Positions 1-43,751 of a DNA stretch of 43,751 bases are shown piece by piece. Source of the DNA: an uncultured Bacteroidia bacterium (GTDB lineage: Bacteria > Bacteroidota > Bacteroidia > J057 > CALLMJ01); assembly GCA_938006875.1 (NCBI GenBank), contig CALLMJ010000117.1, positions 1-43,751 of the forward strand, written 5' to 3'. The translations under genes and the position numbers were made by a program. Numbering within the stretch: position 1 is the stretch's first letter; each line of letters starts with the position of its first letter. The notes beneath the pieces were generated by a model that was not told where the DNA came from, made no database searches, and saw nothing but the letters and a program-made list of their open reading frames with translations.

Positions 1-128
1 TCTTGTGGTTTAAATTCTATTTTTTCGATGTTTTCATCTAAAAGAGTACTAATAAAAAACTTAGCAACTCTTTCATTTTCCATTAATCTTTTAAATACTA
101 CGTCATAAATCGGATTAGCAATAACCAT
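1..128 (-). CDS. N-terminal fragment of PD-(D/E)XK nuclease / Rpn-like (transposase_31-type) family protein, truncated by window edge
   Basis: Reverse-strand ATG at 128 reads MVIANPIYDVVFKRLMENERVAKFFISTLLDENIEKIEFKPQ..., resembling the N-terminus of a common Bacteroidota PD-(D/E)XK/Rpn-like family. TATTTTTG (-7-like) lies on the minus strand at 140..133. Confidence 0.6.
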   Translation of the reverse strand, partial: MVIANPIYDVVFKRLMENERVAKFFISTLLDENIEKIEFKPQ

Positions 129-338
129 AACGCAAAAATAAGGGAAATTTCGTAACTTTATACCTTAACACACTTAGCACATTTTCAATAAACTCAACAA
201 AAAAAACTAAAAATTTATTCTTTATCATTGCATAATTCACAATGTTATTAAACCCTAAAAATAAACTTTGAAAAAAAATATTGAAATTTTAAGAATTATA
301 ATTTAAATTTGCGTGTTTAATAAGTTAAAAAGGATTGT

Positions 339-854
339 ATGAAAATTTGGCTGTCCATTTTGATATTAATTCTTGCTCTTGGATGCCAGAAACCCAAAAA
401 AGTGGTTCTCAATGATGATGACCCTATTTATACTGTTGATAATCAAGGTAATATTTTTGTTGAAAATAATGATTCCATTAATTTAACTTCTATTTCTGAT
501 AATCAAGCCAAAACTCAAATATCGTTTCAAACGAATCGTCTAATTATCAACTTTAACAATGGTTCTTCATTAATTTTTAAACCTTGTGAAAATTTGTGTA
601 ATGAATGGGAATTAGAAAAAAATATAGATATTTGCCAAGAAGAATATTTTTTAGCTGCAATTTGTAAGGATGAAGATAATAGTAGTATTATTTGTTCTAA
701 TGATACTGTTTTTTGGGAATTTAATATTCAGTTGACTCATAATAAAGAAGGTGTGGATAGTACGCAGTTAAAAATCAAAAAGCTTAAAAATCAAAAAAAG
801 TCGTTACAGGGTAAAATGGTCTTAGAAAACGCGGAAAAGAAATCTATCTTTTAA
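339..854 (+). CDS. hypothetical lipoprotein
   Basis: 171 aa ORF with N-terminal signal and lipobox (MKIWLSILILILALGC); upstream TAAATTTG at 304..311. No recognised domain. Confidence 0.65.
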   Translation: MKIWLSILILILALGCQKPKKVVLNDDDPIYTVDNQGNIFVENNDSINLTSISDNQAKTQISFQTNRLIINFNNGSSLIFKPCENLCNEWELEKNIDICQEEYFLAAICKDEDNSSIICSNDTVFWEFNIQLTHNKEGVDSTQLKIKKLKNQKKSLQGKMVLENAEKKSIF

Positions 855-863
855 CCTTTTCAT

Positions 864-2063
864 TTGAAAACCAAAGAAATTAAATTATTTCCTAATTTAG
901 CAAAAAGTATAACGGAAGTTTTGTTTTCTGTATTTTCAGAAAATAAAAAAGCTGATAAAGTTATTGAATATCAATTTAAAAATCATAAAAAATGGGGTTC
1001 TAGAGATAGAGCTACCATTGCGGAAATTAGTTATGAAATTATACGTCATTGGCGTTGGCTTTGGTATCTTAATCAAAAAGAAATACAGCTTTCTACCAAA
1101 AATTTATTTCAAATTATAGGTACATATCTTCATTGGCGTGGTGAATTCATTCCAGAATGGCTAAACTATGAACCGGTTCAGCCAGTTGCCCGTGAAAATT
1201 TATCCTTAGCTATTGCAGAATCTTATCCCGATGAGTTTTTTAATTTAATGTACCAAGAAATTGGTAACCAATGGAATATAGAAGCCCATACATTAAATAT
1301 GCCCGCAAAAGTTGTTATGAGAGTAAATACTTTGAAAATTACTAAAAAAGATTTGCAAGAATTACTTTTGCAAAATAATATGTCTACAACTTCAATTGAT
1401 AATTATAAAGATGCTTTAATATTAGAAAATCGTTTGAATATATTTCAAAATGAATATTTTCAAAAAGGTTACTTTGAAATACAAGATGCTAATTCACAGA
1501 AAGTTGCAGAATTTTGTGACGTAAAATCGGGAATGCGAGTTATTGATGGGTGTGCAGGAGCTGGTGGAAAAACTTTACATTTATCTGCTTTAATGAAAAA
1601 TAAAGGCATAATTATTGCTATTGACGTAGAAGACTATAAACTTAAAGAACTCAACAAAAGAAAAATACGTGCTGGTGCAGATAATATTGAAATCCGTTTA
1701 ATTCAAAAAAATACAATTAAAAATTTAAAACATTCTGCAGATAGAGTACTCTTAGATGTACCTTGTTCAGGTACAGGTGTATTAAGAAGAAATCCTGATG
1801 CAAAATGGAAAATTGATAAAACTTTTATTCAAGAAAACCAAAAAAAACAACAATTTATCCTCAATAATTACTCCGAAATGACTAAAATTGGTGGGAAATT
1901 AATTTATTCTACTTGTAGTATTCTACCTTCTGAAAATGAAAAACAAATTGAAAGTTTTTTAATCCAACACCCTAATTTTGAATTAGAAGACCAAAAAACG
2001 CTCTATCCCTCAAAAACTGGATTTGATGGTTTTTTTATGGCAAGAATGATTAGAAAATATTAA
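864..2063 (+). CDS. rsmB: RsmB-type 16S rRNA (cytosine-C5) methyltransferase (NOL1/NOP2/Sun family)
   Basis: NusB-like N-terminus, SAM motif VIDGCAGAGGKTLHLSALM, catalytic DVPCSGTGVLRRNPDAKWK and YSTCSILPSENEKQ. TTG start. Confidence 0.88.
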   Translation: MKTKEIKLFPNLAKSITEVLFSVFSENKKADKVIEYQFKNHKKWGSRDRATIAEISYEIIRHWRWLWYLNQKEIQLSTKNLFQIIGTYLHWRGEFIPEWLNYEPVQPVARENLSLAIAESYPDEFFNLMYQEIGNQWNIEAHTLNMPAKVVMRVNTLKITKKDLQELLLQNNMSTTSIDNYKDALILENRLNIFQNEYFQKGYFEIQDANSQKVAEFCDVKSGMRVIDGCAGAGGKTLHLSALMKNKGIIIAIDVEDYKLKELNKRKIRAGADNIEIRLIQKNTIKNLKHSADRVLLDVPCSGTGVLRRNPDAKWKIDKTFIQENQKKQQFILNNYSEMTKIGGKLIYSTCSILPSENEKQIESFLIQHPNFELEDQKTLYPSKTGFDGFFMARMIRKY

Positions 2064-2100
2064 AAACTAATTTATAGATTTTTTTTAAAATAGATAATTT

Positions 2101-2289
2101 GGACGTGTCCCTTCGTTGCGCTACGGGTCAAGTTGGTTACGTTTACACTGATCTTACTGAAGTGGGTTTCACTTCGTTTCAGCATTTCGGGGAACTCAAT
2201 ATATCACAATCTTTTGCCTGTTCATACCTCTCAGCCAAAGGCAGTACCACTTCATGGTCAATGAGTATTATCGTACGCATCCCTCACGC
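2101..2289. repeat. interspersed GC-rich repeat family A, diverged copy A1
   Basis: Begins ggacgtgtcccttcg..gctacgggtc and ends aaaggcagtaccacttc...cgcatccctcacgc. The same end blocks occur, reverse-complemented, at 30279..30400. Confidence 0.7.
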
Positions 2290-2304
2290 ATCATAAACAC
2301 CGTG

Positions 2305-2369
2305 TGTTTTCGTAAAACTTAAATAATCACCCACAAAAAAACAACTATCACCAAATCATCAGAACTTTG
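2305..2369 (-). pseudogene. Decayed duplicate of the 3' end of folC
   Basis: tgttttcgtaaaacttaaataatcaccca...aactatcaccaaatcatcagaactttg matches 4276..4349 inside/at the end of folC. The last 27 nt match 26/27, and an internal deletion of ~9 nt is present. Confidence 0.75.
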
Positions 2370-2864
2370 TTTTTATCATAGTAAAAAGCGTTTGTATGTA
2401 TTAAGTAAAAATTTAAGAAGTTTTCTGTCTATAACTGATTAAACTATTGTCATATACAGCAACAAAACGTTATAAAATCATAAAATAATGTTTATCAGCA
2501 GAACTTTTAACAATATTTTCTATATTTGTACAATGAATTTTATTGACATAAAATTTTTACTAATCATTTATGTAGCAAAAGCGATTAAAGCATTTCAATG
2601 AGTGCTTTAAACCACCAATAAGAACAAACCGTTAATTACAATTTTCAGAATTACATAAATACATTTAATAAACAAACTTATGACTTCATTAAAATTAGAT
2701 ATAGGCAATACCAAAGAAATTTTTTCGGTAGACTCCGAAACAGCGTTTGATTTATCTTTTGTGGAAGATGGAATTTTTTGCGGGTTTTTCTTTACTATAT
2801 ATACTAAAAACAATAAAAAACAAACATTGCCCAAGATTAAAAAATTAAGAAACAAAAATATTCA

Positions 2865-4166
2865 ATGAATACACTAGATAGTTTTTTTGAATTTATCAAT
2901 CTTCATAATGGCGAAGAACAAAAACATAAAGTTTTAGAATCAGTAAAAAATAATGTATCATTTCGAGGCTCAAACCTTTGGATTTTAGCTTGTGCTATTG
3001 TAATTGCATCGGTTGGATTAAATGTAAACTCAACGGCTGTAATTATTGGTGCAATGCTTATTTCACCACTAATGGGTCCAATTGTTGGAGCAGGTTTTGC
3101 ATTGGCTATTTACGATTTTAATTTACTAAAAAAATCAGGGAAAAATTTGCTTATTGCTACGGTTGTTAGTTTAATAGTTGCGACCATTTATTTTTTTATT
3201 AGTCCATTCAAAGAAACGCAATCAGAATTATTAGCCAGAACCACTCCCAATATTTATGATGTAGTCATTGCATTTTTTGGTGGTTTAGTAGGTGCTATTG
3301 CATTGACAAGAGTTGAAAAAGGAAATCCAATACCCGGAGTAGCAATAGCAACTGCATTGATGCCGCCACTTTGTACAGCGGGTTATGGTTTGGCTACTTC
3401 AAATTTTTCATATTTTTTCGGAGCATTTTACTTATATACAATTAATTGCTTTTTTATTTGTGTTTCAACTTTTTTTATTGTTAAATATTTAAGATATGAA
3501 CCCGTTAAAATATTAAATAATAAGTTTGAAAAACAAATCAGAGTTGGAATTTCTATTCTAATATTAGTTATGATTATACCGAGTTTTTATATGGCTTATA
3601 ATCTTTTTCAAGAAAAAAAATATACTCAAAACGTTGACCGATTTATTACTAACGAATTTATCAATAATTCCTATACTTTAATTTATAAAGAAATAAAATT
3701 TAATTCAAAACCTAGGAAAATAGAACTTGCATTTTTAACAAAAAAATTTTCAGATGAAGAACTGAAATTGTTAAATCAAAAACTTGAACTATACGATATT
3801 ACGAATACAGAACTTAATATTAAACAAGATACCAAAGATATAAAAAGTGAAATTTTGAATGAATTAAATAATCAAAATAAAATTTTATCTGAAAAAGATT
3901 TTTTAATTAACAATCTTCAAAATGAACTCAAAAAATATAAGTTTGATAATTCTGAAATTCATCAAGAATTAAAAATATTATTTCCAGAACTCAAAAATGT
4001 ATCTTTTGGAAAACATTTACTAATTCAAAATACTGATAGTACAAAAATTTTAACTGTTTTTCTATATCAAATTGACAAACCCAACCAAAAAATTGATAGA
4101 TATAAATTAGAGGAATGGTTAAAACAAAAATTCAAGACAACCGATATAAAAATTATACAACAGTAA
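2865..4166 (+). CDS. DUF389 domain-containing membrane protein
   Basis: 433 aa; [36 protein letters not shown] and [34 protein letters not shown]-type DUF389 core with several TM helices; C-terminal charged/coiled-coil extension. Confidence 0.88.
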   Translation: [433 protein letters not shown]

Positions 4167-4268
4167 TTGAAATAAAACCATTTATTAATAAACTAAAATT
4201 TTGGAGGGATTTCATCCATTCATTTGTAATAATCTTGAATATTGCCACGCAAGTAATAACTTATGTTT

Positions 4269-5567
4269 TTACTCATGTTTTATAAAACTTAAAAAATCAC
4301 CTACTAGAAAGCAACTACCACAAACTATCACTAAATCATCAGAACTTTGCGATTTTAAAGTACCAAAAATTTCTTCAAAATTTGAAAAATGATTACCCTT
4401 CAATCCTAATTCATGAGCTTTATTTTTTAACACTTCAGAATTTAAAGCCCTTTCCACTTGTGGTTGAGTAAAATAATAGTGGGATTTCTTTGGAAATAAA
4501 GTTAAAATCTGTTCAATATCCTTATCATTAACAAAACCGACTATAAAATGTAAGTTCTCTTTTGGTAAATCACGGAAGTAATCCATTAAATGCGAAATAC
4601 CAGCAATATTATGCCCAACGTCTAATAGAATATTCAAACCATTAAAATGTAAAAACTCCATTCTTCCTCTTAAACACGAAAGTTTTTTGGTTTGAGCTAA
4701 TGCCTGATGAATAACATCATTTTGAATTTTAGGGAAAAAATATTTTAGAATCTCAGTAGTTTTCAAAATAGTTTTTAAATTTTTTAATTGGTAATTTCCA
4801 ATCAAGTCAGTTTTATAAATCTTTTGTGTATTTTTATCTTTAAGAATTTGAAATTGAAAATTACTTTCCATGATTTCCCACTCAAAAAAATCTTCGGCAA
4901 AAGTCAAGGGACTATTTTGCTCTTGAGCTTTTTGGATAAAAACAGGGTCAGTTTCAGGGTGGTGCTCTCCAATGATAACAGGAATGTTTTTTTTAATAAT
5001 ACCTGCTTTTTCAGAGGCAATTTTTTGTAAAGTATTTCCTAAAAACATTTGATGGTCATAAGATATATTGGTGATAACTGATAAAAGAGGATTAATAACA
5101 TTAGTTGTATCTAAACGACCTCCCATTCCTACCTCAATAATGGCTATTTCTACGTTTTGTTGTTTAAAATATTCAAAAGCCATAAAAGTAGTAAATTCAA
5201 AAAAACTGGGTTCAACTTGATGGATAATAGATTGGTGTTGATGAACAAAATCCATAATAAATTCATGGGGAGCATTTTTTCCATTTATTCTAATTCGTTC
5301 AACAAAATCTATTAAATGAGGAGAAGTATATAGTCCCACTTTGTAACCTGCATTTTGTAAAATAGCCGCTAAAGCATGACTTACAGAACCTTTACCGTTT
5401 GTTCCACCCACATGAACAGTAAGGTAATTTTTATGGGGTGTTTGAAAATAGTTATCTAATAAAAAAGTTTTTTCTAAGCTGGGTTTAAATGCTGATGAGC
5501 CTATTTTATGATAAGCTGGCGTGAAATGATACAAAAAATCTAATACTTCTTGATAATTTTGAAACAT
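4269..5567 (-). CDS. folC: bifunctional folylpolyglutamate synthase/dihydrofolate synthase
   Basis: Mur-ligase-like motifs VHVGGTNGKGSVSHALAAIL, GLYTSPHLIDFVERIRING, IIEVGMGGRLDTTNV, ITNISYDHQMFLGNTLQKIASEKAGIIK. Confidence 0.93.
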   Translation of the reverse strand: MFQNYQEVLDFLYHFTPAYHKIGSSAFKPSLEKTFLLDNYFQTPHKNYLTVHVGGTNGKGSVSHALAAILQNAGYKVGLYTSPHLIDFVERIRINGKNAPHEFIMDFVHQHQSIIHQVEPSFFEFTTFMAFEYFKQQNVEIAIIEVGMGGRLDTTNVINPLLSVITNISYDHQMFLGNTLQKIASEKAGIIKKNIPVIIGEHHPETDPVFIQKAQEQNSPLTFAEDFFEWEIMESNFQFQILKDKNTQKIYKTDLIGNYQLKNLKTILKTTEILKYFFPKIQNDVIHQALAQTKKLSCLRGRMEFLHFNGLNILLDVGHNIAGISHLMDYFRDLPKENLHFIVGFVNDKDIEQILTLFPKKSHYYFTQPQVERALNSEVLKNKAHELGLKGNHFSNFEEIFGTLKSQSSDDLVIVCGSCFLVGDFLSFIKHE

Positions 5568-5573
5568 AAAATT

Positions 5574-6044
5574 TCACCAAAGATTGAACTTTTTTAAAAG
5601 TTCTTTAAGGCTGTCGTCATCTTTGGCTTTTTCTTTTAAAACATCAATGACTTGTTGAACTTTGCTAGATTGATTTTTTTGTTGTTCAAGTTGAGATTTT
5701 AGTTCTTCCATTTGGGAAACTATGGGTTTTAAATAAGTTCTTCTATCCCACAAAATAAAACCAATAAGAGTAAAAACAGAACCAAACATAGCAAAAATAG
5801 AAGCCCAGACCAGATCTTCTAAACGTTCAAAGCGTTTTTCCAATTGCTCAAAACGTTTATCAATTTGCTCGAAACGTTTATCAATTTGCTCAAATTTGGC
5901 ATTCATTTGTTCTTCCAAACGAATCAAGCGAATTTTATCAGACAAAGCAAAAGGAACTACCATGTTACTATCTGCTTGTCCGTAAGTATTTAAGGAAAAA
6001 ATGAAAAAAAATACTCTAATAAAAAGCCAACGCATTCCATGCAA
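5574..6044 (-). CDS. hypothetical secreted/membrane protein with heptad-repeat coiled coil
   Basis: Signal-like N-terminus (LFIRVFFFIFSLNTYGQ), FEQIDKRFEQIDKRFEQLEKRFERLE repeat, one TM helix. Confidence 0.7.
   Translation of the reverse strand: MHGMRWLFIRVFFFIFSLNTYGQADSNMVVPFALSDKIRLIRLEEQMNAKFEQIDKRFEQIDKRFEQLEKRFERLEDLVWASIFAMFGSVFTLIGFILWDRRTYLKPIVSQMEELKSQLEQQKNQSSKVQQVIDVLKEKAKDDDSLKELLKKFNLW
5821..5897. repeat. 21-bp in-frame tandem repeat (about 3.5 units)
   Basis: Units of tcaatttgctc(g/a)aaacgttta repeated head to tail; encodes FEQ(I/L)(D/E)KR. Confidence 0.85.
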
Positions 6045-6280
6045 ATATATCTCCTTTATTCATAAAATACAAATGATTTTGTTTTATTTTTGAATTAAAC
6101 ACTTCTTAATTATTAGAGATTTTGAACAGAATTTTCGTTTAGGCTATAACTAAATGTTTTTAAATTAATTATGTAAGAGATATCGACATTTTGAAACCTA
6201 TTTATAAAGGTTTATAGTTTGATTTATCTAAATGTTGAAAATTTATTTTCTGATGTTTAGTCAGGATTATTTTAAGGATT

Positions 6281-6512
6281 GGGCATTGAGCAGTCGCAGC
6301 CGTACCTGTGGTCATTGAGTAAGCGTAGCCGTACTTGTGGTCATTGAGTAGGCATAGCCGTACCGAAATGACCATTTTTCGTAGAAAAGCGGTTGTTTCG
6401 GTATGTTCGCTTCACTTATCGAATATATACCTAATGTTTTAAATTAACTTATTAATCGATAACAATTAACTGGTAAACCATTTTTAATGAATTGTTCATA
6501 AACTCAATTAAT
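6281..6512. repeat. interspersed repeat family B, copy B1
   Basis: Three ~29-bp units (ggtcattgagtaagcgtagccgtac..), a palindromic core accgaaatgacc...ggttgtttcggt, and an AT-rich tail. The same modules occur in the same order, inverted, at 39645..39852, including an exact 27-nt match (6432..6458 = reverse complement of 39698..39724). Confidence 0.88.
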
Positions 6513-6570
6513 GCTTAAAATCTATGGAGTAGAACATTAAAATCCAAAATAAAATTTTTTATGAATTGTA

Positions 6571-6870
6571 TCAACCTGGTAATAAAGCTATTACAGCTAT
6601 AATAAATGAAACCATAGAAACGTAAATTAATCCAATAGTATTGACTATGTATTTAATTCCTTTTATGAACCAAGAATCTTGAGGTTTTATGGGGAAAAAA
6701 GGTTCAAATAATTTTTCATAGTACTCTTTTCCTTTTTTTTCATAATTTTGGTAATCTTTGACGGTATCGGGTTCCAAAGGTTTTAAGCAGAAATAACATT
6801 CTTCATGTATATTATCTTGATACTCACTCCATTCACCACAATGAGGGCATTTTTTACTGACAAATTTCAT
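6571..6870 (-). CDS. small zinc-ribbon membrane protein
   Basis: CPHCGEWSEYQDNIHEECYFC paired CxxC motifs plus C-terminal TM segment; 4-nt overlap with upstream gene. Confidence 0.7.
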   Translation of the reverse strand: MKFVSKKCPHCGEWSEYQDNIHEECYFCLKPLEPDTVKDYQNYEKKGKEYYEKLFEPFFPIKPQDSWFIKGIKYIVNTIGLIYVSMVSFIIAVIALLPG

Positions 6871-8102
6871 CCGAAAATTAATTTAAAGTAAAACATGGGA
6901 TTTTTTAATTGGTTTCTTAATTCCAAATCTTCAAACATACAACTTATTGCATGTTTAAGGGTAGAATTAGAATTAGCTTTATTCACAACTAAATTAAACA
7001 AAAACGGATATTTTAGCAAAGATTGTAAAACTCTACTTAATCTCAATTCAGACCAAAGTCTTTTATAAACCTTATCATCATATTGATTTAGAAATTGAGC
7101 AGAAAAATTTTGGTTTTGTATAGCTAATTGAGCAGTATGTGCAGCAAACATTCCAGACATCAAAGCGTTACCAATCCCTTCGCCTGTGAAAGGATCAATT
7201 AAAGAAGCGGCGTCTCCAATTAGTAAAAAATGATTACCAGAAATTTTTCTTTTTTTAGAACCTAATGGCAAACCAAAACCTTTCATTCCATCTATGATTT
7301 TTGCTTCTTTAAAACGTTCTTTGAGAAAAGGGTGTTCATGAATACATTGGTTCATAGCTTTTTTTAAGTCTATTTTCTTTTTTTTAATCACATCAGAGCG
7401 CATACCTACTCCAACATTCGCTTGACCATTGGGCAAAGGAAAAATCCATAAATAGCCGGGTAAAAATTCTTTTAAAAAAATTAATTCAATAAAATTTTCT
7501 GAATCTAAATCTTTAACACCTTCATAATAAGTTCTTATTCCAGCACAATAATGCTCTGGTTCCATTTTAATATTCCCAAATTCTTTAGCAAATCGTGAAT
7601 AAGCACCATCAGCTGCAATAATTAATTGGGGATTTAAGGTTTTACCGTTATTCAAATGAATTTCCCAACCATTGTTAGTTCTCTGGACTTTTTCATAACT
7701 AGTATTTTCTATAATGTTAATCAATGAATTATTCTGAATTTCTCGAAATAAAAAATAATCAAAATCTATTCTTTTACTTAAAAATCCGGGTACAGTTTTT
7801 TGACTATTATTTTTTTGACTTTTAAATGGTACTCTTAAAGATTTTAAGTTGGGAGCAACAAAATTTACACCCCAAGAACCAATTTGAAAGTCTTTTTCTG
7901 CAAATTGTTGAACGATTTCAGGGTCATATTTTTTTAAAACTTCTACAACTTTTCCGCTTAAAGCATCACCACAAATTTTGTCCCTTGGAAATTGTGATTT
8001 TTCAATAATTGTACAAGGAATTTGAAGTTGAGCTAAAAATAATGCAGTCATGCAGCCTCCGGGTCCTGCACCTAAAATCAAAATTTCTTCAGAAGAATTC
8101 AT
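6867..8102 (-). CDS. NAD(P)/FAD-dependent oxidoreductase, geranylgeranyl reductase family
   Basis: ILGAGPGGCMTALFLAQ Rossmann motif, FPRDKICGDALSGKV, LLIGDAASLIDPFTGEGIGNALMSG. Confidence 0.87.
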   Translation of the reverse strand: MNSSEEILILGAGPGGCMTALFLAQLQIPCTIIEKSQFPRDKICGDALSGKVVEVLKKYDPEIVQQFAEKDFQIGSWGVNFVAPNLKSLRVPFKSQKNNSQKTVPGFLSKRIDFDYFLFREIQNNSLINIIENTSYEKVQRTNNGWEIHLNNGKTLNPQLIIAADGAYSRFAKEFGNIKMEPEHYCAGIRTYYEGVKDLDSENFIELIFLKEFLPGYLWIFPLPNGQANVGVGMRSDVIKKKKIDLKKAMNQCIHEHPFLKERFKEAKIIDGMKGFGLPLGSKKRKISGNHFLLIGDAASLIDPFTGEGIGNALMSGMFAAHTAQLAIQNQNFSAQFLNQYDDKVYKRLWSELRLSRVLQSLLKYPFLFNLVVNKANSNSTLKHAISCMFEDLELRNQLKNPMFYFKLIFG

Positions 8103-8256
8103 TATTGCAAAATTAATAGTTTTTATAGAGCAAAAAGAATATTATCCTTTATAAATCTCAATCCATAAATTTTTATTTCATTCAATTGATTTCTTGCAAA
8201 ACGAATTATTTCATTAAATAAAATTCTAAATTTTTGTATATTTACTTTATTATTCT

Positions 8257-8264
8257 TAACTTTG
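8257..8264 (+). promoter_or_regulatory. Bacteroidota -7 promoter box TAnnTTTG
   Basis: TAACTTTG, 11 nt before ATG at 8276. Confidence 0.5.
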
Positions 8265-8275
8265 CAAAAAAATTT

Positions 8276-10600
8276 ATGAAATTATTTTTTGTTTTTCTAT
8301 TTTTTATAATTTTTTATCAAATTTCTTATCCACAGGAATTGTATCACCGTGTAAAAATTTTTTCTTCTCCCAAGAATCCAATTGTCAAAGACTTATCATT
8401 AGACCATATCATTCCTGAAAAAGATGGCTTTATTGTAGAAATTCTAGATAATGAAGTAGAAGAATTAAAAAAACATCAAATACCCCATCAAATCTTGGTC
8501 TATGACTTAGAAAAATTCTATCAACAACAAATATATTCCAATGATCAAGAAAAAACTATGGGAGTAGGTTGTAAGAAAATTCCTGTTTTCAGTGATCCAT
8601 CAAATTTTGTATTGGGTTCAATGGGAGGATATTACACCTACCAAGAAGCTTTAGCTCAATTAGATTCCATGCGTGCTAAATATCCTCAATGGATTTCAGC
8701 CAAAGCTCCAATTTCTTCTGAATTAACTCATCAAAATAGACCTCTTTACTTTGTTAGAATTTCGGATAATCCTGATATAGATGAAAATGAACCAGAGATG
8801 CTTTATACTGCACTGCATCATTGTAGAGAAGTTGCGTCTTTAACTCAGCTGATTTATTACATGTGGTACCTTTTAGAAAATGCTCAAAATCCAGAAATTC
8901 AATTTATTCTACAGAATACAGAACTTTATTTTGTTCCGATATTAAATCCTGATGGGTATGTATACAATCAAACCACAAACCCGACGGGAGGAGGTATGTG
9001 GAGAAAAAATAGAAGACCCATGATGAACAATACTTTTGGAGTAGATTTAAATCGTAATTATGGTTATTTTTGGGGTTATGATAATACAGGTTCAAGTCCA
9101 GACAGCACTAAAGATACTTACAGAGGTCCTGCTCCTTTTTCTGAACCTGAAACCCGTGCTATTCGTGATTTTTGTATTGGTCATGATTTTAAAATTACTC
9201 TGAATTATCATACCTATGGAAATTTGTTAGTTTATCCTTGGGGTTACTTGCCTCAATTGAATACACCCGATTCTTCTATTTTCAGAAATTATTCTAAATA
9301 CCTTACTCAATATAACGGCTATCTTTACGGTACCGGTGACGAAACGGTTGGGTATGTAACCAATGGCGATTCTGATGATTGGATGTACGGAGAACAAACT
9401 CAAAAAAATAAAATTATTTCTATGACACCTGAAATCGGAAATCAAAATGATGGTTTTTGGCCAGCTCAATCCCGTATTTTACCATTAGCCCGAGAAAACC
9501 TTTTCCCTAACCTAACTGCTGCAAAATTTCTACTGAAATATGCTATTGCAGAAAATCAATCTCCAAAATTTGTAAATTCCTTGAACTACTTTTATAAATA
9601 TTTGTTCAAAAGATTAGGCTTCGAAGACGGTGGCAATTATACGGTTCAAATTCAGCCTATTTCTCCTAATATTCAAAATGTTGGAAGCCCTAAAATATAC
9701 AATCAACCACCTTTTGGTTATGAAAAATTAGATTCTATTGAAATTCAATTGAATCCGAATACCCAACCTAGTGAAATTATCCAATTTGTTGTAATAATTA
9801 CTAACGGTTCTTTTATTTATTCTGATACCATCACTCAGTATTTTTATGGAGGTACTATCATTTTTGCATCGGATTGTAATTCTTTAACTAATTGGAATAC
9901 AAATACCTGGGGAGTACAAAGTGGTACTTTAACAGAATCTCCAAACGGTAACTACCCTAATAATAGCACAAGAGCCCTAACTTCTTCATACTTTGATGCT
10001 TCTAATGCCGATGCTTTACTCATCAAGTTCAAAGCAAAATGGGATATTGAAAAAAATTATGATTATTTAGTAGTTCAAATTTCGGATTCTGGTTCTAGTG
10101 TTTGGCAAAATTTATGCGGAATTTATACAGAAACTGGTACAAGTAACCAAATACAAGGGGAGCCTATTTACCATGGTAAACAATCTCAATGGGTTGAAGA
10201 AAACATCATTGTTCCTACATCTATATTTAGCTTATCCCCAAACAAAGTCCGATTACGTTTCCGTTTTCAAAGTGATGGAGGAGTTTCCGGTGATGGCTTT
10301 AGGTTAGATGATGTAGAGGTAAGAAAAGTAACCCATCCAACTACTTTTAGCAATATTACCCATGATTTTAAACCTTTAATTTTCCCTAACCCATTCCAAG
10401 AAGCTATTCATTATCATAATGTTCCAGAAAATTCTGAAATATTCGTTTTTAATACACAGGGACAAAAAGTCATTTCCCACCAAATTACTCATAATAAAGG
10501 ATTTATTCCAACATCGAACTGGGTAAAAGGTTTATATTTCTATCAAATAGTTCATCAAAATCAAACGGTGTTATCAGGCAAGTTAGTAAAAACAGAGTAA
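8276..10600 (+). CDS. M14 family zinc carboxypeptidase with T9SS C-terminal sorting domain
   Basis: LHHCREVASL (HxxE), LNRNYGYFWG, NYHTYGNLLVYPWG, MTPEIGNQNDGFWP; C-terminal FPNPFQEAIH...GLYFYQIVHQNQTVLSGKLVK. Start moved from TTG 8234 to ATG 8276, which begins the signal peptide. Confidence 0.9.
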   Translation: MKLFFVFLFFIIFYQISYPQELYHRVKIFSSPKNPIVKDLSLDHIIPEKDGFIVEILDNEVEELKKHQIPHQILVYDLEKFYQQQIYSNDQEKTMGVGCKKIPVFSDPSNFVLGSMGGYYTYQEALAQLDSMRAKYPQWISAKAPISSELTHQNRPLYFVRISDNPDIDENEPEMLYTALHHCREVASLTQLIYYMWYLLENAQNPEIQFILQNTELYFVPILNPDGYVYNQTTNPTGGGMWRKNRRPMMNNTFGVDLNRNYGYFWGYDNTGSSPDSTKDTYRGPAPFSEPETRAIRDFCIGHDFKITLNYHTYGNLLVYPWGYLPQLNTPDSSIFRNYSKYLTQYNGYLYGTGDETVGYVTNGDSDDWMYGEQTQKNKIISMTPEIGNQNDGFWPAQSRILPLARENLFPNLTAAKFLLKYAIAENQSPKFVNSLNYFYKYLFKRLGFEDGGNYTVQIQPISPNIQNVGSPKIYNQPPFGYEKLDSIEIQLNPNTQPSEIIQFVVIITNGSFIYSDTITQYFYGGTIIFASDCNSLTNWNTNTWGVQSGTLTESPNGNYPNNSTRALTSSYFDASNADALLIKFKAKWDIEKNYDYLVVQISDSGSSVWQNLCGIYTETGTSNQIQGEPIYHGKQSQWVEENIIVPTSIFSLSPNKVRLRFRFQSDGGVSGDGFRLDDVEVRKVTHPTTFSNITHDFKPLIFPNPFQEAIHYHNVPENSEIFVFNTQGQKVISHQITHNKGFIPTSNWVKGLYFYQIVHQNQTVLSGKLVKTE

Positions 10601-10721
10601 TACTAACCCCAAAATATAGAATTAACACAAGAATTTCAATTCGTTAATTTTGTTATAAAAAGGTTCAAAAAAGTATTCTAAAGTTAAAAATCGTATTGAA
10701 AAAAATGCTAAAATTGACTTT

Positions 10722-12242
10722 TTATTTCTCAAAAATATTCTCTAAAACTATTTTTGCTTTTTCTGCAGCTTCAAAATCAATGATTCCAAGTCTAGTACCT
10801 CTCATTAAAGCATCTTGAACCGTATGAATTTGAGCAATTTCTTTTAAAAAAAACATTTCTCCAATGGTAAAAGGATAATTTTCAACAATCAAATCAGAAC
10901 CATATTTTTGTAAATATTCTAACAAAATAGGATATTCTGAACCGTAATAATGCAAATGTTGATGAACTTCTGCAGGAAGATTAAGAGTATTTTCATATTT
11001 TTTTTCAGAAGCGCCAATTAAAGGTAGATTTTTTGTTTTACAAGAAACATATTTTTGGTTTAAAACTTTAAAGGCTTCATCAACAGCTTCTTCTGCCATT
11101 TGACGATAAGTTGTCCATTTACCACCTAAAACACTGATAAAGTTTTTTTCTTGAAAGGTTTCTATTTCATGATTTCTTATTAAAGCTTCAGTATTCGTTT
11201 TATTCGCTTTTACCAAAGGTCTATAACCAGCAAAACTACCGATAATATCAGCCTTTTGAATGGGTTTTTCTAAATAAGGATTCGCTTGTCTTAATACGTA
11301 GTCAATATCCTCATTGGTAACTTTTGGGTGGGAATTAGGGTCTTTAACTTCTGTGTCTGTTGTACCTATGATAACTGCATAATACCAAGGAATTACAAAA
11401 ATAACTCTACCATCTTCTGTGGAAGGAATTAAAAGTGAATGCTGTGACGGAAGCCATTTACGTGGCAAAACTATATGAACTCCTTTACTGGGTCTTAAAC
11501 GGGGTTCAATATTATGAAAAAACATTTTACGAATGTTATCTGACTGAACACCAGCACAATTCAGAACTAAACGTGATTTAACTTCCAAAAATTCATTCTT
11601 TAAATTATCCTTAACTGCTAATTTATGAATTTTATTTTCATTATCCCATTCTTGAGAGGTTAATTCTAAATAATTTAGACAACAAGCACCTTTTTCTACT
11701 GCTGTTCTCATTAAAGCTGTTGCATAAAAAGCATCATTAAATTGTCCATCATAGTAAAGAACTGAAGAATTGAGTTTTTGCGAGTTTAACAATGGAAATT
11801 TAGTTATTGTTTCACTTTTTGAAAGAATACGAGAATTGGGAATATCATCTTTTCCCGCAATCCAATCGTAGATTTTGGTACCTAATAAATAATACCATTT
11901 TTGCCAAAAAGAATAAGTAGGAAGAATAAATGGAAGCGGATTACTGATATGAGGAGCATTTTGAATCATAATTTTACGTTCATTTAAAGCTTCATGAACT
12001 AGTTTATATTGACCATAATCAAGCTCTTTAACAGCTTTTTCTAAATAACGAACACCACCATGAATAAGCTTAGTGGAAGTAGAGGTAGGACCCGAAGCAA
12101 AGTCTTGTTTTTCAATTAATACTACTTTAAGACCCCTTGTAACAGCGTCTAAGGCTACTCCCAAACCTGTTGCTCCACCACCAATAACCAATATATCCCA
12201 TTCATTATGAATTAATTGGTGAATAAGATTTTGACGATTCAT
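10722..12242 (-). CDS. glpD: FAD-dependent glycerol-3-phosphate dehydrogenase
   Basis: DILVIGGGATGLGVALDAVTRGLKVVLIEKQDFASGPTSTSTKLIHGGVRYLE; GGKWTTYRQMAEEAVDEA. Confidence 0.93.
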   Translation of the reverse strand: MNRQNLIHQLIHNEWDILVIGGGATGLGVALDAVTRGLKVVLIEKQDFASGPTSTSTKLIHGGVRYLEKAVKELDYGQYKLVHEALNERKIMIQNAPHISNPLPFILPTYSFWQKWYYLLGTKIYDWIAGKDDIPNSRILSKSETITKFPLLNSQKLNSSVLYYDGQFNDAFYATALMRTAVEKGACCLNYLELTSQEWDNENKIHKLAVKDNLKNEFLEVKSRLVLNCAGVQSDNIRKMFFHNIEPRLRPSKGVHIVLPRKWLPSQHSLLIPSTEDGRVIFVIPWYYAVIIGTTDTEVKDPNSHPKVTNEDIDYVLRQANPYLEKPIQKADIIGSFAGYRPLVKANKTNTEALIRNHEIETFQEKNFISVLGGKWTTYRQMAEEAVDEAFKVLNQKYVSCKTKNLPLIGASEKKYENTLNLPAEVHQHLHYYGSEYPILLEYLQKYGSDLIVENYPFTIGEMFFLKEIAQIHTVQDALMRGTRLGIIDFEAAEKAKIVLENIFEK

Positions 12243-12910
12243 AGTTCTGTAACTTTACCAGCTTGGCATTGTAAAATTCGTGATGGAAATTTTTCCATTA
12301 AAGAAAAATCATGAGTAGCAATTAAAATTGAAGTGCCTTTTTGGCTTATACTTTTAAGTAATGAAAGAATTTGTTCGGATACTTCAGGGTCTAGATTACC
12401 TGTTGGTTCATCAGCAATGAGTAATAAAGGTTGATTAGCAATAGCCCTAGCAATTGAAACTCTTTGTTGTTCACCCCCTGAAATTTGGTGAGGAAATTGA
12501 TTCACTTTCATTGCCAAACCCACTACATTAAGTACTTCCATTACTCTTTGTTTTATTAAATTAGAATCATTATGACCTACCGCTCGCAAAGCAAATGCAA
12601 TATTTTCACCGATGGAACGGTCTGGAAGTAATTGAAAATCTTGAAAAACAATTCCTAATTTCCTTCTTAAAAATGGAACTTGTTCTTTTTTGATTTGATG
12701 AACTAAAAAATTATCCAAATAGATTTCACCAGTTAAAATGGGTTGATCTGCATAAATAGCTTTTAGTAAAGAACTTTTTCCTGAACCTGTTTTTCCGATA
12801 AGATAAACCAATTCAGAACTTTGAATTTCAAAATTCACTTCTTTTAAAACGATATTTTCATTGTAAGCTAAAGATACATTTTTAACGGAAAGAATGGAAC
12901 TCATGTTCAA
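12239..12910 (-). CDS. ftsE: FtsE-type ABC transporter ATP-binding protein
   Basis: Walker A GKTGSGKSSLLK, signature ISGGEQQRVSIARAIANQPLLLIADEPTGNLDP; FtsE-like LRRKLGIVFQDFQLLPDRSIGENIAFALR. Confidence 0.85.
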   Translation of the reverse strand: MNMSSILSVKNVSLAYNENIVLKEVNFEIQSSELVYLIGKTGSGKSSLLKAIYADQPILTGEIYLDNFLVHQIKKEQVPFLRRKLGIVFQDFQLLPDRSIGENIAFALRAVGHNDSNLIKQRVMEVLNVVGLAMKVNQFPHQISGGEQQRVSIARAIANQPLLLIADEPTGNLDPEVSEQILSLLKSISQKGTSILIATHDFSLMEKFPSRILQCQAGKVTEL

Positions 12911-13131
12911 GAATTTTGGGGAATTTCAATTTTTATAACTTTTCCAAATTCGAGATTTTCTGCAATTTTTTCAATATAATTTAATGATGACTCATCAATT
13001 TGTTTGCTTGCTTTTTCTCCACGACCTGGCCTAAAATAACCAACTAAAGTAAAATTATGATCTCGGACTTGAATATAATCTGGAATTTTGGCTTTTCCTT
13101 TAACTTTTAAAAGATAAAATATTTTATTCAT
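12907..13131 (-). CDS. hypothetical 74-aa protein
   Basis: 4-nt overlap with the FtsE-like gene; intact small ORF in operon context. Confidence 0.65.
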   Translation of the reverse strand: MNKIFYLLKVKGKAKIPDYIQVRDHNFTLVGYFRPGRGEKASKQIDESSLNYIEKIAENLEFGKVIKIEIPQNS

Positions 13132-13240
13132 TTTAGGGTTAAATTACAATTTTCATAATGCAAAATTAAAAAAAATTCATATTTGCCGAAACAAATATGA
13201 ATTTACAGAATACTTAAATCCCAGAAATTAACTTAAATAA

Positions 13241-14107
13241 TCAACCTAAATAATATTTTAAGCTTTTGCTTCTGGAAGTAGAGCGTAATCTACGAATAGC
13301 TTTTTCTTTAATTTGGCGAACTCTTTCACGAGTTAATTCAAATTTTTCACCAATTTCTTCAAGTGTTAAAGAATGTTCTACTCCTATTCCAAAATATAAT
13401 CTTAAAACTTCTGCTTCTCTTGTGGTTAAAGTACTTAAAGCTCTATCCACCTCACGAGATAAACTTTCGTTCATAAGTCCTTGGTCAGGTCTTGGTTCAT
13501 CTTCATTTTCAAGAACATCTAATAAACGGTTTTCTTCCCCCTGAACAAATGGTGCGTCCATGGAAATATGACGACCCGAAATTTTTAATGTATCAGAAAC
13601 TTCTGATGCTGTCATTCCTTCTAAAATTTCTGCAATTTCATGTGGAGCGGGTTCTCTTTCAAATTCTTGTTCTAATTTTGAAAATGCTTTGCTAATTTTG
13701 TTTAATGCACCTACACGATTCAAAGGTAATCTAACAATTCTAGATTGTTCTGCTAAAGCTTGTAAAATGGATTGTCTAATCCACCAAACTGCGTAAGAAA
13801 TAAATTTAAAACCTCTGGTTTCATCAAACCTTTTCGCTGCTTTAATTAAACCTAAATTTCCTTCATTAATTAAGTCGCCTAAGGATAAACCTTGATTTTG
13901 GTATTGTTTAGCAACGGAAACAACAAACCTCAAATTTGCTTTTGTAAGTTTCTCTAAAGCAAATTGATCCCCTTCACGAATTCTTTGTGCTAATTCCACT
14001 TCTTCGTCAGCAGAAAGTAATTCCACACGCCCAATTTCTTGAAGATATTTATCCAATGATTGGGATTCCCTATTCGTTATCTGTTTACTGATTTTGAGTT
14101 GTCTCAT
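13241..14107 (-). CDS. rpoD: primary RNA polymerase sigma factor (sigma-70, short Bacteroidota form)
   Basis: [65 protein letters not shown], region 4 [29 protein letters not shown]. Confidence 0.96.
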
Positions 14108-14408
14108 TTTTTAATTTTTACAAATAATATATACGTTCTTTATTGAAAAAAGGTTACAAAAAAAATCATTTTTTGAACTTTAAACAAAAAAAAATTTTTT
14201 TACTCACGAACATAAATATTCAATTATTTGATAAACAAAAATTTATATTTTAAAAGAAAACAAAAAAACTTTTTATTTTTCAAATATTCATAGAAAATTC
14301 AAAATAACAGGTTTAGCTCTAACTATCTCTATAAATTATTCTGTTCTTTGTTTCCTTATTTTTGATTTAAGGGATATTGCACTTCAAATAAATAAAATTT
14401 AAAAAAAG

Positions 14409-14440
14409 TTTTGCACTTCAAAAATTTATTCATAATTTTG
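14409..14440 (+). promoter_or_regulatory. Bacteroidota-type promoter (-33 TTTTG / -7 TAATTTTG, 19-nt spacer) for rplU
   Basis: TTTTG at 14409..14413 and TAATTTTG at 14433..14440, 22 nt before ATG 14463. Confidence 0.65.
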
Positions 14441-14462
14441 CGAACTAAATTATTTGTGGGGT

Positions 14463-14774
14463 ATGTACGCAATAGTAAAAATAAATGGATTTCAATACAA
14501 AGTATCTGCTAATCAATATGTATATGTGAATAGGTTTCATGAAGCAGAAGGTAGTAATATCACTTTAAACGAAGTAATGCTTGTTGATAATAACGGTAAT
14601 ATCCAAGTAGGTAAACCTTATTTAAATGGAGTTACAGTTTCAGCAACTATATTAAACCATTTAAAAGACGATAAAGTAATCGTTTTTAAAAAGAAAAGAA
14701 GAAAAGGTTATAAAGTTAAAAAAGGACACAGACAATATTTAACCAAATTACAAATTAATTCAATCAACATTTAA
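14463..14774 (+). CDS. rplU: 50S ribosomal protein L21
   Basis: MYAIVKINGFQYKVSANQYVYVNRF...FKKKRRKGYKVKKGHRQYLTKLQI; ATG 14463 preferred to the TTG at 14454. Confidence 0.95.
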   Translation: MYAIVKINGFQYKVSANQYVYVNRFHEAEGSNITLNEVMLVDNNGNIQVGKPYLNGVTVSATILNHLKDDKVIVFKKKRRKGYKVKKGHRQYLTKLQINSINI

Positions 14775-14786
14775 AATTATAAAGTC

Positions 14787-15035
14787 ATGGCTCATAAGAA
14801 AGGTGAAGGTAAAGTAAAAAACGGAAGAGAATCAGAAAGTAAACGTCTTGGAATAAAAATACTTGGTGGTCAATCAACTATTGCAGGCAATATTATTGTA
14901 AGACAAAGAGGTACTCGTTACCATGCTGGTTTAGGTGTTGGTATGGGGAAAGACCATACATTATTTTCATTAATTGATGGTACTGTGCGTTTTAAAGAAA
15001 AAAACGGAAAAAAAATAGTTGAAGTAGTTCAATAA
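14787..15035 (+). CDS. rpmA: 50S ribosomal protein L27
   Basis: [62 protein letters not shown]. Confidence 0.97.
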
Positions 15036-15060
15036 TTTTTTAAATATTTAATTTGAAATT

Positions 15061-15093
15061 AAAGGCAAATCTCATAAATTTGCCTTTTTTTTA
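15061..15093 (+). terminator. rho-independent terminator after rplU-rpmA
   Basis: AAAGGCAAAT-ctcataa-ATTTGCCTTT stem followed by a T-run. Confidence 0.85.
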
Positions 15094-15114
15094 TTTACAG
15101 AAAATTTTTAATTA

Positions 15115-16068
15115 GTGAAAGTCATTGAGCACTTAGAAAAAAACAAAAATCCATTTATTAGTGTTGAAATCATACCCCCTAAAAGAGGTTCAAAATTTCA
15201 AGGCATATATAATGCTATTGAAAGTATTTTAGAATTTGAACCCAAATTTGTTGATATAACTTCTCATGCAGCAGAAGTGATTTGGGAAGAAATGCCTGAT
15301 GGTACTTATATCAAAAGAACTAAAAGAAAAAGTCCCGGAACTTTTGGGCTTTGTGCAGCCATAAAATACAAATTTAATGTTGACCCAGTCCCTCACATTC
15401 TTTGTAATGGATTTACACGCGAAGAGACAGAAGATGCTTTAATAGAATTAAATTTTTTAGGAGTAGAAAATTTGCTTTTAATTAGAGGTGATGGTCAAAG
15501 AAAACCTATCTCGCAAGGTCGAACAACCAATATTTATGCTTTAGATTTAGTGAAGCAAGTTGCTTCCATGAATAAAGGAAAATACCTTGATGATTTGATT
15601 GATGCCGATGCCACTAATTTTTGTATTGGTGTTGCTTGTTATCCTGAAAAACATTTTGAATCTCCTAATTTAAAGTTTGATATTCAAAACTTAAAAAATA
15701 AATATGATGCTGGTGCAGACTATGCCGTTTGTCAAATGTTTTTTGATAACCAGTATTATTTTGATTTTGTAAACCTTGCTAAACAAAATAATATCAATTT
15801 GCCTATTATTCCCGGTCTAAAAATTTTAACTTCAAAAAAACAAATCAATACCATTCCTAAAGCATTTTTTGTGGATATTCCCGAAGAACTCATAGATTCT
15901 ATTCAAGCTGCCAAAGATGATAAAGAGGTTACAGAAATTGGTATTGAATGGGCATATAATCAATCATTAGATTTACTGGATAAAGGTTGTACAAACTTGC
16001 ATTTTTATATTATGCAAAATACGGAACCTTTTATTAAGTTGATGAACAAACTCAAAAAGCATATTTAA
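15115..16068 (+). CDS. metF: methylenetetrahydrofolate reductase
   Basis: FISVEIIPPKRGSKFQGIYNAIESI, VDITSHAAEV, LLIRGDGQ, CYPEKHFESPN, DAGADYAVCQMFFDNQYYFDF; GTG start. Confidence 0.93.
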   Translation: MKVIEHLEKNKNPFISVEIIPPKRGSKFQGIYNAIESILEFEPKFVDITSHAAEVIWEEMPDGTYIKRTKRKSPGTFGLCAAIKYKFNVDPVPHILCNGFTREETEDALIELNFLGVENLLLIRGDGQRKPISQGRTTNIYALDLVKQVASMNKGKYLDDLIDADATNFCIGVACYPEKHFESPNLKFDIQNLKNKYDAGADYAVCQMFFDNQYYFDFVNLAKQNNINLPIIPGLKILTSKKQINTIPKAFFVDIPEELIDSIQAAKDDKEVTEIGIEWAYNQSLDLLDKGCTNLHFYIMQNTEPFIKLMNKLKKHI

Positions 16069-16073
16069 TTTTT

Positions 16074-17066
16074 ATGGCTAAAAGGCTAAGCGTAGATGCT
16101 TATGTAGATGGAATTTTGAATCAAAATATTACCATTTTAAGCCAAGCCATTAGTTTAATTGAATCTAAAAAGCAAAATGACCAATTCCTCAAACAAAATG
16201 TTCTTTTGAAAATTTTACCTTATACAGGAAAAAGCAAAAGAATAGGAATTACAGGCTCGCCAGGCGTAGGAAAAAGTACTTTTATTGAAAGTTTTGGGCA
16301 AATAATAGCCAATGATTTTTCTTTAGCTGTTCTTACTGTAGACCCATCTAGCCCTATTACAAAGGGTTCCATTTTAGGGGATAAAACCAGAATGTACGAA
16401 CTTTCCCAAAAGGAAAATGTTTATATTCGTTCAACTGCTTCAAGTAATGCTTTTGGTGGGGTCGCTGAAGCTACCTACGATACTTTATTACTCTGCGAAG
16501 CTGCTGGCTTTGAAGTAATTATTATTGAATCCGTTGGCGTTGGACAAACCGAAACTTTAATTCATCAATTGGTAGATTGCTTTATTTTATTAATTTTAGG
16601 AAATTCTGGTGATGAACTCCAAGGTTTAAAAAAAGGAATTATGGAAATGGCTGATTTGATTGTTATTACCAAAGCAGATGAAAAAAATCGTCATTTAGCT
16701 AACCAATCCAAAATAGAATTTTTGAATGCTATCAAATTATTTCATCACCCTTTAGAAAAATGGAAAGTTCCTATAGAAATTTGTTCTTCCTTAGAAAATT
16801 ATAACATAGATAAAATTTGGAATTTAACCCTTTCTTTTTTTCAATTTTTATATAATAATCACCATCTAGAAACTTTGAGAAATCATAAAATGAAAAATTG
16901 GTTTTTACATGAATTAGAAAAAATGATTATTAGTACTGTTTTGAATTTACCTGAGTTTCAAAATGAAATTTCATTGACCCAAAAAATGATTGAAGAAAAT
17001 AATATTTTACATTTTGAGGGAATAAAAAGAATTCAAGATTGGCTCAATCAAAAATTAAAAATATGA
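16074..17066 (+). CDS. meaB: methylmalonyl-CoA mutase-associated GTPase (MeaB/ArgK)
   Basis: RIGITGSPGVGKSTFIESFG, VDPSSPITKGSILGDKTRM, VIIIESVGVGQTE, ADLIVITKADEKN. Confidence 0.93.
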   Translation: MAKRLSVDAYVDGILNQNITILSQAISLIESKKQNDQFLKQNVLLKILPYTGKSKRIGITGSPGVGKSTFIESFGQIIANDFSLAVLTVDPSSPITKGSILGDKTRMYELSQKENVYIRSTASSNAFGGVAEATYDTLLLCEAAGFEVIIIESVGVGQTETLIHQLVDCFILLILGNSGDELQGLKKGIMEMADLIVITKADEKNRHLANQSKIEFLNAIKLFHHPLEKWKVPIEICSSLENYNIDKIWNLTLSFFQFLYNNHHLETLRNHKMKNWFLHELEKMIISTVLNLPEFQNEISLTQKMIEENNILHFEGIKRIQDWLNQKLKI

Positions 17067-17112
17067 ATAGAAATTTGTAAAAAAAGAAACACTTAAAAAT
17101 CAATTTTCTCTT

Positions 17113-17120
17113 TACTTTTG
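17113..17120 (+). promoter_or_regulatory. -7 promoter box for hemB
   Basis: TACTTTTG, 12 nt before ATG 17133; overlaps the ORF-track TTG start at 17118. Confidence 0.5.
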
Positions 17121-17132
17121 TTTAAAAATTGT

Positions 17133-18116
17133 ATGTTAAAAAGACCACGAAGAAATCGTAAATCACAATCCATAAGAAACCTAGTACAAGAAGCCATTTT
17201 ATTACCTCAGCATTTCATTTATCCCTTATTTCTTTTGGAAGGGAATGCTCCAAAAATAGAAATATCTTCTATGCCGGGCATTTTTAGGCTCAACTTACTA
17301 GATATGCTTCATGAAATTGAGGAGTGTTTAAAAATTGGAATTGAAAGTTTTATCATTTTTCCTGTAGTTGATGAATCAAAAAAGGATAAAACCGCAAGTT
17401 ATGGAACTCAAAAAAATAATTTTTACGTTAGATCTTTAAGAATTGTTAAAGAAAAATTTCCAGAAACTTGCATAATGACTGACGTGGCTATGGATCCTTA
17501 TAGTTCCGACGGGCATGATGGTTTAGTAGAAAACGGTAAAATTTTGAATGATAAAACATTAGAAATTTTAGTTCAGATGGCATTAGTACAAGCAGAAACT
17601 GGAATAGATTATATTGGTCCATCGGATATGATGGACGGCAGAGTACAGGCAATTCGAGAAGGTTTGGATAAAAATGGTTTTTATGAAACAGGTATTATCT
17701 CTTACACTGCGAAATATGCTTCGGGATTTTATGGACCTTTTCGTGATGCTTTAGATTCTGCACCCAAATTTGGAGATAAAAAAACGTATCAAATGAATCC
17801 CGCAAATTCAGAGGAAGCTCTTTTAGAAATGGAATTAGATATAGAAGAAGGGGCAGATATTTTGATGGTAAAACCAGCTCTTTCTTATTTAGATGTAATA
17901 CATCGTTTAAAAAATCATTGTCATTTACCATTAGCCGCTTATAATGTTTCTGGGGAATATGCTATGATAAAAGCCGGTGGTTTAAAAGGGTGGATAGATG
18001 AAAAAAAAGTAAGAAATGAAATTTTAATTTCTATGAAAAGAGCAGGAACCGATATGATTTTATCTTATTTCGCTAAAGAATGGGCTTTGGATTATTTGCA
18101 AAATAAAATTTACTAA
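17133..18116 (+). CDS. hemB: porphobilinogen synthase (delta-aminolevulinic acid dehydratase)
   Basis: RPRRNRKSQSIRNLVQEA, TDVAMDPYSSDGHDGLV, GPSDMMDGRVQAIREGLD, ADILMVKPALSYLDVI, AYNVSGEYAMIKA. Confidence 0.95.
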   Translation: MLKRPRRNRKSQSIRNLVQEAILLPQHFIYPLFLLEGNAPKIEISSMPGIFRLNLLDMLHEIEECLKIGIESFIIFPVVDESKKDKTASYGTQKNNFYVRSLRIVKEKFPETCIMTDVAMDPYSSDGHDGLVENGKILNDKTLEILVQMALVQAETGIDYIGPSDMMDGRVQAIREGLDKNGFYETGIISYTAKYASGFYGPFRDALDSAPKFGDKKTYQMNPANSEEALLEMELDIEEGADILMVKPALSYLDVIHRLKNHCHLPLAAYNVSGEYAMIKAGGLKGWIDEKKVRNEILISMKRAGTDMILSYFAKEWALDYLQNKIY

Positions 18117-18119
18117 TTG

Positions 18120-18515
18120 ATGAAAAATCCATTTCACTTGGGTGATAAAAAAATTTATGAATACAAAGTTCAATCCAAAGATTTTGCTGCTTTTGATGAA
18201 GAAGGCTTAATACATCCTGTATTATCTACTTTTACAATTGCTAAATGTGCGGAATGGGTTTGTAGGTTATTTGTTCATGAAATGAAAGAAGATGGAGAAG
18301 AAGGTGTTGGAGTGATGGTGAGTGTAAATCATCATGCTCCAGCATTAGAAAATGAAATCGTCTTATTTACAGCTGAACTTATTGAAGTAAATAAAAATAA
18401 AGTAGTTTGTCAATGGTATGCAAAAGTAGGAGAAAGATTAATAGCATCAGGTGAACAAATCCAAAAAATAGTTAATGTAAAAAAATTTTATCAAACACTT
18501 GCAAATTTAAAATAA
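18120..18515 (+). CDS. hotdog-fold thioesterase-like protein
   Basis: Length and central pattern (GVMVSVNHHAPALENEIVLFTAELIEVNKNKVVCQWYAK) resemble FlK-like acyl-CoA thioesterases. Confidence 0.6.
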   Translation: MKNPFHLGDKKIYEYKVQSKDFAAFDEEGLIHPVLSTFTIAKCAEWVCRLFVHEMKEDGEEGVGVMVSVNHHAPALENEIVLFTAELIEVNKNKVVCQWYAKVGERLIASGEQIQKIVNVKKFYQTLANLK

Positions 18516-18559
18516 ATTTCTATATTTTGCGATAATTTTTCTAAATAACTCCTTTTTTT

Positions 18560-20686
18560 ATGCAAAAAAACTCAAAAGTAACTCAAACAATTAAAAAATT
18601 TAAACCTAACGAGATGTTTTTCAATCGTGAATTAAGTTGGATACAATTTAATTATAGGGTTTTAGAAGAAGCGCAAGATAAAAATAATCCTCTTCTAGAA
18701 CGCCTAAAATTTTGTGCAATTTTTATTTCCAATTTAGATGAATTTTTTATGATACGTGTAGCTGGCTTGAAAGAACAAATTAATGCTCAACTTCATAAAA
18801 AAACTACAGATGGTATGACCGCAGAAGAACAAATTCATAGAATTTATGAATCTTTAATACCTATTTTACAACAGCATAACCAAACATTGTATTACGAAAT
18901 AATCCCTTCTTTAGAAAAAGAAAAAGTAAGAATTTTAAAAGTCAATGATTTGACCAATGAACAAAAAAAATTTGTTTATAACTATTTTATTGAAAAAATT
19001 TTTCCCGTAGTTACACCCCTTGCCATTGACCCCTCTCACCCTTTTCCGAAACTTCGTAATCTCAATCTGAATTTAATAGTTGAACTCTATAATGAATATA
19101 ATGAACAAGAACCTTTGGTTTCTGTAATTCCCGTTCCTTCTATTTTACCGCCTGTAATTTTTTCTAAAATTCGTGATAGTTATGATTTCGTCCTTTTGGA
19201 AGATGTAATTTCTGAGTATTTAGAGGATTTTTTTCCCGGAATGAAAATCCTGAATGTATCTAAATTTAAAATTACTCGTAATGCAGATTTAGATATTTCC
19301 GAAGCAGAAGCCGATGATTTGTTAAAACTCATTGAAAAAGAACTTCGTAAAAGAAATTTAGGTTCGGTGATACGATTAGAAATAACTCAAAATATTTCTA
19401 ATTATTCCAAACAAATTTTATTAGAAAGTCTAAATGAACTCAACGAAAAAGATGTTTATATCAAAGAACACCTCATTGACCCTAATGCTTTATGGGAAAT
19501 TTATAAAAATGTTGATAAATCTCATCTCAAAGATGAGCCTTTTACTCCCTCTTTAAATCCTATAATTGCAAAATCTGATAATATTTTTGATGCTATCAAA
19601 TCTAAAGATATTTTATTATGGCATCCTTACGAAAGTTTTAATCATGTTGTAGACCTTATCAAAGAAGCTGCTAATGACCCTAATGTTTTAGCCATCAAAA
19701 TTACTTTATATAGAACATCAGGAAGCAAATCGCCTATTGTAGGAGCATTAAAAGAAGCTGTTATTCGTGGTAAAAATGTTACAGCACTTATTGAATTAAA
19801 AGCACGCTTTGACGAACAAAAAAATATTACATGGGCAAGAGAACTAGAAAGAGAAGGTGTAAACGTTGTTTATGGGGTTATGGGACTTAAAACCCATTGT
19901 AAAGTTTGTTTAATTGTTCGTAAAGAAGGTGAGGACATTAGAAATTATGTACACCTTTCAACTGGTAATTATAATGAAATTTCTGCTAGAATTTATACAG
20001 ATATTAGCCTTATGACCTGCAATCCTGAAATTACTAAAGACGTTTCAGAACTTTATAATTTACTAACGGGCTATTCTAAACAACAAGAATGGCGAAAAAT
20101 TTTGGTAGCTCCAGTAAGCATGAGAAACCAATTCAAAGAAATGATTAACAATTGTATCAAATTTCATTCCTCAGAAAATCACTCTTCTATTACTATTGTT
20201 ATGAACTCATTAGTTGACCCTGAGATGATTAAAATGCTTTATTGTGCTTCCAATAAAGGAATTAAAATTCAACTTTTGATTAGAGGAATCTGCTGTTTAG
20301 TTCCTGGAGTAGAAGGTTTATCAGAAAATATTACTGTAAGAAGCATTGTGGGTAGATTTTTAGAACATTCACGTATTTACTTGTTTGAATATAACGGAGA
20401 AAAAAAAATTTATTGTGGCTCAGCTGATTGGATGGAAAGAAATTTAGACAGAAGAGTGGAAGTTGCCTTTCCTATACTTGATAAAGATAACCAAGAACGT
20501 ATCCTAGAAATTTTAGAAATTTTCTTTAAAGGTAATGTAAAAGCCCGTTATTTAAAAAGTGATGGTTTATACTATCATTACGATTTAACCAAAGAAAAAC
20601 CTTTTGATGCACAAGCTAAATTTATTGAATTAGCTGAATTACAGCAAAAATATATTGATACAATTACCCAAAGTTTTATCAGTTAA
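18560..20686 (+). CDS. ppk1: polyphosphate kinase 1
   Basis: FFNRELSWIQFNYRVLEEAQD, AIKITLYRTSGSKSPIVGALKEA, LKTHCKVCLIVRKEG, YVHLSTGNYNEISARIYTDISLMT, GSADWMERNLDRRVEVAFPI. Confidence 0.96.
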   Translation: MQKNSKVTQTIKKFKPNEMFFNRELSWIQFNYRVLEEAQDKNNPLLERLKFCAIFISNLDEFFMIRVAGLKEQINAQLHKKTTDGMTAEEQIHRIYESLIPILQQHNQTLYYEIIPSLEKEKVRILKVNDLTNEQKKFVYNYFIEKIFPVVTPLAIDPSHPFPKLRNLNLNLIVELYNEYNEQEPLVSVIPVPSILPPVIFSKIRDSYDFVLLEDVISEYLEDFFPGMKILNVSKFKITRNADLDISEAEADDLLKLIEKELRKRNLGSVIRLEITQNISNYSKQILLESLNELNEKDVYIKEHLIDPNALWEIYKNVDKSHLKDEPFTPSLNPIIAKSDNIFDAIKSKDILLWHPYESFNHVVDLIKEAANDPNVLAIKITLYRTSGSKSPIVGALKEAVIRGKNVTALIELKARFDEQKNITWARELEREGVNVVYGVMGLKTHCKVCLIVRKEGEDIRNYVHLSTGNYNEISARIYTDISLMTCNPEITKDVSELYNLLTGYSKQQEWRKILVAPVSMRNQFKEMINNCIKFHSSENHSSITIVMNSLVDPEMIKMLYCASNKGIKIQLLIRGICCLVPGVEGLSENITVRSIVGRFLEHSRIYLFEYNGEKKIYCGSADWMERNLDRRVEVAFPILDKDNQERILEILEIFFKGNVKARYLKSDGLYYHYDLTKEKPFDAQAKFIELAELQQKYIDTITQSFIS

Positions 20687-20738
20687 TTTTTCGTTGGCAT
20701 CTGCATAAAAAGCAATTTGTATTTATTTTGCAATAATT

Positions 20739-21731
20739 ATGTACAAAGTAGGAATTGTTGGTTTAGGTTTCATTGGAAAAAAACATGCACAAGTAATTGA
20801 AAATCATAAGAATTTAGAACTAAAAGCAGTTTGTGATATTGATAATCAAAAAATTGAGCATTTCTCTTGCTTTAAAACATCAAGTTTTGATGAATTTATA
20901 AAAAAAGATTTAGAGATTGTAATTATTGCAACTCCTAATTATTTACATGCAGAGCATAGCATACAAGCTTTAAAAAATGGATTACATGTTATTTGTGAGA
21001 AACCATTAGCTTTAAAAAGTCTTGATGCTTTACAAATGATAGAAACTGCAAATTTCCATCAAAAAAAATTGTTTTGTATGCTTCAAAATCGTTATAGTCC
21101 TATTGTTCAATGGCTTAAATCCTTGATTCTTAAAAATCAATTGGGAAAAATTTTTTGGGTGCAAGTGAACTGTTTATGGAATAGAGATGAAAGGTATTAT
21201 CAAAACAGCGACTGGAAAGGTAAACTTTCAAAAGATGGTGGAGTTTTATTTACTCAATTTTCTCATTTTACAGATATTTTAATCTATCTTTTTGGACATT
21301 TAACTTCCATTCAAAATGCTCGATTTTGGAATTTTAATCATCAAAAAATGATTGAATTTGAAGATACAGGCTGTTTAAACTTTCGTTTGGCTAATCATGT
21401 AGAAGTAAATTTCAATTATTCAATAAGTTCTTATGAAAAAAATTTGGAAAGTAGTATCACCATTTTGGGAGAAAAAGGCACCGTCAAAATTGGTGGTCAA
21501 TATATGAATGAAATACTGGCTTGTAATATAGAAAATTATAATCTCCCTAATATTGATAAAATTCCAACAGCCAATCAATATGATGGTTATCAAGGCTCTG
21601 CTTCAAATCATGAACTAGTTTATGAAGAGTTTTTACATGTTTTAAGTGGGAAACCCGCTGAAATCTCTTCCATAACCGATGCTTTTTATTCGGTTCAAAT
21701 GATTGAAGAATTGTATAAAAGAAGAATTTAA
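20739..21731 (+). CDS. Gfo/Idh/MocA family oxidoreductase
   Basis: VGIVGLGFIGKKHAQVIENHKNLELKAVCDID, NYLHAEHSIQALKNGLHVICEKPLAL. Confidence 0.92.
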   Translation: MYKVGIVGLGFIGKKHAQVIENHKNLELKAVCDIDNQKIEHFSCFKTSSFDEFIKKDLEIVIIATPNYLHAEHSIQALKNGLHVICEKPLALKSLDALQMIETANFHQKKLFCMLQNRYSPIVQWLKSLILKNQLGKIFWVQVNCLWNRDERYYQNSDWKGKLSKDGGVLFTQFSHFTDILIYLFGHLTSIQNARFWNFNHQKMIEFEDTGCLNFRLANHVEVNFNYSISSYEKNLESSITILGEKGTVKIGGQYMNEILACNIENYNLPNIDKIPTANQYDGYQGSASNHELVYEEFLHVLSGKPAEISSITDAFYSVQMIEELYKRRI

Positions 21732-22567
21732 TTTACTTCCAAAAATTTAAATTCTGTTCTTCTATTTTTTGCTCGCCCTTGAGGTGTATTATTATCTGCA
21801 ATAGGTTCTTTGGAACCCTTTCCTTTTGTACTTAAACGGTTAGAATTAATTCCTCTTTTTACGAAATAGTCTTTTACAGCTTCTGCTCTTTTTAAAGATA
21901 ATTCTAAGTTATATTCAGGATTCTTTCCTTTATCTGTATGACCAATTATTTCTAATTTTACACTGGGATGGGACTTTAAATAGTTAACAATTTCTTCTAA
22001 AGCTGGTATAGACTTTGGTAACAAATCTGCTCTACTCGGTTGAAATTGTATTGCATATACAGTAATTTTTTCCCCTACTTTTATATTTTCTTGAATTTGA
22101 ATGTTTTTTGTAGTCTTGGGTTCATATTTCTTACTAAATTTTATGAAAGCATCAGGACATTTTATCTCTTTAGAACCATTTTGGTTTTTTGTCCATGATT
22201 CGGCTTTTTTTGTGGTTAAAAAAATGCTATCACCCTGAATATTGATATCCAAAAATGTTTCAATATAGCACCAAAAAGTAAAAGCTCTTGGATTATCTTT
22301 AAGAATTTCATATTCAATATATTGAAGTCTATTTTGAAAAATTTTACCTTTCATCTTATAAATTACAAAAATATTAGGATTTTTATCATCTGTATAGTAA
22401 ATGCCGCCTGTAATACTATCACCAGATTGTGTAAAATTTGCTGTAAAATACCAACCTGTACCATCAGTTTGATAGGCGAAGCCTTTCCACTCTCCTGTTA
22501 AATCAAAATTTTGACAATACAACCTGAATTGATGTAATATAATTAAAAATAAAATTATATTTTTCAT
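21728..22567 (-). CDS. OmpA family protein
   Basis: Signal peptide; C-terminal LEIIGHTDKGKNPEYNLELSLKRAEAVKDYFVKRGINSNRLSTKGKGSKEPIADNNTPQGRAKNRRTEF. Confidence 0.92.
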   Translation of the reverse strand: MKNIILFLIILHQFRLYCQNFDLTGEWKGFAYQTDGTGWYFTANFTQSGDSITGGIYYTDDKNPNIFVIYKMKGKIFQNRLQYIEYEILKDNPRAFTFWCYIETFLDINIQGDSIFLTTKKAESWTKNQNGSKEIKCPDAFIKFSKKYEPKTTKNIQIQENIKVGEKITVYAIQFQPSRADLLPKSIPALEEIVNYLKSHPSVKLEIIGHTDKGKNPEYNLELSLKRAEAVKDYFVKRGINSNRLSTKGKGSKEPIADNNTPQGRAKNRRTEFKFLEVN

Positions 22568-22792
22568 GTCGCAAAAATACTATTTTATTCTTTTATAAAT
22601 CTGCAATAAAATTTGGATTAAAAAACTATTTACACTAAACTATTTAATTAAAATATGTAATCTTTTTCATGATTTAAACATTTTTTTTAGAAAAACTTTA
22701 TATTAAATTATTGTTTTTCAATTAATTATTTTTTTTTGTTCATAAAGTTATTTTTTTTGTTTAAAACTATTTAATTTAAATTAGTTTTTTTT

Positions 22793-22800
22793 TACATTTG
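22793..22800 (+). promoter_or_regulatory. -7 promoter box
   Basis: TACATTTG, 15 nt before ATG 22816. Confidence 0.5.
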
Positions 22801-22815
22801 TAAAAAATATTTGAT

Positions 22816-24681
22816 ATGAAACTAAATTTATACTTAAAACCTGTTTTGTTATTGGGGTTATTTTTTTATTATAAAGTTAATGCACAATTAGGAAAAGAAT
22901 ACAGAGATACACTTTTAGCAGGTATTTCTGCAAACCAAGTGCAGATTATTTTTGTAGATACTTTTACAACTACATCATTAGATTTAACGGGTTCGCCAAG
23001 AGATGTTTCTAAATGGACAAAAAGTAATCAGTCTGGAATCCCTGGAAATCCAAGTATTAATACTACTAATGCTTGGTACACTGTGGGCAGTTATAATAAT
23101 AGGGGATACGAATGGGGAAGCCAAGCTTTTGTAAGACAACCCCTTAATGGCAATCAAGGAGTTTATTTGTGGACACCAGTTATCAATTTCCCTGATATCC
23201 CTAATTTGTACTTAAAGTTTATTTTACGTTGCACAGGAGGATTTTCACATTCTTTAACTTCTAATTTTACTCTTGGTTGGGTTTTTGATGGTAATAATGA
23301 CCAAACGCCCGATGCCGCTCCATCAGGTTATAATACCGTATTCCAAACTACACCTACTACGATAAACCCTTATAATGATTATACTTCTGGAAATTTTTTC
23401 CCTAACACGATGATGAATGCAAGGACAGTTTTTATGGATATTAGTAGCTTGCGTAATCTATCCGGCAGAATAGGTATTCGTTTATCACAAACCGCCACAG
23501 TTACTAATAACTTTGATATAGATTGGGTAGTTATCGGTACAAGACCTAGTAATGATTTATGTGCAGATGCTATTCAACTTTCCGATGGGTATAACGGTGG
23601 TACAAGAGGTTATTACAATTCTTTAGCAACAGGATTAATACCCTGCACAAATGCTTCACCAGGAGATAGACAAGGTGGTGCAGTGATTTATGTAGGAGAT
23701 ACACCTAATGGCACAGGAGCAATTCCATCAGACGGCACTTTCAAAGATGGCTATGAACCTTTAAGTCCCGGTCCTTTTGGTGCAATTTCCAGAACCGTCG
23801 AAAATTCTATTTGGTTTAAATTTATTACTCCTATGAGTGCTCATTGTGCTTCTGGAAATATTTCAGTGAGAATAACTCCCAGAAATATGAGTTGTGCTTG
23901 CAATTCTACTCCTACTCCAAGACAGTTGCAATTTCGTATTTTTAATGATGCAGTTTGTGGTTCTAATACCGCCCATGGTTCTGTAGCTATTACTCCCACC
24001 TCAGAATTGAACAATAATTCTCCCATTACCACTGGTACGCTTACACATAATACTACTTACTACGTTTTAGTAGATGGTGTAAATGCCGCTGATTGCCAGT
24101 TCCGTTTACAAGTTGAAACCTTATTAGATGATGTAGTTCAAACAAGTCCTTGTGTTGTTCAAGATCCAATTGTTTTACCTATTGATTTTTATACACTTCA
24201 AGTAAAATGTAACCCTCATCAAAACCATGCAGAACTAAAATGGGAAGTCCCTGATAAACCAGTTTCTCCTTACTTAATAGAAGTTTCTAAAGATGGTAGT
24301 GAATGGAAAATGTTTTCAGAGGTTCCTAATCATTTGAAGAGTGTAGAAATTCCAACACAAAAAGGAATTTATCGTATGAGCTATATAGCAGAAAATGGAG
24401 AAGTAAAATATTCAAATGTTGCAGAATGCCATTGTGAAAATATACTAGACCCTATACAAATCTATCCAACACCATTCTATGAAGATTTTACCATTTCTAA
24501 TTTACCTCATGAGGCTCAAATTAAAATATTTGATACCAAAGGAAATTTAGTTTATGATAATATTGCCAAAAATTCTACCGAAAACATCAAACTAAAAAAC
24601 TTTGCTAGTGAAGTTTATTTAGTTAATGTTATATTCAATGGACAGATGAAAAGCATGAAAATTATGAAAATCAATAAATAA
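22816..24681 (+). CDS. secreted T9SS-sorted hypothetical protein
   Basis: Signal peptide; C-terminal IQIYPTPFYEDFTISNLPHEAQIKIFDTKGNLVYDN...EVYLVNVIFNGQMKSMKIMK typical of type A sorting domains. Confidence 0.75.
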   Translation: MKLNLYLKPVLLLGLFFYYKVNAQLGKEYRDTLLAGISANQVQIIFVDTFTTTSLDLTGSPRDVSKWTKSNQSGIPGNPSINTTNAWYTVGSYNNRGYEWGSQAFVRQPLNGNQGVYLWTPVINFPDIPNLYLKFILRCTGGFSHSLTSNFTLGWVFDGNNDQTPDAAPSGYNTVFQTTPTTINPYNDYTSGNFFPNTMMNARTVFMDISSLRNLSGRIGIRLSQTATVTNNFDIDWVVIGTRPSNDLCADAIQLSDGYNGGTRGYYNSLATGLIPCTNASPGDRQGGAVIYVGDTPNGTGAIPSDGTFKDGYEPLSPGPFGAISRTVENSIWFKFITPMSAHCASGNISVRITPRNMSCACNSTPTPRQLQFRIFNDAVCGSNTAHGSVAITPTSELNNNSPITTGTLTHNTTYYVLVDGVNAADCQFRLQVETLLDDVVQTSPCVVQDPIVLPIDFYTLQVKCNPHQNHAELKWEVPDKPVSPYLIEVSKDGSEWKMFSEVPNHLKSVEIPTQKGIYRMSYIAENGEVKYSNVAECHCENILDPIQIYPTPFYEDFTISNLPHEAQIKIFDTKGNLVYDNIAKNSTENIKLKNFASEVYLVNVIFNGQMKSMKIMKINK

Positions 24682-24716
24682 ATTTGGATTAGCAAGGCTT
24701 ATAAATGTGAGATATG

Positions 24717-24741
24717 AAGGGCGAGAAATGTCTCAGCCCTT
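24717..24741 (+). terminator. putative terminator hairpin
   Basis: AAGGGCGAGA-aatg-TCTCAGCCCTT (one bulge) shortly after the 22816..24681 gene; no long T-run. Confidence 0.45.
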
Positions 24742-24841
24742 TAGTTTCACATGATTTGCAGTTTAAATGAAGTACAAAATAACCCTATCATTTTAGAATG
24801 AACATATTTTCATTTTTTTTTTAACATCACAATTCTTTTAT

Positions 24842-24849
24842 TAATTTTG
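24842..24849 (+). promoter_or_regulatory. -7 promoter box for the TonB-dependent receptor
   Basis: TAATTTTG; its G is the first base of the GTG start in the ORF track, favouring ATG 24870. Confidence 0.5.
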
Positions 24850-24869
24850 TGCGAATTTTATCAAAGCAC

Positions 24870-27746
24870 ATGCATTCAGTACGTATTGCCATAATAATTT
24901 TATTTACCTATTTTTTTAATAGTTTAATGGCTCAAAATGGTACGCTCAAGGGTAAAGTTATAGACCAAGAAACCGGAGAAACCCTCATTGGTGCAACAGT
25001 AACTATTGTGGGTACATACAAAGGAGCTTTAACAGATTTAGACGGTAACTTTATTATTCAAGAAATTAAACCTGGTGATTATTCAGTAAAATTTACTTAT
25101 ATCGGTTATACTGAAAAAATTTTTAACGGTATTAAAATTAAAGCTAATGAAACAGCTACTTTAAATGTAAAAATGTCTTCAGCAGAACTTTCTGTAGAAA
25201 CCGTGGAAATTGTAGGAGACAAGAGCCTAATTAATTTAGAAGCGGCAAAATCAGAAGTTAGATTAACAGCAGAAGAAATCAAAGATATGAATGTTACAGA
25301 CGTTCAGTCTATTGCTACCATGCAGTTAGGCGTAAATCAAACACCCGATGGTTTGCAAATTCGTGGTGGTAGAGTTTATGAAACCCAGTATGTGATTGAC
25401 GGCATAAATGCACAAGACCCCCTTGCGGGAACCGGTTTTGGTGTAGATATAGCCAAAAATGCCATTCAAGAAGTGGAAATTGTTACGGGAGGTGCTGATG
25501 CTGAATATGGTAGTGGTACATCTGGGGTCATTGCTACCCGTACGAAAGAAGGTGGAAAAAAATTATCTTCATCTTTTTCTTGGCAAAGAGATAATTTGGG
25601 TATCAATCCTCGCAATGGAATGGCTTGGAATACCGATATTGCTTCTTTTACTTTAGGAGGTCCTCTCATTCCGAATTTTGCAATAAAAGATTCTTTAGGT
25701 AGAAAACCCAAAAAACCTTATCACGATAAACTATTTTTCTTTACTAGTTTAAATGCCCAATTAACTGATGAATATTTTGGATTTTATGCAAATCAATTAA
25801 ATTCTTCATTGATGGAAAATGATGTTAGATGGTCACCAAGGCAAGACAACCGCTGGTCAGGAACTCTAAAACTCACTTTTCAACCAAAACCAGGAATGAA
25901 AATTTCTTTCTCTACACAACAGTCTTTGAATATCAATCAAAATACTCGTTCTTTACAAATTATTGGGAATGATGCTATTATGTTACCCGGATTTCAGTAC
26001 TTTTTTGCTGAAAATTTAGATAATGCCAATACATACACGCATAAAACCAACCTTTCTATTATCAATTTTAGAAATGTATTCAAAGGAAATTGGACCATGG
26101 ATGCTTCGTTAGCAAGATTATTCACAAATTTAAGAGCAGATGCCAATGGTCGTCCTTTCCGTTATGAAACTGTAAACCAAATTTATGACCCTTCTTCCAT
26201 TATTACAGACCCCATTTCTATTTTTAATCCTATGGATTCTATTGTTTATGTGAATCCTCCTTCTGGTTTAATGAATAACAATGGAATTGCTACTTTATGG
26301 CATGACCATTACGCCCAAGAAATTACTTTTAAAACTAAATTCAGTTATTTCACTAAAAATAAAGTACATTTTATGAGTTTTGGTTTGGAACATCAAGAAC
26401 AAGAATATCTATGGATTGATGTGGTTAGACCTTGGATTGGTGCCCCAATAAAAATTAACGATACTTTAACTTACGCTTCTAATAGAATTGGTGAAAGTAA
26501 TGATATATGGAATGCGAAACCTGCAACGGGTGGTTTATTTTTCCAAGATGAAATACGTTATAAAGGAATCATTGCAACATTAGGTTTCCGATTTACTTAT
26601 TGGGCACCCGGAAAATTTGCGGATAATGCAGTTGCAAATCCTGATGCTCCAGTTTTAGATTATATTCGTGAAGAATACAAAAAACAAACCATTCCTTTTG
26701 CAGGCAGAAGATTTAAAGCGAGATTTTTACCTAAATTGAGAGTTTCTTTCCCTGTTACAGAAAATAATGTACTTTATTTTAATTATGGGCATTCTACTCG
26801 TTTGCCTCACCCAAGATTTCTTTATGCAGGTTTAGACCCAGTATATCAAAATCGTTCTTTTTTAGCGAATTTAGGAAATCCTAATTTAAATCCTGAAACC
26901 AATGTAAACTACGAAGTAGGTCTTAAATCCCAACTAACTTCTAATTGGGCAATGACTTTTACTGCATTTTATAACGATAAATTTGATTTTATCGTAAACA
27001 AAAAAATTGTTGTAAGAGACCAAACTGGTAGATTTGTAGAAAAAAGTTTCGCAATTAATCAGGATTATGCAAGAATAAGAGGTTTAGAGACTTCTATCAC
27101 CCGAAGAATAGGAACTTGGTTTAGAGGAACTTTATCAGGTGCTTATCAAATTGCAACTGGAAAATCTAATACAGCCAAAGAATCCTTATTGCAAATACAA
27201 AATTCAGGGAATACAACTGCAACTCGCGAACAATTTTTAGCTTGGGATAGACCCCTAGATTTAAAAGCTATGTTTGTATTTAAGTCGGATACTTTGTTAC
27301 AAATTGGAGGTTTGAGGTTGAAACATTTTACTTTGTTCATAAGTTCTACTTATAAGTCAGGTTTAAGATATACTCCTTATATCTATACAGGAGAGGATGC
27401 TAACACAGGAAGACCTGTTTATGAAATTCAGAATGATAAACCCTTTTCTAAAATTGGTTCTCCATGGATGTGGACAGATATACGCTTAACGAAAGAATTT
27501 AAAGTATTTAAAAATCGTCATCAAAGTTTATCGGCTTTTGTAGAAATGAAAAATATTTTTAATCAAAAAAATGCACAATTAATTAATCCCGTTACAGGGC
27601 GAGCCTATGAATTTGGAGACCCATTGCCTTTATCTTTTAGAGACCCTGCATATCCTAATCCTTTAAATAGAGGAATTCCTCCCTTTAATCCTGCAAGATA
27701 TTTACAACCAAGGCAATTTTTTTGGGGTTTAAACTTAAATTTTTAA
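24870..27746 (+). CDS. TonB-dependent receptor with carboxypeptidase-regulatory-like N-terminal domain
   Basis: Signal peptide; GTLKGKVIDQETGETLIGATVTIVGTYKGALTDLDGNFIIQEIKPGDYSVKFTYIGY; plug LQIRGGRVYETQYVIDGINAQDPLAG; C-terminal beta-barrel ending LNF. Confidence 0.9.
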   Translation: MHSVRIAIIILFTYFFNSLMAQNGTLKGKVIDQETGETLIGATVTIVGTYKGALTDLDGNFIIQEIKPGDYSVKFTYIGYTEKIFNGIKIKANETATLNVKMSSAELSVETVEIVGDKSLINLEAAKSEVRLTAEEIKDMNVTDVQSIATMQLGVNQTPDGLQIRGGRVYETQYVIDGINAQDPLAGTGFGVDIAKNAIQEVEIVTGGADAEYGSGTSGVIATRTKEGGKKLSSSFSWQRDNLGINPRNGMAWNTDIASFTLGGPLIPNFAIKDSLGRKPKKPYHDKLFFFTSLNAQLTDEYFGFYANQLNSSLMENDVRWSPRQDNRWSGTLKLTFQPKPGMKISFSTQQSLNINQNTRSLQIIGNDAIMLPGFQYFFAENLDNANTYTHKTNLSIINFRNVFKGNWTMDASLARLFTNLRADANGRPFRYETVNQIYDPSSIITDPISIFNPMDSIVYVNPPSGLMNNNGIATLWHDHYAQEITFKTKFSYFTKNKVHFMSFGLEHQEQEYLWIDVVRPWIGAPIKINDTLTYASNRIGESNDIWNAKPATGGLFFQDEIRYKGIIATLGFRFTYWAPGKFADNAVANPDAPVLDYIREEYKKQTIPFAGRRFKARFLPKLRVSFPVTENNVLYFNYGHSTRLPHPRFLYAGLDPVYQNRSFLANLGNPNLNPETNVNYEVGLKSQLTSNWAMTFTAFYNDKFDFIVNKKIVVRDQTGRFVEKSFAINQDYARIRGLETSITRRIGTWFRGTLSGAYQIATGKSNTAKESLLQIQNSGNTTATREQFLAWDRPLDLKAMFVFKSDTLLQIGGLRLKHFTLFISSTYKSGLRYTPYIYTGEDANTGRPVYEIQNDKPFSKIGSPWMWTDIRLTKEFKVFKNRHQSLSAFVEMKNIFNQKNAQLINPVTGRAYEFGDPLPLSFRDPAYPNPLNRGIPPFNPARYLQPRQFFWGLNLNF

Positions 27747-27836
27747 AGTTTTAGAAAGATTAACATATTTGTGAATAACTTTTCTTTTAATGAAATCATT
27801 TTTGTTCTTAATTTAGCACTTTGAATTAAGTAATAT

Positions 27837-28259
27837 ATGGCAAAAACTAAACAAGATGCATTTGCTGATGCAGTTCAAAATCTGAATAGGTCAAGAGAAA
27901 TACTAGAAAAAGAGCATACTCATGAAGAGCTAAAAGATGCTTTTAGATTTTTATGCGATGAATACGAAAAATTAATTGGAGAAGCTCAATTTCTTACTAA
28001 AGTAAGTGATAAGTTAGAAGCGAAACTCAATAAAACTAATGAGCAATTAAGACTTTATAATCAAGAACTTGCTCATGAAGCTGAAGATGCTAAACAACTT
28101 AGCGAAAAAATGAGCAAGCAAAATAAATCACTTTTTGAAGAGAAAAAAACTTTGGATAGTAAAGTAAATACTTTCCAACAGTTCTTAATTGTACTAGTTG
28201 CTTTCCTTTTAGCTTTAGTACTATTACTTTTCTATTACGTTGTTTTTAAAACCAATTAA
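27837..28259 (+). CDS. hypothetical coiled-coil protein with C-terminal TM helix
   Basis: 140 aa charged coiled coil ending LIVLVAFLLALVLLLFYYVVF. Confidence 0.7.
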   Translation: MAKTKQDAFADAVQNLNRSREILEKEHTHEELKDAFRFLCDEYEKLIGEAQFLTKVSDKLEAKLNKTNEQLRLYNQELAHEAEDAKQLSEKMSKQNKSLFEEKKTLDSKVNTFQQFLIVLVAFLLALVLLLFYYVVFKTN

Positions 28260-28290
28260 ATAAATTAAGCACTCGCTTAATGAAAATATC

Positions 28291-28334
28291 ACCTTGAACT
28301 TAATAATCTTTAAGCTCAAGGTTTTTGTTTTTTT
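28291..28334 (+). terminator. rho-independent terminator
   Basis: ACCTTGAACTTAA-taatct-TTAAGCTCAAGGT stem followed by tttttgtttttttt-like T-run. Confidence 0.8.
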
Positions 28335-28432
28335 AGTTACTCTTTCTTTTATTATACAAAAATGATGGATTAAGCTCACAAAAAGCATGAAAAATTAAAT
28401 ATTTTTGTAAATTTGCTGTTTCTTATAAAAGA

Positions 28433-30220
28433 ATGAAAAATATACGCAATTTTTGCATTATTGCCCATATAGACCACGGAAAAAGTACATTAGCAGATAG
28501 ACTTTTGGAATTTACCCAAACAATTTCTAAACGAGAAATGATGGACCAAGTCCTTGATGATATGGATTTAGAAAGAGAAAAAGGGATTACCATCAAAAGC
28601 CACGCTATTCAAATGAATTATTTTTTGAATGGAGAAGAGTATATACTTAATTTAATTGATACTCCGGGTCATGTGGATTTTTCTTATGAAGTTTCACGTG
28701 CTATTGCGGCGTGCGAAGGAGCCCTTTTAATTGTAGATTCTACACAAGGTATTGAAGCTCAAACTATTTCTAATTTATATTTAGCTTTAGACAGCAATCT
28801 AACCATTATCCCGGTTTTAAATAAAATTGATTTACCCAATGCGATGATTGAAGAAGTTTCAGACCAAATTGTAGATTTAATTGGTTGTGAAAGAGAAGAA
28901 ATACTTCATGCTAGTGGAAAAGAAGGAATTGGGATTAAAGAAATTTTAGAGGCAATTGTTCAAAGAATTCCCTGTCCTAGTGGAAACCCTGATGCTCCTT
29001 TAAAAGCTTTGATTTTTGATTCCATTTATAATTCGTTTCGAGGCACTATAACCTATTTCCGCGTTTTTGATGGTGTGATTCGTAAAGGACAAAAATTAAA
29101 ATTTATCGCAACGGGTGCTGAATATCATGCTGATGAAGTGGGTATTTTAAAACTCAATAAAGAAGCTAAAGATTTTGTAGGAACGGGTGATGTTGGGTAT
29201 TTAATTACAGGTATAAAAGATGTGAGTGAAGTTAAAGTGGGTGATACCATAACTTCTGCCGATAATCCCGCAAAAGAGGCGGTTAAAGGTTTTCAAGAAG
29301 TTAAACCTATGGTTTTTGCTGGTATTTATCCTATTGATACACAAGATTTTGAAGATTTAAGAGCTTCTTTAGATAAGTTGAAATTAAATGATGCTTCTTT
29401 AGTATATGAACCCGAAACTTCTGCTGCGTTAGGCTTCGGATTTAGAACAGGGTTTTTAGGATTATTACATTTGGAAATTATTCAAGAGCGTTTAGAACGT
29501 GAGTTTAATATGTCCGTAATTACTACTGTTCCTAGTGTAAGCTACATAGCAGAATTAACGAACGGAAATAGAATTCCTGTAAATAGCCCTGCTGACTTGC
29601 CCAATCCTAATATATTAAAACATTTGGAAGAACCTTTCATAAAAGCTCAAATTATTACCAAATCGGAATTTATAGGTCCTTTGATAAAACTTTGTATGGA
29701 TAGAAGAGGAATTTTTAAAAATCAAAATTATTTAACTACCGACCGCGTAGAATTGGTTTTTGAGTTGCCTCTTGCAGAAGTGGTCTTTGATTTTTATGAT
29801 AAACTAAAATCTATTTCCAAGGGTTACGCTTCATTTGATTATGATTTTATTGGTTATAGAGAGTCCAATTTAGTGAAAATGGATATTTTATTAAATGGTG
29901 ACCCTGTTGATGCACTTTCTGCTATTATTCATAGAGATAAGGCTTATGATTGGGGTAAAAAATTATGCCAAAAATTAAAAGAATTAATTCCAAGACATCA
30001 ATTTGAGATTGCTATTCAAGCTAGTATAGGAGCAAAAGTGATTGCCAGAGAAACTGTAAAAGCATTAAGAAAAGATGTAACCGCAAAATGTTATGGTGGG
30101 GATATAAGCCGTAAAAGAAAGTTAATTGAAAAACAAAAAGAAGGAAAAAAACGAATGAGACAAGTTGGGAATGTAGAAGTTCCACAGTCAGCGTTTATGG
30201 CGGTATTAAAGTTAGATTAA
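28433..30220 (+). CDS. lepA: elongation factor 4 (LepA)
   Basis: [54 protein letters not shown]...; C-terminal [46 protein letters not shown]. Confidence 0.97.
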
Positions 30221-30234
30221 AGGATGGCTTTACA

Positions 30235-32994
30235 GTGAAGTCAGAAATCAGAAATTGGAAAATTTATTTTGGGTATAAGCGTGAGGGATGCGAAGGGGAA
30301 GCACTGCCTTTGAGCGAAGCGAAAAGGATTGCCGAAGCGAACAGCGAAGCCCAAAGCAGCCCGACCCGCAGCGTAGCGAAGCGAAGCAAGGGACACGCCC
30401 AAATAATAAACTTTTTTTTCCTGACTTTTCTTTTAGCTTTTGGCTTGCTTAATTTGCTTTTTTCTCAAATTCAATTGGATAGCCTTCAAAATACTCAACA
30501 AGATACTCTGGTATTTTCTGATAGTTTACAAAAAGTGAAACAAGATTCTTTAAGGGCGGTTTTTGTAGATTCCTTAAAAAAGAAAAGTGATTTAGAATCT
30601 CCTTTAAAATATGCAGCAAAAGATTCTATAGTTTTTGATGTAAAAAATAGGATTCTGTATCTTTATAATGGAGCAAGCCTGAAATATCAATCTATGGATT
30701 TACAAGCCCATAAAATTTGGGTAGAATGGAAAGAAAATTTAATTTATGCGGAGGGTTTATGGGATACAACATTGAATAATGGCCAAGGTGGATGGAAAAA
30801 TACGCCTGTTTTTAAAGATGGTGAAGATACTTACTACGCTGAAAAAATGAAGTATAACTTTAAAACGAAAAAGGGTAGTATATTACAAGTAAAGACGAAT
30901 CAAGATGGTGATGTTTTATTGGGAGATTCTATTAGAATAAATCCGGATAAATCATTTTTTATTAAAGATGGTAAATTTACTACTTGCGACCACGACCCTC
31001 CTCATTTCTATATACAATCATCAAAATTAAAAGTTGTTCCTAACAGTAAAATTGTTTCGGGTCCTTTATTTATGGTAGTAGAAAATTTACCTATTCCAAT
31101 TATTGTTCCTTTTGGTTATTTTCCTTTAAATAAAAAAAGAACTTCGGGTATTGTTTTTCCTCAGTACGGAGAAAGTGAAAGGTTGGGTTTCTTTTTTCAA
31201 AGAATGGGTTACTATTGGGCTTTTAGTAAATATGCTGATGTATTTTTCAAGGCGGATATTTATACCAAAGGAAGTTGGCAATTGGGTTTTGAAACCAATT
31301 ATAATAAACGATATACGATGAAAGGTCGTATTGATTTTAATCGTTTTAGGGAAATTAATGGTGATAAATTTGACCCTGATTATTCACGTTCTAATTTAAC
31401 CAAATTAACATGGCAACATACCCAAACGATGGGTCCTTTTGCTACTTTGAATGCTAATGTAAATTATACTACCAATAATTATTTCCGTAGAGCAACATTT
31501 TTTAATCCAACCAATATTTTCAATAATACAGTTCAGTCTTCTGTGAATTTTTCTAAGATTTTTCCGAATACGCCTTGGAGTTTAACAGCTGCTGCTAACG
31601 CAATTCAATATGTAGACCAACAAAAAGTGGATTTGCAACTTCCAACCATCAATATTAATAGGGCAAGGACTTTTCCATTAAAGCGTAAAAATAAGGTAGG
31701 TGATGCCAAATGGTACGAACAAATTGGTTTGGATTATAATACATCAATAATTAACCGAATTAATACATATGATTCTTTGCTTTTCCGTCCAGATATATGG
31801 AAAGAAATGAATAATGGAATTAAACAAACTGCTGGAGTATCTACGGGTTTTTCCGTATTAAAATATATACGTATTAATCCGAGTTTAAGTTATAATGAGT
31901 ATTGGTATTCAAAAACCATAGAAAAAGAATTTGTAGAAAGAGATATTTCCGATACAATTATTGTAAAACCCAATAGCGGATTTAAATCAACAAGAGATTA
32001 TGCTTTTAATACATCAATGACCACAAATTTATATGGAATTTTTGGAACTTCTAAAGTTCGTTTTAGACATACCGTAAGACCGAATATCAGTTTTGTTTAT
32101 CGTCCTGATTTTTCTGAACCCAAATTTAAAAATTATTCAACGGTTCCAACCAATCGTTTAGGAGATATATCAAAATATTCTATATATGAACAATCGGTTT
32201 TGGGTGGACCTCCATCAGGAAAACAAGAATCTATTAATTTTGGTTTGACAAATGTTTTAGAAATGAAATTACCACCTGCAAAAAATGATACCTCCGCTAA
32301 AAAAGAAGCCCGAAAATTAATTTTAATTGATAATTTTGGAGTAAATGGTGGGTATAATAGAGTAGCAGATTCTTTGAAATGGAGTAATTTTGCTTTTAAT
32401 TTTAGGAATAACGTATTAGATAACCGTATCAATATCAATATTAATACTACTTTAGACCCTTATCAATTTGAAGCCAAAGGCAATGGATTTGTTAGAGTAA
32501 ATAAGTTTTACTTTGATGAAAAAAAACGTTTAGGTCGTTTTACAAATTGGAATATTTCTATTAGTACAAATTTTCAATCCAAAAATGAAAAAGCTTCAAA
32601 ATGGTCTGAAATTAAAGCAAAAAAACATAAAACGGATAGTTTATATAAACAATATGCTATTTTCAAAATTCCTGTGAATCTGAATTTAAGTTATAACCTT
32701 AATTATGATAGACCCTTCCATGATTATAAAGTTACTGAAACCTTAAGAGCAGATGGAAGTATTCAATTTACACCAAAATGGGGTATCAATATTAATACAG
32801 GATATGATTTGAGAACGAAAAAAATGGCCTATACGAATGTATCTATTACAAGAGATTTACATTGTTGGGAACTTCGTTTTAATTGGATACCTTTCGGTCA
32901 ATTTAAAAGTTATAACATGACCATCAATGTTAAATCTCAAACTTTACAGGATTTACGTTTACAAAAACGTAGAGTATGGCAAGATAATTTTTAA
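30235..32994 (+). CDS. lptD: putative LPS-assembly protein LptD (OstA-like), with repeat-derived N-terminal extension
   Basis: 919 aa OstA-like N-domain plus beta-barrel (GPLFMVVENLPIPIIVPFGYFPLNKKRTSGIVFPQYGES); hydrophobic signal-like segment IINFFFLTFLLAFGLLNLLFSQ starts only after ~57 residues. GTG start as called is uncertain. Confidence 0.82.
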   Translation: MKSEIRNWKIYFGYKREGCEGEALPLSEAKRIAEANSEAQSSPTRSVAKRSKGHAQIINFFFLTFLLAFGLLNLLFSQIQLDSLQNTQQDTLVFSDSLQKVKQDSLRAVFVDSLKKKSDLESPLKYAAKDSIVFDVKNRILYLYNGASLKYQSMDLQAHKIWVEWKENLIYAEGLWDTTLNNGQGGWKNTPVFKDGEDTYYAEKMKYNFKTKKGSILQVKTNQDGDVLLGDSIRINPDKSFFIKDGKFTTCDHDPPHFYIQSSKLKVVPNSKIVSGPLFMVVENLPIPIIVPFGYFPLNKKRTSGIVFPQYGESERLGFFFQRMGYYWAFSKYADVFFKADIYTKGSWQLGFETNYNKRYTMKGRIDFNRFREINGDKFDPDYSRSNLTKLTWQHTQTMGPFATLNANVNYTTNNYFRRATFFNPTNIFNNTVQSSVNFSKIFPNTPWSLTAAANAIQYVDQQKVDLQLPTININRARTFPLKRKNKVGDAKWYEQIGLDYNTSIINRINTYDSLLFRPDIWKEMNNGIKQTAGVSTGFSVLKYIRINPSLSYNEYWYSKTIEKEFVERDISDTIIVKPNSGFKSTRDYAFNTSMTTNLYGIFGTSKVRFRHTVRPNISFVYRPDFSEPKFKNYSTVPTNRLGDISKYSIYEQSVLGGPPSGKQESINFGLTNVLEMKLPPAKNDTSAKKEARKLILIDNFGVNGGYNRVADSLKWSNFAFNFRNNVLDNRINININTTLDPYQFEAKGNGFVRVNKFYFDEKKRLGRFTNWNISISTNFQSKNEKASKWSEIKAKKHKTDSLYKQYAIFKIPVNLNLSYNLNYDRPFHDYKVTETLRADGSIQFTPKWGININTGYDLRTKKMAYTNVSITRDLHCWELRFNWIPFGQFKSYNMTINVKSQTLQDLRLQKRRVWQDNF
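30279..30400. repeat. interspersed GC-rich repeat family A, copy A2 (reverse orientation to A1)
   Basis: gcgtgagggatgcgaaggggaagcactgcctttgagcgaagcgaaaaggattgccgaagcgaacagcgaagcccaaagcagcccgacccgcagcgtagcgaagcgaagcaagggacacgccc; conspicuously GC-rich against its surroundings and shares both ends with 2101..2289. Confidence 0.85.
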
Positions 32995-33077
32995 GAAAGA
33001 AAATAAATAGTTCTATAATTCAAAGTTCTTTGATACAAAAAAGAGAGTTTACCTAAAAAAAATTGTAATTTTGCGTG

Positions 33078-34586
33078 ATGAAATTTCATTTTTACTGTCT
33101 AAAAACCCCAAAAATATTCAAATACATTTTACTTTACTTACTTTTTTTCTTTTCCAAATCTTCATTTTTATATGCTCAATGGGAACAGTTTGGAGTTTAT
33201 GATACAACCAAATACAATTGGTTACATACAGAATTGAACGTTATTCAATATTGGAATAAAAAAGCGGTAAAAGATTTTTATGATAAATGGTTTAGTACAG
33301 ACCCACGTAAAATATCAATTGTCTGGATGGGGGATTCGCATATACAACCTGATGTATTACCAGAAGTCGTAAGAAAAAGATTACAAGAAAAATTTGGAGA
33401 TGCGGGGCGTGGTATGATGTTCCCTTTATCTACTGGTAGGACTTACTCTTCATTGCAATATAAATCTGAGCATTACGGACCTTGGGCTTGTTCTAGAAGT
33501 ATAGAAGCTTATCCTAAATTTGCTTTAGGAGTATCTGGAGCTACTTGTAAAACCCAATTGCCTGGCTCGTCTTTTACCCTTTCCTTTTATAAACCGGTAC
33601 CTTCTCATTATACACAACTTAAAGTATTCTGTAAAAAATCTAAGGAAATGTTTGATTTTAGTATCACAGTAGGTAATCAATCCCAAGTAGTGAAAATCAT
33701 GGAAACAGATACGAATCTACCTTATATTTTATTAAAAATTCCTCCTATACCCAAATCTATTACTTTAAAAGTCATCAAAAATCGTCCTGAGCAAAAGGAT
33801 TTTGAATTTTATGGAATGAGTTTAGAAAGTGAAAATCCGGGTGTGGTCGTTCATACTTGTGGAATTGGGGGAGCCCAGATGTCAGCACCTCTATATCAAA
33901 AAAAATTTACGGAACATTTACCAGAGTTAGAACCTGATTTAGTAATCCTGGATTATGGTGGTAATGACTTTTATTATTTTAACTCTATAAGACCTGATTT
34001 GGAAAGTGATATTATTAAAATTATTAACCAAATTAGAACCGTCTGTCCGAATACCTCTATTTTATTAACTTCTACGCAAGATTTAATGAAACGTGGTGTA
34101 AGTGTTAGTGCAGGAAAAAAGTATAGAGATTTAATACAAAAAATTGCTAAAGAACAAGATTGTGCTTTTTATGATTGGTATTATATTTCAGGGGGACCTG
34201 GCGCTATGACGAAATGGGTGAAAGCAGGTTTAGCACAACCGGATTATGTGCATTTGTTCATTGGAGGCTACCAAATTAAAGGAGAAATGTTTTACGAAGC
34301 ATTAGTAAGAACAGCAGAAGCCTATCAAAATGCTTATGACTCATTAGTTACTTCTCTTGAAGGTTATAAATTTATTCAAAATCAAACAGTTACTTATAAT
34401 CCTCAAATTCAAAATACACAAAATAATACTGCTAATAAGCAAACTATTTATCATACCGTAAAATCGGGAGAAACTCTAAGTCATATCGCAGTGAAATATA
34501 AGGTATCCGTAAAAAATATTATGACATGGAATAACTTGAAATCAACGCTAATTAAAACAGGACAAAAGCTGGTGATTTATAAATAA
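33078..34586 (+). CDS. SGNH/GDSL-type hydrolase-like protein with C-terminal LysM domain
   Basis: VWMGDSHIQPDVLPEVVRKRL (GDS block), LVILDYGGNDFYYF, C-terminal YHTVKSGETLSHIAVKYKVSVKNIMTWNNLKSTLIKTGQKLVIY LysM. Confidence 0.85.
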   Translation: MKFHFYCLKTPKIFKYILLYLLFFFSKSSFLYAQWEQFGVYDTTKYNWLHTELNVIQYWNKKAVKDFYDKWFSTDPRKISIVWMGDSHIQPDVLPEVVRKRLQEKFGDAGRGMMFPLSTGRTYSSLQYKSEHYGPWACSRSIEAYPKFALGVSGATCKTQLPGSSFTLSFYKPVPSHYTQLKVFCKKSKEMFDFSITVGNQSQVVKIMETDTNLPYILLKIPPIPKSITLKVIKNRPEQKDFEFYGMSLESENPGVVVHTCGIGGAQMSAPLYQKKFTEHLPELEPDLVILDYGGNDFYYFNSIRPDLESDIIKIINQIRTVCPNTSILLTSTQDLMKRGVSVSAGKKYRDLIQKIAKEQDCAFYDWYYISGGPGAMTKWVKAGLAQPDYVHLFIGGYQIKGEMFYEALVRTAEAYQNAYDSLVTSLEGYKFIQNQTVTYNPQIQNTQNNTANKQTIYHTVKSGETLSHIAVKYKVSVKNIMTWNNLKSTLIKTGQKLVIYK

Positions 34587-34624
34587 AATTTTTTCTTACC
34601 ATTTTTTCGTGTAAGATTTTTTTA

Positions 34625-34632
34625 TATTTTTG
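34625..34632 (+). promoter_or_regulatory. -7 promoter box
   Basis: TATTTTTG, 22 nt before ATG 34655. Confidence 0.45.
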
Positions 34633-34654
34633 CATATAAATCACTTTATTCAAT

Positions 34655-37639
34655 ATGCGTACAAAAATATTAAGTTTAAATGTCGTATTATCCTTGATAG
34701 GTTTCAGTCTTTATGCTCAGACATGGGTGCAACATCTTACAACACAGGAAAATTTTTACGATTACGAACAAGCATTTCAAAACTATTGGCGGAATAAAAC
34801 CCCTGACCAAGGAAAAGGTTATAAGCCTTATTTAAGATGGTTGGAATTTTGGCGACCAAGAGTAGGAAAAACTGGAACCTTCCCAGATATGAAAATCCTT
34901 TGGAAAGAAGCCATGCTTTCCAAACAACAGTCAATTCCTTTGGTTTCATCAGGAAATTGGAATATTTTAGGTCCACTTAGAGTACCTACTTATGGCGGAG
35001 CTGGTAGGGTCAATTGTCTTGCTTTTCATCCCACCCAACCTAATACCCTCTGGGCTGGTACCCCTTCAGGAGGGCTCTGGAAATCCCTAGATGGAGGTAA
35101 CCACTGGAAACCCTGTACCGACAATTTACCCGTCTTAGGAATAACTGATATAGCTATAGATGCCAACAATCCCAATCTTATGTATATTGCTACGGGCGAT
35201 GGCTTCTTTTTTAGTACATATTCCATAGGTATCCTTAAATCCACTGATGGAGGTAATACTTGGAACACTACAGGTTTATCTTGGCAAGTTCAACAAAAAT
35301 ACGTCATTAGACGAGTAACTATCCAACCCAATAACTCCAATATCATTATTGCGGCATCAAGTGCTGGGATTTATAGAAGTACAGACGGAGGAACTAACTG
35401 GGTACAGGTGGAAGTTGGTAATTTTTATGATTTAAAATGGAAACCTGGTAACGATAATATCATTTACGCAGCAAAATATAATGGAGTGATGCGTTCTAAT
35501 GATGGCGGAATAACATGGTCTGATATCCATACTGGTTTCGCTACAAATGGCGGAAGAGTTCAGATTGCAGTAACTCCTGCGGACGCTGAGTATATTTATG
35601 CAGTAGTAGCCGATCCTAATACTGATGGTTTAAAAGGAATTTATAGAAGTACTGACGGAGGAAATTCATGGAGTTTGAGAGCAAATAGCCCTAATATTTT
35701 AGGTTATGAACCAACAGGAGCAGATTCGGGAGGTCAGGCATTTTACGATTTAGATATAGATGCTTCCCCCACTAATAAAGAAGAAATTGTAGTAGGCGGT
35801 ATCAATATATGGCGTTCAACAAATGGCGGTTCGAATTGGTCTATTATTGCTCATTGGCAAGGCAGCGGTGCCCCCTATGTTCATGCTGATATCCACTGCT
35901 TAAAATATACCTCCGCTAATACCATTTATGCAGGACATGACGGCGGAATCTCAAAAACCACCAACTCAGGAACTTCATGGTTAGATATTAGTGCTAACTT
36001 AGCCATCCATCAAATCTATCGAATTGGAACATCTGCTAATTCTCAAAAGGTTATCATGGGAGCTCAAGATAATGGCTCTACTTTGATAGATAATTCTACC
36101 AATTCCTTAAATTTAGTTTGGGGTGCTGACGGTATGGAATGTATCATTGACCCAGTCTCTTCTTCTGTTATGTTTTTTTCCATTTACTTTGGTTCTATTT
36201 ATAGATTTAATAATATCATAAATGCTATTGCCGGTGAAGGAGTTAATGGTATAGACGAATATGGAGCATGGGTAACTCCTTATCAATTAAACCCTTTAAA
36301 TAATTACGGTTTATTCGCAGGTTATGAAAATGTATGGAAATCTACTGACCGTGGTAATTCTTGGACTAAAATCTCCAATTTTATAATAAATAACCACGAA
36401 AAAATTATCGCTTTATGTGTTGCTCCTTCTGATTCTAATACGATTTATGTTGCTAATTATTACAAAGTGTATAAAACCACAAATGGAGGTGCTTCTTGGG
36501 TAGATATTAGCGCTGGGCTTCCTTTAGATTCATTAAATGCTACTTATATTGCTGTAAATAATACCGACCCTACCAAGGTATACATTACTTTTTCAGGTTA
36601 TAGCGATGGTAAAAAAATTTATTATTCTACTGATGGAGGTTCTTCTTGGACGAATACCTCCACAGGGCTTCCTAATTTACCTGTGAATTGTGTCGTTTAT
36701 GAAAATAATTCTAATGATAGAATTTACGTTGGAACGGATGTTGGAGTATATGTAAAAGATAACACTATGTCTGGTTTTCAGACGTTTTCTAGTGGTTTAC
36801 CTAATGTAATCGTAAATGAGCTAGAAATTCACTATACTTCGGGCAAAATTCGTGCCGCTACTTATGGTAGAGGGCTATGGGAATCAGACCTATATTCAAA
36901 TTGTGTACCCCCACAAGCTCCTATTGTAAATGCTAATATGAGTGTGTTATGTGATTCAGGTTCTACTACCTTAAATGCGTCTGGAAGCGGAAGCAATGCT
37001 TACTATCTCTGGTACGATTTACCATCAGGAGGGAACAGTATCTTTGCCAATGCTTCTTTTACAACCCCTATCCTTTCTTCTGCTAAAACTTATTACGTAG
37101 AAGCGGTAGCTAGTGGTTGTACTTCTAATAGAACCCCCGTAACAGTGTTTGTTTACCTAGCCTCTCAACCTATTATTACAATAAACGACAGCATATTAAC
37201 TTCTTCGCCAGGAGATACTTATCAATGGTATTTGAACGGAAATCCTATTCCAGGTGCTAATAATCAAACTTATACCGCTAATCAATCAGGAAACTATTCA
37301 GTAGTTGCTACTACAAATGGTTGTTCTAAAACATCAGATGCTGTTAATGTTTACCTTGCTTCTAATGAGCTAAATTGGATAGCAAACCTTAGTTTATTCC
37401 CCAATCCTACTTCTGATAAACTGAATATAAAAGGCAAATTGAAAAATAACGAACCTTTGAAGGTTAGTATCCTAAATTCATTAGGACAAAAAGTTATGGA
37501 AGTACTATATACAGTAGAAGGTCTTTGGTTGGATATTAGCTTAGACGTCAGCCATTTGCCAAGTGGTAATTACATTATTAAAATAGAACAACGCAATAAA
37601 AACCATGCATTCAAATGGACTTTAAGTAAGCATGAATAA
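34655..37639 (+). CDS. T9SS-sorted BNR/VPS10-like beta-propeller repeat secreted protein
   Basis: Repeated SxDGGxxW motifs (KSLDGGNHWK, KSTDGGNTWN, RSTDGGTNWV, RSNDGGITWS, YSTDGGSSWT); Ig-like segment; C-terminal LFPNPTSDKLNIKGKL...LPSGNYIIKIEQ. Confidence 0.9.
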   Translation: MRTKILSLNVVLSLIGFSLYAQTWVQHLTTQENFYDYEQAFQNYWRNKTPDQGKGYKPYLRWLEFWRPRVGKTGTFPDMKILWKEAMLSKQQSIPLVSSGNWNILGPLRVPTYGGAGRVNCLAFHPTQPNTLWAGTPSGGLWKSLDGGNHWKPCTDNLPVLGITDIAIDANNPNLMYIATGDGFFFSTYSIGILKSTDGGNTWNTTGLSWQVQQKYVIRRVTIQPNNSNIIIAASSAGIYRSTDGGTNWVQVEVGNFYDLKWKPGNDNIIYAAKYNGVMRSNDGGITWSDIHTGFATNGGRVQIAVTPADAEYIYAVVADPNTDGLKGIYRSTDGGNSWSLRANSPNILGYEPTGADSGGQAFYDLDIDASPTNKEEIVVGGINIWRSTNGGSNWSIIAHWQGSGAPYVHADIHCLKYTSANTIYAGHDGGISKTTNSGTSWLDISANLAIHQIYRIGTSANSQKVIMGAQDNGSTLIDNSTNSLNLVWGADGMECIIDPVSSSVMFFSIYFGSIYRFNNIINAIAGEGVNGIDEYGAWVTPYQLNPLNNYGLFAGYENVWKSTDRGNSWTKISNFIINNHEKIIALCVAPSDSNTIYVANYYKVYKTTNGGASWVDISAGLPLDSLNATYIAVNNTDPTKVYITFSGYSDGKKIYYSTDGGSSWTNTSTGLPNLPVNCVVYENNSNDRIYVGTDVGVYVKDNTMSGFQTFSSGLPNVIVNELEIHYTSGKIRAATYGRGLWESDLYSNCVPPQAPIVNANMSVLCDSGSTTLNASGSGSNAYYLWYDLPSGGNSIFANASFTTPILSSAKTYYVEAVASGCTSNRTPVTVFVYLASQPIITINDSILTSSPGDTYQWYLNGNPIPGANNQTYTANQSGNYSVVATTNGCSKTSDAVNVYLASNELNWIANLSLFPNPTSDKLNIKGKLKNNEPLKVSILNSLGQKVMEVLYTVEGLWLDISLDVSHLPSGNYIIKIEQRNKNHAFKWTLSKHE

Positions 37640-37748
37640 CTTTCAAGTTACACGCTTCAAGATTTAAGACTTATTCATAGAAGAACTCCCAACTTTTCTG
37701 ATATAAAAAACTTACAATAAAATTTCAATATTTTTTGCGTGATTTAAA

Positions 37749-38336
37749 TTAAGGGATAATTTTTCTAAACGTTAAGTTTATTCTATCGAAACATAATTTT
37801 GATTGTTTGGGCACAGAATGTTCCCAATGATGTTGTGTACAACCTTTCATAATTAATAAGCTACCATTTTCTAAAGGAATAATAACCTTTAATTTTTTAT
37901 GATATTTATGTCTCATAACAAATTTACGAGTTTCTCCTAATGAAACAGAAGCAATTACAGGATTGATACCCAATTCTTTTTCATCATCTGCATGCCAACC
38001 CATACTATCATGATGATTCCTATACCAATTGATTAATACCGAATTAAATTCTTCATAACTGAATTTTTCAATTAGACTTTTTAACTGTAAAAGTTCTAAG
38101 AACCAACTTTTAGGAATATTTTTAATTCCTGAATAATGATAAATTGCTTGATTATCGCCATACCATGCAGTGAGTCTTGGTGATAAAAAAGCTTTACCAA
38201 AAAGTTTGATAGTTGGTTGTTCCCATTGGACTTTTTCTTTAAAAATTGTAAAATAAAACTGTGCATCTTGGCTACTTAAAAAATTGGGATAATAAAAAAC
38301 ATCGCCATCATACGGCAAAAAATTATTAGTAAACAA
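37749..38336 (-). CDS. alkB: AlkB-family 2-oxoglutarate/Fe(II) dioxygenase
   Basis: NSVLINWYRNHHDSMGWHADDEKELGINPVIASVSLGETRKFVMRHK...GSLLIMKGCTQHHWEHSVPK (HxD...H, R). Confidence 0.9.
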   Translation of the reverse strand: MFTNNFLPYDGDVFYYPNFLSSQDAQFYFTIFKEKVQWEQPTIKLFGKAFLSPRLTAWYGDNQAIYHYSGIKNIPKSWFLELLQLKSLIEKFSYEEFNSVLINWYRNHHDSMGWHADDEKELGINPVIASVSLGETRKFVMRHKYHKKLKVIIPLENGSLLIMKGCTQHHWEHSVPKQSKLCFDRINLTFRKIIP

Positions 38337-38341
38337 TTTTC

Positions 38342-38938
38342 TTATGAATAAAAAAACTCTTGTGCAATAAAGAAAATTTCTTTGGATTCTTTTCTTGTAC
38401 TTTTAGGTCTTAATACATTAACTTTTTTAAAGTTTTTTTGAAGTTCATTCTTAAAATTTTGGAATTCATCAGAATCAAACATTTTGCAAACAAAATTACC
38501 TTTAGGTTTAAGTACTTTTTTTGCAACTTCCAAAGCCATTAGACATAACTCATAAGAACGGGCTTGGTCTGTTACACGTATACCGGTAGTTTTAGGAGCC
38601 ATATCAGAAATCACAACCTCAAATAGATTGTCGAATCCATGATTTTTCACTAATTCTATGAAATCTACTTTCATAATATCAGCAATAACAAAGGTAACAT
38701 TAGGAATACTTTGAGTTAGAGGGTTCAAATCAATAGAAAAGATTTTCGCTTGATTACCTAATTTTTTACTGACATATTGAGACCATGAACCCGGGGAAGC
38801 GCCTAAATCTATTACTTGTTTAGCCCCTTTAAAAATGGAGTACTTTTCATCAATTTCTTGAAGCTTATAAACAGAACGTGCAGCAAAATTTTCTTCTTTT
38901 GCTTTTTTGGCGTAATAATCATTAGGTTGGTAAGCCAT
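38342..38938 (-). CDS. rlmE: 23S rRNA 2'-O-methyltransferase RlmE (FtsJ/RrmJ)
   Basis: YYAKKAKEENFAARSVYKLQEIDEKYSIFKGAKQVIDLGASPGSWSQYVSKKL, VISDMAPKTTGIRVTDQARSYELC. Confidence 0.93.
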   Translation of the reverse strand: MAYQPNDYYAKKAKEENFAARSVYKLQEIDEKYSIFKGAKQVIDLGASPGSWSQYVSKKLGNQAKIFSIDLNPLTQSIPNVTFVIADIMKVDFIELVKNHGFDNLFEVVISDMAPKTTGIRVTDQARSYELCLMALEVAKKVLKPKGNFVCKMFDSDEFQNFKNELQKNFKKVNVLRPKSTRKESKEIFFIAQEFFYS

Positions 38939-39015
38939 GCTTTTTTTTACAAAATTATAAAATATTTGTTTTGTGCTTTAAAAAATTGAATTAATTTGCA
39001 CTTTTAAAATTCAGC

Positions 39016-39438
39016 ATGGCATTTTTTTCTAGTCCCAAAAAAGAAGATAAACCTCAAATTCAAGAATCTATTTTAAGCATCATTGCATCAGGAATGCAAA
39101 TTTTAGGGGATTTAATTATTGATGGTGATATAAGAATTGAAGGAATTATTAAAGGAAACGTTTATTGTAAATCCCGTTTAGTGATAGGTCCACAAGGAAA
39201 AATCGTTGGTAAAGTGGATACAGAAAATGCAACTATTTCAGGCATAATTGAAGGTATTTTAATTGTTAGAGATACCCTTCAATTAACAGAAACCGCAAAT
39301 ATTCATGGTGATATTATTACTGACAAAATGACGGTTCAAGCAGGTGCTGTTTTTAGTGGAAGTTGCACTATGGGACAAGAAGCACAAGAACTTATACAAA
39401 AAAATTATCCGAAAGATAATATTCCTAAAGAATTTTAA
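39016..39438 (+). CDS. bactofilin (polymer-forming cytoskeletal protein)
   Basis: SIIASGMQILGDLIIDGDIRIEGIIKGNVYCKSRLVIGPQGKIVGKVDTENATISGIIEGILIVRDTLQLTETANIHGDI. Confidence 0.94.
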   Translation: MAFFSSPKKEDKPQIQESILSIIASGMQILGDLIIDGDIRIEGIIKGNVYCKSRLVIGPQGKIVGKVDTENATISGIIEGILIVRDTLQLTETANIHGDIITDKMTVQAGAVFSGSCTMGQEAQELIQKNYPKDNIPKEF

Positions 39439-39442
39439 ATGA

Positions 39443-39628
39443 ATGAAAAATTCTTATTTTAAATACTCTGCATTAGGAATGCAAATGGTTGTTACTATCG
39501 GTCTATTTGTTTTTCTGGGTAGATGGTTAGATAAACTTTTAGGATTTGAAAAACCTTGGTTTACTCTATGCTTGGCTTTAGTTGCATCCTTAGGAATGAT
39601 TGTTTTATTGATAAAAAAAGTTAAATGA
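39443..39628 (+). CDS. AtpZ/AtpI family protein
   Basis: 61 aa, two TM helices: YSALGMQMVVTIGLFVFLGRWLDKLLGFEKPWFTLCLALVASLGMIVLLIKKVK. Confidence 0.82.
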   Translation: MKNSYFKYSALGMQMVVTIGLFVFLGRWLDKLLGFEKPWFTLCLALVASLGMIVLLIKKVK

Positions 39629-39644
39629 GATTTTTAAAAAATTT

Positions 39645-39852
39645 TATTAGAGTTTATGAACAGTTAATTAAAAATTGATTTATCAGTTGATTATTAGCGA
39701 TTAATAAGTTAATTTAAAACATTAAGTATTTGCGGTTGTTAAGTAGTGAGCGGTGCGAATGTACCGAAACGACCGATTTTCACCGAAACATGGTCATTTC
39801 GGTACGGCTACGCCTTCTCAATGACCTTCGGTACGGCTACGCCTACTCAATG
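39645..39852. repeat. interspersed repeat family B, copy B2 (inverted relative to B1)
   Basis: AT-rich tail gagtttatgaacagttaattaaaaattg...cgattaataagttaatttaaaacatta, palindromic core gtaccgaaacgacc...ggtcatttcggtac, then two ~29-bp units ggtacggctacgcc(t)actcaatga. Confidence 0.88.
39761..39804. repeat. inverted-repeat core of repeat B2
   Basis: GTACCGAAACGACC (39761..39774) pairs with GGTCATTTCGGTAC (39791..39804), one mismatch/wobble. Confidence 0.85.
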
Positions 39853-39904
39853 ATACTCATCATATCAAGAGAAATTTTTTCTTTTCATGAACTGAATTAT
39901 GCAC

Positions 39905-39912
39905 TAACTTTG
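39905..39912 (+). promoter_or_regulatory. -7 promoter box
   Basis: TAACTTTG, 15 nt before ATG 39928, downstream of repeat B2. Confidence 0.5.
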
Positions 39913-39927
39913 TATTTATATTTAATT

Positions 39928-40395
39928 ATGTCTTCTCAAATTATAGTAAATGAAAATCCACCGATTGTAAAGTGGAAAGAAAAAATGAGTATTTTGATGG
40001 TTACTTTCATAATGGTGGGAATTTGGTTGATTTCTATCCCTATTGTGGGGTATTTTAATGGTAAAATTCCATTAAATGACTTTGTACAAATATTTTTTTC
40101 TATAAATATTTTTTTGCTGGGTTCATTGCTAACTTATATCGGGATGAGTTCTGCATTTACTACTCTTTATTTTAAAAATCAGAGTTTAATTGTAGAAAGA
40201 CAAATCGGTTTTTTTCGTTTTTATAAAAAGTATGATTTATCCAATAATTCTTTAATAAAAATTGAAAGCGAGGAAGATGAAGATGGCATTACTTGGTATC
40301 ATTTGGTAAAAATTCAAAATGATACCAAAACTTATATTCTCAAAAATTTAGATACAAAATATTACGAAGCTATAAAAAACTTAATTCATTCATGA
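39928..40395 (+). CDS. hypothetical membrane protein
   Basis: Two TM helices; start moved from 39730 to ATG 39928 (MSSQIIVNENPP...) because the upstream extension reads through repeat B2 and a -7 box lies between. Confidence 0.75.
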   Translation: MSSQIIVNENPPIVKWKEKMSILMVTFIMVGIWLISIPIVGYFNGKIPLNDFVQIFFSINIFLLGSLLTYIGMSSAFTTLYFKNQSLIVERQIGFFRFYKKYDLSNNSLIKIESEEDEDGITWYHLVKIQNDTKTYILKNLDTKYYEAIKNLIHS

Positions 40396-41774
40396 ATCAT
40401 TTAGAAGATTTTTATCAACTAGTTCATAAATACAACGTTCAGGGACCCCGATATACTAGTTATCCTACTGTTCCATTTTGGGACGAAAAAAATTTTACTC
40501 AACAACAGTATTTACAAACTTTAATCAGAACCTTTCAAGAAAGCAACTCTAAACAAGGAATAAGTATTTATATTCATTTACCATTTTGTGAATCGTTATG
40601 CACTTTTTGTGGTTGTAATAAAAGGATTACCAAAAATCATGGTGTAGAAGAACCTTATATTGAACTTTTAAAAAAAGAATGGAACTTATATTTAGAGTTA
40701 TTTTCTGAAAAACCCGTAATTAAAGAGATACATTTAGGAGGTGGTACTCCAACTTTTTTTTCATCTAAAAATTTAGAAAATTTCATTTTACATATATTTA
40801 AAACTAGTAAACTTTCTGATGAACCTGAATTGGGTTTTGAAGCGCATCCTAATAATACAACCATAGAACATTTAAAAGTTTTATATGATTTAGGTTTTCG
40901 TAGATTAAGCATGGGAGTTCAAGATTATGACCCGATTGTGCAAGAAGCAATTCATCGAATTCAACCTTTTGAAAATGTAAAAATATTAACGGAGTTAAGC
41001 CGTGAAATAGGCTATACTTCTGTAAGCCATGATTTAGTTTTTGGATTACCCAAACAAAAATTAGAAGGAATAAAAGATACCGTATTAAAAACTATTGAGT
41101 TAAATCCTGATAGATTAGCTTTTTATAGCTATGCCCATGTACCTTGGATTGATGGTATAATAGGACAAAGAGGTTTTTCTGAGGAGGATATACCCTCAGG
41201 ATATGAAAAAAGAATTTTATATGAAACCGGTAGAAAGTTATTTGAAGAAGCGGGATATATAGAAATTGGAATGGATCATTTTGCGAAACCTCATGATTCT
41301 CTTTATCAAGCAGTTATAAATAAAACTTTACATAGAAATTTTATGGGTTATACCATTGGTTTTTCTCAATTGATGATTGGTCTTGGCGTATCCTCTATTG
41401 GTGATACATGGTTGGGTTTTGGTCAAAATTTTAAAACTTTAGAGCAATATGAAGCGAGTCTTCAAAAAAATGAATTACCCATTTTTAGAGGTCATTTGTT
41501 ATCAGAAAAAGATTTAATCATAAGGCAACATATTTTAAATATTATGTGCCGTTGGGAAACTCACTGGGATCAAACTGAAACTTATTTTCCTGAAATTCCA
41601 CAAGTTTTACAAGAACTAAAAGAAGCAGAAAAAGATGGTTTAGTCAAAATTTTTAATAACTATTTAAAAGTTACAGAATTAGGAAAAGCGTTTGTAAGAA
41701 ATATATCTATGGCATTCGACTTACATTTAAAAGAAAAGCAACCACAAACCAAAATATTTTCCATGACTGTCTAA
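40392..41774 (+). CDS. hemN: oxygen-independent coproporphyrinogen III oxidase
   Basis: GPRYTSYPTVPFWDE, radical-SAM HLPFCESLCTFCGCNKRIT, LGGGTPTFFS, FYSYAHVPWIDG, NFMGYTIG. Confidence 0.95.
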   Translation: MNHLEDFYQLVHKYNVQGPRYTSYPTVPFWDEKNFTQQQYLQTLIRTFQESNSKQGISIYIHLPFCESLCTFCGCNKRITKNHGVEEPYIELLKKEWNLYLELFSEKPVIKEIHLGGGTPTFFSSKNLENFILHIFKTSKLSDEPELGFEAHPNNTTIEHLKVLYDLGFRRLSMGVQDYDPIVQEAIHRIQPFENVKILTELSREIGYTSVSHDLVFGLPKQKLEGIKDTVLKTIELNPDRLAFYSYAHVPWIDGIIGQRGFSEEDIPSGYEKRILYETGRKLFEEAGYIEIGMDHFAKPHDSLYQAVINKTLHRNFMGYTIGFSQLMIGLGVSSIGDTWLGFGQNFKTLEQYEASLQKNELPIFRGHLLSEKDLIIRQHILNIMCRWETHWDQTETYFPEIPQVLQELKEAEKDGLVKIFNNYLKVTELGKAFVRNISMAFDLHLKEKQPQTKIFSMTV

Positions 41775-41860
41775 AAAAATTTAAGAAATTTATTAACAAT
41801 TGGTGAAGTTATCAAAAATTGATATAAATTTGAACCGTTCCACAAAATTTAATTTCCTCT

Positions 41861-42736
41861 ATGATTGTATTAGGAAAGTCTTCTCGGTTTAATGCCGATT
41901 TTGTTAGCCCTTTATTTGACCCTAAATATTTTTCTGTATATAGGGTAGTCCTGAACTTAAACGAAAAATCGTTTCTGCTTTCTATTTTTAATACCAATGG
42001 TGAAATTTTACTTATCAAAACATTTTTAAACATTAATCAATATGAAATTGCTGACTTTTTAGGGAAAATTTGTTTTGAAGATGAACTTCTTAAAAATAAA
42101 TTTGCTTCTTGGGAAATTATCCTAAATTCAAAAAAATGGATGTTGGTTCCCTCTGAATTTTTACCTGATGGCTCAGAACAAGCTTATTTAGAACAATTAT
42201 TTAGAATAGGTTCCAATGAAGTTTGTTTAAGAAATATGATTAAACCACTAAGTTTGAATATTATCTATACTATTGATTCAGAACTTCAAAAAAAAGCACA
42301 ATATTATTTCCCAGATGTTGATATAAGACATTCCATTGCTAGCTCTATTTTGCATTACTATAAATCCGCTACCTTTCAACCTACAGGTTATTTTGCTGCT
42401 TTAGAAATTTATGAAAATAGTTTTAATTATGTTGTTTTTAATGCTGGTAATTTATTATATGCTAATCAACTACAATTTGATACCCCTGATGATTTTCTTT
42501 ACAACATCATTTTAATCAATAACGCTCTATCCATCAATGAAAAAAATCTTGAAATTATTATGACAGGTATCAATAACCAATTTAATGAACTCAAATTAAT
42601 TATTCAAGAGCATTATCCCCTTTATAGAGAAATTCCTAATATATATGCACCTCAAATTGCATTAGAACAGCAAGGTTTTAAATTATCCCAATATGCTCCC
42701 TTGATTTTTCATTATCTGGAAAACAATAAAAAATAA
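41861..42736 (+). CDS. DUF3822 family protein
   Basis: Length, divergent ASKHA-like character (SILHYYKSATFQPTGYFAALEIYENSFNYVVFNAGNLLYANQ) and position directly before rsmD as typical for this Bacteroidota family. Confidence 0.75.
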   Translation: MIVLGKSSRFNADFVSPLFDPKYFSVYRVVLNLNEKSFLLSIFNTNGEILLIKTFLNINQYEIADFLGKICFEDELLKNKFASWEIILNSKKWMLVPSEFLPDGSEQAYLEQLFRIGSNEVCLRNMIKPLSLNIIYTIDSELQKKAQYYFPDVDIRHSIASSILHYYKSATFQPTGYFAALEIYENSFNYVVFNAGNLLYANQLQFDTPDDFLYNIILINNALSINEKNLEIIMTGINNQFNELKLIIQEHYPLYREIPNIYAPQIALEQQGFKLSQYAPLIFHYLENNKK

Positions 42737-42738
42737 TT

Positions 42739-43269
42739 GTGAAAATTCTTTCTGGAAAATTTAAGGGCAAAAGTATTCCATTTGATAACAATTTACCTTC
42801 TAAACCTACTAAAAATATAGCAAAAGAAGCAATTTTCAATTATTTAAATTCTGAAGGTAACTGGTCAGATATTATTTTTTTAGATTTATTTGCAGGAACT
42901 GGTAACATAGGTTTAGAAGCTATAAGCAGAGGTTCAAAATGGGTTTATTTTGTAGATAATTCTAAAAAATGCCAAAAATTTATTCAGCAAATTCTTAAAG
43001 ATTGGAATATTGAAAACGCCAACTTCCTTTTACAAGATTACCAAGATTTTATTAAAAAAAATTCAGTTTTATTTGATGTTATTTTTTTAGATCCACCCTA
43101 TCAGAAAGTACCATTACATATTTTGATACCCAGTTTCTATGAATTTTTAAAACCCAATGGTATCATGATTTTAGAACATCTTTCCTCAGACTCTTTCCAT
43201 AATTTTAAAGGTTTTCAAGAAAAAAAAGTTTATGGATTATCTGCATTTTCTATTTTCAAAAAAATATAA
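42739..43269 (+). CDS. rsmD: 16S rRNA (guanine966-N2)-methyltransferase RsmD
   Basis: MKILSGKFKGKSIPF, RPT-like KPTKNIAKEAIFNYL, FLDLFAGTGNIGLEAISRGSKWVYFVDNS, VIFLDPPYQK; GTG start. Confidence 0.93.
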   Translation: MKILSGKFKGKSIPFDNNLPSKPTKNIAKEAIFNYLNSEGNWSDIIFLDLFAGTGNIGLEAISRGSKWVYFVDNSKKCQKFIQQILKDWNIENANFLLQDYQDFIKKNSVLFDVIFLDPPYQKVPLHILIPSFYEFLKPNGIMILEHLSSDSFHNFKGFQEKKVYGLSAFSIFKKI

Positions 43270-43428
43270 ATCAGTATAAAAGACCGTCTGACACGCTCGT
43301 ATAAGCCATAAAAAATTAAACCACCCCCAACACAGAAGCCAAATCAAGGTCTAACTCAAAAAAGTCAAAATCCCAATCTTTTTTTTTATTTATTTTGCAT
43401 TAAAAATTTCAACAGTACTGAAAAGACA

Positions 43429-43751
43429 ATGAAAGAAAACAAATTTAAAACTGGCTCTGAATGGCGCTTATGGGATTTACACGTTCATACCCCATTTTCT
43501 CATTTGTCAAACGGATTTAAAAATGATTGGGATAACTATGTTAAGGAACTCTTCAAAAGAGCTATCGAAAACAATGTTTCTGCGTTTGGTATAACCGACT
43601 ACTTTACTATAATTAAGCTTTACAGGCAGGTTATCATCGTAACACACAATGCAAACATTGTTGTAAACGCAGATGCCGAGCAGGTTATCGTTGCGGAAAA
43701 TAATGAAGAAAGATTGTCGTATAGAAGCGGCTCATTAGAAAATCCAGATAT
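43429..43751 (+). pseudogene. Internally deleted TrlF-like PHP/AAA ATPase (N-terminal PHP start fused in frame to C-terminal ATPase segment); runs off window
   Basis: Translation MKENKFKTGSEWRLWDLHVHTPFSHLSNGFKNDWDNYVKELFKRAIENNVSAFGITDYFTI (PHP start) followed immediately by IKLYRQVIIVTHNANIVVNADAEQVIVAENNEERLSYRSGSLENPD (ATPase H-loop/C-terminal region). Not in the supplied ORF track because it is open at the edge. Confidence 0.7.

Follow-up and report, generated by a model that had tools for sequence, protein, structure and literature searches.

A TrlF-family gene reduced to its two ends, probably by internal deletion, with a putative assembly fork at the join

The window, by which is meant the whole stretch of 43,751 nucleotides analysed here, closes on a reading frame in which the N-terminus of a TrlF protein is fused in frame with a C-terminal TrlF segment that carries the H-loop (Table 1). 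Judged from its motifs and from the relatives of its two sides, this frame is probably an internally deleted, dead TrlF gene, an intact or otherwise different allele presumably being present elsewhere in the sample. The finding in itself is ordinary; an assembly fork appears to sit exactly at the TrlF join.

Table 1. Features of the window that bear on the TrlF-like frame
Feature	Position	Strand	Evidence
TrlF N-terminus fused in frame with the TrlF C-terminal H-loop segment; ORF of 107 codons that reaches the contig end	43429..43749	+	Frame call, NF045780 profile
N half: TrlF/PHP opening with the DLHVH and GITDY motifs	43429..43610	+	Profile, motifs, nucleotide similarity to G642
C half: H-loop THNANI onward; exactly 141 nt, the terminal k-mer of the contig	43611..43751	+	Match to L012, overlap measurement
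Point where the gene's two ends meet, with ~817 profile positions missing between them	43610..43611	+	Profile, similarity to L012, L013, L015 and G642
RsmD-type methyltransferase (PF03602), host chromosomal gene, left neighbour	42739..43269	+	PF03602, synteny
Left terminal 141-mer of contig C117, shared base for base with the start of C54; the two contigs part at base 142, the mark of the assembler's fork overlap	1..141	.	Contig-end comparison

Full-length TrlF consists of an N-terminal PHP (phosphoesterase-type) domain and an SMC-like ATPase, and the two halves of the window frame, scanned separately, both match the TrlF profile NF045780 (TrlF_fam_ATP, 944 positions): residues 1-61 give 75.6 bits (E 3.7e-21) over profile positions 2-54, and residues 62-107 give 79.2 bits (E 3e-22) over positions 872-919. 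The original prediction, which had recognised a PHP start and the H-loop end of an ATPase of the TrlF type, is thereby borne out. The Pfam match of the N half to PHP lies below threshold, and the frame as a whole scores 144.6 bits, under the curated whole-protein cut-off of 350 bits; the intact relatives L013 and L015 reach 481 and 503 bits, respectively. The motif set of intact TrlF comprises DLHxH, GxTDY (or similar), GGRGxGKS (Walker A), SVGQR (signature), DQPEDDLDN (Walker B) and THNAN (H-loop). From this set the window frame retains only the PHP opening (DLHVH at residue 16, GITDY at residue 54) and the H-loop (THNAN at residue 72); in a motif check, Walker A, the signature and Walker B were each present in L013, L014 and L015 and absent from the window frame. 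With these three motifs lost along with the greater part of the PHP domain, the frame would therefore not encode a working TrlF enzyme, and the remnant in the window is most likely dead. A promoter scan returned matches no commoner than in shuffles.

Between the PHP opening and the end of the ATPase, the absence of a large middle section, already proposed from the letters of the sequence, can be put at roughly 2.15-2.5 kb when the missing profile positions are gauged on the full-length L013 and L015. The join itself, earlier placed near 43609..43617, is sharpened to 43610|43611, or at most one base away, by four comparisons: nucleotide similarity starts at 43611 for L015 and for L012, a locus of a Cytophagales MAG (CALHUI010000007.1) whose positions 8021-8161 equal the C half in 140 of 141 nucleotides (mismatch at 43614), and at 43612 for L013, and it stops at 43610 for the TrlF start of G642, a genome of the same phylum. 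The uninterrupted G642 start reads ...GITDYFTIDGYKKLKTEY... The ATG at 43429 opens the frame, which meets no stop before the window ends, in agreement with the 107 codons said to stay open through the join; the frame stops there because contig C117 does, and not at a chosen window edge.

The window is indeed the entire contig (G000:C117:1-43751) of a draft genome in 185 contigs that is 97% complete, and the nature of its right end can be deduced from the way in which contigs of this genome overlap. In a comparison that covered the starts of 58 other contigs, 39 of these in full or to 20 kb, the ends of C1/C53 and of C38/C52 proved to overlap by exactly 141 bases, and the starts of C54 and C117 to be the same over exactly 141 bases before they diverge (Table 1). 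Because three end pairs share exactly 141 bases, the final k of the assembler is taken as 141; MEGAHIT has been run with this k-max, and may be the assembler here. Where two sequences merge in an assembly with overlap k, a contig ends k bases past its last private base. As 43751 - 141 = 43610, the graph thus predicts a merge at 43610|43611, the same place as the join found by homology. The genome bin holds no second copy of the 43611-43751 tail, and an exact search of viral contigs did not return it either. Searched for the missing TrlF middle or for the next contig, the genome yielded no further TrlF piece that passed the cut-off, nor a near copy of the methyltransferase found after the TrlF of L012; an intact parent allele was not found.

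These observations would be accounted for as follows. A TrlF-family gene may have lost some 2.1-2.5 kb internally, so that codon 61 became joined to the codon that immediately precedes the H-loop segment; with this stretch would have gone the rest of the PHP domain together with the Walker A, signature and Walker B motifs of the ATPase. Elsewhere in the sample, the same 141-mer would follow a different upstream base or different upstream DNA in a second sequence, presumably an allele that is either intact or broken in another way. The assembly graph would then merge at the join and the contig would end one k-mer (141 nt) later, that is at 43751, because its tail is a putative assembly node common to the two sequences. 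The true remnant would run past 43751, with about 26 more codons expected from L012.

The main alternative is an assembly or library artefact, in which the N half derives from an intact TrlF gene of this genome and was misconnected to the C half of a TrlF gene that possibly belongs to another organism; although rather unlikely, it draws on the fact that the C half is, in its whole length, the terminal k-mer at a contig end, and on its near identity to a different MAG and its higher G+C content than the N half. A real deletion is nonetheless favoured because the two sides of the join correspond to the start and the end of one family, with order, orientation and frame all kept, which is very improbable as a chance union, and because no common word exists at the join to cause a misjoin in the graph: immediately upstream of 43611 the window and L012 do not agree, nor, just downstream of 43610, do the window and the TrlF of G642. 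Moreover, were the join a minority chimera, the native continuation ought to survive as a rival branch; had the N half also led into an intact gene at comparable depth, the resulting fork would have ended the contig at 43610, so that the join is likely to be the main form in the population. A real deletion is also backed by the existence of a comparable one in finished Leuconostoc plasmids, described below. Among the three options first offered for the join, a precise deletion is the best supported, with an assembly-edge component contributed by the 141-base overlap, while a minimised protein is not upheld. As a caution of wider use, a striking in-frame fusion at the end of a contig may be, on one side, wholly the overlap k-mer of the assembler; measuring the length of contig-end overlaps exposes such terminal k-mer tails immediately.

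What weakens the deletion reading is base composition, because the C half is richer in G+C than the N half (39.4% and 33.9%, for a genome mean of 30.4%) and nearly matches a fragment that lies within the 46.6%-GC locus L012. The difference between the halves amounts to 5.5 points in favour of the C half; in AT-rich relatives, the C half averages 1.9 points lower. The count of 26 G or C in 60 at 43621-43680, from which acquired DNA had been suggested, is correct, but a G+C shift from 30.4% to 39.4% is a weak sign of acquisition, 5.8% of the 141-nt stretches of this genome being as GC-rich as the C half. The unlike composition of the halves could also reflect a recombinant remnant, with halves from two TrlF lineages that transfer and deletion had united, and the closest relatives do differ, L015 and G642 for the N half, L012 and L013 for the C half. 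Such an origin is improbable, as full-length TrlF pairs with a C identity of 0.85-0.90 average an N identity of 0.70 (sd 0.19), and the window, at 0.60 with L013, falls inside this spread; the N and C identities to relatives neither prove nor exclude one parent gene.

It is highly improbable that the frame encodes a functional minimised protein derived from TrlF, such as a small binding or regulatory protein. The frame is open through the join and retains PHP motifs I-II and the H-loop, but an open frame across the join is expected by chance in one case in three, all nucleotide-binding motifs other than the H-loop are gone, the true 3' end of the frame lies outside the contig, the comparable Leuconostoc form has broken frames, and no in-frame short TrlF relative was found among 80 genome loci, 358 plasmid records, 1 phage record, 4 viral loci and hundreds of genomes. 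With Walker A, the signature and Walker B missing and no second in-frame short form in these searches, the genuinely minimised protein entertained by the original prediction finds no support. It is very improbable that the collapsed frame is expressed to some use, for instance as a small protein that retains the PHP opening and the H-loop end and modulates an intact TrlF, and that internal collapse is recurrent and selected in the family.

On its left, the TrlF frame adjoins the core gene rsmD; its right side lies past the contig end. Conserved synteny with G001, a genome of the same genus, reaches to 43262; past rsmD the gene order differs, and G001 therefore does not show what lies to the right. 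Elsewhere in the window, a dispersed repeat, ~210 nt long and intergenic, occurs at 6200-6511 and at 39641-39860, the two copies being about 80% identical, and an ORF called at 39730 starts within a copy of it. The repeat is present in 12-14 of the sampled contigs, often close to contig ends, and C2 contains a 79-nt part of it at intervals of ~111 nt.

Of 80 relatives compared, 65 are intact and 4 are broken at places remote from contig edges; the other 11 lie too close to an edge for a verdict. L012 (7923-8240) is a 5'-truncated remnant that holds the last ~101 codons of TrlF, at 34% G+C inside its 46.6% G+C locus. It is not exactly the partner of the window tail but shows that such tails circulate; an isolate paper for its MAG was not found in the literature. 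G246, a two-contig genome, carries an N-terminal TrlF remnant of 117 codons (L119 3503-3856), in which just the first ~110 codons of the gene are kept, some 1.8 kb upstream of a gene for a resolvase-type recombinase. In Leuconostoc mesenteroides SRCM103460, two finished plasmids (NZ_CP035748.1 and NZ_CP035750.1) carry a TrlF start fused to a tail running from Walker B to the C-terminus; about 35 N-terminal codons are kept and, relative to a Levilactobacillus TrlF (L265), 2,150 bp are lost with a 4-nt overlap at the join. The pseudogene is identical on both plasmids (L105 1998-2480 on the first, L266 on the second), and an EcoRI-type restriction system adjoins it. In G642, one contig ends ~80-90 codons into a TrlF gene (L274 723-991, G642:C82) that itself follows right after a probable HsdS end; TrlF may be a frequent site of contig breaks. 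The sole phage match, at 3404-6109 of L104 (Microcystis phage Mwe-JY31, PP438423.1), is a gene of 2.7 kb, annotated as hypothetical, that has a TrlF-like PHP start.

The intact gene may well have a role in defence. The TrlF of L013 is flanked by an HsdS-like gene and hsdR, one on each side, which supports such a role, and similar restriction-modification neighbours are suggested by inspection at L015, L018 and L022; the C-terminal kinship to anti-phage Ppl points the same way. The name TrlF matches the temperature-restricting locus trlRFG of Photorhabdus, in which the mutations found were mostly in trlG and none in trlF (PMC7554251). A literature search returned no paper on a collapsed TrlF, and no solved structure was found by sequence to resemble a full-length relative. 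Should the deletion be genuine, it would be one more case, beside the scattered evidence from the Leuconostoc plasmids, L012 and G246, of TrlF genes that are gained and then gutted, as is expected for costly defence genes.

In comparison with known systems, the window frame stands closest to the TrlF family itself, both ends of the frame matching both ends of NF045780, but it is without ~817 of the 944 positions, Walker A and Walker B included. The C-terminal ATPase end of anti-phage Ppl (NF042955 / PDLC02208) is also related to the C half; the match is far weaker, 33 bits, and the N half gives none. The tail remnant of L012 has 140 of 141 nucleotides in common with the C half; unlike the window, it is a TrlF end only, with no PHP start, and is directly followed by a gene for an adenine-specific DNA methyltransferase. 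The Leuconostoc plasmid gene comes from a lineage unrelated to that of the window and, like the window frame, joins a PHP opening straight to the C-terminal end through an internal deletion; its breaks fall further out, the N-terminal part ending after about codon 35 and the tail starting from Walker B, and its frame is broken.
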